From Cohnella algarum (GTDB taxonomy: Bacteria; Bacillota; Bacilli; Paenibacillales; Paenibacillaceae), in contig NZ_JAFHKM010000002.1 in NCBI RefSeq assembly GCF_016937515.1, positions 3,219,001 to 3,283,000 on the forward strand: a stretch of 64,000 nt of DNA. The letters are read 5' to 3'. Below are positions 1-64,000 of the stretch, piece after piece (position 1 is the first letter of the stretch; each line of letters opens with the position of its first letter). The translations under genes and the position numbers were made by a program. The notes below the pieces were generated by a model, which had not been told where the DNA came from, did not search any database, and saw nothing but the letters and a program-made list of their open reading frames with translations.

Positions 1-2
1 CG

Positions 3-3000
3 GCATGGCGATTTGCCGCGGGCACCGAAGCGGGGCATTGGGTCATTCAATACGCGGACAACGCGGCGCTCAGCCTCCATATCCAGGATGACGCCGGCTA
101 CGCCCAAGTCAGCGATCTTCCGCAAAATTGGGGCACGCCCCAATGGGCGGTCGTCCCGGCGACTGCGACGAAGCCGTACGATCCGGAGCCGGATACGGGA
201 CCGCGATACGTCCGGATCATGAACGATTGGCTCGGCTTGTACATGTACGAAGCGGACGGCAAGCTGCTGTACGGCAACGCTCCGGCGGACGACGAGGCAA
301 GCCATTGGGAAATCGTCGAGGAAGACGGCGTGCAGCGCATCCGGAACCGGGCGACCGGACATTTCGTCAGCCGGACGGGAGTCGCTTCCGACAAAGCCGC
401 GGTCACGGTCGTCGCGGCCGGGGAGAGCGCCGAGACGGAGCAGTGGGTCATCGAAAACCTGCGGACCGCGGGCACGAAGCTCATCCGGGCCGAAGCCGAC
501 GAGGGTGTCTATTTGCATCTGGAAAACAAGCTCGGCTTCGTCCAGTACGGCGCGATTCCGAAGGAATGGGGCAGCCCGAAATGGGCGTTCAAGCCGGTGA
601 CCGAGAGCGGTCCGCGCTACGTCCGCCTCAAAAACGTCTATCGCGGCGAATACCTGTACGAAACGGAAGGCAAAGTGGCGTACGGCAGCCCGGCCGTCGA
701 AGCGGCGGAATCGCACTGGCTGATCGAGGACGATGGCGGCGGCCAGGCGCGCATCCGCAATCGGGCGACGGGCCATTACATGAACGTGGAAGGCATGCAG
801 TCGGGCGAAAATCCGCATTTGCAGCCGCTGCGCAGCACGTCCGTCGAGCCGAGCTGGACGAGCGCGAAGTGGAACGTGACGGAGACGGCGGCGGGGGAGT
901 TCGTTTTTGAAAACGTCTGGCAGGCCGGCCAGCGCATCCATGCGGAGGACGGAACGGGCTACGCGCAGTCGGGCGCCATCCCGGCCGAGTGGGGCAGCGC
1001 GCGCTGGCTGCCGGAGGACGCGCCCGCGCAACTGCCGCTCGAACTGCCGGACGGCTTCGTCCGGCTGCGGAACGCGGACACCGGCGCGTATTTGTATGAG
1101 AACGAGAACGGAGTCGCGCTGTACGGAACGCTTGAGGAGGGGGACGCGCGCTCGCATTGGACGTTCGCCGGGGAAGGGCCGGCGCGGCTGATCAACCGGG
1201 CGACCGGGCACGAGCTGACGGTCGTCGACGGCGTGCCTTATTTGACGGCCGCGCCGGGGCCGGCGGAAGGAGCGGCCGGGCTCTGGCACGCCGAACCCGC
1301 GCCGGGAGGCGTCAACGTCCTGCTGCGGAGCGCCATGCGGCCGCTCGAATACGCGCATACGATCGACCGCGCCGGATACGTGCAGCTCGACCTGCGCTCC
1401 GTCGAAGCTTTGGGCGCCCAGTGGGCGATCGAGCCGGCGCCGGACGAGGCGTTCGTGCCGGAGCCGGCGGGCTCGCGGCCGGACGTGCTCGCGCACCGGC
1501 TGGACGACACCCGCCGGGTGCGCATCGTGAACGCCGCGGACGGGACTCCGCTCCGGGACGAGCAAGGCGCGGATGTATGGCGGCTGCAGGACGAGAACGG
1601 CTACAAGCTGATTCGCAGCGCCGCAAGCGGCCGATATTTGACCGTCGTGGACGGGAAGCTGGCGACGGCGGAGCTCGGGACCTCGGCTCCGGCCGAGGCT
1701 CCGATGCAATGGCGGATCGTCGAACGGGGCGATCGGCTCGCGCTCGAAAACGGGGCGGGCGCGTCCCCGACGGATTCGCAGGCGTACCGCTTTGCGCCGC
1801 TGAAGGAGGATGCGGCGTTCCAAGCGGAGGATGCCTTCCTGTCCGGCGCGAGCGCGGTCGCGGTCGCGGGAATTGCGGCGGACGTGCCCGGCTACGAAGG
1901 GGAAGGCTTCGCGTCGCTCGACGGCGCGGAAGCGGAAGCGACGTTCGCCGTGCATGCGGACGAGGCCGGCCTTTACAAGGCGGAGATTCGCTATGCGAAC
2001 GGCGCGGACGGCGTTCGCGCGCTCGCGGTTGCGGCGAACGGGCTGCCGGCGGGCCGGCTGCAAGCCGCTGCCCGCGACGGAGGGTCCGATTGGCGGACCG
2101 CCGAGATCGAGTTGAACCTGCGCGCGGGCTACAATTCCGTGACGCTGTCCGCCCCGGACGGCCGCGTGCTGGTCGACCGGCTGACGGTGCGGGACGTCGT
2201 GCCGCCCGCCTACCGCGGAGCAAGCGTGTCGTATGCGACGCACGAAGCGGAGCATGCCGCGACGAACGGCCAGCTGCTCGGCCCGAGCCGCGCGTACCGC
2301 GAGCATGCGTCGGAGGCGTCCGGCCGGCAAGCCGTCCGGCTGGATCGAGCGGGAGATTACGTCGAATTCACGCTATCGAAGCGGGCGAATCGGCTGACGC
2401 TCCGGTATTCCGTGCCGGATTCGGCGGACGGGAGCGGGGCCGAAACGCCGATCGGCCTGTACGTCGACGGCAAAAAACTGGACGGAGCGCGGCTGACCTC
2501 CCGCTACGCCTGGGTGTACGGGGCTTATCCTTGGACGAACCGGCCGGAGGACGGCTCCGCGCACCGCTTCTTCGACGAAACGAGCTTCGAGATCGGACCC
2601 GCCGACGCCGGCTCGACGGTGAGGATCGCGTTCGACGCCGACACGACGGCGGAATACGTGGTCGTGGATTTGCTCGAAGGCGACTGGGCGGAGGAGCCGT
2701 ACGCGCAGCCGGCCGATTTCGTGTCGGTCACCGATTACGGCGCGGTCGCGGACGACGGGCTGGACGATACGTCCGCGATCGAGGAGGCGATCGCGGACGC
2801 CAAACGCCAGGGAAAGGGCGTCTGGCTGCCTCCGGGGGATTTCCGGGTCGGCGAAGGCCCGATCGAAGTGGCCGACGTGACGATCCGCGGTGCCGGCAAG
2901 TGGCATACGACGCTCGTCGGCGGCGGATTCATGGGCGCCGGAAACCGCATTCGCGTCTATGATCTGGCGATCGACGGGGAGGTGACCGCCCGCCGCGACG

Positions 3001-5603
3001 AGCTGCCCGAATCGGGCTTCGACGGAGCGTTCGGCACGGGCTCGACGCTGCAGCATGTGCGGATCGAACACGTAAAGACGGGCATCTGGTCGACGACGAG
3101 GACGCTGCCGGACGGGCAGGCCCTGGCCACGGACGGCCTGTACGTCGCGGGCGTGCAAGTCCACAATACGTTCGCGGACGGCCTCAACTTCAGCACCGGG
3201 ACGAACCGCTCCATGGCCGAACACAACCAGTTCCGCAACACCGGGGACGACGGCATGGCGATGTGGGCGAGCGGAGCGCAGTCCGAAGGCAATACGTTCC
3301 GGTTCAACACGGTGGAGCTGCCGTGGCTGGCGAGCAACATTTCGGTCTACGGGGGCAAAAACGCGACCGTCGCCGACAACGTCGTCTCCGACACGGTGGC
3401 GTTCGGCGCGGGCATCAGCGTCAGCACCCGCCATGCTCCCGTACCGTTCGAGGGAACGATCGAAGTGGCGCGAAACACGCTGCTGCGGACCGGCGGCCGG
3501 GAGCACAACTGGCCGGCGGATTTCGGAGGCCTGCTGCTGTTCGCGGACAGCGGCCGGGAGATGACGGGCGACATCCGCATTCGCGACAACCTGATCGCGG
3601 ACAGTTCGTATCAGGGCATCTCCTTCCTCGGGGAGGCGCCGGCGCGCGGCATCGAGCTGCACGGCAACGTCGTGGACGGAGCGGGCACGTGGGGCATCCA
3701 CGCCGCCGGCAATATCGGGGGCGAAGCGACGTTCGGCAATACGATCGTCCGGAAAGCCACGGTCGGCCCGTTCATGGACGGGGCCGGCGGTTTCGAGGTC
3801 CGGACGGTCGACGAAGGCTTCTCCTTCGAGGAGCCGCCGTTCCGGGCGAGCATAGGCGGCCGCGAGGCGGCGCCGTTCGTTGTCGAAACGGGCGAGACGG
3901 TGCAGGTGTCCGTCGCCGGCGACGAAGCCGGAGAGGCGGTATGGTCGTCGTCCGACGATACGGTCGTGCGGATCGCTGACGGCAAGCTCACGGCGCTGAA
4001 GACGGGCACGGCAAACGTCGCCGTATCCTGGGGCGGCCGCGAGCGGATCTTCCGCGTCGCCGCGAAGGACACGACCGCCCCCGCATGGTCCGGCGGCGCC
4101 GGGGCAACGGCGGTGCGGGAGGCCGACGGCACGTATACGGTCCGCTGGCCGGCGGCTTCCGATGCCGGCGGCATCGCGGGGTACCGCCTGTCCTGGGGCG
4201 CCGGGCCCGTCAGGACGGACGCCACCGCGACGGAATGGAACGTCGGAGCCCTTCCGTACGGCGGCGCGATCCGCATCTGGAGCCAGGATGCGGCCGGCCT
4301 GTGGACGCCCGCCGCGCTGACCGTCGCCGTACCCGGCCCGTCGGACGGCATTGGCGGAGCGGTCGTGCCTCAGCCTCAGCCGCAACCGCCGTCCCCGCCG
4401 AACGCGCTTGAAGTCGCTTCCGTCCCGAAAACGGACGCGAACGGAAACGTCTACGACGAAGCGGTCGTGGACGGCAAGGCGCTGATCGCGGCGCTGGAAG
4501 GGTTGGAAGCGTTGGAAGGCGCTCGTCCCGCGCTGACGCTGAACGTCTCGGGCACCGCTCGGACGGCGGTCGTCGCGCTGCCGCTGGATGCGCTCAGGTC
4601 GGCCGCTCCGGTAAACGCCGTCCTCGACGTCCGCCTGAACGCCGTGCCGGGGCTTGCCTTCTCGCTGCCGGTCGACGCGATTGCCGGCAGCTCGCCGGCG
4701 CCGGAAGGCGCCGAGCTGCGGATCCGGCTCGGCAAGGCGAACGGCTCCGCGGCGTTCGAGCCGGGAAGCGCCGTTCGCAGCGACGCATACGAGGTCGGCG
4801 TTTCGGTCGCGACCGGCGGAGGCAGAACGGCAGAGGGCTTGACCGGCCGTACGTTTGCGACCCTGGAGTTTCCGGCGAACGGCACGGTAACGCTGGCGAC
4901 GGCGGGCGGCATGGCCTACGACGAGGCTTCCGGCAAATGGAGGCCGGTGCCGGCGACGTTCCGCACGCTCGAGGACGGCACGGTCGTCACGGTTGTCCGC
5001 ACCGTGGCTTCGGGCACGTTCGTCGTCATCGACGAGCCGCGCGCGTTCGCCGACGTTCAAGGCCATTGGGCGCGCGACGCGGTGTCCGCGCTCGCCTCCC
5101 GCCGCATCCTGAATGGCCGGGAAGCGGACCGCTTCGCTCCGGGCGATCCCGTGACGCGCGCCGAGTTCGCCGCCATGCTGACCGCGGCGTTCGGTCTGCC
5201 CGCCGGAAGCGGAACGCCCGGCCGGTTTGCCGATGTCCCGGCGAACGCCTGGTTCGCGGGCGCCGCCGAGGCCGCCGCGGCCGCCGGGCTCGCGAACGGC
5301 TTCGCGGACGGCGTCTTCCATCCGCACGAGCGGATTACGCGCGAGCAGACGGTCGCGCTGCTCATGCGTGCTTGGCGTCTCGCGCTGCCCGGCGGCGCCG
5401 CCGAAGCCGCGGACTTGGGCGGTTTCGCGGACGGGGCGCTCGTCGCCGAATGGGCGCGGGCCGACTTCGGCGAAGCGGTTGCGCTCGGCCTGCTGCAGGG
5501 CCGCCCGGACGGCAGGCTCGCGCCGCAAGGGGAGGCGACCCGGGCGGAAGCCGCGCAGCTTGTTTACCGGCTGCTGGCGCAATTGAATTGGATTCGCTCG
5601 TAA
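3..5603 (+). CDS. SLH-anchored GH87-type alpha-1,3-glucanase (5' end outside window)
   Basis: The frame is open from base 3, so the true start and signal peptide lie upstream. Modules in order: about four ricin-like repeats with SHW..I and RIRNRATGHY-like blocks (about 1-1790), a CBM6-like module (1815-2200), a beta-sandwich domain also present in the next gene (2230-2690), and a right-handed beta-helix starting DYGAVADDG (2720-3830). Then come a Big_2-like domain (3840-4060), an FN3-like domain (4070-4340), a PQPQPQ linker, an unrecognised module, and three SLH domains (5043-5600). Asp codons at 3177, 3246 and 3249 lie in ADG and GDD motifs; their +23/+24 spacing matches the catalytic triad I recall for GH87 enzymes. 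GH87 enzymes hydrolyse alpha-1,3-glucan or nigeran. SLH domains bind pyruvylated wall polymer, so the enzyme should sit on the cell surface. Confidence 0.85.
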   Translation, partial: AWRFAAGTEAGHWVIQYADNAALSLHIQDDAGYAQVSDLPQNWGTPQWAVVPATATKPYDPEPDTGPRYVRIMNDWLGLYMYEADGKLLYGNAPADDEASHWEIVEEDGVQRIRNRATGHFVSRTGVASDKAAVTVVAAGESAETEQWVIENLRTAGTKLIRAEADEGVYLHLENKLGFVQYGAIPKEWGSPKWAFKPVTESGPRYVRLKNVYRGEYLYETEGKVAYGSPAVEAAESHWLIEDDGGGQARIRNRATGHYMNVEGMQSGENPHLQPLRSTSVEPSWTSAKWNVTETAAGEFVFENVWQAGQRIHAEDGTGYAQSGAIPAEWGSARWLPEDAPAQLPLELPDGFVRLRNADTGAYLYENENGVALYGTLEEGDARSHWTFAGEGPARLINRATGHELTVVDGVPYLTAAPGPAEGAAGLWHAEPAPGGVNVLLRSAMRPLEYAHTIDRAGYVQLDLRSVEALGAQWAIEPAPDEAFVPEPAGSRPDVLAHRLDDTRRVRIVNAADGTPLRDEQGADVWRLQDENGYKLIRSAASGRYLTVVDGKLATAELGTSAPAEAPMQWRIVERGDRLALENGAGASPTDSQAYRFAPLKEDAAFQAEDAFLSGASAVAVAGIAADVPGYEGEGFASLDGAEAEATFAVHADEAGLYKAEIRYANGADGVRALAVAANGLPAGRLQAAARDGGSDWRTAEIELNLRAGYNSVTLSAPDGRVLVDRLTVRDVVPPAYRGASVSYATHEAEHAATNGQLLGPSRAYREHASEASGRQAVRLDRAGDYVEFTLSKRANRLTLRYSVPDSADGSGAETPIGLYVDGKKLDGARLTSRYAWVYGAYPWTNRPEDGSAHRFFDETSFEIGPADAGSTVRIAFDADTTAEYVVVDLLEGDWAEEPYAQPADFVSVTDYGAVADDGLDDTSAIEEAIADAKRQGKGVWLPPGDFRVGEGPIEVADVTIRGAGKWHTTLVGGGFMGAGNRIRVYDLAIDGEVTARRDELPESGFDGAFGTGSTLQHVRIEHVKTGIWSTTRTLPDGQALATDGLYVAGVQVHNTFADGLNFSTGTNRSMAEHNQFRNTGDDGMAMWASGAQSEGNTFRFNTVELPWLASNISVYGGKNATVADNVVSDTVAFGAGISVSTRHAPVPFEGTIEVARNTLLRTGGREHNWPADFGGLLLFADSGREMTGDIRIRDNLIADSSYQGISFLGEAPARGIELHGNVVDGAGTWGIHAAGNIGGEATFGNTIVRKATVGPFMDGAGGFEVRTVDEGFSFEEPPFRASIGGREAAPFVVETGETVQVSVAGDEAGEAVWSSSDDTVVRIADGKLTALKTGTANVAVSWGGRERIFRVAAKDTTAPAWSGGAGATAVREADGTYTVRWPAASDAGGIAGYRLSWGAGPVRTDATATEWNVGALPYGGAIRIWSQDAAGLWTPAALTVAVPGPSDGIGGAVVPQPQPQPPSPPNALEVASVPKTDANGNVYDEAVVDGKALIAALEGLEALEGARPALTLNVSGTARTAVVALPLDALRSAAPVNAVLDVRLNAVPGLAFSLPVDAIAGSSPAPEGAELRIRLGKANGSAAFEPGSAVRSDAYEVGVSVATGGGRTAEGLTGRTFATLEFPANGTVTLATAGGMAYDEASGKWRPVPATFRTLEDGTVVTVVRTVASGTFVVIDEPRAFADVQGHWARDAVSALASRRILNGREADRFAPGDPVTRAEFAAMLTAAFGLPAGSGTPGRFADVPANAWFAGAAEAAAAAGLANGFADGVFHPHERITREQTVALLMRAWRLALPGGAAEAADLGGFADGALVAEWARADFGEAVALGLLQGRPDGRLAPQGEATRAEAAQLVYRLLAQLNWIRS

Positions 5604-5667
5604 TTTCGCTTAAGAACGCCCCTGTCAAAGGCTGCCGGCCCGAGACGGGGGTTGTCTTCCGGTTTAT

Positions 5668-5716
5668 TTGAAAGCGGTTTCCAAAAAAATGGGATGACGG
5701 GATTGACATTCCCGTC
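5668..5716 (+). promoter_or_regulatory. cre/LacI-type operator and leader hairpin before the second GH87 gene
   Basis: TTGAAAGCGGTTTCCA at 5668-5683 fits the catabolite-responsive (cre) consensus at 14 of 15 positions and has the general form of LacI-family operators. Right after it GACGGGA (5696-5702) can pair with TCCCGTC (5710-5716) around a 7-base loop, ending just before the AGGAGG at 5721. Repression by CcpA or by the LacI protein at 8876 is inference. Confidence 0.5.
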
Positions 5717-5739
5717 TTACAGGAGGTCGAGTTGAGAAT

Positions 5740-8631
5740 ATGTTCGTGAAAATGGCGAAAACGGGGTTGTCCGCGATGCTTGCCCTGTCGTTTGCGCTCG
5801 CGCTGCTCGGAGCGCCCGGCAAGGCGCTTGCCGTCTCGCTGGAAGCCGAGTCCGCGACGCTTTCGGGCGGCGCCGTCGCCGAAACCGAGCACGCGGGTTA
5901 TTCGGGCGCGGGCTTCGTCGGCGGCTTTACCGACGGCAACAAGGGAAACGCCCTGGTCCGGTTTTCCTATACGGCGGCGTTGGCGGGCGCTCATACGGCC
6001 GCGCTTCGTTATGCGAACGGTACCGGGAGCGACAAGACGCTCAGCCTATACGTCAACGGCGCGAAAATCAGGCAAACGACGCTGCCCGCCACCGCAGGCT
6101 GGAGCAGTTGGGCCGCGAAGGCCGAGACGCTGACGCTCGCGGCAGGCGCGAATACGATCGGCTTCAAGTTCGACGATTCCGATTCGGGCAACGTCAATCT
6201 GGACAAAATCGACATCGACGTTCCGGCTCCCGCCGATCCGAACGTTTACGAAGCCGAAGCGGCGGCGCTGTCCGGCGGAGCGTCCGTGGCGACGGAGCAT
6301 GCGGGCTATAGCGGCGCGGGCTTCGTGGACGGCTTTACCGACGGGAACAAGGGGAGCGCGGCCGTCACGTTCTCGGTGAATGCCGCCGAGGCGGGCAGCC
6401 GCGACATTACGCTTCGTTACGCGAACGGAACGGGTTCGGCGAAAACGCTCAGCCTGTACGTGAACGGAGTCAAGCTGAGGCAAATCGCGCTTGCGGCGAC
6501 GGCGGGCTGGAGCGCTTGGGGGACGCATGCGGAGAACGTGACGCTAAACGCGGGCGCGAATTCGATCGTCTATAAGTTCGATCAGACGGACAGCGGCAAC
6601 GTGAACCTGGACCGCCTCGTTCTCGGCCCCGTATCGGCGGATCCGGAACCGGGCGCGCCGAACGTTTACGAGGCGGAGGAGCAGTTTTACTCGGGCGGCG
6701 TGACGAGGACGGCATCCGGTTTGACGAACTTCGTTTCGGCCGGCGCGCGGGCGGTGTTTACGGTGAACGCCGGGGCGGCGGGCAACGCTTCGGCCGAGCT
6801 TCGCTACGCGAACGGAACGGGCTCGGCGAAAACGCTGAACGTGTACGTCAACGGGCTGTTCGCGCTCGCGACGACGCTGCCCGCAACCGGGGGCCCGACG
6901 GTCTGGGCGAGCAAAACCGAAACGCTGCCTTTGCGAAAAGGGCTGAATACGATTTCCTACCGCTACGACTCCGCAAACAGCGGCAACGTAAGCCTCGATT
7001 CCTTGACGCTGGCGGGCGGCGCTGCCTTGGCCGCTCGCGGGGCTACGCTTCCGTATGCGGAGCTGGAGGCGGAGAACGGCGCGACGAACGCCCAGCTTCT
7101 CGGCCCCGGACGCAACTACTTGACGGTCGAAGCCGAATCGTCCGGCCGCCGGGCGGTCAAATTGACCCAGACGGGGCATTACGTGGAATGGACGGCGCCG
7201 AAGTCGGCGAATGCGCTCGTCGTCCGCTACAGCATGCCGGACAGCGCCGGCGGCGGCGGAACGAACGCGACGCTGAGCCTGTACGTGAACGGAACGAAGA
7301 GACAGGCGCTCGATCTTACGTCGCGTTATGCGTGGACTTACGGCGCTTATCCGTACAACGACAACCCCGCGAACGGGAACGCGCACCGTTTTTACGACGA
7401 AAGCCGGTTTCTCGTCTCGGAGATTCAGGCCGGCGCGACCGTAAGGTTGCAGAAGGATTCCGGGGATACGGCCGCCTATTATACGATCGACCTGATCGAC
7501 CTGGAGCAGGCGGATGCGCCCTATGCCATGCCGGCCGGCTTCGTCAGCATTACGTCCTTCGGCGCCGTCGCAAACGATGCGGGAGACGACACGGCCGCGA
7601 TTCGCGCCGCGATCGCCGACGCTCGGTCGACCGGCATGGCGGGCGTTTGGATTCCGGCCGGCACGTTTCGGATGAACGACCGGGTCGACGTAAGCGACAT
7701 TCACATTCGCGGCGCGGGCACGTGGCATTCCGAGCTTCTCGGGACCGGCGGCAAAGGCGGGTTTTACGGCGTCGGCGGCAACGTCACCGTCGCGGATCTG
7801 GCGTTGACGGGCGATTCGCTGTACCGTAACGACGCGGCAGACCATGCGGGCTTCGAGGGGAATTTTGGCGCAGGGTCGCTTATCCAGAACGTATGGATCG
7901 AACATATGAAGGTCGGCTACTGGCTGCAAGCCGGAACCGACGGCCTCTATGTCGTCGGGGGCAACGTCCGCAACACCTGGGCCGACGGCGTCAATCTGCA
8001 CGGAGGCGTCAAAAATACGACGGTCAGCCACCTCAGCGTCCGCAACACGGGCGACGACGCGTTCGCCATGTGGTCCGACGGAGCGCCGAACGAGAACAAC
8101 TCGTTCCGCTATAACACGGCGCAGGCCCCGATGCTTGCGAACGCGTTCGCGCTGTACGGCGGGAAGGACAACAAAATTCTGGACAACGTCGGCGCGGATA
8201 CGGTCACGGCGTCTTCGGGCATCGTCGTCAGCACCCGGTTCAATGCGGTTTCGTTCAGCGGCACGACCGAGCTGAAGCGCAATACGCTGCTCCGTACCGG
8301 CGGCTGGGAGCCGAACTGGAACACCAGCTTCGGCGGCCTTTGGATCTACGCGGAGAACCAAAATATAACGGCTCCGATCGCGATCGAGGACGTCGAAATC
8401 AAGGACAGCACGTACGAGGGCGTCAAATTCAGCTACAACCGGACGATCCAAAACGTCAGCTTCAACCGGGTGTCGATCGAGGGGGCGGGCACGTTCGGCC
8501 TGAACTTCGACGGCGTAACCGGGACGGGCACGTTCGGCAACGTGACGGTATCGGGGGCCGCTTCCGGCGCGCTGAACAATCCGAACAACCTGTTTACGAT
8601 CGTGCGCGGCCCGGGCAACGTCGGCTGGTGA
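5740..8631 (+). CDS. secreted GH87-type alpha-1,3-glucanase/mycodextranase
   Basis: 963 aa. ATG at 5740 follows AGGAGG (5721-5726) with a rather long 13-base gap; ATG 5752 is an alternative. Residues 1-31 form a signal peptide ending ALA. Three tandem CBM35/CBM6-like modules follow (about 33-165, 170-305, 308-425; shared blocks YANGTGS and SGNVNLD). Next is a beta-sandwich (about 430-605) homologous to that of the upstream gene, then the GH87 beta-helix (605-960). Asp749, Asp772 and Asp773 (ADG, GDD) keep the +23/+24 spacing of the GH87 catalytic Asp residues. There is no SLH or sortase signal, so the protein should be released into the medium. Its substrate is likely alpha-1,3-glucan or mixed alpha-1,3/1,4-glucan. 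It is the soluble counterpart of the surface-anchored enzyme next door. Confidence 0.87.
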   Translation: MFVKMAKTGLSAMLALSFALALLGAPGKALAVSLEAESATLSGGAVAETEHAGYSGAGFVGGFTDGNKGNALVRFSYTAALAGAHTAALRYANGTGSDKTLSLYVNGAKIRQTTLPATAGWSSWAAKAETLTLAAGANTIGFKFDDSDSGNVNLDKIDIDVPAPADPNVYEAEAAALSGGASVATEHAGYSGAGFVDGFTDGNKGSAAVTFSVNAAEAGSRDITLRYANGTGSAKTLSLYVNGVKLRQIALAATAGWSAWGTHAENVTLNAGANSIVYKFDQTDSGNVNLDRLVLGPVSADPEPGAPNVYEAEEQFYSGGVTRTASGLTNFVSAGARAVFTVNAGAAGNASAELRYANGTGSAKTLNVYVNGLFALATTLPATGGPTVWASKTETLPLRKGLNTISYRYDSANSGNVSLDSLTLAGGAALAARGATLPYAELEAENGATNAQLLGPGRNYLTVEAESSGRRAVKLTQTGHYVEWTAPKSANALVVRYSMPDSAGGGGTNATLSLYVNGTKRQALDLTSRYAWTYGAYPYNDNPANGNAHRFYDESRFLVSEIQAGATVRLQKDSGDTAAYYTIDLIDLEQADAPYAMPAGFVSITSFGAVANDAGDDTAAIRAAIADARSTGMAGVWIPAGTFRMNDRVDVSDIHIRGAGTWHSELLGTGGKGGFYGVGGNVTVADLALTGDSLYRNDAADHAGFEGNFGAGSLIQNVWIEHMKVGYWLQAGTDGLYVVGGNVRNTWADGVNLHGGVKNTTVSHLSVRNTGDDAFAMWSDGAPNENNSFRYNTAQAPMLANAFALYGGKDNKILDNVGADTVTASSGIVVSTRFNAVSFSGTTELKRNTLLRTGGWEPNWNTSFGGLWIYAENQNITAPIAIEDVEIKDSTYEGVKFSYNRTIQNVSFNRVSIEGAGTFGLNFDGVTGTGTFGNVTVSGAASGALNNPNNLFTIVRGPGNVGW

Positions 8632-8647
8632 ACGCATCGCGTTTTAG

Positions 8648-8692
8648 CTCCCCGTTGGCGGACGGATGTCCGTCAACGGGGGGTTTTTTATA
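8648..8692 (+). terminator. intrinsic terminator after GH87 gene
   Basis: A CCCCGTTG...GGAC arm pairs with GTCCG...CAACGGGG around a GGAT loop and is followed by a T run. It separates the glucanase genes from the LacI gene. Confidence 0.85.
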
Positions 8693-8786
8693 ACATTCAG
8701 GGCTTGAAGCCGTGGGATTGGCAGGCCGAAAGGGTACTGGACGGACTGCATGACGGGTTAGCGTAAAACGGCGCCTCCGACTCCGG

Positions 8787-8831
8787 TTGTCCCGTTTCGT
8801 TTCCGTACGCTATAATGGGTAAAACGTTTAA
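8787..8831 (+). promoter_or_regulatory. sigma-A promoter of the LacI gene with operator-like palindrome
   Basis: TTGTCC (8787-8792), an 18-base spacer and a perfect TATAAT (8811-8816). Directly downstream AAACGTTT (8822-8829) is a palindrome with the central CG typical of LacI-family operators, placed where a repressor would block transcription. Autoregulation is inference. Confidence 0.65.
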
Positions 8832-8875
8832 TTAGAATGTGTCGGAATGACAGGAAAAGAAACGGAAGTGCTCCC

Positions 8876-9913
8876 ATGAACAAGGAAATCAGCATCGTCG
8901 ACGTGGCGGCGGAGGCGGGCGTTTCGATCGCGACCGTGTCGAACGTCATCAACGGGAAGGGCCGGGTTTCCACCAAAACGAAGCAAAAAATCGAGCGGAT
9001 CATCCGCGAAATGGGCTACACGCCGAACCTTCAGGCACGCAACCTGAAAACGCGGCGGACGGATCTGATCGGCGTCGTCGTCCCGACGATGCAACCCGGC
9101 CGGCTGCAGGACAATCCGTTTTACTGGGACCTGCTGGCGGGCGTGGAGGAAGGAGCGCGCGGGCGGAAGTTCCATGTGATCCTGACCGGAATCGACGAGG
9201 CGACGGAAACGTTTGCGTTCGTCAAGGAACGGCGGCTCGACGGCCTCATCGTCATGGGCACGAACGAAGGCTCGCAGGCGGTCGAGCGGGTCGTGAAGCT
9301 CGGCATTCCCGCCGTTTTTATCGACAGCTATTTGCGCAGCCCGGATTTTTACCAGGTGTATTTGGCGGATCGGCAGGGCAGCTACAAGGCGACGTCGTAC
9401 CTGATTAACCAGGGCCACCGGCGGATCGCGCTGCTCGTCGGCGACGTGCCGATCGAACGCATCCCGTATTACGGCGTCCTGCACGAGCGCTGGCTCGGGT
9501 ATAGGGACGCGCTGGCGGAAGCCGGCATTCCGTACGATCCCGGGCTGATGATCAAGCTGCCGACTTCGCTCGAAGGCGGCTACCGGGCGGCTTCCCGCCT
9601 CGCCGCGATGGACGGGGTGACGGCCGTGTTTTCCTTTTCCGACATCAGCGCGATGGGCCTGCTCAAAGGGCTGCGCGAGCTCGGCCGCTCCGTGCCCGGA
9701 GACTGTTCGGTCATCGGCTTCGACAACTTGTTCGTGTCCGAATACACGTCCCCGTCGCTTACGACGGTTTCGCAGAACATTTTGGAAAAAGGACGCGAAG
9801 CGGTGCATATGCTGCTCGACCTGATCGACGGCAAGCCCGGCGAGGAACGGACGAAAGTGCTGCCGGTCGACCTGATCGTACGGGAGACGACCGGGCCGGC
9901 GCGGCGGTCTTGA
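8876..9913 (+). CDS. LacI-family transcriptional regulator
   Basis: 345 aa starting MNKEISIVDVAAEAGVS. I prefer ATG 8876 to an in-frame upstream ATG at 8837 because the helix-turn-helix of this family begins within the first few residues. The N-terminal DNA-binding region (about 4-50) contains the hallmark VSIATVSNVINGK. The rest is a periplasmic-binding-protein-like sugar sensor ending in the usual VDLIVRETT. It lies between two glucanase genes and a sugar transporter, so it probably senses an imported saccharide and represses these neighbours. Candidate operators with a GAAA..CG..TT core lie at 5668, at its own promoter, and at 12117. An LacI protein and CcpA have overlapping site preferences, so the exact regulator of each site cannot be settled from sequence. 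Confidence 0.9.
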   Translation: MNKEISIVDVAAEAGVSIATVSNVINGKGRVSTKTKQKIERIIREMGYTPNLQARNLKTRRTDLIGVVVPTMQPGRLQDNPFYWDLLAGVEEGARGRKFHVILTGIDEATETFAFVKERRLDGLIVMGTNEGSQAVERVVKLGIPAVFIDSYLRSPDFYQVYLADRQGSYKATSYLINQGHRRIALLVGDVPIERIPYYGVLHERWLGYRDALAEAGIPYDPGLMIKLPTSLEGGYRAASRLAAMDGVTAVFSFSDISAMGLLKGLRELGRSVPGDCSVIGFDNLFVSEYTSPSLTTVSQNILEKGREAVHMLLDLIDGKPGEERTKVLPVDLIVRETTGPARRS

Positions 9914-9976
9914 TGCGCTCAAACGGCGGGGAGCCGCTGCAACGATCTCCCGGGCCCGATTCTTTTTCGCTATGCC

Positions 9977-10002
9977 GAAGGCAGCCGCTGCCTTCTTTTT
10001 TA
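9977..10002 (+). terminator. intrinsic terminator after LacI gene
   Basis: GAAGGCAG (9977-9984) and CTGCCTTC (9988-9995) form a perfect 8-bp stem with a CCG loop, followed by T residues. Confidence 0.9.
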
Positions 10003-10110
10003 TGCTCTTTTTTCTCCCCCCATCCGAAAATCCGTCACGCCGAAACGAGAATCGGTCATCGAATTCGCCGGCCCGCGCTTTTATACTGAAAGCACAAACC
10101 GAAAGGAAGT

Positions 10111-11097
10111 GTGCCAGTTGAAAGCAGCCGCAATCGCCCGGGACCGGGACGGGGCCCCCCGCTTCGCCCGCTGACGCGGAAAGCGGGATTCCTCAAGAAT
10201 CTGTGGAAGTACCGCTACTTGACGCTGATGACGGTCCCGGCCGCCGTCGTGATCGTCATCCACAGCTACCTGCCCATGTTCGGGCTGTTCATCGCCTTCA
10301 AAAACGTGAACTATATCGACGGCATCTGGGGGAGCCCTTGGGTCGGATTCGATAATTTTTCGTTCCTGTTCAACTCCGGTTCGCTGTGGCGCATTACGCG
10401 CAATACCGTCCTGTACAGCCTTGCCTTCATGTCGATCAATCTCGTGTTGTCGGTGGCGCTCGCCCTTGCGGTCAACGAATTGCGAAACCGCTTCCTCGCC
10501 AAATTTTATCAGACGTTCATCCTGATGCCCTACTTCCTGTCGATGGTCGTCATCAGCTATCTGGTCTACGCGTTTCTTAATCCGACGCAAGGGTTTATGA
10601 ACGCGACGGTGCTGGAGCGGTTCGGGATCGATCCGGTGTTCTGGTATTCGGAAAAAGAGTACTGGCCGTTCATATTGATTCTCGTCAACGCATGGCAGGG
10701 CGTCGGGATGGGAGCGGTTATCTACATCGCGGCCATGGCCGGCATCGACCCGGAATATTACGAGGCCGCCGTCCTGGACGGCGCGTCCAAATGGCGCCAA
10801 ATTTTCCATATCACCTTGCCGACGATCCAGCCGGTCGTCATCATCATGACGATCCTGTCGATGGGCAGCATTTTCACGGCGGACTTCGGCTTGTTTTACC
10901 AGGTGCCGCTCGATTCCGGCGCGCTTTATCCGACGACGGACGTCGTGGACACGTACGTGTACCGGTCGCTGCTGGAATTGAACGATATCGGCATGTCGTC
11001 GGCCGCGGCGTTCATGCAGTCCGTTCTCGGCTTCGTCATGGTGCTGGCCACGAACGCGGTCGTCCGCAAAATCAACCGCGAGCAGGCGCTATTTTAA
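10111..11097 (+). CDS. CUT1 sugar ABC transporter permease, LplB/YtcP type (start unclear, possible frameshift)
   Basis: Polytopic permease with the family opening (WKYRYLTLM, then HSYLPMFGLFIAFKN) and the EAA loop EAAVLDGASKWRQIFHITLP, which docks on the shared ATPase. The only start in this frame near the 5' end is GTG 10111, one base after the AGGAAG ribosome site. TTG 10118 has ideal spacing (8) but is out of frame and stops after 18 codons. Adding one C to the six-C run at 10155-10160 would join the TTG start to the main frame and give MKAAAIARDRDGAPPLRPL at the N-terminus of a 326-aa protein. A weak -10 (TATACT, 10082-10087) precedes it. The next two genes supply the second permease and the binding protein. 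No ATPase is encoded here, as is usual for this class. Confidence 0.88.
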   Translation: MPVESSRNRPGPGRGPPLRPLTRKAGFLKNLWKYRYLTLMTVPAAVVIVIHSYLPMFGLFIAFKNVNYIDGIWGSPWVGFDNFSFLFNSGSLWRITRNTVLYSLAFMSINLVLSVALALAVNELRNRFLAKFYQTFILMPYFLSMVVISYLVYAFLNPTQGFMNATVLERFGIDPVFWYSEKEYWPFILILVNAWQGVGMGAVIYIAAMAGIDPEYYEAAVLDGASKWRQIFHITLPTIQPVVIIMTILSMGSIFTADFGLFYQVPLDSGALYPTTDVVDTYVYRSLLELNDIGMSSAAAFMQSVLGFVMVLATNAVVRKINREQALF

Positions 11098-11124
11098 AGA
11101 AAGAGCAACTGAGAGGTGAACAAA

Positions 11125-12033
11125 ATGAAAACCCGTTCGCGTCACTGGAGCCAGATTTCCCCGATTTCCAACGCGCTGCTTCACATGGGCTTCGTCGCGC
11201 TGTCGCTGCTGTTCGTGCTGCCGGTCGTTCTCGTCTTCATGGTGTCGGTGTCCGACGGAGACGCGATCCTGAAAAACGGCTACAGCTTTTTCCCGGAGAC
11301 GTTCTCCCTGGTTGCCTACGAAGCGCTGTTCAAGGATTACTCGACGATTGTCGGGGGCTACGCCGTCAGCATCGGCATTACGATCGCCGGCACGATCCTC
11401 AGCGTCCTGCTGATGGCCCTGTTCGCCTATCCGATTTCCCGGGGCGATTATCCGTTTCGCGCGTTTTTCACCTTCTTCCTGTTTTTCACGATGCTGTTCA
11501 ACGGGGGGATGGTGAGCCGCTATATGGTGTACACGCAGGTGCTCGATTTGAAAGACTCGTACATGGCGCTCATATTGCCGCTGCTGATCGTCCCGTTTAA
11601 CGTCATCATCATGCGGACGTTTTTCCAATCGACGATTCATCCGTCGCTGATCGATTCCGCCCGGATCGACGGGGCCGGGGAAATCCGCATCTTTTTCCGC
11701 ATCGTGCTGCCGCTGTCGCTTCCCGTGCTCGCGACGATGGCGCTGTTCAGCACGATCGCCTACTGGAACGACTGGTTCAACGCGCTGCTGTACATCGACA
11801 GCGAGGACAAGTATCCGCTGCAGTATTTGATGCGAAGGGTCATCAACGATGTCCAGTATTTGCGGAACAACATTACGGTCGCGGCTCAAAATCCGGAGCT
11901 GATGAGCAAGCTTCCCGACCAGTCGCTGCAAATGGCGATGGCCATCGTCGGGATGGGGCCGATTCTGATCGTCTATCCGTTTTTTCAGAAATATTTCGTC
12001 AAAGGACTGACCGTAGGCGCGATCAAGGGGTAA
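11125..12033 (+). CDS. CUT1 sugar ABC transporter permease, LplC/YtcP type
   Basis: 302 aa from ATG 11125, 5 bases after GAGAGGTGA; a GTG at 11116 would add three residues but lies inside that ribosome site. About six membrane segments. The EAA-type loop DSARIDGAGEIRIFFRIVLP is in the C-terminal half, and the end FFQKYFVKGLTVGAIKG is typical of LplC permeases. It forms the inner-membrane channel with the upstream LplB-like permease. It lies 27 bases after that gene and shares its transcript. The substrate is probably an oligosaccharide released by the glycan-degrading enzymes of this island; the binding protein follows after a 112-base leader. Confidence 0.92.
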   Translation: MKTRSRHWSQISPISNALLHMGFVALSLLFVLPVVLVFMVSVSDGDAILKNGYSFFPETFSLVAYEALFKDYSTIVGGYAVSIGITIAGTILSVLLMALFAYPISRGDYPFRAFFTFFLFFTMLFNGGMVSRYMVYTQVLDLKDSYMALILPLLIVPFNVIIMRTFFQSTIHPSLIDSARIDGAGEIRIFFRIVLPLSLPVLATMALFSTIAYWNDWFNALLYIDSEDKYPLQYLMRRVINDVQYLRNNITVAAQNPELMSKLPDQSLQMAMAIVGMGPILIVYPFFQKYFVKGLTVGAIKG

Positions 12034-12103
12034 TTGCAGTCGAGGGTAGAGCCGGCCAAAGAGAAACGTCGACCAAGATTCGGCGGGAGCTCTGCAGCCG
12101 TTC

Positions 12104-12136
12104 TATTATAAAAACAAGAAACCGTTTACAGGAGGG
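12104..12136 (+). promoter_or_regulatory. internal -10 element, operator-like site and ribosome site before the binding protein
   Basis: TATTAT (12104-12109) lies just upstream of AAGAAACCGTTTACA (12117-12131). Read on the minus strand, that site fits the cre/LacI-operator pattern at 13 of 15 positions. Its end overlaps AGGAGGG (12130-12136), so a bound repressor could block transcription from an internal promoter. No good -35 is visible. Confidence 0.4.
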
Positions 12137-12145
12137 TTACGGAAC

Positions 12146-13741
12146 ATGAAACGAGGAAAATGGAAAGGCGGCCTGGCGCTGGCGGCCGCGCTGTGCCTGG
12201 CGCTGCTGCTTCAGGCCTGCTCGGGCGGCGGGGGCGGCAGCAACGAGGGGGCGTCGAGCACGGCTCCGAGTCCGTCGGCGGCAAACCCGGCTTCGCCCGC
12301 GCCGTCGGAGGAGCCGTCGGCCGGGGCGGAGCTGGCCCCGTACGAGGTGTCGATCGTCTACCAGGCGACGCCGCAGCAGGACGACGCGCTGATCGAGGAG
12401 AAGCTGAACGAGTATTTCAAGGACAAAATCAACGCGACGATCGATCTGCGTCCGATCGCTTCCAGCGAATACAAGCAGAAGACCGAGCTGATGATGAACA
12501 CCGGCGAGCAAATGGACCTGATTTTCGCGGCTTCCTGGCTGAACTACTTCGGGAACGTCACGAAGGGCGCCTATCTGGAGCTGGATGAGCTGCTGGACAA
12601 ATACGGCCAGGGCATCAAGCAATCGCTGAACCCGCTCTATCTCGAAGCGCCGCGTTTCGAAGGCAAGCTGTACGCAATCCCGCAAAACAAGGAAATCACG
12701 CAAGGCCTGTCGTTCACCTATCGCAAGGATATCGTCGACAAATACAACATTCCGATCGAGCAGATCAACCGGATGGAAGACCTGCGGCCGTGGTTCGAGC
12801 TGCTGAAGGAGAAGGAGCCCGGACTCATTTTGAACATCGTCGGCTCCGGCAGCCAGGGCGACAACCTGATGTACGAAACGAATTCCAATTACCGCAGCAT
12901 CGGGCCGAAGCTGAGCAAGATGCCGCTGTTCCTGGTCGATTACAAGGCGGCCGATCCGAAGGTGAAATCGCTGCTCGATCCGGAAATCGTCGAAATCAAC
13001 AAAAAAGAATACGAGCTGTACCGCGAATATTACGAAAAAGGGTACACGAACGCCGACGCGGCAACCAATACGGCCAACCTCGCGGATTTGCGCAAGCAGG
13101 GGCAGCTTTGGATGCAGCGGGCGACCTGGAAGCCGGGCTCGGACATCGAACTGAAGCTGTCGACGGACAACAAGTACGACTTCGTGTCCCACGTCGTCGC
13201 CGAGCCGGTCGTCGATACCGACGCGGCCACGGGCTCGTTGCTGGCGATCTCCCGGACGTCCAAAGATCCGGAGCGCGCAATGATGGTGCTGAACTACCTG
13301 CATACCGATCCTTACGTCATTAACCTGCTCGTGCACGGAATCGAAGACAAGCATTACAAGAAGGTCGGGGACAATCGCATCGAGCTGATTCCGGATTCCG
13401 GCTACGTTCCGAACGTCCACTGGGTGCTCGGCAGCCAAATGCTGAACTACCTCAAGCCGGGACAGCCCGACGACATGTACGAAAGCTGGAAAACGTTCAA
13501 CGAAGAAGCGACGCGGTTTCCGCTGCTCGGCTTTGCGTTTGACGACACGAAGGTGAAGAACGAAGTTTCCCAGTTGGCCGGCGTCATGAGCGAATACGCG
13601 ACGCTCGCCACGGGCGCCGCCCCGAATCCTTCCGCGCTGCTCGAAGAGAGAAACGGCAAGCTGAAAGCGGCGGGAATCGAAAAGGTGCAGGCGGAGCTGC
13701 AGGCGCAAATCGACGCGTGGCTGTTGGAAAACAAAAATTAA
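12146..13741 (+). CDS. sugar-binding lipoprotein of a CUT1 ABC transporter (LplA type)
   Basis: 531 aa; ATG 9 bases after AGGAGGG. Signal peptide with lipobox LLQAC (Cys25), then a Gly/Ser/Pro-rich linker. The mature part (from about residue 60) is a large extracellular solute-binding protein of the LplA type, as expected for Paenibacillus oligosaccharide importers. Anchored on the outer face of the membrane, it should deliver its ligand to the two permeases encoded just upstream. It is followed by a stem-loop and then GH88, which acts on unsaturated uronyl oligosaccharides in the cytoplasm. This suggests that the ligand is a lyase or GH9 product such as a xanthan or glycosaminoglycan fragment. 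Confidence 0.9.
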   Translation: MKRGKWKGGLALAAALCLALLLQACSGGGGGSNEGASSTAPSPSAANPASPAPSEEPSAGAELAPYEVSIVYQATPQQDDALIEEKLNEYFKDKINATIDLRPIASSEYKQKTELMMNTGEQMDLIFAASWLNYFGNVTKGAYLELDELLDKYGQGIKQSLNPLYLEAPRFEGKLYAIPQNKEITQGLSFTYRKDIVDKYNIPIEQINRMEDLRPWFELLKEKEPGLILNIVGSGSQGDNLMYETNSNYRSIGPKLSKMPLFLVDYKAADPKVKSLLDPEIVEINKKEYELYREYYEKGYTNADAATNTANLADLRKQGQLWMQRATWKPGSDIELKLSTDNKYDFVSHVVAEPVVDTDAATGSLLAISRTSKDPERAMMVLNYLHTDPYVINLLVHGIEDKHYKKVGDNRIELIPDSGYVPNVHWVLGSQMLNYLKPGQPDDMYESWKTFNEEATRFPLLGFAFDDTKVKNEVSQLAGVMSEYATLATGAAPNPSALLEERNGKLKAAGIEKVQAELQAQIDAWLLENKN

Positions 13742-13742
13742 G

Positions 13743-13791
13743 CGGCCGGACGGGGAAAGGTTTCCGAAAGGAAGCCTTTCTTCCGCGGCCG
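13743..13791 (+). other. intergenic stem-loop after binding-protein gene
   Basis: CGGCCG at both ends (13743-13748 and 13786-13791) and GGAAAGG against CCTTTC can form a long imperfect hairpin. There is no T run. Stem-loops in this place often protect the abundant binding-protein message from decay; that role is inference. Confidence 0.5.
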
Positions 13792-13815
13792 GAGCGAAAG
13801 ATGGGAGAAAAGCGC

Positions 13816-14919
13816 ATGAGCGGTTGGGAAGATCGGGCTTGGCAATACGTTTTGGACAAATTGGAGCGCACGCATGCGTCGATCGGGGACACGTTTCCGC
13901 TGGCGTCCGTCGGCGGCAAGTACGACAACCGGGAGCCGCACTGCTGGACGAACGGCTTCTGGCCGGGCCTGTTGTGGCTCGTCTACCGAAGAACGAGGGA
14001 CGAGCGGTTCCGGGACATCGCGGAGCGCATCGAGGCGAAGCTGGACGGGCCGCTGCAGGAGTACGAGGAGCTGCACCACGATAACGGCTTTATGTGGAGC
14101 CTGTCGGCTGTCGCCAACTTCAAAATAACGGGCAACCCGCCGTCCAGGCGGCGCGGGCTGATCGCGGCCAGCCATTTAGCCAGCCGGTTCAATTTGCCGG
14201 GCCGCTTCATTCGGGCCTGGCTTTACGAGGGCAGCGAGGGACTGGCGATCATCGACTGCATGATGAACCTGGGGCTGCTGTATTGGGCGAGCGAGCAGCT
14301 GGGCGATCCGCGCTACCGGCATATCGCCGCGGCCCATGCGGAGACGACGCGGGAACATTTCATCCGCCCCGACGGCTCGGTTTGCCATATCGTCCGGTTC
14401 GATCCGGAATCCGGGGAAAAAATCGAGGCGCTCGGCGGGCAGGGCTACGCCCCCGATTCGGCCTGGTCCCGGGGCTCCGCCTGGGCGATCTACGGGTTCG
14501 CGATCAGCTACCGCTACACGAAGGAAATCCGGTTTTTGGAGGCGGCCCGCAAGGCGGCCGGTTTCTTCGTCGCCAATTTGCCGGAAGACCTCGTTCCCCC
14601 GTGGGATTTCAGGGCGCCCGAGGACGGGCGCCGGGCGAAGGATTCGACGGCGGCGGCATGCGCGGCGAGCGGGCTGCTGGAAATGTCCCGCCTCGTTTCG
14701 CCGGAGGAAGCGGCCGGCTATCGGGAATGGGGCGCAAAACTCGTCCGATCGCTGTTCGAACGCTATACGCCGGACGAACCGTCGGAAGAAGCCTTGATTG
14801 TCAAAGGAACCGGGAATTTTCCGCGGGGAGGGGAGGTGGAGACGCCGCTCATTTACGGCGATTATTTTTTCGCGGAGGCGCTGTTGAAGCTGAAGGGCGA
14901 TGCCGAATTGTTCTGGTAA
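13816..14919 (+). CDS. GH88 unsaturated glucuronyl hydrolase
   Basis: 367 aa from ATG 13816, preceded by GGGAG; ATG 13801 is a possible alternative. No signal peptide, so cytoplasmic. The sequence follows the (alpha/alpha)6-barrel family: WTNGFWPGLLWL near the N-terminus, the motif HHDNGFMW with the Asp corresponding to Asp88 of the Bacillus sp. GL1 enzyme, and LAIIDCMMNLGLLYWAS with the Asp corresponding to catalytic Asp149. The enzyme hydrates the enol ether of 4,5-unsaturated uronic acid at the non-reducing end of lyase products. It lies between a sugar importer and a PL8 lyase: the lyase makes unsaturated oligosaccharides outside, the transporter imports them, and this enzyme trims them. 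Confidence 0.92.
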   Translation: MSGWEDRAWQYVLDKLERTHASIGDTFPLASVGGKYDNREPHCWTNGFWPGLLWLVYRRTRDERFRDIAERIEAKLDGPLQEYEELHHDNGFMWSLSAVANFKITGNPPSRRRGLIAASHLASRFNLPGRFIRAWLYEGSEGLAIIDCMMNLGLLYWASEQLGDPRYRHIAAAHAETTREHFIRPDGSVCHIVRFDPESGEKIEALGGQGYAPDSAWSRGSAWAIYGFAISYRYTKEIRFLEAARKAAGFFVANLPEDLVPPWDFRAPEDGRRAKDSTAAACAASGLLEMSRLVSPEEAAGYREWGAKLVRSLFERYTPDEPSEEALIVKGTGNFPRGGEVETPLIYGDYFFAEALLKLKGDAELFW

Positions 14920-14933
14920 AGGTTCGAGGGAGA

Positions 14934-14953
14934 GTGCGGCCCGAAGGCCGCAC
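14934..14953 (+). other. stem-loop between GH88 and PL8 genes
   Basis: GTGCGGCC and GGCCGCAC form a perfect 8-bp stem with a CGAA loop. It has no T run and is followed by the PL8 ribosome site (AGGAGAGGG). It may be a processing or stabilising element. Confidence 0.55.
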
Positions 14954-14983
14954 CCCCGATCAAACGGCAAAGGAGAGGGAACG

Positions 14984-17868
14984 ATGAGAGCGGCGGCCTT
15001 GAAAGCCGTTTTATGCCTGAGTATTTTGGCAGCGTTTACATTCCTGGGGGCGGCAGCGATCGCACGGCGCAGGCCGCGGACGAGTATGACGCGATGCGGG
15101 ACAAGTGGCGGAAGATGCTGACGGGAGAGCCGCTGGATCCGGCGGACGCCGACGTCTCGGCGGCGGTGGCGGCGCAGGCCGCGGAAGCGAACGGCTATTG
15201 GCAGAGCATGAACAAGTCGGCAACGCGGACGCATCTGTGGAGCGATATTCCGAACGTCGGCCACTCCGTCCATATCCGGACGGCGTACGAACGGCTCCGG
15301 GCGATGGCTCTGGCCTATTCGACGCCCGGCTCGGCGCTGGCCGGCGATCCGGCGTTGGCGGCGGACATCGTCGGCGCGCTGGACTACATGTACGCCACCC
15401 GGTACCACGAATTCGTCGTGACGACGCCGAGCGGGACGAGCAACTGGTGGGACTGGGAAATCGGCATTCCGATGGCGCTGAACGATACCGCCGTGCTCAT
15501 GTACGACCTGCTGTCCGGCAGCCAGATCGCGAATTATACGAACGCGGTCGAGCGGTTTTCGCCGGTCGTCAACAAGACGGGGGCGAACCGCGCGTGGAAG
15601 GGGATCGTCGTCGGCGTGCGGGGCGTCATCGCGAAGGACGGCGTCAAGCTGGCCGACGCGAGGGACGGCCTGTCGCCCATTTTCAATTACGTGACGAGCG
15701 GCGACGGGTTTTACGCGGACGGTTCGTTCATCCAGCACGGAACGATCGCGTATACCGGCGGCTACGGGATCGATCTGCTGCAGGCCGTCGGCGACTTGAT
15801 GGCGCTGCTGCACGGCACGGCGTGGCAGGTGACCGATCCGGACCAGGCCAACGTCTGGCAGTGGGTGCACCGCTCGTATCGCCCGGTCATCTACAAGGGA
15901 GCGATGATGGACATGGTGCGCGGCCGGGAAATCTCGCGCCACTACCGGCAGGATCATGCGGCGGGCCATGCGGCGATCCAGGGCATTCTCCGGCTGGCGG
16001 AGATCGCCCCGGCGGCGGACGCGGAGGCGTTCAAGAGCATGGTCAAGGGATGGATTCTGGCCGACGGCGCCCTGGATTTCCTCGCGAACGCGCCGCTGAA
16101 GCATTTGACGCGGGCGAAGGCGCTGCTGGCCGATCCGGCGGTCGCGCCGGCAAGCGAGCAGGCGGGATACGCGCAGTTTTCGCGGATGGACAAGGCCGTT
16201 CAGGTGCGCCCCGGGTACGGCTTCGGACTGGCTATGTACTCCAGCCGGACGTCGAGCTACGAGGCGATCAACAGCGAAAACGGCCGGGGCTGGTATACGT
16301 CCGCCGGAACGACGTATTTGTACAACGGCGACCAGAACCAGTACAGCGGCGATTACTGGCCGACGGTCGACGCGTACCGTCTGCCGGGCACGACCGTGCT
16401 GTCGGGCGTGTCCGCAACGCCTCATTTGAGCGCGAACAACTGGACGGGCGGAACGGCGCTGCTGGATACGTACGGCGTTTCCGGCATGGACCTGAACTAT
16501 GCCGCGACGACGCTGACGGCGAAAAAATCCTGGTTCATGTTCGACGACGAGATCGTCGCGCTCGGCGCGGGCATCGCAAGCGCGGATGGCGTTCCGGTCG
16601 AAACGATCGTCGAAAACCGCAAAATCGGCGACGCGGGCACGAACGCGCTGACGGTCGACGGCGCCCTTCAGCCGTCCGGCCTCGGATGGTCGCAGACGCT
16701 GACCGGGGTCCAATGGGCGCATCTTGCGGGAAGCGCTCCGGGCGCGGATATCGGATACTACTTTCCCCAATCGGCCGATCTTGCGGCACTTCGCGAGGCG
16801 CGGACCGGCAACTGGAAGCAAATCAACAACCGCCCGGTCACTCCGGCGGCGAACGTCACCCGCAATTACGTGAAGCTGTGGATGAACCACGGCGCGAATC
16901 CGGCCGGCGCCGGCTACCAGTACGTTTTGCTGCCGAACAAGACGAGCGCGGAGGTCGGCGCCTACGCCGCCAATCCGAATATCGAGGTGCTGGAAAACTC
17001 GGCAAGCGTGCAAGCCGTCAAGGAGAAGACGCTCGGCATCGTCGGCGCCAACTTCTGGACGGACGCTCCGGAGACGGCGGATTTCATAGCGGTGAACAAG
17101 AAGGCGTCCGTCATGACGCGGGAGCAGGCCGGCGAGGCGCTGGACGTCGCGATCTCCGATCCGACGCAGGCCAACGCGGGGACGATCGAGGTCGAGCTGG
17201 CCCGCGCGGCGAGCGGTTATGCCGCCGATCCGGGCATCACGGTGACGCAGCTGGCGCCGACGATCAAATTCACGGTGAACGTCAACCAGGCGAGAGGGAA
17301 GACGTTCAAGGCGAGCTTCGATCTGTCCGGCGCCGGGCAGACGCTGTTTGTCGACGACTTCCATGACGGCAACGCCGACGGCTGGACGCCGACGAGCGGA
17401 ACGTGGACGGTCGAGTCGGGCGTTTACAGCGGCACCGCGGGCAGCTCGCGCAGCTTCTCCGTCGCGGGCGACGCCGCATGGACGGACTATGCGCTGGAGG
17501 CGAAGGTGAACGTAACGAACAACGCCGGCGGCAACAAGGACGCCGGGCTTGTTTTCCGCTATGCGGATCCCGACAACTTTTACGCGCTGTATTTGAAAAA
17601 CGACGACCGAACCGGCCGCAAAATGGAGCTCGCGAAGTTCGAAAACGGCGTCCAGACGTCGCTGGGCTTCGCCAATCCGAGCATTGCTCCGGACACCTTT
17701 TACACGTACAAAATCGTTGTCGACGGCGATGTCATCGAAGCATACCAGGACGGCGTCCTTCAGGTGAGCGCGACGGACAGCGCGCACGCGGCGGGCAAGA
17801 TCGGGGCCCGGGTTTACGCCAGCACGAAGGCGCTGTTTGACGATATCGCCGTAACGAGCCTGCCGTGA
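14984..17868 (+). CDS. PL8 polysaccharide lyase (xanthan lyase-like), apparent frameshift in the signal-peptide region
   Basis: ATG 14984 has a strong ribosome site (AGGAGAGGG) and encodes a signal peptide, MRAAALKAVLCLSILAAF, but that frame leaves the lyase frame near 15050. One extra G in the run at 15046-15050 restores a 961-aa protein with a cleavage site after TAQA. Without it, the body could only start at ATG 15013, lacking a signal peptide. The body is a PL8 lyase: aromatic patch NWWDWEIG (15442), then Asn (15586), His (15736) and Tyr (15763), which keep the +50/+59 spacing of Asn349, His399 and Tyr408 in pneumococcal hyaluronate lyase; RGREISRH follows. Residues from about 17340 form a C-terminal beta-sandwich module also found at the end of the GH9 protein. 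The family cleaves xanthan side chains, hyaluronan or chondroitin; the GH9 neighbour favours xanthan. Confidence 0.88.
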
Positions 17869-17895
17869 CCATCCGAACGAACGGAGGAATGGACG

Positions 17896-20800
17896 ATGCG
17901 AAAAGCGACAAAGAAGCGCGAATTGACGAGGAAAATGCTGCGTCTCGGTCTGGGTCTCCTGCTGGCCCTGCAATTGCTGTCAGGGGCGAGCGGCTTCGCA
18001 ACGGCGGCCGTCCCGCCGCTTCCGGGGCCGGGGAACCCGCTGCTGTACGACGATTTTGCCGGCGGCGGGCTGTACAAGCAGAACTGGACGAACTGGTACA
18101 ACCAAAACGGCGGCACGGGCGCTTTCGCGAAGACGACGGCGGATTCCCGCTCGGTCGGCAAGTTCGCGCAAACGCCGGCATCGCCGGCATCGTGGGCGAA
18201 GTTTCAGCCGATGAACGAGACCGTTGATCTGACGGGGTACCGCTACTTGCATTTTACGTTAAAAAATCCGGGCTACCCCGAATCGCGCATCAAGCTCGAA
18301 ATCAACGACGGCACGACGAACTACGGCTTGACGAACGGGTGGACGACGGTTCCGGAGGAATGGACCGAGCTTTCGTTCGATCTGGACGCGCTGACGCCAA
18401 CCATTCGGAAAAAAGCGGTCAAGCTCGTCGTCTGGCTGAACCAGACGGGCGGGCAGTACGGCGAAATGCTGATCGACGGCATTTTCGCGACGACGGCGTC
18501 GACCGGCACCGCGCCGACGCTGACGGATGCCGGCATGACGTCCAATTCGAGCGGCGTCGATAACCAGAATACGATGTACTTTTTTACCGCGACATATGCC
18601 GATGCCGACAACGAGAAGCCGTTCGCCATCCAGACGGTCATCGACGATACGGCCTACGACATGAGGGAGACGGACCCGGCGGACGCCGATTATACGGACG
18701 GCAAAACATATGCGTTCGCCACCAGACTGGCGCCGGGCAGCCATTCGTATTATTTTCGAACGACGGACGCCACTTCGGACGAAGTCGCCACCCCCGTGCA
18801 GCCGGGGCCGACGGTCGTCTATTCGGAGCATCTCGTCGACGTCGTCGTCAGCCAGGCCGGCTATAGCGCGGGCGATTTCAAGAGCGCTTCGGTGACGTCG
18901 ACGACTTATTTGACCGACACGACTTATCGAATTGCCAACGGCGGAGCGGTCGTCGATGCCGGCAGCATGGTTTATGAGGGAATCGTCTGGGGCAAGCACG
19001 TCTATACGATCGATTTCTCGGCGGTTTCCGCTCCCGGAGAAGCCTACGCGATTATGACGAACGGCATTTCGTCGTATCCGTTTCCGATCGCGCCTAACGT
19101 TTGGGACCGCTACAAGGACGAGATGACGGCGTTTTACCGCATCCAGCGCGCCGGCGTCGCGACTTCGGACGTTTATCCGCCGGGATACAGCACCGCGGCG
19201 CCGTCGGCCAAGGCCTTCCATCCGGCCGGGCATCTGGACGACGCCAAATCGGAGGACGGCACGGCGCACTACGATTTGACGGGCGGCTGGTACGATGCCG
19301 GCGATTACGGCAAGTACGGCGGCAACCAGTGGGTCGGCGCGCAAATCGCCCTGGCCTACGTTCGCCACGCCGATTCGCCGAACGTCAAGTTCGACAACGA
19401 CGGCAACGGCGTTCCCGACCTGGTGGACGAGGCGATCTTCGGCAGCGAGTACCTGATCAAGTTCGCCGACCGGCTTGGCGGGGCCATGTACAACATCCGG
19501 AACAACGCGACTTTCCAGCATCCGCACAAGTCGACGGACAACGTGCCGAATACGGCGGACGACCGGAAGCTGACGGATCTTAGCGTCGGCGGGTCGGCGA
19601 AGTCGGCGGGCACGCTCGCCGCGACGGCCCGCGCGATCCACGCCGCGATCGCGCAAGGAGACGTCGACGCTTCGCTTGTCGCGGAGCTGACCGCCTTTGC
19701 CGACGAATGCGAGGCGGCGGCGGAAGTGTTCTACGAGTATGCGGAGGCGAATCCGAACGGCCCGATCGGCTCCTATTCCACGAGGGGAGGCCTTCCCAAT
19801 TCGCTGCTGCTGGCGCAGGCGGAGCTGTTTTTGCTGACGGGCGATACGGCCTATCGCGATGCCGCGGCCGCGACGATCGGCGGGCTGGCCTTCGAGGACC
19901 TGTACGCGACGAATTACTGGGACATGGCGCCGATCTCGATGGCCGAGCTCTATCCGGTCATGGACGCGGGGACGCAGGCGCACATTCACGGCCTGCTCAA
20001 GCGGCAGGTCGACTACTTCCTGTCGGTGGCGGACGATACGCCTTATGGCGTGTTTAACCAGTTCAAAAATTTCGGCGTCAATGAGCCTCACGCCTCTTAT
20101 CTGGGCGATTTGATGCGTTACTACGAGCTGTTCGGGGATCCGGCGGCGCTGCGGGCCGTGCAGAAGGGCATGTACTGGATTTTCGGGGCGAATCCGTGGA
20201 ACATCAGCTGGGTGTCGGGCATCGGCACGGACTACGTCGATTTCCTGCACACCCGGTTCGACGAGGAAGCGAACAAGGCAGAGGGGCTCGGCATCGTCAT
20301 TCCCGGGGCGATGGTCAGCGGGCCGAACATGAAGGACACGATGAGCAAAACGAGCGCAAGCCCCTGGTACGAGGACCGCTCCCTTTATCGCGACAACATC
20401 AGCCAGTGGCGGTACAACGAATTCAGCGTCAGCATCCAGGCGGGGCTGCTGTATGCCGTCATGGGGCTCGGCGCGACGGCGGGGGCGGGCTCGGCCGGGG
20501 GAACGGCCCCGGAGCCGCTGCCGATTTTGTCCCCCGTCATCGGGGACTACGTCCGCGGCAGCGTCGCCTTGCTCGCCGACCGCGCGCCCGGCGTCGGCTC
20601 CGTCCAGTATGCGCCGGCTGGCGGGGGGTTCGCGCCGATGTCGGCGTCGGGCGCGGTCTACGCCGCCGCCATCGATGAAAGCGGCAGCGCGCCGTATACG
20701 AACAAAAGAGTCGATGTGAGAGGCGTCGATTCGAACGGAAACGTCACGTACAGCTCGACGCACTACACGGTGGCGCCGCCGCTGCCGGACCCGGCGAACC

Positions 20801-22113
20801 CGCTGCTGTACGACGATTTCGGCGGTGGCGGCTGGTGGGGCGGATCGGCGGCGAACACGAACTGGGTCAACTGGTACAACCAGAGCGGCGGCGCGGGAAC
20901 GTTCGCCAAAGTGACGGAGGACGGGCGCACGGCGGGCAAGTTCGCGCAAACCCCGACCTCGGGCAGTTCGCTGGCAAAATTTCAGCCGTCGCATGATATA
21001 GTGGACTTGTCGGGCTACCGTTATTTGAACGTGACGCTGAAAAACCCGGGCTACGCGGACCTTCGCACGCGAATCGAAGTACAGGACGGCTCGCGGACGG
21101 CGAATCTGACCGGCGGCTGGACGGCCGTTCCGACGTCCTGGACCGAGCTGCGATTCGACCTCGACGCGCTCGTTCCGGCGCTGAACAAGAGAACCGTCAA
21201 AATCGCCGTCTGGCTGAAGCAGGAAGGCGGGGCTTACGGCGAAATGCTGATCGACGAAATCAAAGCGACGAACGTCTCAAGCGGCAGCGCCCCGACGCTG
21301 ACGGCCGGGGGCGTGAGCGCCGCTTCGGGTCCGCCGTCCGCGGATTTCACGTTCAGCGTTACTTTTGCCGATGCGGACGACGAGCCGCCCTTTGCGGTCG
21401 AAGTCGTCGTGGACGGGGTCGTCCGCCGGATGGCTCCGGCCGACCCGGGCGATACGACGTATGCCGACGGCAAAGCGTATACCTATACGACCAGGCTGCC
21501 CTACGGCAACCATTCCTACTATTTTCATACGTCGGACACGACCTCGAACGCGGTGAGCACGCCGCTTCAGTCGGGCCCGGCGGTCGACCGAACGCTGTTT
21601 TTCGACGACTTCGGCGACGGGAACGCGGACGGCTGGTCGGCGACAAGCGGAACGTGGTCGGTTCAGGACGGAGCTTACGTCGGCCAGGCGGGCAGCGGCA
21701 ACAGCTACGCGGTAGCGGGAGAAGCCGATTGGACCGATTATACGCTGCAGGCGAAGGTGAGCGTCTCGAACAATCCGGGCGGAAACAAGGATGCCGGACT
21801 CGTCTTCCGTTATGCGGACGAAAACAACCACTACGTTCTGTACTTGAAAAACAACGACCGCACCGGCCGCAAAATGGAGCTCGTCAAGGTCGCCGACGGC
21901 GTCCGGACGACGCTTGCCTACGCCAATCCGAGCGTCGTTCCCGATACGTATCACGAGTACAAAATCGTGGCAGCCGGGGATTCCATCCAGGTTTACAAGG
22001 ATGGCGTTCTGGAAATCGGCGCGACGGACGGCACGTTCGCCGGCGGAAAGGTGGGCGCGCGGGCGTACGCGAATACGAAAGCGTTGTTCGACGACGTAAT
22101 CGTAACGCAGTGA
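17896..22113 (+). CDS. multimodular GH9 glycanase, probable endo-xanthanase
   Basis: 1405 aa; ATG 8 bases after GGAGG. A signal peptide covers roughly residues 1-38. Layout: module A (48-199, starts NPLLYDDF), module B (202-312), immunoglobulin-like CelD_N (312-404), GH9 catalytic domain (405-865), Ig-like linker, second copies A' (965-1127) and B', and C-terminal module C (1232-1405). The catalytic base/nucleophile pair is Asp467 and Asp470 in WYDAGDYGKYG; the proton donor is Glu842 in RYNEFSVSI. GH9 enzymes cut beta-1,4-glucan backbones. Paenibacillus GH9 endo-xanthanases working with PL8 xanthan lyases are known, and module C is shared with the PL8 neighbour, so I infer xanthan as substrate. 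An ordinary cellulase is the alternative, though no CBM3 or dockerin is seen. Confidence 0.9.
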   Translation: MRKATKKRELTRKMLRLGLGLLLALQLLSGASGFATAAVPPLPGPGNPLLYDDFAGGGLYKQNWTNWYNQNGGTGAFAKTTADSRSVGKFAQTPASPASWAKFQPMNETVDLTGYRYLHFTLKNPGYPESRIKLEINDGTTNYGLTNGWTTVPEEWTELSFDLDALTPTIRKKAVKLVVWLNQTGGQYGEMLIDGIFATTASTGTAPTLTDAGMTSNSSGVDNQNTMYFFTATYADADNEKPFAIQTVIDDTAYDMRETDPADADYTDGKTYAFATRLAPGSHSYYFRTTDATSDEVATPVQPGPTVVYSEHLVDVVVSQAGYSAGDFKSASVTSTTYLTDTTYRIANGGAVVDAGSMVYEGIVWGKHVYTIDFSAVSAPGEAYAIMTNGISSYPFPIAPNVWDRYKDEMTAFYRIQRAGVATSDVYPPGYSTAAPSAKAFHPAGHLDDAKSEDGTAHYDLTGGWYDAGDYGKYGGNQWVGAQIALAYVRHADSPNVKFDNDGNGVPDLVDEAIFGSEYLIKFADRLGGAMYNIRNNATFQHPHKSTDNVPNTADDRKLTDLSVGGSAKSAGTLAATARAIHAAIAQGDVDASLVAELTAFADECEAAAEVFYEYAEANPNGPIGSYSTRGGLPNSLLLAQAELFLLTGDTAYRDAAAATIGGLAFEDLYATNYWDMAPISMAELYPVMDAGTQAHIHGLLKRQVDYFLSVADDTPYGVFNQFKNFGVNEPHASYLGDLMRYYELFGDPAALRAVQKGMYWIFGANPWNISWVSGIGTDYVDFLHTRFDEEANKAEGLGIVIPGAMVSGPNMKDTMSKTSASPWYEDRSLYRDNISQWRYNEFSVSIQAGLLYAVMGLGATAGAGSAGGTAPEPLPILSPVIGDYVRGSVALLADRAPGVGSVQYAPAGGGFAPMSASGAVYAAAIDESGSAPYTNKRVDVRGVDSNGNVTYSSTHYTVAPPLPDPANPLLYDDFGGGGWWGGSAANTNWVNWYNQSGGAGTFAKVTEDGRTAGKFAQTPTSGSSLAKFQPSHDIVDLSGYRYLNVTLKNPGYADLRTRIEVQDGSRTANLTGGWTAVPTSWTELRFDLDALVPALNKRTVKIAVWLKQEGGAYGEMLIDEIKATNVSSGSAPTLTAGGVSAASGPPSADFTFSVTFADADDEPPFAVEVVVDGVVRRMAPADPGDTTYADGKAYTYTTRLPYGNHSYYFHTSDTTSNAVSTPLQSGPAVDRTLFFDDFGDGNADGWSATSGTWSVQDGAYVGQAGSGNSYAVAGEADWTDYTLQAKVSVSNNPGGNKDAGLVFRYADENNHYVLYLKNNDRTGRKMELVKVADGVRTTLAYANPSVVPDTYHEYKIVAAGDSIQVYKDGVLEIGATDGTFAGGKVGARAYANTKALFDDVIVTQ

Positions 22114-22230
22114 TGAGGCTTGGGGGCCGAAGGGCGCGATGTGGTGCACGGGGTGCGCTGCATGGGGCGGATCAGTGGCCGAATGTGGCGCGATGTGGCG
22201 CACTGGGGCGTACGGGAGAGGGGGGATTCG

Positions 22231-23868
22231 ATGTACAAAATTCTCGTTGTCGACGACGAGCCGAGAGTGAGCGCCGGGATCAAAAATTTGCTGCTCGCGT
22301 CGAATCTGGACGTCGTGCATGTGGAAACGGCTCACAACGGGTTCGAGGCGCTCGATTATTTGCGGATGGACGCTTACGACCTCGTGCTGACCGATATCCA
22401 GATGAGCATGATGAACGGCATCGAATTGATGGAAGCGATTTATATGGAGCAGCCCCATCTCCCGATCGTCGTCATTTCGGCGCACGAGAAATTCGATTTC
22501 GCCAAAAAATCGCTGCGGCTCGGCGCCCGGGACTACCTGGTCAAGCCGGTGGAGCTGGAGGAGCTCATCCGGGTCGTGAAGCGGGTGCTGCTGGAAAAAG
22601 GGGAAGCCGGGCGCAAGGCGCTGGAGCGCACCGCCCGGGAACAATCCGGGGAGGAGCGGCTGTCCCAGCGAAAAAAAGCGCTGATCGAGCTCATCACCGA
22701 AAAGGATTTGCAGCCGTCCGATTACGCCGAGCTGACAAGCCAGCTCGGCGCCCGGCATGGCGGCGTACGGTACGGCCTCCTTACCGTTCATTTCGAGTTC
22801 GGCCGGGCGGGCTTCAGCAACCGCGAGATTACGCTCCGCGACCGCAAGCTGCTCAAATTCGCCTCGGTCAATATCGCGGAGGAGAGCCTTGCGGATTGGA
22901 ACGGGCTGGCGTTCTACGACTCGGGAAGCCGACTGGTCGCCGTCATCGAGTTCGACGACGGCGACGTGCCCGACCGTCCCGTCCAGGTGAAATCGCAGCT
23001 CAACCTGATCGGGCAGTCGCTGTGCATGAACCTGAAGCAGTATTTGAACGTCGAGGCGACCGTCGGCATAAGCACGCTGTGCAAGGAAGCTTCGGCGCTG
23101 CCGAGGCTGCTCGAGGAGGCGGCGACGGCCGTCCGGTGGCGAAGCCTGCATCCGAGCAACCGGGTGTTTTATTACGAGGACATGGTCGGTCCGGGCGGAA
23201 CGAATTACATGGACTGGGTGTCGCGGGTCCACCGTTTCGTCGAAGGGCTGAAGCTGTCGGGAGGCGAAGCTTCTCCGGAAGAAACGGGCGAGCTGGTCCG
23301 CGAGCTGACCGGGCTGTCCCGCTCGCCGGAGCTGTTCAACAGCTGCTTCGGGCTGCTGGCGTACCGGCTGTACGGGCTGCTGCTCGAGTGCGCCCAGGGC
23401 ACCGCGTGGCCGCTCCACCGCTTCGACCCCGACGCCTATTTTCGGGCGGTTTCGCCCGAGGAAAAGGCAGCCCGGCTGGACGATTATATCGCCGAGCTTT
23501 GCTCTCTGCTCGGGCAATGCCTGCTGGAGCGGGACCAGTCGATCGTCGCCCGGGTGACGGAGTACATCCGCGCGCATTTTCGCGACCGGGGGCTTAAAGT
23601 CCAGGACATCGCCGGCGAGGTGCATTTCAGCCCGGCATACGTCAGTTATTTGTTCAAAAAAGTGATGAAAGTCAACGTGTGGGAATACGTCACGGCCGTG
23701 CGGATCGAGGAAGCGAAGCGGCTGCTTGCGACGACGGACAAAAAACGCTACGAGATCGCCTACCAGGTCGGCTACGAATCGCCGGAGCATTTCAGCCGGA
23801 TTTTCAAACGCAGCGTCGGCGTCTCGCCTGCCGATTACCGGAAGGAAAGACAGGGGGAATCGGACTGA
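22231..23868 (+). CDS. YesN-like response regulator, receiver plus AraC-type DNA-binding domain
   Basis: 545 aa from ATG 22231 after GGGAGAGGGGGG. Receiver domain (1-120) with acidic pair VVDDE, phospho-acceptor Asp55 in LVLTDIQMS, and the conserved Lys in YLVKP. A long middle region follows. The C-terminal 100 residues hold two AraC helix-turn-helix motifs (IAGEVHFSPAYVSYLFKK; IAYQVGYESPEHFSRIFKR). It overlaps its partner kinase by 4 bases (CTGA). Standing at the end of the polysaccharide operon, it is the likely activator of the transporter or of the secreted enzymes. Confidence 0.93.
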   Translation: MYKILVVDDEPRVSAGIKNLLLASNLDVVHVETAHNGFEALDYLRMDAYDLVLTDIQMSMMNGIELMEAIYMEQPHLPIVVISAHEKFDFAKKSLRLGARDYLVKPVELEELIRVVKRVLLEKGEAGRKALERTAREQSGEERLSQRKKALIELITEKDLQPSDYAELTSQLGARHGGVRYGLLTVHFEFGRAGFSNREITLRDRKLLKFASVNIAEESLADWNGLAFYDSGSRLVAVIEFDDGDVPDRPVQVKSQLNLIGQSLCMNLKQYLNVEATVGISTLCKEASALPRLLEEAATAVRWRSLHPSNRVFYYEDMVGPGGTNYMDWVSRVHRFVEGLKLSGGEASPEETGELVRELTGLSRSPELFNSCFGLLAYRLYGLLLECAQGTAWPLHRFDPDAYFRAVSPEEKAARLDDYIAELCSLLGQCLLERDQSIVARVTEYIRAHFRDRGLKVQDIAGEVHFSPAYVSYLFKKVMKVNVWEYVTAVRIEEAKRLLATTDKKRYEIAYQVGYESPEHFSRIFKRSVGVSPADYRKERQGESD

Positions 23869-25625
23869 GCCTCAAGTCTAAAGTCATCTTGTCGTTCGCT
23901 CTGTTCATCATCGGCCCGTTTCTCGTCGTCGGCTGGATTTCCGCGTTCAGGGCATCGAGCGACATAAAAGAGGAAGTCGGCAAAACGATGCTGCAGCTGG
24001 TCCGGCAAAACCACCTGACGATCGAAAAGACGCTATCTTCCGCGAACGATACGACCGTGGCCTTTTTGAACAACCAGTTTTTCAGCGATCCCCGGCAGTA
24101 CGCGTTCTGGACCGGCATCGAAACGCTGGCGGAAATGAACGAGGCGGACCGGATTCTGGAGCGCCTGTCGGCGGACGGTACGGAATATACGCTGTATATG
24201 AAAAACGAGGAAAACCTGCGCCCCGTCGTCGACACCGCCTACAAGACGAGAGGCTTCAAATATACGGACGACCGCTATTCCGGCTTGCCCGCCTGGGCGG
24301 AGGAAACGGCAAACGACGGCGGCAAGGCGAGCATCCGGCGGATCGAAACCGCAAGCGGCGCGGGGACCGTCGCGTTTATGCGGAGCATTTTGCACCCGGT
24401 GAGCTATGAGCGTTCCATCGGTTTGCTGGTCGTCTCGAAGCTGGAAGTTTTGCTGATGGAGGATGTCGTCTCCGTGCAGCTGCCGGAGGATACCGGCATT
24501 TTTTTGCTGAACGAGAAGGAAGAGCGGTTGATGCAGGTCGGCATGGCGGGCGGCGGCGGAAACGGCAACGGCAACGGGGACGAGGCCGCTTATCCGGACG
24601 ACGTCCGGACGATGACGGAAGGGTACCGTTTCGTCAAGGAAAGCGGCGGCGAATGGCTGTACGCTTTCTCTTACCGGCCGAAGTTCGATACGAGACTGAT
24701 TTACAAAATTCCGGTCGCTTCCATCATGGGCGGCCAGACCGCCTTTCAATGGACGATCATGATCATGTCCGCCGTCTATTTGCTGCTGGTGCTGTCCTTC
24801 GTGCTGTACTTGCTCCGCCTGATTTTGAAGCCGCTCGCCAGGCTCATTTCCATCACCAAAATTTACGAGCCGGGCAAGAAGCTCGACTTCGGCGACACGC
24901 CGCTGCGCAAGGACGAGCTCGGCATTTTGTACGGGGCGTTTATCCGGATGACGAAGCGGCTCGACCAATCCGTCGAAGAAAACTACGGGATGAAAATCAA
25001 GCAGAAGGAGACGGAGCTGTCGACCCTCCACTCCCAAATTACGCCGCATCTGCTGTACAATACGCTGGATTCGATTTACTGGTACGCGATCGACAGCGGC
25101 AACCGGAACGTGGGCGAGATGGTCAAGGATTTGTCCAAGCTGCTCCGCATCGGCCTAAGCAAGGGGAAAACGATCATTACGATCGGGGAAGAGCTGGAGC
25201 ACGTTCAGGCCTACACTCGTCTGCAAATGCGGCGCTATCCGGACGCGTTTGCGGCGGGGTGGGAAATCGACGAATCGGCCACGAAGTTCATGACGCCCAA
25301 GGTCGTGCTGCAGCCGCTTGTCGAGAATGCGATTTTTCACGGCGTCAGCGGCATGGACGGGGAAGGCGAAATCCGGGTTCGCGTCGAGCGCGCGGGCGAC
25401 GAGATTCGGATGACGGTGGAGGACAACGGCTTCAAAGAAGCCGACGTCGGGATGCTGCAGGCGATCGTGGAGGGCGAACTGACGGACAAAGGGTACGGCA
25501 TCCGCAACGTGCAGCAGCGCATCCGGCTCCATTTCGGCGAGCGGTACGGGCTGCGGTACGAAAAGCGCGAAGGGGGCGGCCTCCAGGTCACCGTCGTTAT
25601 CCCGGCTTGGGAGGATGAGCGTTGA
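23865..25625 (+). CDS. YesM-like sensor histidine kinase (CTG start)
   Basis: 586 aa. The frame has no ATG, GTG or TTG in a workable place. CTG 23865 overlaps the TGA of the regulator (CTGA) and follows an AGGGGGAA ribosome site, so it is the best start; it gives SLKSKVILSFALF as the beginning of the first membrane helix. Extracellular sensor (about 30-290), second membrane helix (about 295-322), HAMP, then the His_kinase domain of the two-helix YesM class. Phospho-acceptor His395 lies in SQITPHLLYNTLDS, with an ATPase domain to the end (VENAIFHGV N box; GYGIRNVQQRI G box). It senses an extracellular signal, likely a glycan product or the binding protein, and phosphorylates the upstream regulator. 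Confidence 0.9.
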   Translation: MSLKSKVILSFALFIIGPFLVVGWISAFRASSDIKEEVGKTMLQLVRQNHLTIEKTLSSANDTTVAFLNNQFFSDPRQYAFWTGIETLAEMNEADRILERLSADGTEYTLYMKNEENLRPVVDTAYKTRGFKYTDDRYSGLPAWAEETANDGGKASIRRIETASGAGTVAFMRSILHPVSYERSIGLLVVSKLEVLLMEDVVSVQLPEDTGIFLLNEKEERLMQVGMAGGGGNGNGNGDEAAYPDDVRTMTEGYRFVKESGGEWLYAFSYRPKFDTRLIYKIPVASIMGGQTAFQWTIMIMSAVYLLLVLSFVLYLLRLILKPLARLISITKIYEPGKKLDFGDTPLRKDELGILYGAFIRMTKRLDQSVEENYGMKIKQKETELSTLHSQITPHLLYNTLDSIYWYAIDSGNRNVGEMVKDLSKLLRIGLSKGKTIITIGEELEHVQAYTRLQMRRYPDAFAAGWEIDESATKFMTPKVVLQPLVENAIFHGVSGMDGEGEIRVRVERAGDEIRMTVEDNGFKEADVGMLQAIVEGELTDKGYGIRNVQQRIRLHFGERYGLRYEKREGGGLQVTVVIPAWEDER

Positions 25626-25680
25626 CGGGATCGGGCGCGGGTCCTGTTCGCGGCGGCGTCTGCCGCGCGCCGCGGAATCG

Positions 25681-25717
25681 TGCTATAATCGATTAAACTT
25701 GCCAGAAAAAGGAGGAG
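25681..25717 (+). promoter_or_regulatory. extended -10 promoter and ribosome site of DUF4180 gene
   Basis: TGCTATAAT (25681-25689) is an extended -10. The -35 region is GC-rich and weak. GGAGGAGG (25711-25718) lies 7 bases before ATG 25726. The gene is therefore transcribed on its own, apart from the kinase. Confidence 0.7.
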
Positions 25718-25725
25718 GCCGAACG

Positions 25726-26094
25726 ATGAGGATTACCGTCGATCAACAAAACGATTCCAAAGTGGCCATCGTATCGGGCGACGGCATTTTGATCGGGAGC
25801 GTGGACGACGCGCTGGATTTGATGGCGACCGTCCGATACGACGGATGCGACAAGATGCTGCTGAGAAAAGAGAACATCGCGGACGACTTCTTCGAATTAA
25901 AAACGAAGCTGGCCGGGGAAATCTTGCAAAAATATACGAATTACCGCATGAACGTGGCCATAGTCGGCGAATTCGCCGGGTATAACAGCAAGAGCTTGAA
26001 CGACTTTATTTACGAAAGCAACAAAGGCGGCCGGTTTTTGTTCAAGCAAACGGAAGCCGAGGCGCTCGAAGGGCTTCACCGAAGCGTGACGTGA
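25726..26094 (+). CDS. DUF4180 domain protein
   Basis: 122 aa, cytoplasmic. The sequence matches what I recall of the DUF4180 family: SVDDALDLMATVRYDGCDKM in the first half, NIADDFFELKTKLAGEILQK in the middle, and a C-terminal FIYESNKGGRFLF block. The family has no established biochemical role; members are small single-domain proteins found across Firmicutes, sometimes beside regulators. It has its own promoter and terminator and looks unrelated to the transport genes on either side. Confidence 0.8.
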   Translation: MRITVDQQNDSKVAIVSGDGILIGSVDDALDLMATVRYDGCDKMLLRKENIADDFFELKTKLAGEILQKYTNYRMNVAIVGEFAGYNSKSLNDFIYESNKGGRFLFKQTEAEALEGLHRSVT

Positions 26095-26107
26095 ATATTG
26101 AAAGGGC

Positions 26108-26149
26108 GAGGCTATCCCGGGGGTTCTCCCTTGAGGATGGCCTCTTTTT
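26108..26149 (+). terminator. intrinsic terminator after DUF4180 gene
   Basis: GAGGCTATCC pairs with GGATGGCCTC (one G-T pair), followed by TTTTT. Confidence 0.85.
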
Positions 26150-26262
26150 CCCTTGGCGCTCCTTCGGATCGTTTTCCGGCGTCATGATCCTCGGACAAAA
26201 GCGCAAGCCCTACGGACAGATTTCCTGACACCGATGCCCGAAACTTTCGAACAATCCGTTAT

Positions 26263-26310
26263 TAATTATAGATTTGCCTTATATGGAACGAGCATCCTCC
26301 GGTCTACAAT
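26263..26310 (+). promoter_or_regulatory. activator-type site (copy 1) and -10 of permease operon
   Basis: A 22-bp AT-rich element (26263-26284, core TAGATTTGC) recurs with 19 of 22 identities at 31607-31628. In both places the -10 hexamer begins exactly 42 bases after the motif start (here TACAAT, 26305-26310), and no recognisable -35 is present. This is the geometry of an activator-dependent promoter. The response regulator at 29989 is the obvious candidate to bind it; that link is inference. Confidence 0.7.
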
Positions 26311-26353
26311 GTAAGAAAGTGCGACATCCGGGAGACAGAAGGAGGATACTCGA

Positions 26354-27286
26354 ATGACTCGAATGGCGGCGCAAAGCGTCCCCAAAGCCCGAAAAGCCAA
26401 AGCTGCGGCTTCCCGGCAGCTTCCTGAAAGCATATGGGGCTACATCCTGATCTCGCCGTGGCTGATCGGTTTTCTGACGCTCACGCTGTGGCCGATGCTT
26501 CAATCGCTCTACCTTTCGTTCACGTATTACGATCTGTTGTCCAGCCCAAGCTGGACGGGCCTGGCCAATTACAAGGAAATGTTCACCGACAGTCCCGACT
26601 TCCGGACCTCGATCCGGGTCACGTTTACTTACGTGCTGCTGGGGGTTCCGCTCAAGCTCGTCGTCGCGCTGCTCATCGCGCTCCTGCTCAGCAAGTCGAT
26701 CCGGGGAATGCCCCTGTTCCGGGCCGTCTTCTACTTGCCCTCCCTGATCGGCGGCAGCGTCGCCATCGCGATGGTATGGAGGGACATCTTCGGAAACAAC
26801 GGCATCTTCAACAAGCTGCTGGCCGCCGCGGGAATTCGGGGCATGGACTGGATCAACGACCCGTCCACCTCCTTGTACACGCTGATCCTGCTCGCGCTGT
26901 GGCAGTTCGGCTCCGCGATGGTCATCTTTCTCGCGGGGCTGAAGCAGCTGCCCCGGGAGCTAAGCGAAGCCGCTTCCGTCGACGGCGCTTCGGCGTTCCG
27001 CACGTTTTTCAGGATCAAGCTTCCGATGCTGACCCCGCTTATTTTGTTCAATATCGTCATGCAGACGATCTACAGCTTCCAGATGTTTACGCAGGCCTAC
27101 GTAGTGACGGACGGCGGGCCGATGAATTCGACGCTCGTCTACGCGCTCTATCTTTTCCGCGAGGCCTTCTCCTACTTCGACATGGGGTACGCCAGCGCCC
27201 TGGCCTGGGTTCTTCTCCTGATCGTCGCCGTCATTACCGGCCTGCTGTTCGGGTCGTCGAAAAAGTGGGTCCATTACGAATCTTGA
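26354..27286 (+). CDS. CUT1 sugar ABC transporter permease, MalF/UgpA type
   Basis: 310 aa; ATG 26354 follows GGAGGA. A cytoplasmic, basic N-terminus of about 30 residues precedes six membrane segments (first one LISPWLIGFLTLTLWPML). The EAA loop EAASVDGASAFRTFFRIKLP lies about two thirds along. It forms the membrane channel with the MalG-type gene 18 bases downstream. The lipoprotein of this system lies 3.5 kb away at 31703, after the kinase and regulator genes, under what looks like the same control element. The substrate cannot be told; no glycosidase accompanies this cassette. Confidence 0.92.
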   Translation: MTRMAAQSVPKARKAKAAASRQLPESIWGYILISPWLIGFLTLTLWPMLQSLYLSFTYYDLLSSPSWTGLANYKEMFTDSPDFRTSIRVTFTYVLLGVPLKLVVALLIALLLSKSIRGMPLFRAVFYLPSLIGGSVAIAMVWRDIFGNNGIFNKLLAAAGIRGMDWINDPSTSLYTLILLALWQFGSAMVIFLAGLKQLPRELSEAASVDGASAFRTFFRIKLPMLTPLILFNIVMQTIYSFQMFTQAYVVTDGGPMNSTLVYALYLFREAFSYFDMGYASALAWVLLLIVAVITGLLFGSSKKWVHYES

Positions 27287-27304
27287 GTCCGAGGAGGAAG
27301 CCGC

Positions 27305-28150
27305 ATGGTCGGATCGCCGCAATCGCGCATTGTTCACAAGTCGTTTCGGTATTTCGCGCTTATCGCCGGATGTTTCGTCATGATTTATCCCGTCGTCTGG
27401 CTGTTCGGCAATTCCATTAAAAGCAACGAGGATTTTATCGGCGGCGGCCTGTTCCCGAATCATTTCGTCTGGGAAAATTACGCTCTCGGGTGGAATGCGA
27501 TACCCGGTTACACCTTCGCGCATTTTTTCTGGAACTCGTTCTTTATCGGGGGGCTGTCGGTCGTCGGAACCGTCGTCTCCAGCTCCGTCGTCGCGTACGG
27601 GTTCGCCAGGCTGAATTTCCCGCTGAAAAACATGTGGTTCGCGATCCTGATGCTGACGCTGATGCTGCCGACCCAGGTGACGCTCGTACCGCAGTATATT
27701 TTATTCAAGCATCTCGGCTGGATCGGGACGACGCTGCCGCTGGTCGTGCCTCACTTCGTCGCGGCAAGCCCGTTTTTCGTCTTTCTGATCATCCAGTTCA
27801 TCCGCGGGCTTCCGCGGGATCTGGACGAATCGGCCAAAATCGACGGCTGCTCGGTCGTCGGCATCGGTGTCCGAATTCTGCTCCCCCTCTGCGCGCCGGC
27901 GCTGGTGACGACCGCCTTGTTCTGCTTCATCTGGTCCTGGGACGACTTCCTGGCGCAGACGATTTACCTGACCGATACGGCCAAGTTCACCGTTCCGCTC
28001 GCCCTTCGCCTGTTCATGGACAACAGCTCCGAGATCACGTGGGGTCCGATGTTCGCCATGTCCGTTCTCGGCATCGTGCCAAGCTTCGTCCTGTTCGCGA
28101 TGGCCCAAAAGCATTTCGTGGAAGGCATCGCCACGACGGGGCTCAAATAA
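27305..28150 (+). CDS. CUT1 sugar ABC transporter permease, MalG/UgpE type
   Basis: 281 aa; ATG 27305 after GAGGAGGAAG. Six membrane segments, EAA loop DESAKIDGCSVVGIGVRILLP, and the usual end AQKHFVEGIATTGLK of MalG-type permeases. It is the second membrane subunit of the transporter started at 26354. The gene ends 69 bases before the sensor kinase gene; TATAAT at 28183-28188 in that gap may give the kinase and regulator a second, weaker promoter. Confidence 0.92.
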   Translation: MVGSPQSRIVHKSFRYFALIAGCFVMIYPVVWLFGNSIKSNEDFIGGGLFPNHFVWENYALGWNAIPGYTFAHFFWNSFFIGGLSVVGTVVSSSVVAYGFARLNFPLKNMWFAILMLTLMLPTQVTLVPQYILFKHLGWIGTTLPLVVPHFVAASPFFVFLIIQFIRGLPRDLDESAKIDGCSVVGIGVRILLPLCAPALVTTALFCFIWSWDDFLAQTIYLTDTAKFTVPLALRLFMDNSSEITWGPMFAMSVLGIVPSFVLFAMAQKHFVEGIATTGLK

Positions 28151-28219
28151 TCGCCGGGGCTCCTTTTTATAAGACAATCATTTATAATGTTAATTAATTT
28201 AACACGCGGGTGGTTGCTT

Positions 28220-29992
28220 ATGAAGAATCCGTTCAAAGTGTTTTCGTTCCGTTATACCTTCTTCTTCTCCTTCCTGTTTTTCTCCCTGCTGCTTATCGGG
28301 GTGATCGGGGCTGCCAGCTATACGATCACGACCCAGGAGACGGTCAAGCAGATGATCGCCTCCCGGAAGCTGCTCCTTGGCGAAATCAACAAGCAGCTCG
28401 TCAACCAGATGCAGGTAATCGAAAACGATTCGCTCGCGCTCAGCAGCAATCCGAAAATCATCCATTATTTGAACGGAGCCGGGGAGCCGTACGAACGGGT
28501 CCAGCAGAAAAGGGATATTCTGGACCAGATCAGCCGCCTGAGCTATATCAAGGAGGGCGTGCACTCCGTCGAGCTGTACAGCCGCACCATCGAGTCGACC
28601 GAACGCTTCGGCACGAACGCTCTGTACAACTATGCGGAATTCGAGGAAAACGACTTGTACAGTCAGACGAAAAACGCGGACTACAGCTGGCTCGGCGCCC
28701 ATGAAGCCCGGACCGGCACGGACGAGCCGGACAACCGGGTCATCAGCTTCGTCCGCAAGGTGACGGCCATCTCGGGCAAGGAGGTCGGCGTGCTTGTCGT
28801 CAACATGAAGCTGGCCTACGTAAACAAGCTACTGTCCGGCCAGCTCCCCGACGATTCGCGCTACGTGATCGATTCGTCCGGCCGGCTGATTACGGAGGTC
28901 GTCAGCGGCGACGAGAATTCCTTCGCGAACGGCGACGCGAATGCGCGGATTACCCGAATATTGAGCGAGGCGAACCCCGACCGGTTCGCCGTTTTCTCTT
29001 CCGGGCGGAAGATGCTGCTCATCTGGGACAAGCAGCCGAATTCCAGCTGGATCGTAGCGGACTCCATCGCCTGGAACAATGTTACCCAGGCGAGCCGCAA
29101 GATCAAGAACGTCATTCTTCTCGCGGCCGTGGCCTGCACGGCGCTCGCGATCGGCATGGCCTGGCTGCTTTCCCGCCAGTTCGGGGCTCCCATTCGCCGT
29201 TTGATCCAGGATGTCTCCCGAATCAAGAGCGGCCGGCTGGACATCCGGATCCGGAACGATTACCAGAATGAATTCGGCACACTGAACGACAGCATCGACC
29301 TGATGATCCGGCGGATTCGGGACCTGCTCGCGGAAGTGAACGAGCAGAACCGGCGCAAGCGGGAAGCCGAGCTGCAGATGCTTCAGGAGCAAATCAATCC
29401 CCATTTTATCTACAACACGCTCGACATGATCAACTGGCGCGCCATCGAGCGCGGCGCCTCCGACATCAGCAGAATGCTTTCCCTGCTCGGAAAGATGCTG
29501 CGGCTGGGCTTGTCGAAAGGGGCGGCCTTCATTCCGATCGGCAGCGAGCTGGAGTATCTGGGCTACTACAGCAAGCTTCAGTCGATCCATTTCGGGCCGA
29601 AGGTGCGGATCGACATCCGCATCCCGGAAAGCCTTCACCCGTACATGGTTCCGAAGCTGCTGCTGCAGCCCTTCATCGAAAATTCGCTTATTCACGGGAT
29701 CGACCGGGCAACGGGAGGGACGATCGTCGTGACGGCGGAGGAGAAGGACGCGGATATCCGGTTCCGGCTGACCGACGACGGCAAAGGAATCGACGCCGGG
29801 GAACGCTACGACCAAAAGGCGCTGAACGGCAGCGGCATCCAGAACGTCCGGGAGAGAATCCGGCTGTACTTCGGCGATCCATACGGAGTCGAGATCGACA
29901 GCCGCCCGGACCGGGGAACCGTCATCGACATTCGGATTCCGAAAGTATCGCGGGAATATCCACAATGGAAGGCGGAGGCGAAGGAAGCATGA
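28220..29992 (+). CDS. YesM-like sensor histidine kinase
   Basis: 590 aa from ATG 28220; the ribosome site GGGTGG is weak. First membrane helix about 10-33 (FFFSFLFFSLLLIGVIGAA). The extracellular sensor runs to about residue 295 and the second helix (VILLAAVACTALAIGMAWLL) ends near 320. HAMP, then phospho-acceptor His395 in EQINPHFIYNTLDM, and an ATPase domain with N box FIENSLIHGI and GSGIQNVRERI. It overlaps its partner regulator by 4 bases (ATGA). By position it senses the substrate of the surrounding transporter, perhaps through the lipoprotein. Confidence 0.93.
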   Translation: MKNPFKVFSFRYTFFFSFLFFSLLLIGVIGAASYTITTQETVKQMIASRKLLLGEINKQLVNQMQVIENDSLALSSNPKIIHYLNGAGEPYERVQQKRDILDQISRLSYIKEGVHSVELYSRTIESTERFGTNALYNYAEFEENDLYSQTKNADYSWLGAHEARTGTDEPDNRVISFVRKVTAISGKEVGVLVVNMKLAYVNKLLSGQLPDDSRYVIDSSGRLITEVVSGDENSFANGDANARITRILSEANPDRFAVFSSGRKMLLIWDKQPNSSWIVADSIAWNNVTQASRKIKNVILLAAVACTALAIGMAWLLSRQFGAPIRRLIQDVSRIKSGRLDIRIRNDYQNEFGTLNDSIDLMIRRIRDLLAEVNEQNRRKREAELQMLQEQINPHFIYNTLDMINWRAIERGASDISRMLSLLGKMLRLGLSKGAAFIPIGSELEYLGYYSKLQSIHFGPKVRIDIRIPESLHPYMVPKLLLQPFIENSLIHGIDRATGGTIVVTAEEKDADIRFRLTDDGKGIDAGERYDQKALNGSGIQNVRERIRLYFGDPYGVEIDSRPDRGTVIDIRIPKVSREYPQWKAEAKEA

Positions 29993-31593
29993 TCAAAGCC
30001 GTCATTATCGACGACGATACGGCTACGCTGAACGGGATGAAAAGATCGATCGGCTGGAAGCGCATGAATATCGAAGTCGTCGGCGTGGCCGAAAACGGCC
30101 GGGAAGGTCTCGAGTTGATCGAACGAACGCGGCCCGATCTCATTCTGACGGACATTTACATGCCCGTCATGGACGGCATCGAGATGCTGAAAAGGCTGCG
30201 CCGGTCGAACGCGGAGGCGGAGGTCGTCATTCTTAGCGGCTATGAGGATTTCAAGCACGCCCAGACCGCGTTCAAGCTGCGGGTGCGGGATTACGTGTCG
30301 AAGCCGGCCACCGTCGAGGAGATCGAAGAGGTCCTTGTCGAAGCTGCGGAGCATATATTGGCGAGCGGCCGCGCGCGGCGGGAGGAAAGGGAACTGCGCG
30401 AGCTGCTCGAGTACAACCGGGCTTCGGCGCGCAGGCAGCTGTTCAAGGAGCTGCTGGAGCGCGGGCAATCGCAATTGGCCGGAGAGGGAGGCGTTGCGGA
30501 TTTGGGCGTCCGCCTGACGGCATGCGTTTTCGGCGTCGCCGTCCTGGAGTGTTTCAGGCGCGGAGAGCGGGGACCGGCCGATTCGCACGATTGGCCGGCC
30601 CTCTTTTCCCGCGGCGCCCGGTCCGTCGAAGAGACGGTCGCCGCGATGAAGGGCGTATATGTCGCGGACGTTCAGTTGAACGCGCTCACCCTGATCGTAA
30701 CCGAGAACGCGGCGGCAAAGCCGGAAGCCGTGCTGAAAAAGGCGGCCCAGGCCGCCGGGAAGGCCATCGAATGCATGGAGGCGGCGCTCTGCGCAAATGC
30801 GCGAGCCGCGATCGGCCCTGTCGCCGAATCCGCCGACAGGATTCCCTTCGCCTATCGGGAAGCGATGAAGCTCATGCGCGAAGGCTTGTACGCGGCCGGG
30901 CGGAAGATCGCGACTCCCGGCGATGTCCCCGTCAAGCGAAGGACCCAGCCTCCGCGGACGATCGAGAGCTGCCGCCGCATGGCCGACGCGGCCATGCAAG
31001 GCCAAAGCGAGCTCGCCCGCCAACAGCTCGAGAGCTGCCTGGCCGAGTTGTCCGCCCTGCCCGGACTTAGCGTCGCCATGCTCCGGGAGGCCGCCATCGA
31101 ATTCATCGGCGTCGTCGCCGTCGCGCTTTACGAGCATGGGCTGAAGATCGACGACTTGCACCTGAACCGCAATCCGTATGCCGGATTGGAGCGGCTTCGC
31201 TCTATGGAGGATTTGGCCGTTTTGATGGAAGAGATCGTGCAATCGGTATGTCAGGTCATGGCGAGAAGAGCGTCCGCCAAACACCGAAAAACCGTCGATT
31301 TCATCATCCGGTTCGTTCACGATCACTATTCCGAGGATATTACGCTGGAAATGATCGCGGACAAAGTGTTTTTGACCCGCAATTATTTGAGCCAGATTTT
31401 CAAGCAGGCGACGGGCGAGAACTACAACAATTACCTGACCAGGGTTCGGATGGAGAAGGCGAAGGAGCTGATGAAATCCGGGAATTACAAGCTTTACGAG
31501 ATTTCGGCGATGGTCGGCTACAAGAACAACGCGTATTTCAGCCAGCTGTTCAAAAAAGTGACCGGCTTCAATCCTTCCGAACTGAATCAATAG
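29989..31593 (+). CDS. YesN-like response regulator, receiver plus AraC-type DNA-binding domain
   Basis: 534 aa. ATG 29989 overlaps the kinase stop and has GGAGGCGAAGGAAG upstream. Receiver domain with Asp55 (LILTDIYMP) and Lys in YVSKP. A middle region (about 130-420) has no recognised domain. Two C-terminal helix-turn-helix units follow (IADKVFLTRNYLSQIFKQ and ISAMVGYKNNAYFSQLFKK). It probably activates the permease genes on one side and the lipoprotein gene on the other, since both carry the same 22-bp element 42 bases ahead of the -10. Confidence 0.93.
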   Translation: MIKAVIIDDDTATLNGMKRSIGWKRMNIEVVGVAENGREGLELIERTRPDLILTDIYMPVMDGIEMLKRLRRSNAEAEVVILSGYEDFKHAQTAFKLRVRDYVSKPATVEEIEEVLVEAAEHILASGRARREERELRELLEYNRASARRQLFKELLERGQSQLAGEGGVADLGVRLTACVFGVAVLECFRRGERGPADSHDWPALFSRGARSVEETVAAMKGVYVADVQLNALTLIVTENAAAKPEAVLKKAAQAAGKAIECMEAALCANARAAIGPVAESADRIPFAYREAMKLMREGLYAAGRKIATPGDVPVKRRTQPPRTIESCRRMADAAMQGQSELARQQLESCLAELSALPGLSVAMLREAAIEFIGVVAVALYEHGLKIDDLHLNRNPYAGLERLRSMEDLAVLMEEIVQSVCQVMARRASAKHRKTVDFIIRFVHDHYSEDITLEMIADKVFLTRNYLSQIFKQATGENYNNYLTRVRMEKAKELMKSGNYKLYEISAMVGYKNNAYFSQLFKKVTGFNPSELNQ

Positions 31594-31606
31594 AGTTTTA
31601 CGAAAA

Positions 31607-31654
31607 TAATTGTAGATTTGCATTATTTCTTCAAAGCCGGGCGAAGCTTATGAT
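31607..31654 (+). promoter_or_regulatory. activator-type site (copy 2) and -10 of lipoprotein gene
   Basis: The element at 31607-31628 differs from the copy at 26263 at three positions only. The -10 TATGAT (31649-31654) starts 42 bases after its first base, the same spacing as in copy 1. The motif ends where a -35 would begin. Confidence 0.7.
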
Positions 31655-31702
31655 TTTGGTGTAAGGCAAATTAACATCGAATGAAAAAAAGGGGTGTGCG
31701 AG

Positions 31703-33076
31703 TTGGCGAAGGCAATATCGAAACTCAGCAAAAGAACCGTAACGGCGGCGGCCGCTGCCGTTCTGCTTGCCGGCGCGCTCGCCGGCTGCGGCGGCGGAGG
31801 CTCCGCGAACGGCGGGGCCGGCAGCACCGCTCAAGGCGCGGGAAGCGATCCGCAAGCGGCCGGCAAAACCGTCGAGCTGCGCTTCTCGTGGTGGGGCGCG
31901 CAAGAGCGGCACGACCGGACGCTCAAGATGATCGAGAAGTTCGAGGAGCTTCACCCCAATATCAAGATCGAACCGGAGTATTCCGCATTCGGCGCTTACC
32001 AGGAGAAGCTGGCCACGCAGATTGCGGGAAGCAATGCGCCCGACATCATGAGCATGAGCCTCATTTATATTCAAGGCTATGCGCAGCGCGGCGTTTTGAA
32101 GGACATGACCCCCTATGTCGGGAAGACGCTGAATACGGACGGGCTGAACCAGGAGCTCCTCGCCAACATGGGCACCATTAACGGCGAGCTTGTCGGCCTT
32201 CCCCTTAGCCAAAGCGCGTCGGTTCTGTTCTACAACAGCGAAATGCTGAAGCAGGCCGGCGCGGAGGCCCCGAAGCCGGACATGACGTACGACGAGTATT
32301 TCGAGCTGATGCGCGATTTGAAAGGCAAGCTCGGCGAAGGCAAGTACGGCACGAACGACATGGCCGGGCTGTTCGAAGCGTTCATGTACTACCTGTTCTC
32401 CAAGGGCGACGTTCTGTACAAGGACGGCCAGTTGGCCTACAAGGACGAGAATCTGAAGGAATGGCTGGAAATGTGGGACCGGGCGCGGAAGGAAGGCATC
32501 GTACCGCCCGCCAGCGAGACGGCCTCGTATCAGCTCGCCACTTACGATCCGGCCAAGGAGCCCATCCTCAAAGGAACGGTCGCGTTCGAGGGGCCGCTTT
32601 TCGTTCCGTACTACACGGCGATGGAAGGAATGCTGAAGGACAAGCTCGAGATGACGACGATTCCGCGCGCCAGCGGTTCGACGGGCACGGCCAGCGTGCT
32701 GCTGCCGGGAATCTTCCTCTGCATCAACGAGAACACCAAGCACCCCGAGGAAGCGGCGCTGTTCGCGGACTTCATGATCAACTCCACGGAAGCGGCCGAC
32801 ATTCTGGAGCTGGAGCGAGGGCTTCCGGACAATCGGAAAATGGTCGAATACCTGAAGCCTAAGTTTACGGAAGTCGACAACAAGATGCTGGATATGCTGA
32901 CTTATATCGGCGACCATAACCCGGGCTGGTACGACGGCGGCCCGAAGGGGTCGGGCGAAGTAAGCCAACTGTTCGAGCAGATCGTTCAAAAGCAGCAGTT
33001 CGGCAAAGCGACCGTGGACGAGGTCGTCGCCGAATTCCGCAAGGAAGCGGACAAGGTTCTGAGCAAAAACGGGTAG
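31703..33076 (+). CDS. sugar-binding lipoprotein of a CUT1 ABC transporter
   Basis: 457 aa. TTG 31703 lies a few bases after AAAAGGGGTG; the in-frame GTG at 31694 is inside that site. Signal peptide with lipobox LAGC, then a Gly-rich linker. The mature protein is an extracellular solute-binding family 1 protein beginning VELRFSWWGAQERHDRTLKM. A surface-anchored receptor for the MalFG-type permeases at 26354 and 27305. Its separate promoter fits the need for more copies of binding protein than permease. Ligand unknown; the WWGA/N start is common among importers of di- and oligosaccharides. Confidence 0.9.
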   Translation: MAKAISKLSKRTVTAAAAAVLLAGALAGCGGGGSANGGAGSTAQGAGSDPQAAGKTVELRFSWWGAQERHDRTLKMIEKFEELHPNIKIEPEYSAFGAYQEKLATQIAGSNAPDIMSMSLIYIQGYAQRGVLKDMTPYVGKTLNTDGLNQELLANMGTINGELVGLPLSQSASVLFYNSEMLKQAGAEAPKPDMTYDEYFELMRDLKGKLGEGKYGTNDMAGLFEAFMYYLFSKGDVLYKDGQLAYKDENLKEWLEMWDRARKEGIVPPASETASYQLATYDPAKEPILKGTVAFEGPLFVPYYTAMEGMLKDKLEMTTIPRASGSTGTASVLLPGIFLCINENTKHPEEAALFADFMINSTEAADILELERGLPDNRKMVEYLKPKFTEVDNKMLDMLTYIGDHNPGWYDGGPKGSGEVSQLFEQIVQKQQFGKATVDEVVAEFRKEADKVLSKNG

Positions 33077-33112
33077 GCGGCATGATTTTCCCCGGGCATG
33101 CCACGGGTCGCA

Positions 33113-33164
33113 AAAGGAGTTGTCCCAAAGGTCGTTAACCCGGCCTTGGGGACAGCTCCTTTTT
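33113..33164 (+). terminator. intrinsic terminator after lipoprotein gene
   Basis: GGAG-TTGTCCC-AAGG pairs with CCTT-GGGGACA-GCTCC around a 12-base loop, followed by TTTTTT. Confidence 0.88.
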
Positions 33165-33271
33165 TGGCGAAGCCTCCGCCCCCCGAATTTCGACGAAACA
33201 GAGTCTCTGGACATCCGTTCCCGCCCTGCAAAATTTGGCTCCCATCCGACCTGGAGAAGTCAACCGGCAAG

Positions 33272-33298
33272 CCTCCGGCATACCTTACGGTATGGAGG
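33272..33298 (+). promoter_or_regulatory. hairpin sequestering the SemiSWEET ribosome site
   Basis: CCTCC (33272-33276) and CATACC (33279-33284) can pair with GGAGG (33294-33298) and GGTATG (33289-33294 region) around a TTAC loop. The GGAGG is the ribosome site 8 bases before ATG 33307, so the folded leader would block translation. Confidence 0.6.
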
Positions 33299-33306
33299 CG
33301 AATGAC

Positions 33307-33585
33307 ATGGTATTTGCTTTGTTTCAGCTTGTCGGAGGCATCATTTTGGCGTTCGGCTGGATTCCGCAAATCGCGCAAATCCTGAAAACGAAATCGGTCC
33401 GGGATTTGAATCCGAAAACGTTCCGGCTTTTGTTTATCGGAATCGGCTTGATGGAGGTTTATGCCGTCCGGCTGGCGACCCAGGGGGTGGGCTACGCCTT
33501 TCTCGTTACGAACAGCTTGTCGCTGCTTCTGATGCTGTTTATTCTTGTACTCATCTTTAGGTACAGGAACACAAAAGAAAAATAG
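33307..33585 (+). CDS. SemiSWEET sugar transporter (PQ-loop, MtN3 family)
   Basis: 92 aa with three membrane helices, the normal size for a bacterial SemiSWEET. The PQ motif lies in GWIPQIAQILKTKSVRDLN, and a conserved Asn sits in helix three (LVTNSLSLLLM). SemiSWEETs dimerise and carry sugars down their gradient. ATG 33307 is chosen because the protein then starts in the first helix (MVFALFQLVGG) with GGAGG 8 bases upstream; ATG 33292 is less likely. The ribosome site is inside a hairpin, and the stop codon lies inside the terminator stem of a predicted RNA on the other strand. Both points suggest tight post-transcriptional control. Confidence 0.9.
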   Translation: MVFALFQLVGGIILAFGWIPQIAQILKTKSVRDLNPKTFRLLFIGIGLMEVYAVRLATQGVGYAFLVTNSLSLLLMLFILVLIFRYRNTKEK

Positions 33586-33713
33586 ACCGCCCTCGCCCAA
33601 AGGATGCGGTCTATTTCTGCCGTTAATTCCTATAAGCCACCGCCCTCAAGAGCGGCTATTGCAGAGGGAGTCGTGTTCGCCGCACGGCTCCTTTTACATC
33701 ATAAGCCTTTTCT
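33575..33713 (-). ncRNA. predicted antisense small RNA opposite the SemiSWEET 3' end
   Basis: On the minus strand a sigma-A promoter would start a transcript near 33713. It contains a stem-loop (GGAGCCGTG against CACGACTCC) and a second paired region (AGCC..GGCT). It ends at a long perfect stem, AAATAGACCGC/GCGGTCTATTT (33580-33616), followed by TTTTTCTTTT. The T run is on the minus strand only, so the terminator serves this RNA. No convincing reading frame is seen. The tail overlaps the stop codon of the SemiSWEET gene. The layout resembles the convergent antisense RNAs of type I toxin loci such as txpA/ratA. This explains the 306-base gap between 33586 and 33891. Confidence 0.6.
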
Positions 33714-33719
33714 GCGTCA

Positions 33720-33748
33720 AGTATACCACCGAATCTTTTTCGTTTCAA
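33720..33748 (-). promoter_or_regulatory. sigma-A promoter of the antisense RNA
   Basis: On the minus strand TTGAAA (33748-33743), a 17-base spacer and TATACT (33725-33720). Confidence 0.7.
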
Positions 33749-33891
33749 TCCACGCTTCACGCAAGAACCTCTTCATATTCGGCTCCCCGGACCCGGTTTC
33801 CGGCGCAAATTTTACAATAATGAGGATCTTCCGGAAAGCATCTATTGTATAATTGGGAAAAAGATCCGCCCGAAACGGAGGTTGGCGTCGC

Positions 33892-34641
33892 GTGACGAAC
33901 GAATTTTTGAACATTGCCCATCGAGGCGCATCCGCCTATTGCCCGGAAAATACGATGGCCGCGTTCAAGCGGGCCATCGCGCTTGGAGCGACGGCCATCG
34001 AAACCGACGTGCAGATGACGTCCGACGGCCATCCGGTTTTGATTCACGACGAATCGCTGCAGCGGACGACCGGTTCGCCGAAGCTCGTGAAAGATGTGAC
34101 GCTGGAAGAGCTGAAGCGGCTGGATGCCGGCTCGTGGTTCGACCCCTCCTTCGGCAAAGAAACGGTGCCGACGCTTGGAGAGCTGCTGGAATTGGTCAAA
34201 CCGACTTCGCTGCAGGTGAACCTCGAGCTGAAAAACGGCGTCGTCGTGTACCCGAATTTGGAAGAGACGGTCATCGAGGAGATCCGCAAATACGGAATGA
34301 GCGACCGTATCATGATCTCCAGCTTTAATCATTATTCGCTGGTAAAGTGCAAACGGCTGGCGCCGGAAGTGCGGACGGGCATTCTCTATATGGAAGGGCT
34401 GTACGAGCCGTGGGAATACGCGGCGCGCGTCGGCGCGGAAGCCCTTCACGCGTTCCATTACGCGGTCATTCCGGAGTGGGCGGAGCAAGCGGCCCGGCGG
34501 GGAATCGTCTATTACCCGTTCACCGTCAACGAGCCGGAGGAAATGCGCAGGCTGCTCGCCGCGGGCGTTTCCGGCATCATAACCGATTACCCTGACCGGC
34601 TGGGAGAACTGCTCAAGGAGACGGAGGTTCAACGCGGGTGA
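33892..34641 (+). CDS. glycerophosphodiester phosphodiesterase (GDPD family)
   Basis: 249 aa from GTG 33892, 10 bases after GGAGG; TATAAT lies at 33848-33853. Cytoplasmic TIM barrel with the signature HRGASAYCPENTMAAFKRA, the acidic metal ligands in ETDVQMTSDGHPVLIHD, and the C-terminal block GVSGIITDYPDRLGE. The family hydrolyses glycerophosphodiesters such as glycerophosphocholine to sn-glycerol 3-phosphate and an alcohol. It overlaps the following MFS gene by four bases (GTGA), so the two are translationally coupled; the carrier may supply the substrate or remove the product. Confidence 0.93.
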   Translation: MTNEFLNIAHRGASAYCPENTMAAFKRAIALGATAIETDVQMTSDGHPVLIHDESLQRTTGSPKLVKDVTLEELKRLDAGSWFDPSFGKETVPTLGELLELVKPTSLQVNLELKNGVVVYPNLEETVIEEIRKYGMSDRIMISSFNHYSLVKCKRLAPEVRTGILYMEGLYEPWEYAARVGAEALHAFHYAVIPEWAEQAARRGIVYYPFTVNEPEEMRRLLAAGVSGIITDYPDRLGELLKETEVQRG

Positions 34642-35837
34642 AAAAAACGTGGCTGCTCGGCTTCGGTTTTTTTAGCATCAGCATCACGTGGGCGCTCTAT
34701 AACGCGTTCGTTCCGTTTTTTCTCGACGAGTTTTTGACCAGCACTGCGATGATCGGCTTCATGATGACGATCGACAATTACTTCGCCCTGTTTTTGCAGC
34801 CGTGGATCGGCAACCGCAGCGACAAAACCGTATCCCGGTTCGGCAGGCGAATGCCCTACCTGCTGATCGGAATGCCGCTCGCCGCCTTGTTCGTCGTTCT
34901 CATTCCCTTGCATACGAGCTTTCTCACGCTGATTCTTTTTATGGTTCTGATGAATTTGGCGATGAGCCTGTACCGGTCTCCGACCATCGCGCTCATGCCG
35001 GACATTACGCCGGAAGCGAAACGAACGAAAGCCAACGGCATTATCAACTTTATGGGCGGCATCGGCGGCATTATCGCGTTCGGAGCCGGGTCGGCGCTGT
35101 ACGGCGCGAATCCTTCGTTTCCGTTTATCGCCGCGGCCGTCATCACCCTGCTCTCGCTTTTCATCCTGCACCGGTACATAAAGGAAAACCGCGATTCCGT
35201 CGTTCCGGCGGCGGCCGAGCCCCGGCGCATCCGGCTGCGCGGCGAACTGAACCGCACGACCGTCCTGCTGCTGGCGGCGATCTTTTTCTGGTTCGTCTCG
35301 TACCAGGGCGTCGAATCGCTGTTTACGTTATACGGGAAGCATCACCTCGGGCTGGAAGAGAGCGCCGCTTCGTTTTCGCTGACGTTTTTCTCGCTGTTTT
35401 TCGTGCTGTTCGCGATTCCGAGCGGCTGGCTCGGCAACCGGTTCGGCAAGAAAAAAACGATTCTCATCGGCATTTGCGGCCTGTTTCTCGTGTTCGCCGT
35501 CGTACCGCTCGTCGAGACGGTCGCGGTGCTGCGCTGCCTGCTCGCGCTCGGCGGCATCTTTTGGGCGTGCATCAATATCAACTCGTATCCGTTCGTCGTC
35601 TCGACGGGAACGGAACGGAGCATCGGCACGCGGACGGGCTTGTACTACTTGGCGTCCTCGCTGGCCGCGCTGTCTTCGCCGCCGCTGCTGGGCCTTGTCA
35701 TCGACCGCTTCGGCTACGCCTCGTTGTTCGTTTGCGCGGCGGGCGGAATGCTGCTGGCCCTGTTGTTTCTCCTCATGGTCAAGCACGACGGCAAAACGGC
35801 GGGGGTGTCGCCGGATGCCGCCCGGTTCGAAGGGTAG
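34638..35837 (+). CDS. MFS transporter, SLC45/GPH-like
   Basis: 399 aa; GTG 34638 overlaps the GDPD stop. Twelve predicted membrane helices. The loop between helices two and three carries NRSDKTVSRFGRRMPYL, the form of the major-facilitator motif seen in glycoside/cation symporters and sucrose carriers of the SLC45 group, and the central loop is basic and short. Coupling to a GDPD suggests transport of a glycerol-containing or glycosylated compound, but nothing in the sequence fixes the substrate. Confidence 0.88.
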   Translation: MKKTWLLGFGFFSISITWALYNAFVPFFLDEFLTSTAMIGFMMTIDNYFALFLQPWIGNRSDKTVSRFGRRMPYLLIGMPLAALFVVLIPLHTSFLTLILFMVLMNLAMSLYRSPTIALMPDITPEAKRTKANGIINFMGGIGGIIAFGAGSALYGANPSFPFIAAAVITLLSLFILHRYIKENRDSVVPAAAEPRRIRLRGELNRTTVLLLAAIFFWFVSYQGVESLFTLYGKHHLGLEESAASFSLTFFSLFFVLFAIPSGWLGNRFGKKKTILIGICGLFLVFAVVPLVETVAVLRCLLALGGIFWACININSYPFVVSTGTERSIGTRTGLYYLASSLAALSSPPLLGLVIDRFGYASLFVCAAGGMLLALLFLLMVKHDGKTAGVSPDAARFEG

Positions 35838-35889
35838 CTTCGCGTTGCAGGCCGACGTATTCCATAGGGTCCCGTAAACCTTAAGCAAA

Positions 35890-35925
35890 CAAAAACAGGC
35901 ATCCGGTGCGGAGTTGCCTGTTTTT
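35890..35925 (+). terminator. bidirectional-looking terminator after MFS gene
   Basis: CAAAAACAGGCA (35890-35901) pairs perfectly with TGCCTGTTTTTG (35914-35925). The A and T runs make it usable from both strands, serving the MFS gene and the converging AraC gene. I see nothing else convincing between 35926 and 36073. Confidence 0.85.
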
Positions 35926-36073
35926 GTCGTCTTGTTACGGGGTGCCGTTCTCGTCGCTGTCCCGGAAGAAGAAGCCCGGAACGAACAGCTGGCCGGAAAG
36001 GGCAGGGCCATTGGCGAAAAGAGGCTGGCGTCGCTTCCGGCACGGCGAAGGCTCCCGGTAACCGGTTTGCGAA

Positions 36074-36919
36074 TCATATAAACTTCGAAGGAGGCACGTT
36101 GTAGTATTTTTTGAACGCTTTGGAGAAGGTGAACGGGTCCGGATATCCCAGCATGGCGGAGATTTCCTGAACGGAGTGCTTTTGCTGATAGAGATAGTCC
36201 CGGGCGCGGTTCATCTTGATTTGGTTCACGTACATTCCCGGCGTAATCCCGAGCGTTTTTTTGAAAAAGGCGATAAAATATTTCTCCGACATGCCCGCGA
36301 TGCCGGCGAGCTCGTTCATGCGGATGGAGCGGTTCAAGTTGAGCTGAATGTGACGGAATACGGGCTCAAGGACCGCCAAGCTGCCGACGGACGGCTTGCG
36401 GCTCCGAACGCCGTCGCCGAAACCCGCCGGGCCAATCCCTTGGCCGCAGAGGCCGATGATTTTGGCGAGGACGATCGAGAGACAGCCTTTCAAGTACAAT
36501 CGGGCGCCGGCATAGGCGGCAGAGGCCCGGGACTGATCGTGCGCACGAAGGAACATGCCGGCTTCCTCGCCAACGAGACCGCCCGGCCAAATGCCGGCAA
36601 GCCGAAAATCGTCCAAAATCCGCAGCTGCTCCCCGAGACTGAATTCAAAATGCGCATAAACGAATCGGCACCCTTCGGCTTGCGTCATGGCCGTATACGG
36701 CATATGCGGATAAAAGAACACCAGGTCCCCGGGTCCGGCCACATATTGGCGTTCGCCGACCTGCAGCCGGACGATTCCTTCCCGGAGGAACCATAAATCG
36801 TAATCGTTGTGCGCCTTGCTTTCCAGCCAGTCTTCGCCATGGATTTCTTCGCGGCAGGAGCTGACGCGCAGCGAGATCCATTCGGACAGCTCGTCGAACA
36901 AGCCGATATGAGGGGGCAT
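36074..36919 (-). CDS. AraC-family transcriptional regulator with cupin sensor
   Basis: 281 aa on the minus strand. Ribosome site AAGGAG 11 bases upstream of the ATG. The N-terminal cupin-type ligand domain (about 15-110) includes LWFLREGIVRLQVGE and PGDLVFFYPHMPY. The C-terminal 100 residues hold two helix-turn-helix motifs (LAGIAGMSEKYFIAFFKK and ISAMLGYPDPFTFSKAFKK). It is divergent from the GH4 glycosidase gene with 177 bases between them. It most likely senses a sugar and controls the GH4 gene and perhaps the following transport/rhamnosidase operon. Confidence 0.93.
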   Translation of the reverse strand: MPPHIGLFDELSEWISLRVSSCREEIHGEDWLESKAHNDYDLWFLREGIVRLQVGERQYVAGPGDLVFFYPHMPYTAMTQAEGCRFVYAHFEFSLGEQLRILDDFRLAGIWPGGLVGEEAGMFLRAHDQSRASAAYAGARLYLKGCLSIVLAKIIGLCGQGIGPAGFGDGVRSRKPSVGSLAVLEPVFRHIQLNLNRSIRMNELAGIAGMSEKYFIAFFKKTLGITPGMYVNQIKMNRARDYLYQQKHSVQEISAMLGYPDPFTFSKAFKKYYNVPPSKFI

Positions 36920-36963
36920 TTCGCGAGCGCCTCCTTACCTTGCAGCATGCCATTCATAATTCG

Positions 36964-37060
36964 ATTATACAGCAATCTTGGAAGCGGTTAAATCATCATA
37001 CTATTTGACAGGAAGTCGGTACTCCCGCATATTCAACCTTTTTCGCCCCGTTTGTACAAT
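36964..37060. promoter_or_regulatory. divergent promoters of AraC and GH4 genes with cre-like site
   Basis: Minus strand: TTTAAC (36992-36987), 17 bases, TATAAT (36969-36964) for the AraC gene. Plus strand: TTCAAC (37032-37037), 17 bases, TACAAT (37055-37060) for GH4; a TTGACA at 37005 may be a second -35. TTGGAAGCGGTTAAA, overlapping the AraC -35, fits the cre consensus at 13 of 15 positions. Confidence 0.6.
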
Positions 37061-37096
37061 GATGCTATCACCATACGAAGGGATGAGGGTAAGGCA

Positions 37097-38491
37097 ATGA
37101 GTGCGACTCAACACCCGAAAGTGGTCGTCATCGGAGCGGGAAGCTTGTTTTTCGGACGGCAGTCGATTTGGCAAATGGTTCATTCCCCTTACTTGAACAA
37201 AGGCACGCTGGCGCTGGTCGATACGGACGGGGAACGTCTGGACAAAATGGTCCGGCTCGCGCGGATGGTCGCCGCGGACAACGGCGTCGAACTTAAAGTC
37301 GAAGGCTCGACCGACCGCCAGGAGGTGCTGCCGGATGCCGATTTCGTCGTCCTCAGCTTTGCCGAGGACACGGTGAAATATCGCGGAATCGATTGCGCGG
37401 TTTCCGAAAAGTACGGCATCCGCATGTGCTCCGGCGATACGATCGGCCCCGGCGGCATCTTCCGCGCCATGCGGGAGCTGCCGGCCATTATGGATTGCGC
37501 GCGCGACATCGAGGCCATCTGTCCGGAGGCGTGGGTCATCAACTATATCAATCCGTCGACCGTGCACGGCATCGCGCTCGCCCGATACGCCCCGAAGCTG
37601 AAGAGCTTCGCCCTGTGCGACTCGCACCATATGCCGCACAAAAAGCTGCATTACGCGCTTCGCGCCGGCATTATTAAGGATAAATCGGAATATACGCCGG
37701 ACGTGGACGCCAGGTTCGACTTCCGCGTTGCCGGGGTGAACCACTTTACGTGGCTGCTGAAAGCGGAATACGAGGGCCGGGACGTCATGCCGCAAATCGG
37801 CGATTCCTTGAAGCGGGACGCGGAGACGGCGACGCTCGGCGGCGACACCGGAGCGAAGGCGCTCCATAACGACGCCATCGGCTACCAGCTTTACGAAATT
37901 TTCGGCTATGTGCCGACGTGCGTGGCGCACACGAAGGAGTATGTCCGCTACTGGCAGGGGCTCGGAAAGCTGAAGGACGCGATTCCGCCCCTTTCGATCT
38001 GGGAAACGGAGGACCGTTACCGGAGACACGAGGAAATGTGGGAGCAGGTCGACGGCTTTCTAAGCGGGAAGACGCCGATTGCCGAATATATGAATTCGTT
38101 CGGCCCGGATCATGCGACCGATATTATCGAAAGCATGGTCGGCGGACTCGGCAAGCCCTTCTTTATCAACACGCTCAACCGGGGCGCGGTCTCCAACATG
38201 AACGACGACGCCTTCCTCGAGCTGTTGTGCGAGGTGACGATGGACGGCCCGAAGCCGCTCCCGGTCGGCGAAATGCCGCGCGGCATCCGCGGCATGCAGG
38301 AGCTCGTGCTGGATACGCACGAGCTGACCGCGGAAGCGGTCGTGCAGCGCAGCCGGGAAAAGCTGCGCCGGGCGATGCTGACCGATCCGCTCGTCAGCTC
38401 CATCGCCGACGCGGATCGGATCATCGACGAGCTGTTCGAGCTGGAGAAGGACGCGCTGCCGCAAGAGTGGTTCGAGCTTGCGAAATCCTGA
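37097..38491 (+). CDS. GH4 family NAD/metal-dependent alpha-glycosidase (LplD-like)
   Basis: 464 aa from ATG 37097. N-terminal Rossmann fold VVVIGAGSLFFGRQ, the INPSTVHG block, and the metal-binding Cys and His in ALCDSHHMPHK and AGVNHFTW. GH4 enzymes oxidise the substrate at C3 with NAD+ and then eliminate the aglycone; members of the LplD/AglA/MelA type act on alpha-glucosides, galactosides or glucuronides. Cytoplasmic. It is transcribed away from an AraC regulator and followed by its own terminator, then by a CUT1 transporter that probably supplies its substrate. The exact glycosidic specificity cannot be read from sequence. Confidence 0.9.
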   Translation: MSATQHPKVVVIGAGSLFFGRQSIWQMVHSPYLNKGTLALVDTDGERLDKMVRLARMVAADNGVELKVEGSTDRQEVLPDADFVVLSFAEDTVKYRGIDCAVSEKYGIRMCSGDTIGPGGIFRAMRELPAIMDCARDIEAICPEAWVINYINPSTVHGIALARYAPKLKSFALCDSHHMPHKKLHYALRAGIIKDKSEYTPDVDARFDFRVAGVNHFTWLLKAEYEGRDVMPQIGDSLKRDAETATLGGDTGAKALHNDAIGYQLYEIFGYVPTCVAHTKEYVRYWQGLGKLKDAIPPLSIWETEDRYRRHEEMWEQVDGFLSGKTPIAEYMNSFGPDHATDIIESMVGGLGKPFFINTLNRGAVSNMNDDAFLELLCEVTMDGPKPLPVGEMPRGIRGMQELVLDTHELTAEAVVQRSREKLRRAMLTDPLVSSIADADRIIDELFELEKDALPQEWFELAKS

Positions 38492-38538
38492 ACGGGCGGC
38501 GAAAGGCATTTTACTCAAAAGGAATCCCGCTGCAGCAA

Positions 38539-38566
38539 GGTTGTCCTCCGGGGCAGCCTTTTTTTT
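38539..38566 (+). terminator. intrinsic terminator after GH4 gene
   Basis: GGTTGTCC pairs with GGGCAGCC around a TCCG loop and is followed by eight T. The rest of the 311-base gap (38492-38802) holds the leader of the next gene: a poor promoter candidate (TTGAAC 38622, TATGGA 38645) and no convincing coding sequence. Confidence 0.85.
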
Positions 38567-38802
38567 ATTTCCCGAAGTTTTTACGTTCGCCAAACATTGC
38601 GTTAACCCAATTCGGTTTCACTTGAACGATGATCTTGCTACCATTATGGATATGAACAAATTAATCAAAAACGAGCAAATGTCCAAACGAGAGGTGAACA
38701 CAAACAAAAGGAGCTGCTTCGGACATCGCCTGATTTCTCATCGCTCACTTCCCCGACGTATCGGTCCACGACAAAAACTTACTGAAAAGAGGATTGATTT
38801 CA

Positions 38803-40473
38803 TTGAAGCACGCGTTGAAAAAATGGTTATCCGTTTCGCTGATTCTGACTTCGCTCGCCGGTCTTGCCGCCTGCGCCGGCAGCGAGAACGGGCAGCCGTC
38901 CGTATCGCCGTCCGCCGGCAGCGGAGGAAGCGAATCTTCCCCGGCGGCGACCGAAACGGAACCGGTCGGCAAGTACGAGCCGGCGATCACCGTTACGATG
39001 GGAAGAGACCAGTTGACCAATACGACGTTCCGCGAAGGCGATTCCCTGGATAACAACATCTGGACGCGCGAGTTAATGGACGAATACGGGATCCAAATCA
39101 AAAATCTTTGGGTAACGGATTCCGCGGGTTATTGGGAAAAACTGAACCTAACGATTTCGTCTGGCGAGCTTCCGGACTTCTTCCAGGTGCGACCGGCGCA
39201 ATTAAAAGAGCTGCACGAGGCCGGCATGCTGGCGGACTTGACGGAGCTGTACGAAACGCACGCGACGCCGCTGACCAAGGAGAAGTTGAACGAAGACGGC
39301 GGGGTCGGCTTGCAATCCGCGACAATCGACGGCAAACTGATGGGTCTTCCGTACGTGACGGCCGCCATCGACAACTCGACGATGCTGTGGATCCGCAAGG
39401 ATTGGCTTGACAATCTCGGGTTGTCCGAGCCGCAATCGATGGACGACGTCATCGAAATTGCCAGAGCGTTCAAAAACGACGATCCCGACCAAAACGGGAA
39501 AAACGATACGACCGGGCTCGGACTGACCCAGGATCTTTTCGGGGCGGGCGGCGGGCTGGCCGGATTTTTCAACGGCTTTCACGCGTATACCAACATTTGG
39601 ATAGAGAATGAAGCGGGCGACGGTTTGGTCAACGGTCTCGTGCAGCCCGAAATGAAGCAGGCGTTGGCCAAACTGCAGGAGATGTACAAGGAAGGCTTGC
39701 TCGATACGGAATTTTCGGCCAAGTCCGGCATCGGCGAAGATGTCATCGCGGGCAAAGTCGGCATGTTTTTCGGAACGATGTCGCAGCCGCTCAATCCGCT
39801 GCAGCAAACGATGGACAAGGATCCGAGCGCCGATTGGCAGTTCTATCCGATTCCGAGCATTGACGGGGAGCCGGCCAAACCGCAAGTTTCCTACAATCCG
39901 CCCGTCTATTTCGTCGCGAGCAAAACGGCCGAGCACCCGGCGGCCATCGTCAAGATGATGAACTTGTTCGCGGAGAAGTTTTTCGGCGAGACGGCCGACC
40001 CGCAGTTCAATTATGACGGCGAGCATCATTCCCACAAGTATCAGGTCGTCCGCACTTACGGCGCAAAGAAAAATCTGAACAACCATTTGCAGATCAAAGA
40101 AGCGTTCGAAACGGGGAGCGCGGAGAAGCTCAATCCGGAGCAGCAGGAGCATTACAAGCAAATCCAGGATTTCAACGCGGGCGACAAGAGCATGTGGAAG
40201 TACGCGAAAATTTTCGGTCCGGAAGGATCGTTATCGCTTGTCAACCGTTACATCGAGCAAGATTTGCTCTATTCCGACCGGTACGTAGGATTGCCTACGG
40301 ACCTGATGGTGGACAACGGGAGCATTCTGAGCGATTTGGCCGCGACCGCGTTTACGAAAATCATCATGGGCGAGCCGATCGAAAGCTTCGACAAGTTCGT
40401 AAAAGAATGGAACGACCTGGGCGGCGCCGCCATCACGCAGGAAGTCAACGGCTGGTATAAAAATTCGCAGTAA
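38803..40473 (+). CDS. sugar-binding lipoprotein of a CUT1 ABC transporter (LplA type)
   Basis: 556 aa. TTG 38803 is preferred, 10 bases after AAGAGG; the TTG at 38794 is too close to that site. Lipobox LAAC (Cys24), then a Ser/Gly/Pro linker. The mature part is an LplA-like large binding protein (WVTDSAGYWEKLNLTISSGE; NDPDQNGKNDTTGLGLTQD, a calcium-type DPDQNGKND loop). It delivers oligosaccharide to the two permeases that follow. The linked GH4 and GH78 enzymes point to a rhamnose-containing oligosaccharide. A strong stem-loop separates it from the permeases. Confidence 0.9.
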   Translation: MKHALKKWLSVSLILTSLAGLAACAGSENGQPSVSPSAGSGGSESSPAATETEPVGKYEPAITVTMGRDQLTNTTFREGDSLDNNIWTRELMDEYGIQIKNLWVTDSAGYWEKLNLTISSGELPDFFQVRPAQLKELHEAGMLADLTELYETHATPLTKEKLNEDGGVGLQSATIDGKLMGLPYVTAAIDNSTMLWIRKDWLDNLGLSEPQSMDDVIEIARAFKNDDPDQNGKNDTTGLGLTQDLFGAGGGLAGFFNGFHAYTNIWIENEAGDGLVNGLVQPEMKQALAKLQEMYKEGLLDTEFSAKSGIGEDVIAGKVGMFFGTMSQPLNPLQQTMDKDPSADWQFYPIPSIDGEPAKPQVSYNPPVYFVASKTAEHPAAIVKMMNLFAEKFFGETADPQFNYDGEHHSHKYQVVRTYGAKKNLNNHLQIKEAFETGSAEKLNPEQQEHYKQIQDFNAGDKSMWKYAKIFGPEGSLSLVNRYIEQDLLYSDRYVGLPTDLMVDNGSILSDLAATAFTKIIMGEPIESFDKFVKEWNDLGGAAITQEVNGWYKNSQ

Positions 40474-40481
40474 CCGAATGC

Positions 40482-40518
40482 GGCGGATGGAGGGAAAAGG
40501 CCGTTCTTTCCGTCCGCC
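40482..40518 (+). other. intergenic stem-loop after binding-protein gene
   Basis: GGCGGATGGA pairs with TCCGTCCGCC over 10 bp (one G-T). There is no T run. It probably protects the upstream lipoprotein message or partly attenuates the permease genes. Confidence 0.6.
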
Positions 40519-40552
40519 CCATGGATATTAAGCTCAGGGAGAGTCGATAGAG

Positions 40553-41431
40553 TTGCGCTGGACGTTGCACCTGATGATTGTCCCGGGATTGATCGTTTTG
40601 TTTATTTACCAGTATCTCCCCATGTTCGGCTTTGTCATGGCGTTTCAGGATTTCAAGCCGGCCTTCGGCATTTCGGGCTCCGAGTGGGTCGGTTGGGACA
40701 ATTTTACCTATGCGTTGAACCTTCCGAACATTTCGCAGGTCGTTTGGAACACCTTCTATATTTCCGTTCTTAAAGTGATCGCAAGCCAAGCGTTTCCGAT
40801 CGCCGTTGCGATTTTGCTGAACGAAGTGCGAATGATGCTGTTCAAACGAACGGTGCAAACGCTGATTTATTTGCCGCATTTTTTGTCCTGGATCATCATG
40901 GGCGGCATTTTGGTCGATATTTTGTCTCCCTCGAAAGGCATCGTAAATCAATTTCTGGGGCTGTTTGGCGCGGAGCCGATCTTTTTTCTCGGAGACGCGG
41001 ATATTTTCCCCTACGTGCTCGTTCTGTCGGATTTGTGGAAAGACTTCGGCTTCAATACGATCGTTTATCTCGCGGCACTGACGAGCATTAACCCTCATCT
41101 GTACGAAGCCGCCGTTATCGACGGGGCGAACCGGTGGAAGCAAATTCGGCACGTGACGCTTCCCGGGATGGTGCCGATCGTCGTGCTGGTCGCGACCCTC
41201 AGCCTTGGCAATATTCTGAACGCCGGCTTCGACCAGGTATTCAATCTCTACAGTCCGTCCGTCTACGAGACCGGCGATATTATCGATACGTTGGTCTACC
41301 GTACCGGCATTTTGCAGGCGAAGTACGCCTTGGCGACGGCGATCGGGCTGTTCAAGTCCGTCGTATCGTTCGTTTTGATCGTCGTCTCGTATGTTCTCGC
41401 CTACCGGATCGCAAACTATCGAATTTTCTAG
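40553..41431 (+). CDS. CUT1 sugar ABC transporter permease, LplB type
   Basis: 292 aa; TTG 40553, 9 bases after GGGAGAG. The protein starts directly in the first membrane helix (MRWTLHLMIVPGLIVLFIY), then YLPMFGFVMAFQDFKP, the LplB hallmark. EAA loop EAAVIDGANRWKQIRHVTLP. It forms the channel with the LplC-type gene 15 bases downstream. Confidence 0.92.
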   Translation: MRWTLHLMIVPGLIVLFIYQYLPMFGFVMAFQDFKPAFGISGSEWVGWDNFTYALNLPNISQVVWNTFYISVLKVIASQAFPIAVAILLNEVRMMLFKRTVQTLIYLPHFLSWIIMGGILVDILSPSKGIVNQFLGLFGAEPIFFLGDADIFPYVLVLSDLWKDFGFNTIVYLAALTSINPHLYEAAVIDGANRWKQIRHVTLPGMVPIVVLVATLSLGNILNAGFDQVFNLYSPSVYETGDIIDTLVYRTGILQAKYALATAIGLFKSVVSFVLIVVSYVLAYRIANYRIF

Positions 41432-41446
41432 AGGGGAGGCCATGCC

Positions 41447-42334
41447 ATGGTGCAAAACCGGTCGTTGTCCGCAATTATTTTTCATGTGTTCAACTATGCG
41501 TTCCTCGGGGTTATGGCCTTGCTGTGCGTTCTCCCGCTCGTTCATGTATTAGCCGTGTCGTTCAGTTCAAGTACGGAAGCCGAGGCCGGGCTGGTCTCCC
41601 TGTGGCCGATCGATTTTACGGCGGATTCGTATCGCTACGTGCTGAATAAACCCGAATTTTTCAAATCGTTGGGCGTGACGCTGCAAAAGGTGTCTCTCGG
41701 AACCGCGCTGAACCTTCTGCTCGTGATCCTGCTTGCTTACCCGCTGTCCAGGGAGACGAAGGAATTCCCGATGCGCACGTTCTATGCGTGGGCGATCGTC
41801 TTCACGATGCTGTTCAACGGCGGCCTCGTTCCGACCTATATGGTCGTCCGGGAAACGCAAATCATGGACACGATCTGGGCGCTCGTGCTGCCGGGCGCGA
41901 TTCCGGTCTTCCACGTAGTCATGCTGCTTAATTTTTTTCGCGGCATTCCGAAGGAACTGGTCGAAGCGGCCCATATGGACGGGGCCGGCCATTGGACCGT
42001 TCTGCGGAAAATCATGCTCCCGCTGTCGATTCCGGCCTTGGCCACTCTGCTGCTGTTCAACATCGTCGGCCATTGGAATTCCTGGTTCGACGGCCTGATC
42101 TATATGAATTCGCCGGAAAACTACCCGCTGCAAACGTATTTGCGAACCATCATCATCGAACTGGATTTCACGGCGCTCGGCGCGATGGATGCGATTCATC
42201 AGCTGGAAAACGTCTCGGAGCGAACGACCCGGGCCGCGCAAATTTTTCTCGGAGCGCTGCCGGTCATGCTCGTTTATCCGTTTCTCCAGAACTATTTTAT
42301 GAAGGGCATCGTGCTCGGCAGCGTTAAAGGATAA
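41447..42334 (+). CDS. CUT1 sugar ABC transporter permease, LplC type
   Basis: 295 aa; ATG 41447, 7 bases after GGGGAGG. Six membrane helices, EAA loop EAAHMDGAGHWTVLRKIMLP, and the LplC-type end LQNYFMKGIVLGSVKG. Second membrane subunit of the transporter beginning at 38803. The ATPase must come from elsewhere (an MsmX-like shared subunit). Confidence 0.92.
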   Translation: MVQNRSLSAIIFHVFNYAFLGVMALLCVLPLVHVLAVSFSSSTEAEAGLVSLWPIDFTADSYRYVLNKPEFFKSLGVTLQKVSLGTALNLLLVILLAYPLSRETKEFPMRTFYAWAIVFTMLFNGGLVPTYMVVRETQIMDTIWALVLPGAIPVFHVVMLLNFFRGIPKELVEAAHMDGAGHWTVLRKIMLPLSIPALATLLLFNIVGHWNSWFDGLIYMNSPENYPLQTYLRTIIIELDFTALGAMDAIHQLENVSERTTRAAQIFLGALPVMLVYPFLQNYFMKGIVLGSVKG

Positions 42335-42368
42335 TCGCAACAATTTCATTCGACTCGAGGTGGCGGAC

Positions 42369-45329
42369 ATGCAAGGGAGAATAGACGATTGGGCGGCCAA
42401 ATGGATCTGGAGCGCCGGGGAAGAAAGTCCGCGAAACGAATGGCGGTGCTTCCGCAAGGAATTCGAGGTGCCCGCCGGCGGGTGGGACGAGGCGCGTTTG
42501 TTCGTTACGGCGGATTCCCGGTACGTGCTGCACGTCAACGGGGAGCAGGTCGGCCGGGGGCCGGTTCGCTGCTGGCCGTTCGAGCAATCGTACGACGCCT
42601 ACGACGTTGGGCATTTGCTTCGAAAGGGACGGAAAAATACGGTTGCGCTGCTCGTCATGCATTTCGGCATATCAAACTACTATTATATTCGCGGACGGGG
42701 AGGACTGCTGGCGCAGCTGAATTTGCTGGAAGCCGGCGCGTGCGTCGCCGTTCCGTTCGCCACGGACGAAAGCTGGAAGACGGCGCGGCATAGGGGGCAG
42801 GATCCGAGAGCTCCGCGGATGTCGTTTCAGCAAGCGTTCTCGGAGCGGATCGACGCAAGGCTGTGGGACGACCGGTGGACGGTATCCGAATATGCAGATT
42901 CGGATTGGGAGCGAGCGGCTATCGTCGGCCAGGCGGGATGCGCGCCCTGGGAGCGGCTTGTTCCGCGCGACATTCCGTTTTTGACGGAGACGGAACAATA
43001 TCCGTCCAGGATCGAGGCGCTGAACGAAGTTCGGCCGATCGCCTGGACGAGTATCATCGATGCCCGCGCCCAAATGGCAGCAGAAAGCCGGGATAACGCC
43101 AACGCCTACGGATACGCGGGATACTTGGCTGCCATTGTGCAAACGGAGGAAGCGGCGCAAGCGACGTTCGGACTGACGTATCGTTCGCCGAACGTGCAAA
43201 GCCTCATTCTGAACGGAGTACGGCACCCGTATGAGCGCTTTGCATCCGGCCGGCTAACGGCGGAGCTGGAGGCGGGCGATAATTTGCTGATGATCGAGCT
43301 GGCCGGACACGATCACGGCAGGGGAGTCTTCCTCGGCATCGACTGCGACAAGCCGTTTGAGCTGTCGAGCCCGGCGTCGGCCGGCGATGGGTTCTCGCCG
43401 TTCGTTTCGGTCGGTCCGTTTCATTTGTACGAGTACATCGACCACCGCTACGACGAAGCTTCGCAGGCGAAGCACGCGGCTGCGATGCGTTGTGCCAAAC
43501 GCGAACGGGAAGCCGCGGCTAACGACGAGGAACGGGAACTGTACGACCGATACGATCGAATCGGGCGCGCTCGAACGAGCGATGAATTAAACGGCCTGGG
43601 CGAGGCGCTTCGGCCGGTTCCGACCGGGCTGGTCGGCTCCGAATCCATCATCTCGCTCGCCTCGTGGCCCAAGCGGTCGACTGCCCGCTCCGTGCCGGCA
43701 GCGCTTCAGCAGGCGCTCGCGTCCGGCGTCGGTTCGGCAGAAATTCCCGTATACGGCGGAAACGACACGGAGGTCATCGTCGATTTCGGCCGCGAAGTTA
43801 CGGGCTACCTGTCCTTTGAACTCGATGCGGGGGAAGGAACCGTCATCGATCTGTACGGCTTCGAATATATGCGGGACGGCTGGATTCAGCATATGCACTA
43901 CCTGGAAAACTCGCTGCGCTACGTTTGCCGGGACGGACGCCAGAAATACGTCTCGCCGGTGCGCAGAGGCTTCCGCTACATCGCGCTTACCGTTCGGCAG
44001 GCGACCCGTCCCGTTCGCGTCTACGATTTCCATCTGAAATTAAGCCACTATCCGGTCTCCGAGATCGGCCGGTTCCAAAGCTCCGACGCCCTACTTAACG
44101 AAATCTGGAACATCAGCCGGCATACGACCAAGCTGTGTATGGAAGATACGTTCGTCGATTGCCCGTCGTTCGAGCAAACGTTCTGGGTGGGCGACAGCCG
44201 GAACGAGGCTCTGATCGCCTACTACCTGTTCGGAAGCGAGGATTTAATCAAGCGCTGCATGAACCTCGTGCCCGGTTCCGGCGTTCAGACGCCGCTTTTT
44301 GCCGATCAAGTGCCCAGCGGGATGAACAGCGTCATTCCGAACTGGACGTTCTTCTGGGCGATCGGGTGCCTGGAGTTTTACGAGCGCACGAACGACCGCG
44401 AATTCGTCCGGAACGTCTGGCCTCATGTCCGCCATACGCTGACGCATTATTCGGAGCTGTTGGACGAAAAAGGCTTGCTGAACATGCAGGGATGGAACTT
44501 CCTGGACTGGGCGCCGATCGACCAGCCGCGGGACGGGATCGTGTCGCATCAAAATATGTTTCTGGTCAAAGCGCTGCTGGCGGCATCCGAGCTTGCGTCG
44601 CTCGCGGAAGCCGGGGACGAAGCCCGGATCTTCCGCGAGCGGGCGGGAGCGCTGAAGGAGGCGATCAACCGCCATCTTTGGTCCGAACGGCACAACGCTT
44701 ATTGCGACTGCATACACCGGGACGGCCGGGTATCGGATATTTACAGCATGCAGACGCAGGTTGTCGCGCTCCTCTGCGGCATTGCGTCGGGAGAGCGGCG
44801 ATCGAAGCTTGCCTCCTATATGGTCGAGCCTCCCGAACGGTTCGTTCCGATCGGAAGCCCGTTTATGTCATTCTTTTATTACGAAGCGCTGGCGGCGATC
44901 GGGGAGGTTGAGCATCTCGTTTCGGACATTCGGAAGCATTACGGGCTCATGGTCGAATACGGGGCGACGGCCTGCTGGGAAATGTATCCGAAAGCCGGGA
45001 AAGACGGAAGCATCGATCCGAAAAACCTGACGCGCAGCCACTGCCACGCCTGGTCTGCCGCTCCCGGGTATTTTTTGGGAGCCTATGTGCTCGGAGTCAG
45101 AAGCGCCGCTCCCGGATGGAAAAAGGTCGTCGTGGAACCGCGCCCGTCCGGTTTGACCTGGGCTCGCGGCAGCGTTCCGCTGCCTGACGAGGGGCGTATC
45201 GACGTCTCGTGGCGGCTCGAGGGCGAGCGTACGTTAAAGCTGCGCATTTGGGCGCCGGCGGGTATTGAGATCGAAGCGCGTTTGCCAGACGGATACGAGG
45301 GGAGTATCGAAACAATTCCGATGGGGTGA
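42369..45329 (+). CDS. GH78 alpha-L-rhamnosidase
   Basis: 986 aa; ATG 42369, 6 bases after GAGGTGG. No signal peptide, so intracellular. N-terminal beta-sandwich domains (AKWIWSAGEESPRNEWRCFRK is the usual opening) lead to the (alpha/alpha)6 catalytic barrel from about residue 570. Its core block EDTFVDCPSFEQTFWVGDSR is the GH78 DCP..E...W.GD motif carrying an acidic catalytic residue. A later YGATACWEMYP supplies the second Glu. A beta-sandwich closes the protein. It hydrolyses terminal alpha-L-rhamnose from imported oligosaccharides or glycosides. It lies directly after the LplABC-type transporter and before the sugar-phosphate genes. Confidence 0.9.
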   Translation: MQGRIDDWAAKWIWSAGEESPRNEWRCFRKEFEVPAGGWDEARLFVTADSRYVLHVNGEQVGRGPVRCWPFEQSYDAYDVGHLLRKGRKNTVALLVMHFGISNYYYIRGRGGLLAQLNLLEAGACVAVPFATDESWKTARHRGQDPRAPRMSFQQAFSERIDARLWDDRWTVSEYADSDWERAAIVGQAGCAPWERLVPRDIPFLTETEQYPSRIEALNEVRPIAWTSIIDARAQMAAESRDNANAYGYAGYLAAIVQTEEAAQATFGLTYRSPNVQSLILNGVRHPYERFASGRLTAELEAGDNLLMIELAGHDHGRGVFLGIDCDKPFELSSPASAGDGFSPFVSVGPFHLYEYIDHRYDEASQAKHAAAMRCAKREREAAANDEERELYDRYDRIGRARTSDELNGLGEALRPVPTGLVGSESIISLASWPKRSTARSVPAALQQALASGVGSAEIPVYGGNDTEVIVDFGREVTGYLSFELDAGEGTVIDLYGFEYMRDGWIQHMHYLENSLRYVCRDGRQKYVSPVRRGFRYIALTVRQATRPVRVYDFHLKLSHYPVSEIGRFQSSDALLNEIWNISRHTTKLCMEDTFVDCPSFEQTFWVGDSRNEALIAYYLFGSEDLIKRCMNLVPGSGVQTPLFADQVPSGMNSVIPNWTFFWAIGCLEFYERTNDREFVRNVWPHVRHTLTHYSELLDEKGLLNMQGWNFLDWAPIDQPRDGIVSHQNMFLVKALLAASELASLAEAGDEARIFRERAGALKEAINRHLWSERHNAYCDCIHRDGRVSDIYSMQTQVVALLCGIASGERRSKLASYMVEPPERFVPIGSPFMSFFYYEALAAIGEVEHLVSDIRKHYGLMVEYGATACWEMYPKAGKDGSIDPKNLTRSHCHAWSAAPGYFLGAYVLGVRSAAPGWKKVVVEPRPSGLTWARGSVPLPDEGRIDVSWRLEGERTLKLRIWAPAGIEIEARLPDGYEGSIETIPMG

Positions 45330-45334
45330 CCTCG

Positions 45335-46193
45335 ATGACGACACAAGCACGGCCGACCGGCATCTGCTGGCAGGCTCACCGGGGCGGCGGAGCGCACGAA
45401 GCCCCGGACAATACGATGGCGGCAAATCGCTATGCATGGAAGCTGGGCGGCATCCCGGAGGCGGACATCCGCACGACCAAGGACGGAGTGATCGTCTGCC
45501 TGCATGACGAAACGGCGTCCAGAACGACGACCGCGCCTGCAGAATCGAAGGATAAGCCGATTTCGGCGTTGACCTTTGAAGAAACCCGCGCCTGGGATGC
45601 GGGAATCAAGTTTGACGCGAAATTCCGGGGAGAGAAGATTCCGGCGCTTGAAGAAGCCTTTTCGGAGATGCGGGGTCATCCGGAGCGAATGATGTATTTG
45701 GACCTCAAGGATGCGAACCTTGTTCATTTAGGGCGGCTGATCGACCGATACGGGGTGAACGGGCAACTTATTTTCACCCATCACCGCCAGGAAAATTGCC
45801 GGGAAACGAATCGCCGACGGCGTGCGAAGCATGTTGTGGATCGGAGGAAACGGGGAGCAAATCCGACTGAAATTTGAGCAGGCGCTGAAGACATCGTTCG
45901 ACGGTCTCGATCAGGTGCAGCTTCATCTGAACGAGAAGCCGGAGCGGGACGAGGAATGGCGCTACGAGCTCGAGCCGGATTTTCTGGCGTATGCCCTCCG
46001 GGAAGCTTCCCGCTGCGGGGTCGATCTGGAAGTGCTGCCGTTCGCCTTCGACAAACTCTCGATCCGCAATTTGCTGGATCTCGGCATTCGCTGGTTTGCG
46101 ACCGACGAGCCGTCCCGATTTCTGGACGGGGTTCGCGCGTGGGACCGAACGTACCGATTTGACGACTTGCTTGGAAAGGCTGATGGAACATGA
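45335..46193 (+). pseudogene. glycerophosphodiester phosphodiesterase-like gene with a +1 frameshift
   Basis: The first part (45335 to about 45793) encodes a GDPD N-terminus: AHRGGGAHEAPDNTMAA, EADIRTTKDGVIVCLHDE, MMYLDLKD. The second part (about 45792-46193) continues in another frame as KIAGKRIADGVRSMLWIGG...ATDEPSRFLDGVRAWD, the C-terminal half of the same barrel. Removing one A from the AAAA at 45792-45795 joins them into a 285-aa protein. The downstream gene starts inside its stop (ATGA), which suggests an intact, translated gene in the recent past. It may be a sequence error or a fresh lesion. Product if intact: hydrolysis of a glycerophosphodiester, or of a related phosphodiester, to a phosphate monoester. 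Confidence 0.8.
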
Positions 46194-47155
46194 AAATTTT
46201 AGTGACGGCGCCGTTCTCGGAACCGGACTTGAAACAACTCGAAACGTTCGGAGACGTCGTATACCGGCCGTGGAAGGCGAACGGCCGCGAACATACGCCC
46301 GAACAGCTGGTCGACCTGCTGAAGGCGTCGCAGGCGAACGCGTTGATCGTCGAGCATGATCCGGTCAACGCCCGAGTGCTGGACGAAGTGAAGCTTGAAT
46401 TTATAGGGGTATGCCGCGGCACCCCGTCCAATGTGGACGTTGCCGCCGCCGCCGAACGGGGAATTTCGGTCTACACCACGCCGGCCCGCAATGCCCAGGC
46501 GGTTGCCGAATACGTCATCGGGGAGCTAATTGCCATGCTGCGTAAATTCCGGCAAAGCAAATCCTGGCTTCTGGAACGGAACTGGACAACCTCCAGCCAA
46601 GAATCCTACCTGCAATTCCGAGGCTCGGAGCTGTGCGGAAAAACGGTCGGGCTCGTCGGCTTCGGCGGCGTCGGGCAAAAAATAGCCGGAATCCTGAAGC
46701 ATTTTTCCTGCCGCATCCAATATTACGATCCGTTCTTGCAGGCATCGCCCGATCCGGATTATTCGGCGGTCGAACTCGAGAAGCTGTTCGAGACGAGCGA
46801 TATCGTCTCGATTCATCTGCCTGTGACAAGCGATACGATCGGCATGATCGACCGCCGGCTTTTCGGCCTGATGAAGCCGGACGCGCTGTTCGTCAACAGC
46901 GCGCGGGCGGCCGTCGTCGATAGAGACGCGCTGTATGAGGCGCTGAAGGAGCGGAAGATCGGCGGCGCCGTCGTCGACGTTTTTTATTCCGAGCCGCCCG
47001 ACGAAAGAGATTACGAGCTCATCGAACTGCCGAACGTATCGGCGACGCCCCATATTGCGGGAAATACGTTGGAGGTCGACAAATACCACGCGCAAATCTT
47101 GCTGAAAGCCTTGCATCAACGGAAATTGCAGCCCGAAGCGGTTAAAGGAGAATAG
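46190..47155 (+). CDS. D-isomer-specific 2-hydroxyacid dehydrogenase
   Basis: 321 aa; ATG overlaps the stop of the GDPD-like gene. Two-domain family fold: substrate domain at both ends, NAD domain in the middle with VGLVGFGGVGQKIAG. The catalytic trio is recognisable: Arg in VNSARAAVV, Glu in FYSEPPDE, His in SATPHIAGNT. The family reduces 2-keto acids or oxidises D-2-hydroxyacids, including phosphoglycerate and erythronate phosphate. Followed two bases later by a sugar kinase. The substrate is unknown, but a sugar acid or its phosphate would fit the neighbourhood. Confidence 0.92.
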   Translation: MKILVTAPFSEPDLKQLETFGDVVYRPWKANGREHTPEQLVDLLKASQANALIVEHDPVNARVLDEVKLEFIGVCRGTPSNVDVAAAAERGISVYTTPARNAQAVAEYVIGELIAMLRKFRQSKSWLLERNWTTSSQESYLQFRGSELCGKTVGLVGFGGVGQKIAGILKHFSCRIQYYDPFLQASPDPDYSAVELEKLFETSDIVSIHLPVTSDTIGMIDRRLFGLMKPDALFVNSARAAVVDRDALYEALKERKIGGAVVDVFYSEPPDERDYELIELPNVSATPHIAGNTLEVDKYHAQILLKALHQRKLQPEAVKGE

Positions 47156-47157
47156 CC

Positions 47158-48633
47158 TTGCGGACGAAGCTTGCTTTTGTGGGAATCGATATCGGCACGC
47201 AAGGGGTAAGGGCGGCGGCGCTTCTGGAAAACGGCGAATTGTGTTCCGGCCAATCGTATCCGTTCGCCAAGCAAGACGCCGAGCTGATGCGGCGGGAACA
47301 GAATCCCGAACTATGGTGGCAGGCGGCGGTCCTGTGCTTGAGAAAGGTCGCGGCGGACATTCGGAAGCGAAGCGATCCGGTTCGGATTCACGGCATAACC
47401 GTTTCTTCCACTTCCGGAACGGTCATCCCGCTCGGCAAAGGATTTGCGCCGCTTCATCCCGCCTTGATGTACGGCGATACCCGGTCCGCCGAAGCGGCCG
47501 AATGGTGCAGCCGGATTGCCGGGCAGTCGGGCGAAGCCGGCGCGAGGTTTACCAGTTCTTACGGTTTGCCGAAAATCGTATGGTTTCAGCGGACGAATCC
47601 CCATCTTGCGGAGAAAGTGCAGCTGTGGGCGCACGCGGCGGATTTCATCGTCGGACGCCTCAGCGGAGCCTGGGGCGTTACGGATCATACGAACGGTTTC
47701 AAAACAGGATATTTGCTGGAACAGGAAAAATGGCCGGACTACATCAGTCGCGGGTTGGGCATTCCGGAGCATGCGCTGCCGAAGGTGGCACCGACCGGCA
47801 CGATCGTAGGCCGCGTTTCGCTCCAGGCATCCGAATTGACCGGGCTGCCGGTTTCGGCTCATGTGACGACAGGGGTAACCGACAGCTGCGCGTCGCAAAT
47901 TTCTTCGGGGGCGATCAAGCCGGGGGATTGGAATACGACCATCGGCACGACGTTGGTCTTAAAAGGGGTCACGAAGTCTCCGGTGGCGGACCGGCAGCAC
48001 CGGATTTACAATCACAAGCATCCCGAAGGCTACTGGATGCCCGGCGGGGCGAGCAATACGGGGGCGGATTGGGTCGCCTTGGACTACTCGGACGAAGAGC
48101 TGGATCGGTTCAATCGGGCTGCGGCGGGGCTAATCCCGACGCCGTGGGCGGCGTATCCGCTCAAGCAGACCGGGGAGCGCTTCCCGTTCGTCGCCCCCGG
48201 CGCCAGAGGCTTCGAGCCCGCAGGACTGACGCCTTCGCAAACATTTGCGGCGAGAATGGAAGGCACGGCGTATATCGAGAGGCTGTCCTACTCGCTGATC
48301 GAGCGGTTATCGGGCGAAAGGGCAAGCCGGATTTACACGGCCGGCGGAGCGAGCAACAGCGCAACATGGCTTCGGATTCGCAGCCATGTTGCGGGCGTTC
48401 CGATCGTCAAAATGAAGCATGCGTCCGGGGCGGCGGGGGCGGCCATCCTGGCCGCTTCCAAAACGTATTTCGCGAACTTGACGGAGGCCGGGGAGCGCAT
48501 GCTTGTCCCGGAAGCGCGTTACGAGCCCGAATCGGCTTCGCTGCGAGAACGTTACGAGCAGCTGTACGCGGCGTTTGTCGAACAACTCGAAGCCAGAGGT
48601 TATATGAAAGATTGGGAGGAGGGAAAGAATTGA
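47158..48633 (+). CDS. FGGY-family carbohydrate kinase
   Basis: 491 aa; TTG 47158, 7 bases after AAAGGAGAA. ASKHA ATPase fold: phosphate-1 motif VGIDIGTQGVRAA at the N-terminus, a second nucleotide motif TTIGTTLVLKG (about 260), and the FGGY C-terminal signature IYTAGGASNSATWLRI. Members phosphorylate xylulose, ribulose, glycerol, rhamnulose or erythritol. Nothing in the motifs selects one. It sits between a hydroxyacid dehydrogenase and a phosphatase and overlaps the latter by 4 bases, so it belongs to the same small pathway. Rhamnulose or a polyol are possible substrates given the rhamnosidase and GDPD upstream. Confidence 0.9.
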   Translation: MRTKLAFVGIDIGTQGVRAAALLENGELCSGQSYPFAKQDAELMRREQNPELWWQAAVLCLRKVAADIRKRSDPVRIHGITVSSTSGTVIPLGKGFAPLHPALMYGDTRSAEAAEWCSRIAGQSGEAGARFTSSYGLPKIVWFQRTNPHLAEKVQLWAHAADFIVGRLSGAWGVTDHTNGFKTGYLLEQEKWPDYISRGLGIPEHALPKVAPTGTIVGRVSLQASELTGLPVSAHVTTGVTDSCASQISSGAIKPGDWNTTIGTTLVLKGVTKSPVADRQHRIYNHKHPEGYWMPGGASNTGADWVALDYSDEELDRFNRAAAGLIPTPWAAYPLKQTGERFPFVAPGARGFEPAGLTPSQTFAARMEGTAYIERLSYSLIERLSGERASRIYTAGGASNSATWLRIRSHVAGVPIVKMKHASGAAGAAILAASKTYFANLTEAGERMLVPEARYEPESASLRERYEQLYAAFVEQLEARGYMKDWEEGKN

Positions 48634-49253
48634 CGAGGCTGTATTTGATTCGGCACGGTGAAACGGAATGGAACCGGGCCAACAACCGCTTCTGCGGCCG
48701 TTCGGACGTGGAATTGTCCGAGGAAGGGAAGCGGCAAGGAGAAGCGCTCGCTTGCTGGCTGGAGACGAAAAATTTGGATGCTTTGTACGCCTCCCCTTTG
48801 AAAAGAGCCGTCGACACCGCGGCTTTCGTCGCTCGAAAAACGGGACTGGAAATCAGGCGGGAGTCGGGATTTTCCGAGATCGATTTCGGCATGTGGGAAG
48901 GATTAGTCCAATCGCAAATCGAACATAATTATCCGGAGGATTGGCGAAAATGGTTTGTCCGCCCGGACGATGCGCGGGCGGGCGGAACGGGCGAAACGGC
49001 TTCGCAAGTCGTTCGGCGCTACGGAGCGTGCGTTCGCGAGCTGTGCGTCAGGCATCCGCATGCGAACGTGGCCGTCGTGAGCCACAGCACGGCCATTCGG
49101 ATTTTTTTGGCCTCCGTTCTGAACATGCCGCTGCGTGCCTATCGGACGCTGGTTTTGCACAATACGGGCGTCTGCGCGGTCGAGGCTTCCGCGGAAGGAA
49201 CCTGCAAGCTTTTGTTGTTTAACGGCAAGCCGGAGCCGGTTGGAACGATCTAA
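48630..49253 (+). CDS. histidine phosphatase family protein (phosphoglycerate mutase-like)
   Basis: 207 aa. TTG 48630 overlaps the kinase stop (TTGA) with GGAGGAGGGAAAG upstream. RHG motif LYLIRHGETEWN near the N-terminus with the nucleophilic His; Glu in GFSEIDFGMWEGL; second catalytic His in VVSHSTAIRIFL. Of the CobC/phosphatase type rather than a true mutase by length. It probably removes phosphate from a sugar phosphate made in this operon. A kinase and a phosphatase back to back is unusual for a catabolic route and may mean different positions on the carbon chain. Confidence 0.92.
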   Translation: MTRLYLIRHGETEWNRANNRFCGRSDVELSEEGKRQGEALACWLETKNLDALYASPLKRAVDTAAFVARKTGLEIRRESGFSEIDFGMWEGLVQSQIEHNYPEDWRKWFVRPDDARAGGTGETASQVVRRYGACVRELCVRHPHANVAVVSHSTAIRIFLASVLNMPLRAYRTLVLHNTGVCAVEASAEGTCKLLLFNGKPEPVGTI

Positions 49254-49277
49254 ATTCGAGAGATCAGAGGGAATGCC

Positions 49278-50249
49278 ATGCAAGGAACGCCTAGAAAAGG
49301 CCAGCTTTCCAAAAGAAGCTTTCTGGAACGGGTAGCCCGGATGTATTACATTTTGGGCTACAACCAGCAGGAAATATCCGAGCAGCTCAATGTGGGGCGA
49401 TCGTCCGTCGCGCGTTTTTTACAGGAGGCGAGGGACCAAGGGGTCGTTCAATTCCGGATTTCTTCGGATTTCGAAAGCTGGCGCTGCGAGTCGCTGGAAT
49501 CCGAACTTGTCGGAGCTGCGGGGCTGAAAGATTGCGTCGTCCTGCGTTCGGACGAGCGGGCGGGCTTTTCGTTCGAAGCGCTGGCAAGCTCCTATTTGAA
49601 CTCCGTTCTGCCCGATCGCGGTTCGGTCGGACTCGGATGGGGGCGAACGCTGTATGCGGTCGGCACTCATATGCACAGCTGCGACGCCCGTCCTGACCTC
49701 AAGCTGATTCAGTTGTCGGGAGGATTGGGGGCCAAGGAGGAGCTGGTTCCGGCGACTTCCGTCGTCCAGCAGTGGTCTCGGGCGCTTCACGGCAAAGCGC
49801 TGCTCCTGCCGGCTCCGGCGATCGTCTCGGCGATGGAGAGCAAAGTCCGATTTCTGGACGACCCCAGCGTTCGGGAAATTATGGAGGAGACGAAGCGCGT
49901 AAACGCCGCGATCGTCGGCATCGGCCATATCGGATCTGACGCCACCATTATTTCCGCGAATTTGGCGGCGGACTTGCATCCCGAACTGATGTCCTCCGGC
50001 CTGGCCGGCGACATTGCGTTTCATTTTTTCGATCGGAACGGCGTTTTTTCGGCCTACGAACGCCTGAGCGAGCGCGTCATCGGAATTACGCCCGAAGATT
50101 TTCTGAACATCGAGCTCCGAATCGGCATCGCGCACGGGTTGCAGAAAGTTCAAGCGATTCGGGGAGCGCTGCTCGGGGGTCTGATCGGCATTTTGATCAC
50201 GACGGAAGAAACCGCGAAACATTTGCTGCCGGCCATTCGAAACGCCTGA
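49278..50249 (+). CDS. SorC/DeoR-type sugar-phosphate-responsive regulator
   Basis: 323 aa. N-terminal helix-turn-helix with the family pattern RMYYILGYNQQEISEQLNV...SSVARFLQEAR. C-terminal sugar-phosphate sensor of the SorC type (GSVGLGWGRTLYAV; LIQLSGGLG; AAIVGIGHIG). These proteins bind a phosphorylated intermediate and then release or activate their operon. As the last gene before a terminator, it is likely the local regulator of the rhamnosidase/kinase operon, responding to the product of the FGGY kinase. Confidence 0.9.
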   Translation: MQGTPRKGQLSKRSFLERVARMYYILGYNQQEISEQLNVGRSSVARFLQEARDQGVVQFRISSDFESWRCESLESELVGAAGLKDCVVLRSDERAGFSFEALASSYLNSVLPDRGSVGLGWGRTLYAVGTHMHSCDARPDLKLIQLSGGLGAKEELVPATSVVQQWSRALHGKALLLPAPAIVSAMESKVRFLDDPSVREIMEETKRVNAAIVGIGHIGSDATIISANLAADLHPELMSSGLAGDIAFHFFDRNGVFSAYERLSERVIGITPEDFLNIELRIGIAHGLQKVQAIRGALLGGLIGILITTEETAKHLLPAIRNA

Positions 50250-50263
50250 TTATAAATTTAGAG

Positions 50264-50313
50264 AAAAGGGACTTTCCTCGTTGCCGTCTGCGACGCCGGA
50301 AAGCCCTTTTTTT
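50264..50313. terminator. terminator after SorC gene, convergent with GbsR gene
   Basis: GGGACTTTCC (50268-50277, one bulged A) pairs with GGAAAGCCC (50298-50306), followed by seven T. On the other strand the flanking AAAA could serve the GbsR-like gene. Confidence 0.8.
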
Positions 50314-50362
50314 GCATGAATGCTTGCCGCTCAAACAACCCGCAGCCGCGAATGTGCCCGCG

Positions 50363-50953
50363 TTACAGCTTCTCCGATTCCGATGGTTCTCCCGGCCTTC
50401 CCGGCTCTCCATTCTCGAAAAATACGCCCGCCTTCAGGTTGTCGACGAAGCTTTGCAGCCAGTCGTAATACTGGGCGGCATGCCTCAGCTTGTGCAAATC
50501 CTCGAGACACAGCTTGCGCTCCTCCTCCGGCGTGCCGAGATCCAGAATCGCTTCCGACAGCTCCGGGACGGAAGCTTCGACGGCCTCGCGCATGATGTCG
50601 ATTTCCCGCTGCAGCTTGGCCGCGAAAAAATTGCGGAACGTTTGAAAAAAATCCGTTTCCGCCCGGTACAAATCCTTCCGCTCGTCCTTCTCCTTCAGTT
50701 TGACGACCATTTGGGAGCCGAGCAGCGAACGGACCGCATAGCTCATGTTGCTTTTGCTCATGTTCATCCGTTCCTGCATTTCTTCCAGCGTCATCGGCCG
50801 ATCCTCGAAAAACATAATTCCGTACAACTGGCCGAACGAGTAGTTTGCGCCGTACAAGTCCATCGTTTGCGCGATGGCGTCGATGACTTTGAATCTGAGC
50901 TCCTCGCGGCGCGTAGCGGGCTCTTTCATTTTTCCGGAAGTGGCCTTCTTCAC
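50363..50953 (-). CDS. GbsR/MarR-type transcriptional regulator
   Basis: 196 aa on the minus strand. GTG at 50953 is 6 bases after CGGAGG; an upstream TTG would put that site inside the gene. Winged-helix DNA-binding domain with the GbsR pattern TMDLYGANYSFGQLYGIMFF, then LEEMQERMNMSKSNMSYAVRSL, and an acidic C-terminal helical part. GbsR of Bacillus subtilis represses choline-to-glycine-betaine genes and senses choline. Here the regulator is divergent from a UgpABE-like transporter, which makes a role in choline or glycerophosphocholine uptake plausible. Confidence 0.85.
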   Translation of the reverse strand: MKKATSGKMKEPATRREELRFKVIDAIAQTMDLYGANYSFGQLYGIMFFEDRPMTLEEMQERMNMSKSNMSYAVRSLLGSQMVVKLKEKDERKDLYRAETDFFQTFRNFFAAKLQREIDIMREAVEASVPELSEAILDLGTPEEERKLCLEDLHKLRHAAQYYDWLQSFVDNLKAGVFFENGEPGRPGEPSESEKL

Positions 50954-51031
50954 GATGATCCTCCGCAAATCTGAATTTCGCTGAAAATTTTACATGAACT
51001 TGATCTTCGCTTCACGCAGCATTAACCATTC

Positions 51032-51053
51032 TCATTCCGAATGAACGTACAAT
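51032..51053 (+). promoter_or_regulatory. candidate GbsR operator and -10 of the Ugp-like operon
   Basis: The inverted repeat TCATTC-C-GAATGA (51032-51044) lies directly ahead of TACAAT (51048-51053), where a repressor would cover the promoter. A TTAACC at 51022 is a poor -35. Confidence 0.5.
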
Positions 51054-51142
51054 AATTATTGAACAGAGAGGCCGAATCCTCATTTGCAACCTCAATTATA
51101 GCAAAAATTAAAAAAATATTGAATGGATAAAAAGGAGGAACT

Positions 51143-52024
51143 ATGAAGCGTTCCCGGCTGATCGGAGATCTCAAGGCGCTGTCGTTCACGCTGCCGGCGA
51201 TGATCCCGCTGACGATGTTCTGGCTGTTTCCGCTGGCCTACGTCATTTATCTCAGTTTCATGGAATGGGACTTCATGAGTCCCGAAAAAACGTTCGTCGG
51301 CCTGGACAATTATCGTTATTTGTGGCAGGACCCGAATTTCTACCAGTCGCTGAAGGTCACCTTTCTGTTTTGCGCCGGCAGCGTGCTGCCCATTATGGCC
51401 TTCGGTCTTCTGCTGGCCGTCCTGCTCGGAAACAAGCTCAAGGGCGGGGCGGTGTACCGGCTGCTGATGTTCTCTCCCTGGGTGACGCCGATGGTGGCCG
51501 TCTCGATCGTCTGGTCGTGGATTTACGAGCCCGAAGTCGGACTCGCCAACAGCATCTTGCGGTCGTTCGGGCTGGATGGCGTCCGTTGGCTGGAAGACCC
51601 GGCCTGGGCGCTCGTCGGCGTCCTGCTCGTTACCGTCTGGAAAGCGGCCGGCTGGTGCATGATTTTTTATCTGGTCGCGATTCGCCAGGTGCCTTCGGAC
51701 TTGCTGGAGGCAGCCGAACTGGACGGAGCGGGGGCTTGGGGCAAATTCCGGCACGTGACGCTTCCGCTCATTTCGCCGACGACGTTTTTCCTCTTCGTCG
51801 TCCAGACGATCCAGGCGCTGCAGGCTTACGATCAAATCAACGTGCTGACGCAGGGCGGACCGGCCGGCACGACCCGCACGCTGCTCTACCTTTACTACCA
51901 ATCGGCTTTCGATTCGTTCCGGATCGGCGAAGCCTCGTCCGTCGCCATGACGCTCATTTTCGGCTGCGTCGCCCTGTCCATTCTTTCCTTTTGGGCTGGT
52001 CGCCGCACCGTCCATTACTCCTAA
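51143..52024 (+). CDS. CUT1 ABC transporter permease, UgpA-like
   Basis: 293 aa; ATG follows AAGGAGGAACT. Six membrane segments; EAA loop EAAELDGAGAWGKFRHVTLP; C-terminal NVLTQGGPAGTTRTLLYLYY as in UgpA/MalF permeases. Together with the UgpE-like gene 16 bases downstream it forms a membrane channel. The binding protein of the operon is UgpB-like, pointing to sn-glycerol 3-phosphate or glycerophosphodiesters as cargo. Confidence 0.9.
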   Translation: MKRSRLIGDLKALSFTLPAMIPLTMFWLFPLAYVIYLSFMEWDFMSPEKTFVGLDNYRYLWQDPNFYQSLKVTFLFCAGSVLPIMAFGLLLAVLLGNKLKGGAVYRLLMFSPWVTPMVAVSIVWSWIYEPEVGLANSILRSFGLDGVRWLEDPAWALVGVLLVTVWKAAGWCMIFYLVAIRQVPSDLLEAAELDGAGAWGKFRHVTLPLISPTTFFLFVVQTIQALQAYDQINVLTQGGPAGTTRTLLYLYYQSAFDSFRIGEASSVAMTLIFGCVALSILSFWAGRRTVHYS

Positions 52025-52040
52025 GCGAAGGAGAGACGAC

Positions 52041-52883
52041 ATGCAAGCCTGGAAACGACTCGGACAAGCCGTCCGGCATCTGGCGCTGGCCGCGGCCGCG
52101 CTGCTTATGGCATTCCCGTTCTATTGGATGGCATCCAGCGCGCTGAAAACGAACGACGAGATTTGGCAATTTCCGCCTACGCTATGGCCGCAGGACCCGC
52201 TCTGGAGCAATTTCGGCGACGCCTGGGCCGCCGCGCCCTTCGCCCGCTACATGGCGAACAGCATCTTCGTCGCCTCCGCGATCGTCGCGATTCAAATCGT
52301 GAATTCCGCCATGATGGCCTACGCCCTGACCCATATGAAATTCCGTTTGAAGGGGACGTTTACGGCGATCGTGCTGGTCGGGTACATGGTTCCCGCCACC
52401 GCGGTCTATTTGCCGGGATATCTCGTCCTGAGCCGGCTGGGCCTGCTCGATTCGTACGCCGGGCTGATTTTGTCCAACTGCGTGAGCGTGTTCTCGATCT
52501 TTTTGATCCGGCAGGCTTTTCTTCAGGTGTCCCATGAAATGGTCGAAGCCGGACAAATCGACGGCGCATCCCACTTCCGCATTTTGTGGACGATCGTCCT
52601 TCCGCTGACCCGCGCGTCGTTCGCCGTGCTTGCCCTCATTACCTTTATCGAGCAATACAACAACTATTTCTGGCCGATGCTCATCACGAAAAATCCGGAT
52701 TTGCAGCTCGTGTCGGCCGGCCTGCGCAGCTTTTTCGTGGAAGGGGGTGCTTACGGGCTCAAGTGGCCGCTCATTATGGCCGCCAGCGCGTTTACGATCG
52801 CGCCGTTGCTGCTTCTGTTCCTGCTGACGCAAAAAACGATCATCCGCAGCGTCAACCTGTCCGCGGGAGCCAGCAAGGGATAA
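52041..52883 (+). CDS. CUT1 ABC transporter permease, UgpE-like
   Basis: 280 aa; ATG after AAGGAGAGACGAC. Six membrane segments, the EAA loop EAGQIDGASHFRILWTIVLP, and an internal ITFIEQYNNYFWPMLITKNP typical of UgpE. The end TQKTIIRSVNLSAGASKG is close to the KxFIxGLtaGAvKG tail of the family. Partner of the UgpA-like subunit. Confidence 0.9.
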   Translation: MQAWKRLGQAVRHLALAAAALLMAFPFYWMASSALKTNDEIWQFPPTLWPQDPLWSNFGDAWAAAPFARYMANSIFVASAIVAIQIVNSAMMAYALTHMKFRLKGTFTAIVLVGYMVPATAVYLPGYLVLSRLGLLDSYAGLILSNCVSVFSIFLIRQAFLQVSHEMVEAGQIDGASHFRILWTIVLPLTRASFAVLALITFIEQYNNYFWPMLITKNPDLQLVSAGLRSFFVEGGAYGLKWPLIMAASAFTIAPLLLLFLLTQKTIIRSVNLSAGASKG

Positions 52884-52932
52884 GGGAAACAACGCACTTC
52901 GGAGTTTAAAAGAAAAGTGGAGGGAACCTACC

Positions 52933-54297
52933 ATGTTGAAAAGGAAAAAAACCGCGGCAGCTTCGCTTGCACTCGCCGCATCGATGCTGCTCGCCGCTTG
53001 CGGCGCAAGCTCCGGAAACGAAACAAACGCAGGCGCGTCAAACGCTTCTCCGTCCGAATCCGCCGCGTCTTCCGCCCCGGCATCCTCGGCGGCGCAGGAG
53101 CCCGTCACGATCGAATTCTGGTACGGGCTCGGCGGCAAGCTGGGCGAAAATATGAAGACGCTGATCGACAAGTTCAACGCCTCGCAGCAGGAAGTGATCG
53201 TCAAGCCGGTCGTGCAGGCGGATTACTCGGAAACGGAGCAAAAGCTGCAGGCGGCAATCGCCGCCGGCAGCGTTCCGGCGGCCGTGCTGTCCTCGAATGT
53301 AGACTGGGCCCGGAAAGGCTATTACGCCCCGCTTGACGACCTGCTGGCGTCGCTGCCCGACTTCGACAAGGACGACGTCATTCCGACGTTCCTCGAGCAA
53401 GGACAGGTGGACGGCAAGCAGTATTTCCTGCCGATGTATGGCACGACGCAGGTGATGTATTACCGCAAGGACGCGTTCGAGAAGCACGGCATCAAGGCCG
53501 AGGAGCTGACCACGTGGGAAAAGCTCGCCGAAGCGGCCGCGACGATGACCGTCAAGGAAGGCGGCAAAACGACGTTCTACGGCTGGGAGCCGATGTGGGG
53601 CGCCGGCAATATGATCGATGCCGTCTTGAGCAAAGGCGGCAGCATCCTGAGCGAGGACGGCAAAACGGTGCTGATCGACTCGCCGGAATGGGTGGAGACG
53701 TGGGAGCTGTTCCGCAAGTGGATTCATGACGATCAGATCATGCGGATTCATTCGGGCGGCCAAGGCTGGGAGTATTGGTACAAAACGATCGACGACGTCA
53801 TGAAAGGCCAAGCGGCCGGCTACACCGGATCGAGCGGCGACCAGGGCGATCTCGATTTCAACATCGTCGCCGCGATGGAGCAGCCCGGCTGGGAGGGCGC
53901 AGGCGCAGGCAAGCCGGTGGCGGAGGCCATCATGGCGGGCATCCCGGCCAAAGCGAGCCCCGAGCAGCAGCAGGCCGCCATCAAGTGGTTCGACTTCTTC
54001 ATGAGCGCGGAAAACACCGCCTTCTGGTCGATGAACACCGGATACATCGCCGTGAGGCAATCCGCGCTGGACGATCCCGCGTTCGTCGAATTCAGCGAAA
54101 CGAACCCGCAAATCAAGGTTCCGCTCCTGCAAGCCACCCACGCGTCGAAGCCGTTCCAGGATCCGACCGGCGGGAAGATCTCGGACGCGCTGAAGATCGC
54201 GGCGGACAAAGTGCAAATCGGCAATACGCCGGCGGCGGAAGCGCTCAAGGAAGCGAAGGAAACGGCCCAGCGCGAGCTGGACAGGCTGAACAAGTAG
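52933..54297 (+). CDS. UgpB-like solute-binding lipoprotein
   Basis: 454 aa; ATG 52933 follows GTGGAGGGAA. Signal peptide with lipobox LAAC (Cys22), then a Ser/Ala linker. The mature part begins VTIEFWYGLGGKLGENMKTL. It carries UgpB landmarks: FWSMNTGYIAVRQSA in the C-terminal half and a late THASKPFQDPTGGK. UgpB proteins bind glycerol 3-phosphate or glycerophosphocholine. The operon also encodes a HAD phosphatase and a metallophosphoesterase, which would release glycerol or choline and phosphate from the imported ligand. Confidence 0.88.
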   Translation: MLKRKKTAAASLALAASMLLAACGASSGNETNAGASNASPSESAASSAPASSAAQEPVTIEFWYGLGGKLGENMKTLIDKFNASQQEVIVKPVVQADYSETEQKLQAAIAAGSVPAAVLSSNVDWARKGYYAPLDDLLASLPDFDKDDVIPTFLEQGQVDGKQYFLPMYGTTQVMYYRKDAFEKHGIKAEELTTWEKLAEAAATMTVKEGGKTTFYGWEPMWGAGNMIDAVLSKGGSILSEDGKTVLIDSPEWVETWELFRKWIHDDQIMRIHSGGQGWEYWYKTIDDVMKGQAAGYTGSSGDQGDLDFNIVAAMEQPGWEGAGAGKPVAEAIMAGIPAKASPEQQQAAIKWFDFFMSAENTAFWSMNTGYIAVRQSALDDPAFVEFSETNPQIKVPLLQATHASKPFQDPTGGKISDALKIAADKVQIGNTPAAEALKEAKETAQRELDRLNK

Positions 54298-54307
54298 GTG
54301 AATCCCG

Positions 54308-55150
54308 ATGCCGTTATTGATCGCGGCGGGGACCGCTTATCGGGCGGACGCGATATTGTTCGATAAAGACGGCACGCTGCTGGACTTTATGTACACTTGG
54401 GGGAACTGGAGCGAGTGTTTGCTCGCTTCGTTCTCCGCTTTTTTGAAGGAGCGGGGACTGCCGCCGATCGGCGCGGACATGTCCGCGCTGTGGGGGACGC
54501 GCTCCGGCCCGGACGGCGAGGTATCCGGTTACGACCGGAACGGGCCGCTCGCGATGGGAACGATCGACGAGCTGCTCTCGATCCTGGCGTGGCACGGCTA
54601 CCGCTCGGGGCTGTCTTGGGCCGAGGCGAAGACGGCCGCGCAGCAGGGCAGGCAGCTGGCGGACGAGCGGCTTCGGCTCGACCGGAGGGTGCGGCCGCTG
54701 CCGGGGGCGGTTTCGTTTCTGGAGCGGTGCCGGAGCGCGGGATTCAAGCTCGCCGTCGTGACCGCGGACGAAACGGCCGAGGCCGAACGGCACCTCGAGT
54801 GGCTCGGGGTGCGGCCGCTGTTCGGCGCTTGCGTCGGCACGGATCTCGTGCGGCGTGGCAAGCCGTTTCCCGACATGGCGGAGCTGGCTTGCCGCCGCCT
54901 GTCCGTCGATCCTGCGCGGGCAGTCGTCATCGGCGACACGAACGGCGACATGCGCATGGCCAAAGCGGCAGGCGCCGCCGCGGCCATCGGCATCGCTGCC
55001 GGGGCCGCCGGCATCGCGGCTGGCACCGCGGAGTCGCATTCGGCCGCTGCCGGAACGGTCCCGGCGACGCGCTTGGCCGATGCCGACGCGGTCGTCGCGT
55101 CCTACGGCGAACTTTCCGTGCAGCCGGAGCCGGAGCCGGACGAGGGATGA
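54308..55150 (+). CDS. HAD-family phosphatase
   Basis: 280 aa; ATG 6 bases after AGGTGA. HAD motif I ILFDKDGTLLDF with the nucleophilic Asp. Motif II is the Thr in LAVVTADET, motif III the Lys in RRGKPFPDM, and motif IV GDTNGDMRMAKAAG. A helical cap lies between motifs I and II, as in phosphoglycolate phosphatase-like enzymes. The last 60 residues are Ala-rich and of low complexity. Cytoplasmic. Part of the UgpABE-like operon, so a glycerol 3-phosphate or related small-molecule phosphatase is likely. Confidence 0.9.
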   Translation: MPLLIAAGTAYRADAILFDKDGTLLDFMYTWGNWSECLLASFSAFLKERGLPPIGADMSALWGTRSGPDGEVSGYDRNGPLAMGTIDELLSILAWHGYRSGLSWAEAKTAAQQGRQLADERLRLDRRVRPLPGAVSFLERCRSAGFKLAVVTADETAEAERHLEWLGVRPLFGACVGTDLVRRGKPFPDMAELACRRLSVDPARAVVIGDTNGDMRMAKAAGAAAAIGIAAGAAGIAAGTAESHSAAAGTVPATRLADADAVVASYGELSVQPEPEPDEG

Positions 55151-55164
55151 AAGGCGGTAATGCG

Positions 55165-55491
55165 ATGGGTTGGCTGTTTTTGAGTCTGGCGATCGTGCTG
55201 GAGCTGTCCGGCACGATCTCCATGAAGTTATCGGAAAGCTTTACGAGGCTTATGCCGTCGCTCATGATGTTCGGCCTTTACGGGGCGAGCTTCACCTGCT
55301 TGAATTTCGCGCTTCGCTATATCGATGTCGGCACCGCCTATGCCGTCTGGTCGGGGGTCGGCATCGTCCTGATCGCGCTGGCGGGGCATTTCTGGTTCAA
55401 GGAACGGCTGCCGATGGCTTCGGTGATCTGGATCGCGGTCATCGTCGTCGGCGTCATCGGACTGAACATGAGCGGCGGCAAAGGGCACTAG
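55165..55491 (+). CDS. SMR-family small multidrug/quaternary-ammonium transporter
   Basis: 108 aa from ATG 55165 (7 bases after AAAGGCGG); ATG 55147, overlapping the HAD stop, would add six residues. Four membrane helices. The essential membrane Glu lies in AIVLELSGTISMKLS (EmrE Glu14 position), and AYAVWSGVGIVLIAL is the conserved helix-three segment. SMR proteins export quaternary ammonium compounds or guanidinium in exchange for protons. Its place in an operon with a GbsR-like regulator and glycerophosphodiester genes suggests choline-like cargo. In-operon pairing with a second SMR subunit is absent, so it is probably a homodimer. Confidence 0.9.
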   Translation: MGWLFLSLAIVLELSGTISMKLSESFTRLMPSLMMFGLYGASFTCLNFALRYIDVGTAYAVWSGVGIVLIALAGHFWFKERLPMASVIWIAVIVVGVIGLNMSGGKGH

Positions 55492-55582
55492 AACGGTCGC
55501 CGCACGGTGACTCCGGAAAATCGCGATCGTTCACGGCTTCGAGAACCCGGGCTGCAAGGCTCGTCAAACAAGGAGGAAAATC

Positions 55583-56656
55583 ATGAGCGCAAACGGGGAT
55601 CGTCCCGAAAACCGGACGCCAAAGCGGGTACAAGAGGACGGGGCGCCGCTGCTGTCCTTTCAGGTCATCACCGACACCCATGTCACTTCCGATCCGAATC
55701 ACGTCTACAACCGCAATCTGGAGCGCGCGCTGCGGGATATCGCGGACAACGCGCCGGCAAGCCGCGGCATCATGCACGCGGGCGACGTGACCGACCACGG
55801 CTTTCCGGACGAATACGCGGAGTTTCGGCGGATTCGGGAAGGCTTCAAGGGGCGGCTGCCGGAAATCCGGTTCACGACGGGCAACCACGACGTCGGGTCC
55901 GGCGTTTGGGAGGAACGGCTGGCCCGGTTTCTGGAGGCCGCCGGGGCGAGCGCCGCTAGCCGGGAGGCGCGGGACCTCGGGATTATCGACGAAAAAGCGG
56001 AGCTGCGGCGGGTTTGGGACGACTTCAAGGGACGGTTGGCGGAAATTCGCCTCGCGATGGGCAGCTACGATGTCGAGCCCGGCGTTTGGGAGGAGCGGCT
56101 GGCCCGCTATTTGGAGGCGACGGGTACGAGCTCCGCTTACCACGATGCCTGGATCGGCGGCTACCATTTTATTTTTCTCGGCACGGAGGAAGCGGACGAT
56201 CTGTTCTGCAGCTTATCGGCAAGACAGCTCGATTGGCTGGACGCCAAGCTTGGCGAGGACGCTTCGCCGGAAAAGCCGGCATTCGTATTTCTGCATCAGC
56301 CGTTGAAAAACACGGTCGCGGGTTCGGCGGAAGCGCAGGGCTGGTACGGCGTCATGCAGGACGAGGAGCTCAAAGCCGTTCTGTCCCGGCACCGGCAGGC
56401 GATCCTGTTTACGGGGCATACGCACTGGGAGCTGGGAGCGGCGAACACGTTCCGGGCAGCGGACGAGCGGCTGCCGGCGATGCTCAATGCCGCATCCGTC
56501 GCGTATTTATGGACGGACGACGACGAGCGCAAGGAAGGCAGCCAGGGCTATTATGTGGACGTTTATCCGGGCTCCGTGCTCGTCAGAGGCCGGGATTTCG
56601 CCTCGGGAACTTGGGTGGAAGGCGCAACGTTCCGGATCGAATACCCGGTCGAATAG
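55583..56656 (+). CDS. calcineurin-like metallophosphoesterase with an internal duplication
   Basis: 357 aa; ATG after CAAGGAGGAAAATC. Metal motifs in order: DTHV (QVITDTHVTSD), GDVTDHG, GNHD, then HQP and TGHTHWELG, as in class III phosphodiesterases. A 60-residue stretch around GNHD is repeated in tandem: FKGRLPEIRF..GNHD..GVWEERLARFLEA is followed by FKGRLAEIRL..GSYD..GVWEERLARYLEA. The second copy has lost the His and Asn of GNHD. No signal peptide, so cytoplasmic. Last gene of the Ugp-like operon; a glycerophosphodiesterase role is plausible. Confidence 0.9.
   Translation: MSANGDRPENRTPKRVQEDGAPLLSFQVITDTHVTSDPNHVYNRNLERALRDIADNAPASRGIMHAGDVTDHGFPDEYAEFRRIREGFKGRLPEIRFTTGNHDVGSGVWEERLARFLEAAGASAASREARDLGIIDEKAELRRVWDDFKGRLAEIRLAMGSYDVEPGVWEERLARYLEATGTSSAYHDAWIGGYHFIFLGTEEADDLFCSLSARQLDWLDAKLGEDASPEKPAFVFLHQPLKNTVAGSAEAQGWYGVMQDEELKAVLSRHRQAILFTGHTHWELGAANTFRAADERLPAMLNAASVAYLWTDDDERKEGSQGYYVDVYPGSVLVRGRDFASGTWVEGATFRIEYPVE
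55811..56143 (+). repeat. tandem intragenic duplication, period 180 bp
   Basis: Copy 1 (55811-55963) and copy 2 (55991-56143) align at a 180-base offset without gaps. They are nearly identical over GTTTGGGAGGA.CGGCTGGCCCG and more divergent elsewhere, so the duplication is not recent. Confidence 0.85.
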
Positions 56657-56664
56657 AAGGAATC

Positions 56665-56695
56665 GGCCCGCCGCGCAGGCGGGCCTTTCGCTTTC
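56665..56695 (+). terminator. intrinsic terminator after metallophosphoesterase
   Basis: GGCCCGCC (56665-56672) and GGCGGGCC (56678-56685) form a perfect stem followed by TTTCGCTTTC, a poor T run. Confidence 0.65.
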
Positions 56696-56749
56696 GTCCG
56701 ATCGCCGCTTAACCGTCCGAGGGCAGGGGAAGCCGCTTTTTCCGCCCTT

Positions 56750-56851
56750 TCTGGGCCCGCGCTGCTTGCGGTAAACGCGCGGAGAGACGCCGGTCAGCTT
56801 TTTGAACGCTTTGTTGAAATGGGTCAAGGCAGCGATATCGGATACGTCGGA
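56750..56851 (-). pseudogene. remnant of an AraC-family regulator (C-terminal helix-turn-helix only)
   Basis: On the minus strand a 34-residue stretch reads SDIAALTHFNKAFKKLTGVS and PRVYRKQRG, the last helix-turn-helix and tail of an AraC protein. Upstream there is no matching first helix-turn-helix or sensor domain. Downstream the frame runs on into the 3' end of the metallophosphoesterase gene without a stop of its own. It is most simply a deletion remnant. Confidence 0.65.
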
Positions 56852-56957
56852 TGAAGAGAGAGGAAAGGGAGCCGCGGCGGGCGGCTCCCTTTTCCCCGGG
56901 CGCACGTTCGGATACACTGGAGTCGCAGGCCAAGAACGAGCGAAAGGAATTTGGATC

Positions 56958-57842
56958 ATGGTCGATTTCGAATGGTACAGGAGCTTTGCCGCGATCTACA
57001 AGCACAACTCGGTATCCGAGGCGGCCAAAGCCCGCATGATGACGCAGCCGGCCATGAGCCAGCACCTTGCTGCCCTCGAAGCGGAAGCGGGAGAGCCTTT
57101 GTTTGCGAGAACGGGAAGAAAAATCGTCCCGACCGAGAGGGGAAAGATGCTGTATTCGCAGGTGGCTCCATTGGTCGAGGGGCTGGAAGAAACGGCGATG
57201 AGCTTCCGGAAAGCCGCCTCCCCGCTGCTGAAAACGGTCAGAATCGGAGCGGCGCACGAATTTTTCCGCGAGGCGATTCTTCCGCGAATAACGGAGTTTC
57301 GGGCGAATACCGTTTGCAGTCTCGGAACGGCCGAGCTCCTGCTCGAACTTTTGCGGGAAGACAAAACGGATCTGATCGTCACATCGAAAAAAATTCCGGT
57401 ACCCGGAATCGAATATGAGAAGCTGCGGGAAGAACGGTTCGTCGTGATCGCCCCGAACGGGATCGAAGCGCCGGACGAGGCCGGCCTGAAGGGAAGGGAG
57501 CGGTGGCTTGCGAGGCAGGACTGGCTCAGCTACGGGCTGGAATTGCCGATTATCCGGCGATTTTGGAGGGAGCATTTCCGGAAACGGCCGCAAATCCACC
57601 CGATCCACGTCATTCCCGATTTGCGCATGCTGCTGGAAGCGGTGGAGGCGGGAGCGGGACTGACGCTGATGCCGACCTATTTGCTGGAGGCGTCGCCGAG
57701 CGGGAAGGTCCGGGCGATTTACGAGGATATGAGCGTGCGGAACGAGCTGTTTTTCGCCTATCAGAGCAAAAACAAAAACATGCCCGAAATCAGGGACGCG
57801 ATGGAGATCATTCGCGAGCGGCGCTCGGAGGGGCGGGACTGA
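56958..57842 (+). CDS. LysR-family transcriptional regulator
   Basis: 294 aa from ATG 56958 after GAAAGGAATTTG. N-terminal winged helix with the LysR pattern SVSEAAKARMMTQPAMSQHL and LEAEAGEPLFARTGRKIVPT. The substrate-binding domain from about residue 90 is short and of the MarR-associated ArgP/CysL type in appearance. It is followed 185 bases later by a DJ-1/PfpI gene with a palindromic site at its promoter, which is a likely target. Confidence 0.92.
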   Translation: MVDFEWYRSFAAIYKHNSVSEAAKARMMTQPAMSQHLAALEAEAGEPLFARTGRKIVPTERGKMLYSQVAPLVEGLEETAMSFRKAASPLLKTVRIGAAHEFFREAILPRITEFRANTVCSLGTAELLLELLREDKTDLIVTSKKIPVPGIEYEKLREERFVVIAPNGIEAPDEAGLKGRERWLARQDWLSYGLELPIIRRFWREHFRKRPQIHPIHVIPDLRMLLEAVEAGAGLTLMPTYLLEASPSGKVRAIYEDMSVRNELFFAYQSKNKNMPEIRDAMEIIRERRSEGRD

Positions 57843-57944
57843 CGGATCGAACCTGTCACCTATCGCTGCGCATCCAACGTCGGGGCCGAGTCTGAGGATA
57901 CGGAGGTCCGAATACGGCATGTTTTATCTATAAAAAAATTTATG

Positions 57945-57994
57945 GAATTTGTACAAATTCATAATTTGTTTTATTCGACTCCCGATCTTACAAT
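57945..57994 (+). promoter_or_regulatory. palindromic operator and promoter of the DJ-1/PfpI gene
   Basis: GAATTTGTACAAATTC (57945-57960) is a perfect 16-bp palindrome. TTGTTT (57966-57971), a 17-base spacer and TACAAT (57989-57994) form a sigma-A promoter right after it. Confidence 0.7.
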
Positions 57995-58027
57995 TACGGT
58001 GAACGAACGAAATCGGGAGGGGAAAAC

Positions 58028-58687
58028 ATGACGAAAAAAGTGCTGATTGTCGTGACGAATCATTCGGAAATCCATGAGGGAAGGACGACGGGCATCTGGC
58101 TGTCCGAATTCGGAGAAGCTTATGTCGAATTCGTTCGCCGGGGGTACGAGGTGACGGTAGCCGGACCTCTCGGAGGAGCGGTTCCGGTCGATCCGGGCAG
58201 CATCGGCCCGGACACGCCTCAGGAGATTGCGGATACGAGGCGTCTCTTGGAAAACGTATCCAGGCTGGACGAGGTGTCGTCCGAAGGCTTTGACGCGATT
58301 TTTTTGCCGGGCGGGCACGGGACGATGTACGACTTGCCGGGCAATGCGAAGTTGGGGCAGCTGCTGCGCGAATTTTACGAAGGGGGGCGCGTCGTGGCCG
58401 CCGTTTGCCACGGGCCGGCGGGCCTTGTCGGCGCAACGCTTTCGGACGGCCAGCCGCTCGTCGCCGGCAGGCGGGTCAGCGCTTTTACCAACGGCGAAGA
58501 GGCGGAAACCGGGTTGGACCGCCATCTTCCGTTCCTGCTCGAAAGCAGGCTGCGCGAGCTGGGAGCGATTTTCGTCGCGGCTCCGAATTGGTCCGCCCAT
58601 TCCGTGACGGACGGCAATCTGATTACCGGACAAAATCCCCAATCGACGCTGGCCGTCGCGAAAGCCGTCATCGACAAGCTCGGCTGA
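58028..58687 (+). CDS. DJ-1/PfpI-family protein (type 1 glutamine amidotransferase-like, Hsp31 type)
   Basis: 219 aa; ATG after CGGGAGGGGAAAAC. Flavodoxin-like fold. The nucleophile elbow VVAAVCHGPAGLV carries the reactive Cys, and the Glu partner lies in TGIWLSEFGEAYVEF near the N-terminus, the arrangement of Hsp31/YajL-type proteins. Reported roles in the family include glyoxalase-like handling of reactive carbonyls and protein deglycation; which applies here is unknown. It has its own promoter with a palindromic operator and its own terminator, and probably answers to the LysR gene upstream. Confidence 0.92.
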   Translation: MTKKVLIVVTNHSEIHEGRTTGIWLSEFGEAYVEFVRRGYEVTVAGPLGGAVPVDPGSIGPDTPQEIADTRRLLENVSRLDEVSSEGFDAIFLPGGHGTMYDLPGNAKLGQLLREFYEGGRVVAAVCHGPAGLVGATLSDGQPLVAGRRVSAFTNGEEAETGLDRHLPFLLESRLRELGAIFVAAPNWSAHSVTDGNLITGQNPQSTLAVAKAVIDKLG

Positions 58688-58700
58688 CGCCGCGCCATGG

Positions 58701-58731
58701 CGCCTTCCCGTACCGGGAGGGCGTTTTTTTA
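58701..58731 (+). terminator. intrinsic terminator after DJ-1/PfpI gene
   Basis: CGCCTTCCCG and CGGGAGGGCG form a 10-bp stem (one G-T) with a TAC loop and seven T. From here to about 58845 I see nothing. Confidence 0.9.
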
Positions 58732-58849
58732 TAACGTCGCCGGGTCTTCTGTCGCTGTCGGGCATCGATTCCCCCTCCAATCCTCCTTCCTCGCAACCCT
58801 CCGCCAGCCGTTCGACCTTCCAGTTTCACGCGCTCCGCCATAACTCCAA

Positions 58850-58913
58850 TGTCATACAACCTGACAAAAATCAAAAAAAGGGGTTGACGATCGCAAATAA
58901 ACTGACATATAAT
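58850..58913 (+). promoter_or_regulatory. GlnR/TnrA-like box and sigma-A promoter of the guanidine locus
   Basis: TGTCATACAACCTGACA (58850-58866) fits the TnrA/GlnR core TGTNA-N7-TNACA exactly. It lies 17 bases before TTGACG (58884-58889), which is 18 bases from a perfect TATAAT (58908-58913). The spacing suits nitrogen control of this promoter. Confidence 0.7.
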
Positions 58914-58997
58914 CTGATTAAACACACGGAAATCCAATTCGTGTAATTAAATCTAACGCAAAAGCCTATATGTTCCTCCGTTCCGCGGGGGAAGCCA

Positions 58998-59156
58998 ATG
59001 CCGTCTAGGGTTCCGTTAAGCGGCGAGCGCTTGCAGACATGCAAGTTTCCGCCCCGTTTAAGCTGGTCCGAGAGACGGCGTATGAACGGCCCGAGCCGTT
59101 CATATACACGGAGGGATAAAAGCCCGGGAGATTTCGATCTCCTTGGGCTTTTTTAT
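58998..59156 (+). promoter_or_regulatory. guanidine-I (ykkC) riboswitch with terminator, upstream of transporter
   Basis: Conserved ykkC blocks in order: CCGTCTAGGGTTCCG (59001), CTGGTCCGAGAGACGG (59072 region), and ACACGGAGGGATAAAAGCCC (from 59107) with GGGAGA. CCGT and ACGG close the outer stem. The last block is also the 5' arm of a terminator (AAAGCCC/GGGCTTT, T run to 59154). Guanidine binding would hold the arm in the aptamer and allow transcription. It controls the transporter operon starting at 59180. Confidence 0.93.
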
Positions 59157-59179
59157 ATTATCTGAAAAGGAAGTGGGTT

Positions 59180-60204
59180 ATGAAAAGGAACCTCAACAAA
59201 GCCGCCGCCGCAGGGCTGGCCGCGCTCCTGCTCGCTTTGGCGCTTATCGCCGGCTGCGGGGAGCGGGCGGCAATTCGCAAGGGTCGTCGTCCTCGGAAGA
59301 GCCGATCAAGCTGGCGCTCAGTCCGTGGCCGGGCTGGTTTTTCTGGTATGTCGTCGAGGAAAAGGGTTTTTTCGAAAAACAGGGCGTCAACGTCGAACTG
59401 ACCTGGTTCCCGGTGTACAGCGACTCGCTGCAGGCGCTCGCGACCGGACAGGTCGACGCCAACAGCCAGACGCTGAGCGACACGCTGGCTCCCGCCTCCA
59501 GGGACATCGGGCTCAAGGCGGTGCTCGTCAACGACAACTCGAACGGCGGGGACGCGATCGTCGCCAAGCCGGAAATCGCCGGCATCCCCGATTTGAAGGG
59601 CAAAACGGTCGCCACCGAGCTCGGCACCGTCGACCATTTGCTGCTGCTTACCGCCCTCGCGGAAAACGGGATGTCGGAGCAGGACATCAACTACGTCAAC
59701 ATGACGGTCAACGACGCCGGCCCGGCCTTCATCAGCGGCAAGACCGACGCGTCCGTCCTGTGGGAGCCGTTCCAGACGCAGGCGGTCAAAGAGGGAAAAG
59801 GCAAAATTTTGTTCTCCTCGAAGGACACGCCGGGACTGATTCCGGACTTGCTCGTGTTCAAGGAATCCGTCGTAGAGAAACGCCCGGACGACGTGCAGAA
59901 GGTCGTCGCCGCCTGGTTCGACGCCGTCGCCTGGTACGCGGACAACGAGCAGGAAGGGCTGGAAATCATGGCCAAGCATGCCGAAACGACGGTGGAAGAT
60001 TACAAGCTCGGCATGGACAGCATCAAGCTGTTTTCGCTGGAGGACAACGCAAAGGCGTTTACCGAAGGAGAAACGTACGAATCGCTCCAATACACGGGCC
60101 AAAAAACGGCCGAATTCCTTAAAAATCTGGATATGCTGAGCGCGGTGCCGGACCTTTCCGAGGTGCTGGAGCCGAAATTCATCAAGCAGCTGGCGGGAGA
60201 GTGA
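59180..60204 (+). CDS. NitT/TauT-type substrate-binding lipoprotein, probable guanidine transporter (frameshift near 59260)
   Basis: ATG 59180 follows AAAAGGAAG and encodes a lipoprotein signal (MKRNLNKAAAAGLAALLLAL, lipobox IAGC). This frame departs from the body at the G run 59258-59261. One extra G gives CGGAGGNSQG and a continuous 341-aa protein. Otherwise the body has no signal peptide. The mature part begins IKLALSPWPGWFFWYVVEEK and is an SsuA/TauA-like periplasmic-binding protein (FEKQGVNVELTWF; GQVDANSQTLSD). It lies directly under a guanidine-I riboswitch and before carboxyguanidine-degradation genes, so guanidine is the likely ligand. Confidence 0.88.
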
Positions 60205-60211
60205 GCTTAAG

Positions 60212-61018
60212 ATGGCGCAAGCGAGAGGCGAGGCCGGAAAACGATACAAGCTGCAGATCTTCAAGGACATCAGCCCTTCGCTGTTTGCCGGTCTGGCCGT
60301 TGCCGCTTTCGTCGGCATCGTCGGCGTCTGGTCGCTGCTCAGCTACGCGAAGCTGGTCAATCCGGTCTTTCTGCCGCAGCCGCACCGGGTGCTGGTCGAG
60401 TTTTTCCGGCTGCTGGGGACGGAGGAATATTGGTCGCACATCGGAATGAGCGTCTTTCGGGTCGGCGCGGGTTTTCTCCTCGCCTGTTTCCTCGGCATTC
60501 CGATCGGCATCTTCGCGGGCACGTTCCGCGCCGGAGCGGCGCTGATCGAGCCGCCGATGGAATTTATCCGCTACATGCCGGCCGTGGCGTTCATTCCGCT
60601 CGTCATGGTGTGGGCCGGCATCGGCGAATGGGCGAAAATATTGCTCATCTTCATCGGCTGCTTTTTCCAATTGGTGCTAATGGTGGCGGACGTGACGCGC
60701 CGGGTATCGGCCGATCTGCTGCAAGCCTCGTTCACGCTCGGCGCCAGCCGCTGGCAAGCGGTCGACACGGTGCTGCTGCCGGCGATTCGCCCGGAGCTGA
60801 TGACGACGCTGCGCATCATTTTGGGCTGGGCGTGGACGTACCTGGTCGTCGCCGAGCTCGTGGCGGTCAACAGCGGTCTCGGCTATGCGATCATGAAGGC
60901 GCAGCGCTTCCTCAACACGGAGCAGATTTTCGTCGGCATCATCGTCATCGGGCTGCTGGGCCTTGTCAGCGACCGGATTTTCGCGCTGCTGCAGAAGCGG
61001 TTATTTCCCTGGGTATAA
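60212..61018 (+). CDS. NitT/TauT-type ABC transporter permease (probable guanidine uptake)
   Basis: 268 aa; ATG 8 bases after the upstream stop. About six membrane helices. The BPD_transp_1 loop region EPPMEFIRYMPAVAFIPLVM and the late ASFTLGASRWQAVDTVLLPA are the SsuC/TauC pattern. Forms a homodimeric channel served by the ATPase encoded 15 bases downstream. Same riboswitch-controlled transcript. Confidence 0.93.
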   Translation: MAQARGEAGKRYKLQIFKDISPSLFAGLAVAAFVGIVGVWSLLSYAKLVNPVFLPQPHRVLVEFFRLLGTEEYWSHIGMSVFRVGAGFLLACFLGIPIGIFAGTFRAGAALIEPPMEFIRYMPAVAFIPLVMVWAGIGEWAKILLIFIGCFFQLVLMVADVTRRVSADLLQASFTLGASRWQAVDTVLLPAIRPELMTTLRIILGWAWTYLVVAELVAVNSGLGYAIMKAQRFLNTEQIFVGIIVIGLLGLVSDRIFALLQKRLFPWV

Positions 61019-61032
61019 AGGAGGGCGGAAAC

Positions 61033-61815
61033 ATGCAGGCAACCGCGCGACAAGACGACGAACGCAACCAGATTGTGGCCGCCGCGGTGGGGAAGGTGTA
61101 CAAATCCCGCAAATCGACGTTCGAGGCGCTGCGGGACATCCATCTGACCATCGGCAAAAACGAGTTTCTGACCTTGCTCGGTCCTTCCGGCTGCGGCAAG
61201 TCGACACTGCTGCGGATTTTGGCCGGGCTTGAGGAGCCGACGAGCGGGGAATTGCTGCTGGAAGGGCGGCCGATTGTCGGCGCCGGCGCGGACCGGGGCA
61301 TGGTGTTCCAGGGCTATACGCTGTTTCCCTGGCTGACCGTGCGGCAAAACATCGAGTACGGCCCGAAGCTCGGCGGGGTTCCGCTGCTCGAACGGAGGCG
61401 AATCTCGGACTATTATTTGAAGATGATCCGCCTGGAGCCGTTCGCGAACGCCTTTCCGAAGGAGCTGTCCGGCGGCATGAAGCAGCGCGTCGCCATTGCG
61501 CGGGCGCTGGCCAACAAGCCGAAGGTGCTGTTGATGGACGAACCGTTCGGGGCGCTCGACGCGCAGACGAAGCTGGAGATGCAGGAGCTGCTGCTCGAAG
61601 TGTGGGCAAAGGAAAAGACGACCGTCGTGTTCATAACGCACGACATCGAGGAAGCGGTGTTTCTGTCGCAGCGCGTTTGCGTCATGGCGGCAAGTCCGGG
61701 GCGCATCGTCAGCGAGCATCCGGTCGAGCTTCCGGCCGAGAGGACGGAAGAGACGAGGGCGCTGCCCGGCTTTATCGAACTGAAGCGCCGCTTGTCGGCC
61801 TTGCTGAAGCATTGA
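61033..61815 (+). CDS. NitT/TauT-type ABC transporter ATPase (probable guanidine uptake)
   Basis: 260 aa; ATG after GGAGGGCGGAAAC. Walker A GPSGCGKST, Q loop VFQGYTLFPWL, signature LSGGMKQR, Walker B VLLMDEPF with GALD, and switch His in VFITHDIEEA. SsuB/TauB class. Energises import by the two preceding gene products. The second riboswitch follows 72 bases after its stop. Confidence 0.95.
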   Translation: MQATARQDDERNQIVAAAVGKVYKSRKSTFEALRDIHLTIGKNEFLTLLGPSGCGKSTLLRILAGLEEPTSGELLLEGRPIVGAGADRGMVFQGYTLFPWLTVRQNIEYGPKLGGVPLLERRRISDYYLKMIRLEPFANAFPKELSGGMKQRVAIARALANKPKVLLMDEPFGALDAQTKLEMQELLLEVWAKEKTTVVFITHDIEEAVFLSQRVCVMAASPGRIVSEHPVELPAERTEETRALPGFIELKRRLSALLKH

Positions 61816-61887
61816 CAACCGCATAAGGTTCCGGAACCCGCGCCGATTCCGAAGGGATGGGAGCGCGCCGGGCGAAGAACCGCAAAA

Positions 61888-62036
61888 ACCTGTCTAGGGT
61901 TCCGCCGGGAAGCTTGCTGCTTCGCGGGCCTGGTCCAAGAGACGGGGGCGTCGGACGCGCTGGCCGTTTCAAGGCCTCGGCAGACGCTGACACGGAAGGA
62001 TAAAAGCCTGGGAGACTCTATTTCCCGGGCTTTCAT
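61888..62036 (+). promoter_or_regulatory. second guanidine-I (ykkC) riboswitch, upstream of catabolic genes
   Basis: Same conserved blocks as at 58998: CTGTCTAGGGTTCCG (61890), CTGGTCCAAGAGACGG, and ACACGGAAGGATAAAAGCCT (61990) with GGGAGA. The terminator arm AAAGCCTGGGAGA pairs with TTTCCCGGGCTTT (to 62033), with a weak T run. No good promoter is visible between the ATPase gene and the aptamer, so it may act on read-through from the transporter operon. Confidence 0.92.
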
Positions 62037-62056
62037 TATTCAAGGGGGTTAGGCGA

Positions 62057-62782
62057 ATGAGTTCGATCGTATGGAGTTTGGAGCTTGCGCCCGGGGCGAA
62101 ATGGTCCGGCGCGATCGCCCGCGGGCGTCTTGTCCGCTTTACCGCGCTTGAGGCGGGCGCGAACGTGTCGATGCTGCTTTACAACGCCGACGACAAGACG
62201 GAGCGGTACAACATGCCGGATACGTTGAAGGCGCAATATACGTCCCATTTGACGAAAGGACACGTGCTGATGTCGGACAACGGCCGCGTGCTCGCCAGCA
62301 TCGTGGAGGACGGTCTCGGCTGGCACGATACGATCGGCGGCTGCACGACGCGGGAAGCGACTGCGGCCAAGTACGGGACCACCTCGTTTCAGCGGGAGCG
62401 GAACGACTGGCTGCGCAACGGGCGCGACAATCTGGCCGGGGAGCTCGTGCGATGCGGGCTTGGCATGCGCGATTTGGGCCCGGTCGTCAATCTTTTCTCC
62501 AAAGTGTACTGCGACGAGGACGGAAACACAATTTTCGTGCCGGGCCATTGTCCGGCGGGGGCATCCGTGACGCTGCGGCTGGAAATGAACGCGCTGCTCG
62601 TACTGTCGAATACGCCGCATCCGCTCGATCCGGCGACGGCATATCCGTCGTCTCCCGTGGCGATCGAGGTGCTGCCGGCGGACCCCGTCGATCCCGCGAC
62701 CGACCCGTGCGTCCTTCGCCGTCCGGAGAACAGGCGGGCTTTTGAAAACACCTGGAGCTATTTTGCGCTGCTCGGCCAATAA
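62057..62782 (+). CDS. DUF1989/urea carboxylase-associated protein, probable carboxyguanidine deiminase subunit
   Basis: 241 aa; ATG after AAGGGGGTTAGG. DUF1989 fold: WSGAIARGRLVRFTALEAGAN near the N-terminus, LLYNADDKTERYNMPDTLKA, a Cys-containing GWHDTIGGCTTREA block, and NLFSKVYCDEDGN. Proteins of this family next to urea/guanidine carboxylases were shown in other bacteria to form the two-subunit carboxyguanidine deiminase CgdAB, which turns carboxyguanidine into allophanate. The gene below encodes the second, paralogous subunit. Control by a guanidine-I riboswitch directly upstream supports this. Confidence 0.9.
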   Translation: MSSIVWSLELAPGAKWSGAIARGRLVRFTALEAGANVSMLLYNADDKTERYNMPDTLKAQYTSHLTKGHVLMSDNGRVLASIVEDGLGWHDTIGGCTTREATAAKYGTTSFQRERNDWLRNGRDNLAGELVRCGLGMRDLGPVVNLFSKVYCDEDGNTIFVPGHCPAGASVTLRLEMNALLVLSNTPHPLDPATAYPSSPVAIEVLPADPVDPATDPCVLRRPENRRAFENTWSYFALLGQ

Positions 62783-62819
62783 CGAAATCACGATTCGATA
62801 AGACAAGGGGGAAGCGCCG

Positions 62820-63470
62820 ATGACGGTTTTTATCCATAAGGAAAGCGAACGAAGGCCGGACGAAGCATTGTACGACCACATCATTCCGGCGGGGGAAGGC
62901 TGGATGCGGGATTTGCGGCCCGGGCAGGTGCTGCGGATCGTCGATCTGGAGGGCAACCAGGCGGCGGACACGCTGTTTTACGATGCCGAAAATCCCGAGG
63001 ATCACTACAGTGCCGTGCAAACGATCGCCGGCCAGCAAAACATTTACTTGACCACGGGTTCGGTGCTCCGCGCGGAATCCGGCAAGCCGCTGCTCACGAT
63101 CGTGGCCGACACGTGCGGGCGGCACGACACGCTTGGCGGCGCTTGCTCCGCGCAGAGCAACACGGTGCGTTACGCGCACGAAACGCTGCCCATGCACAAC
63201 TGCCGGGACACGTTCATGCTCCAGCTCGCAAAGCGCGGCGACGGCTACACGAAGCGGGACCTGGCGCCCAATATCAACTTTTTCATGAACGTTCCGGTGA
63301 CGCCGGAGGGCGGGCTGACGTTTGCGGACGGCGTGTCTGCGCCGGGACGCTACGTCGAAATGCGGGCGGAAACGTCCGTGACCGCGCTGATCAGCAATTG
63401 TCCGCAGCTCAACAATCCGTGCAACGCCTACAATCCGACGCCGGTGCGCGTGCTGATCTGGGAGTCGTAA
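62820..63470 (+). CDS. DUF1989/urea carboxylase-associated protein, second carboxyguanidine deiminase subunit
   Basis: 216 aa; ATG after AGACAAGGGGGAAGC. Paralogue of the preceding protein: [40 protein letters not shown] with the conserved Cys and His, [14 protein letters not shown], and [19 protein letters not shown] at the C-terminus. The two should form a heteromer. Cytoplasmic; hydrolyses the product of the carboxylase encoded next. Which of the two corresponds to CgdA and which to CgdB cannot be settled here. Confidence 0.9.
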
Positions 63471-63504
63471 GAGAAAAAAGGTTTTCAGCGGGGAGGATCG
63501 CAAC

Positions 63505-64000
63505 ATGTTCAGCAAAGTGTTGATTGCCAACCGGGGAGCGATCGCCGTTCGGATCGCGCGCACGCTGCGCCGGATGGGCATCCGCTCGGTGGCGGTATAT
63601 ACGAAGGCCGACCAGGACAGCTTGCATGTCGATCAAGCGGACGAAGCGGTGCTGATCGGCGAAGGGCCGGCAAAAGACAGCTACTTGAACGCCGACGCGA
63701 TTTTGCGGGCGGCGCGCGAAACGGGAGCGGAGGCGATTCATCCGGGATACGGGTTCCTGAGCGAAAATGCCGGGTTTGCAAGACGCTGCCGGGAGAGCGG
63801 CATCGTTTTCATCGGTCCGGAGCCGGAGCAGATGGAGCGATTCGGCCTGAAGCATGAAGCGCGGGCGATCGCCGAGCGGGCGGGCGTGCCGCTGCTGCCG
63901 GGAACGGAGCTGATCGGGCGGATCGAGGACGCGGTTTTGGCGGCGGATCGGATCGGATATCCGGTCATGCTGAAAAGCACGGCCGGCGGCGGCGGCATCG
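63505..64000 (+). CDS. guanidine/urea carboxylase, biotin carboxylase N-terminus (3' end outside window)
   Basis: ATG 63505 after GGGGAGGATCGC; open to the end of the window (165 codons seen). It begins [20 protein letters not shown], the biotin carboxylase N-domain, continues [20 protein letters not shown], and reaches the ATP-grasp glycine loop [10 protein letters not shown] at the window edge. Full-length family members are about 1200 aa with biotin carboxylase, carboxyltransferase and biotinyl domains. It uses ATP and bicarbonate to carboxylate guanidine (or urea). The riboswitch context favours guanidine. Confidence 0.9.

Follow-up and report, generated by a model that had tools for sequence, protein, structure and literature searches.

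Why does a structured RNA with its own promoter lie beneath the 3′ end of a SemiSWEET-like gene? The locus is part of the window, by which we mean the whole stretch of 64,000 nucleotides of Cohnella algarum DNA that was analysed. An earlier note on it had proposed that the gene is controlled in the manner of type I toxin-antitoxin loci, through a hidden ribosome site and a convergent antisense RNA. We consider it highly probable (roughly 0.85) that the RNA is a BsrG/RatA-type antitoxin whose Hol_Tox gene has been lost, and that the 3′ end of the SemiSWEET gene has been joined to the antitoxin unit at its outer edge.

The SemiSWEET-like gene and its leader

The protein agrees with SemiSWEET in its size (the ~90 amino acid class) and in its PQ motif, while its profile scores all lie below cut-off: NCBIfam SemiSWEET_2 gave 34.9 bits (1.3e-8; cut-off 80), PQ-loop 21.6 bits (cut-off 22), and MtN3_slv was likewise under its cut-off. 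A promoter consensus scan found no sigma-A-like promoter for the gene. The strong terminator-like hairpin 3′ of the upstream solute-binding-protein gene, as predicted by folding, would separate it from that operon.

The GGAGG ribosome site had been placed inside a hairpin by the earlier note. The hairpin exists (−11.5 kcal/mol when folded alone) but differs from the minimum-energy fold of 33235-33335, in which GGAGG is paired further downstream. The site is mostly paired in either fold. Its concealment is mildly unusual only, being equalled by 11 of 200 flank shuffles, and the ribosome sites of L039, L047 and L076, SemiSWEET loci without the RNA, are concealed to about the same degree. A descent of the hairpin from a toxin leader was rejected: local alignment to 10 toxin leaders gave scores that were reached by 10–155 of 200 shuffles, the lowest count (10/200, L026) being one among ten tests.

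Table 1 Features of the SemiSWEET/antitoxin RNA locus (positions in the window).
Feature	Position	Strand	Basis or detail
Strong terminator-like hairpin, 3′ of upstream solute-binding-protein gene	33111..33167	+	−41.2 kcal/mol
Imperfect hairpin with ribosome site GGAGG (33294-33298)	33272..33298	+	fold
SemiSWEET-like CDS	33307..33585	+	92 aa + stop; profile matches, relatives up to 75% identical
Putative remnant 3′ half of BsrG-type toxin mRNA, expected SemiSWEET 3′ UTR	33570..33690	+	BsrG 133-259
Putative toxin-derived SemiSWEET tail T-K-E-K-stop	33571..33585	+	complement of RNA terminator T-tract; junction ~33568-33571
Putative orphan type I antitoxin RNA, ~137 nt, both ends inferred	33577..33713	−	covariance model, covariation
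RNA terminator, overlaps SemiSWEET stop codon	33578..33617	−	−21.0 kcal/mol, T-rich tail; helix 3 of model
Sense-strand terminator hairpin + TTTT (toxin mRNA's terminator)	33667..33695	+	−20.5 kcal/mol; last helix of BsrG model
RNA promoter: −35 TTGAAA 33748-33743, −10 TATACT 33725-33720, TG before −10	33720..33748	−	scan + alignment

A structured RNA on the opposite strand

The minus-strand sigma-A promoter described in the earlier note is present, with a spacing of TTGAAA-17-TATACT and a −35 that matches at 5/6 positions. Taken alone it is not above chance (one such site in 4 kb vs 1.8 in shuffles); of 31 aligned homologues of the RNA, the window counted, 25 have TATANT at the corresponding position. 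The structured RNA of about 138 nt that the note predicted also held up. A free energy of −48.4 kcal/mol is predicted for the fold of 33716-33577 (z −2.17), and 7 of 200 shuffles are equally low. Within the family, 17 of 29 pairs are altered on both sides and 96.1% of cells pair, values neither of which is reached by any of 500 shuffles of an alignment that was itself fitted to the model. Helix 3, the terminator, has 7 of its 11 pairs altered on both sides. As the note had it, the SemiSWEET stop codon (33583-33585) lies inside the terminator stem, and the long T-rich tail is found on the minus strand only.

The plus-strand terminator was overlooked in the note and is also absent from the consensus-scan list. 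Its position implies that a sense mRNA would traverse most of the RNA gene.

A side observation concerns the −35 region (33742-33755, minus strand), which contains GCGTGGATTGAAAC, the 3′ end of the repeats of the genome's CRISPR-like arrays (14/14). Five of the 105 RNA copies described below agree with this repeat end at no fewer than 12 of its 14 positions, and 20 shuffles of each never exceeded 11. With up to two mismatches, one match per 64 kb is expected by chance (1.26). Arrays are also common in genomes without the element: 12 of 25 genomes whose RNA copies lack it have at least 16 repeat-end copies, so that the presence of arrays in this genome says little on a CRISPR link of the −35 region.

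The RNA family and its Hol_Tox toxins

With the RNA as query, homologues were found in 79 of 197 genomes at E ≤ 0.01, its own genome included. A review had already noted txpA/bsrG-like systems in a Paenibacillus species (PMC6562991); homologous RNAs are far more widespread in the group than that one species. Loci were fetched down to about E 5e-5, weaker ones being left and some congeners added, so the copies were found by likeness to the window RNA. Covariance matches of at least 40 bits in these loci, plus L003 (26.3 bits), gave 105 copies. The count excludes L129, L140, the second weak match in L081 (35.5 bits), weak opposite-strand matches, duplicates of the L063 copies in L068 and L071, and L152, which was found later. 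Close to the family consensus, the window RNA scores 124.2 bits, the 4th best of the 105 copies, against a model trained on 23 sequences of which it is one. From its score and the covariation we take the RNA to be a member of a covarying antitoxin-RNA family of the Paenibacillaceae and allied families.

What lies opposite these RNAs? In 87 of the 105 copies it is a Hol_Tox-like match of at least 20 bits, to a profile built from 12 of the peptides that it afterwards recovers; four copies have a weaker match, and 14 have none, namely that of the window and 13 more from 11 other genomes. Pfam Hol_Tox (PF16935) was above cut-off for all five peptides tested. In 84 copies the Hol_Tox-like ORF stops at a fixed +8 from the model end, which is the position of the SemiSWEET stop; the other three of the 87 have their stop elsewhere or none. 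A minority of the 84 toxin ORFs are shortened or damaged (e.g. L012, L131, L135). The window thus shares with the Hol_Tox modules of the Paenibacillaceae the RNA family and its place relative to a stop codon, and differs from them in having no Hol_Tox gene.

Rfam models agree with the kinship to txpA/ratA and bsrG that the earlier note had recognised. Six of eight homologous loci searched are above gathering for BsrG (RF01412), among them L002, an intact module of the same genome (63 bits; RatA, 24.1 bits); L009 (52.6 bits) and L152 (26.5 bits) fall below the cut-off of 55. In the window the Rfam search of a broad stretch returned nothing relevant, and the matches came with a shortened stretch. 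The plus strand matches positions 133-259 of BsrG only, a 5′-cut match to the 3′ half of the model (24.8 bits, cut-off 55, E 1.9e-4), and the corresponding 3′ stretch of the intact L002 scores similarly (24.1 bits). The minus strand matches RatA (RF01776) at 29 bits (cut-off 49). Judged from the family score and from a stop codon placed as in the toxin-bearing copies, the locus has a predicted convergent antisense RNA gene overlapping the 3′ end of the sense gene. It resembles bsrG/SR4 and txpA/RatA of Bacillus subtilis in its convergent, 3′-overlapping antisense RNA with own promoter and terminator and in the 3′ hairpins of the toxin mRNA. Unlike them, it has neither the toxin ORF nor the 5′ half of the mRNA, and it is the SemiSWEET ORF that takes the toxin stop.

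Probable toxin loss and the proposed fusion junction

No Hol_Tox profile match was found in three frames of the 300 nt before the RNA 3′ end, and the whole-genome profile search for PF16935 had no match inside the window. By sequence, then, this is an orphan type I antitoxin: promoter, fold and terminator are kept and the toxin ORF is absent. A Hol_Tox-like toxin could still be encoded in a different frame, or the SemiSWEET C-terminus could itself be one, its putative third transmembrane helix (TM3) and basic tail being toxin-like in general character. Given the missing profile matches and the alignment of TM3 with ordinary SemiSWEETs, we regard this as very improbable.

The C-terminus itself points to the origin of the junction. 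The window protein ends RYRNTKEK*, whereas other SemiSWEETs stop at or soon after RYR or a similar sequence; the closest relative (75%) ends LYRNRD*. The DNA of this tail is absent from the other SemiSWEET loci. At their SemiSWEET 3′ ends L157 and L158 agree with L076 and L074, two Paenibacillus loci, and on this agreement the family was taken to be Paenibacillaceae. Its codons ACA AAA GAA AAA TAG align with toxin codons such as CAC AAA AAG AAA TAG (in L032 and L036, AACACAAAGAAATAG), and toxins end ..KKK* or NTKK* at this place. In toxin-bearing copies the last toxin codons (e.g. AAA AAG AAA TAG) are the complement of the antitoxin terminator T-tract. Keeping the antitoxin therefore keeps these codons, and the SemiSWEET frame ends on the toxin stop. 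The limits of conservation agree: in the 14 toxin-less copies, the window alike, it sets in at about −4, in the T-tract, whereas in toxin-bearing copies it extends upstream. What is retained is thus the antitoxin transcription unit. As the final codons of the toxin double as the terminator of the antitoxin, toxin loss with the antitoxin kept leaves a ready graft point.

We propose that a deletion or recombination linked the SemiSWEET 3′ end to the antitoxin transcription unit at its outer margin; by comparison, the SemiSWEET frame enters the last codons of the toxin and uses its stop. The RNA terminator has no plus-strand T run, and the SemiSWEET mRNA should consequently extend to the terminator that once served the toxin (33667-33695), having inherited the toxin 3′ UTR. 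The two transcripts would have about 120 nt in common, and wherever both are produced RNase III may cut their duplex, as with RatA and txpA. The junction is seen in one genome, where a misassembly is possible; database figures for this genome are 98.8% completeness and 4.89% contamination. Phage and plasmid collections gave no match at E 1e-5 that would suggest such an origin.

SemiSWEET adjacency and the question of control

A model scan of 47 SemiSWEET loci found the RNA next to one of them, that of the window, the best score elsewhere being 14 bits. These loci comprise 30 from a search of family genomes plus earlier ones, with L054 (a partial match) excluded, and at least six pairs among them look like one record from two collections. 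SemiSWEET is itself patchy, being found in 17 of 197 genomes at E ≤ 0.001 and in 63 of 394 family genomes at E ≤ 1e-20 (loci for 30). The downstream GDPD gene has relatives in eight other congeneric genomes at E ≤ 1e-60; a model scan of the fetched flanks of these eight loci, of which 1.5 kb upstream were read, found no RNA copy near them. A match in L142 about 1.2 kb upstream of GDPD was rejected: its 18.2 bits cover the terminator part of the model only, close to the chance matches on the opposite strand of the window locus (17.8 bits), and it looks like an ordinary terminator.

The earlier note had seen in the locus an evolved control of SemiSWEET. It had asked what gene lies opposite the RNA in related genomes, and had held that unrelated toxins opposite every homologue, with the SemiSWEET adjacency confined to this genome, would speak against its proposal. 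The covariance search comes near to that result, with Hol_Tox-like ORFs facing most homologues and the adjacency in a single genome; the exception is the 14 of 105 copies that lack a toxin. Evolved control is therefore not borne out. Antisense action on the SemiSWEET mRNA is plausible as a by-product of the fusion, and in our opinion the coupling of the two genes is such a by-product rather than an evolved circuit.

The captured RNA might nevertheless truly control SemiSWEET, pairing with the last codons and the 3′ UTR so that RNase III cuts the duplex, with the hidden ribosome site limiting translation, as in bsrG/SR4. The perfect complementarity by position, about 120 nt, is within the 100-140 bp given in a review for B. 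subtilis type I systems (PMC6562991); RNA promoter and fold are intact, and the SemiSWEET ribosome site is mostly paired. We think control of this kind unlikely in view of the solitary adjacency and of the RNA-less SemiSWEETs that also hide their ribosome sites. Equally doubtful to us is the more general claim that, through one terminator fusion, an antitoxin leftover came to regulate a metabolic membrane gene in cis as an antisense RNA. If true, decay of toxin-antitoxin modules would be a route to new antisense circuits, and the other toxin-less copies, beside genes for cytochrome-oxidase subunit IV, an AraC-family protein and others, would represent various stages.

Why the RNA is still there

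Following toxin loss, the RNA may have survived for one of several reasons: it may be a harmless leftover, it may serve the gene as terminator, or it may be a reserve antitoxin for an intact module 77 kb away. The last possibility would make it a second, trans-acting antitoxin for the Hol_Tox module at C2:3175 kb of the same genome. Its predicted duplex with that toxin mRNA has −227 kcal/mol (cognate RNA, −294; 100 shuffles, mean −83, best −102), 24 consecutive nt are identical between it and the cognate RNA, and 15 nt of continuous pairing sufficed in E. coli zor/orz (PMC11264685). RNAs of other species, however, score better on the same mRNA (L009, −245; L010, −233), so that the affinity is a trait of the family, and in zor/orz sequence differences where the RNAs pair may keep the loci from cross-talk (PMC11264685). 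We judge a trans role quite unlikely.

Alternatively, the segment may be kept only to end transcription on both strands, the RNA being not made or not used. Two strong hairpins are consistent with this, as are the promoters of the other 13 copies that lack a toxin. The family place is occupied by a −10-like hexamer in two of them (L066, L073), both with a poor −35; in L088, L094, L096 and L132 it is 22 nt further in, L088 having a good −35; and L070, L110 and L122 have none. The window stands apart, with both promoter hexamers at the family place and an RNA so highly placed in the family, and we hold a role in termination only to be possible, if somewhat improbable.

Among the 14 toxin-less copies that of the window is, as far as hexamers and model score (4th of 105, from a training sequence) can tell, the best preserved. 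This state also tells against the toxin-loss explanation, the promoter being shifted, poor or missing in the majority of the other copies without a toxin. Recent toxin loss or, equally, continuing use would explain the well-kept promoter and RNA.

Other toxin-less copies

In none of the other 13 copies lacking a toxin was a neighbouring ORF (at least 45 aa, up to three per locus) found to end on the toxin stop codon. A cytochrome-oxidase subunit IV gene adjoins the RNA in L094, L096 and L103 (L094 tested: Pfam COX4_pro, 60.4 bits), and an AraC-family gene in L083 and L104 (L083 tested). The neighbours in L073 and L070 had no Pfam match in the 130 residues tested; we take that of L073 for a solute-binding protein. 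Between the oxidase-gene copies, compared as three pairs, the RNA is 81-93% identical and the next 60-400 nt 93-96%, which suggests that the RNA is no better conserved than adjacent DNA. Together with the few promoters in place among the 13 copies, this favours decay in general. Three other pairs of toxin-less copies have one unalignable flank and are thus uninformative on constraint. As the same oxidase gene stands beside the toxin-less RNA in all three genomes, the toxin may already have been missing at this place before they diverged.

Relation to known orphan antitoxins

Orphan type I antitoxins have been published before. Orphan orz of E. coli likewise keeps its RNA gene and promoter after toxin loss; orz-only loci occur in ~30% of E. 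coli genomes, and expression was detected by Northern blot in MG1655 (PMC11264685). It differs in that orz is another RNA, which pairs with the toxin 5′ UTR, and in the available part of the paper no newly arrived gene is described as joined to the overlap. NikS/IsoB of Helicobacter pylori is similar as an RNA opposite the small AapB ORF, probably of a degenerated type I module, that acts on other genes; its targets are several mRNAs encoded elsewhere, whereas the candidate target in the window is a gene fused in cis (PMC8322730, PMC8687705). Searches of open-licence papers on type I modules, Hol-Tox and SemiSWEET antisense showed no antitoxin RNA fused in this way; new relative to that literature is the fusion to SemiSWEET on the toxin stop. 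The locus illustrates how an antisense RNA can come to lie beneath an unrelated gene, and the toxin-less copies offer a natural series in which orphan antitoxin RNAs may be seen as relics, back-up antitoxins or new regulators.

Additional modules

Further modules were seen during the scans. In a congener, L063 has three tandem Hol_Tox/RNA modules about 350 bp apart (1144-1961), each above gathering for Rfam BsrG. Two more lie in the genome of the window. L003 (G000:C2:2212992-2213088) is a decayed Hol_Tox module with a stop within the toxin, of which 79 nt match the RNA model. L152 (G000:C2:3081997-3082114) is a divergent small-toxin/RNA module that scores 50 bits with the model and, as given above, is below cut-off for BsrG; a match to the pemK RNA family lies about 0.5 kb from it.
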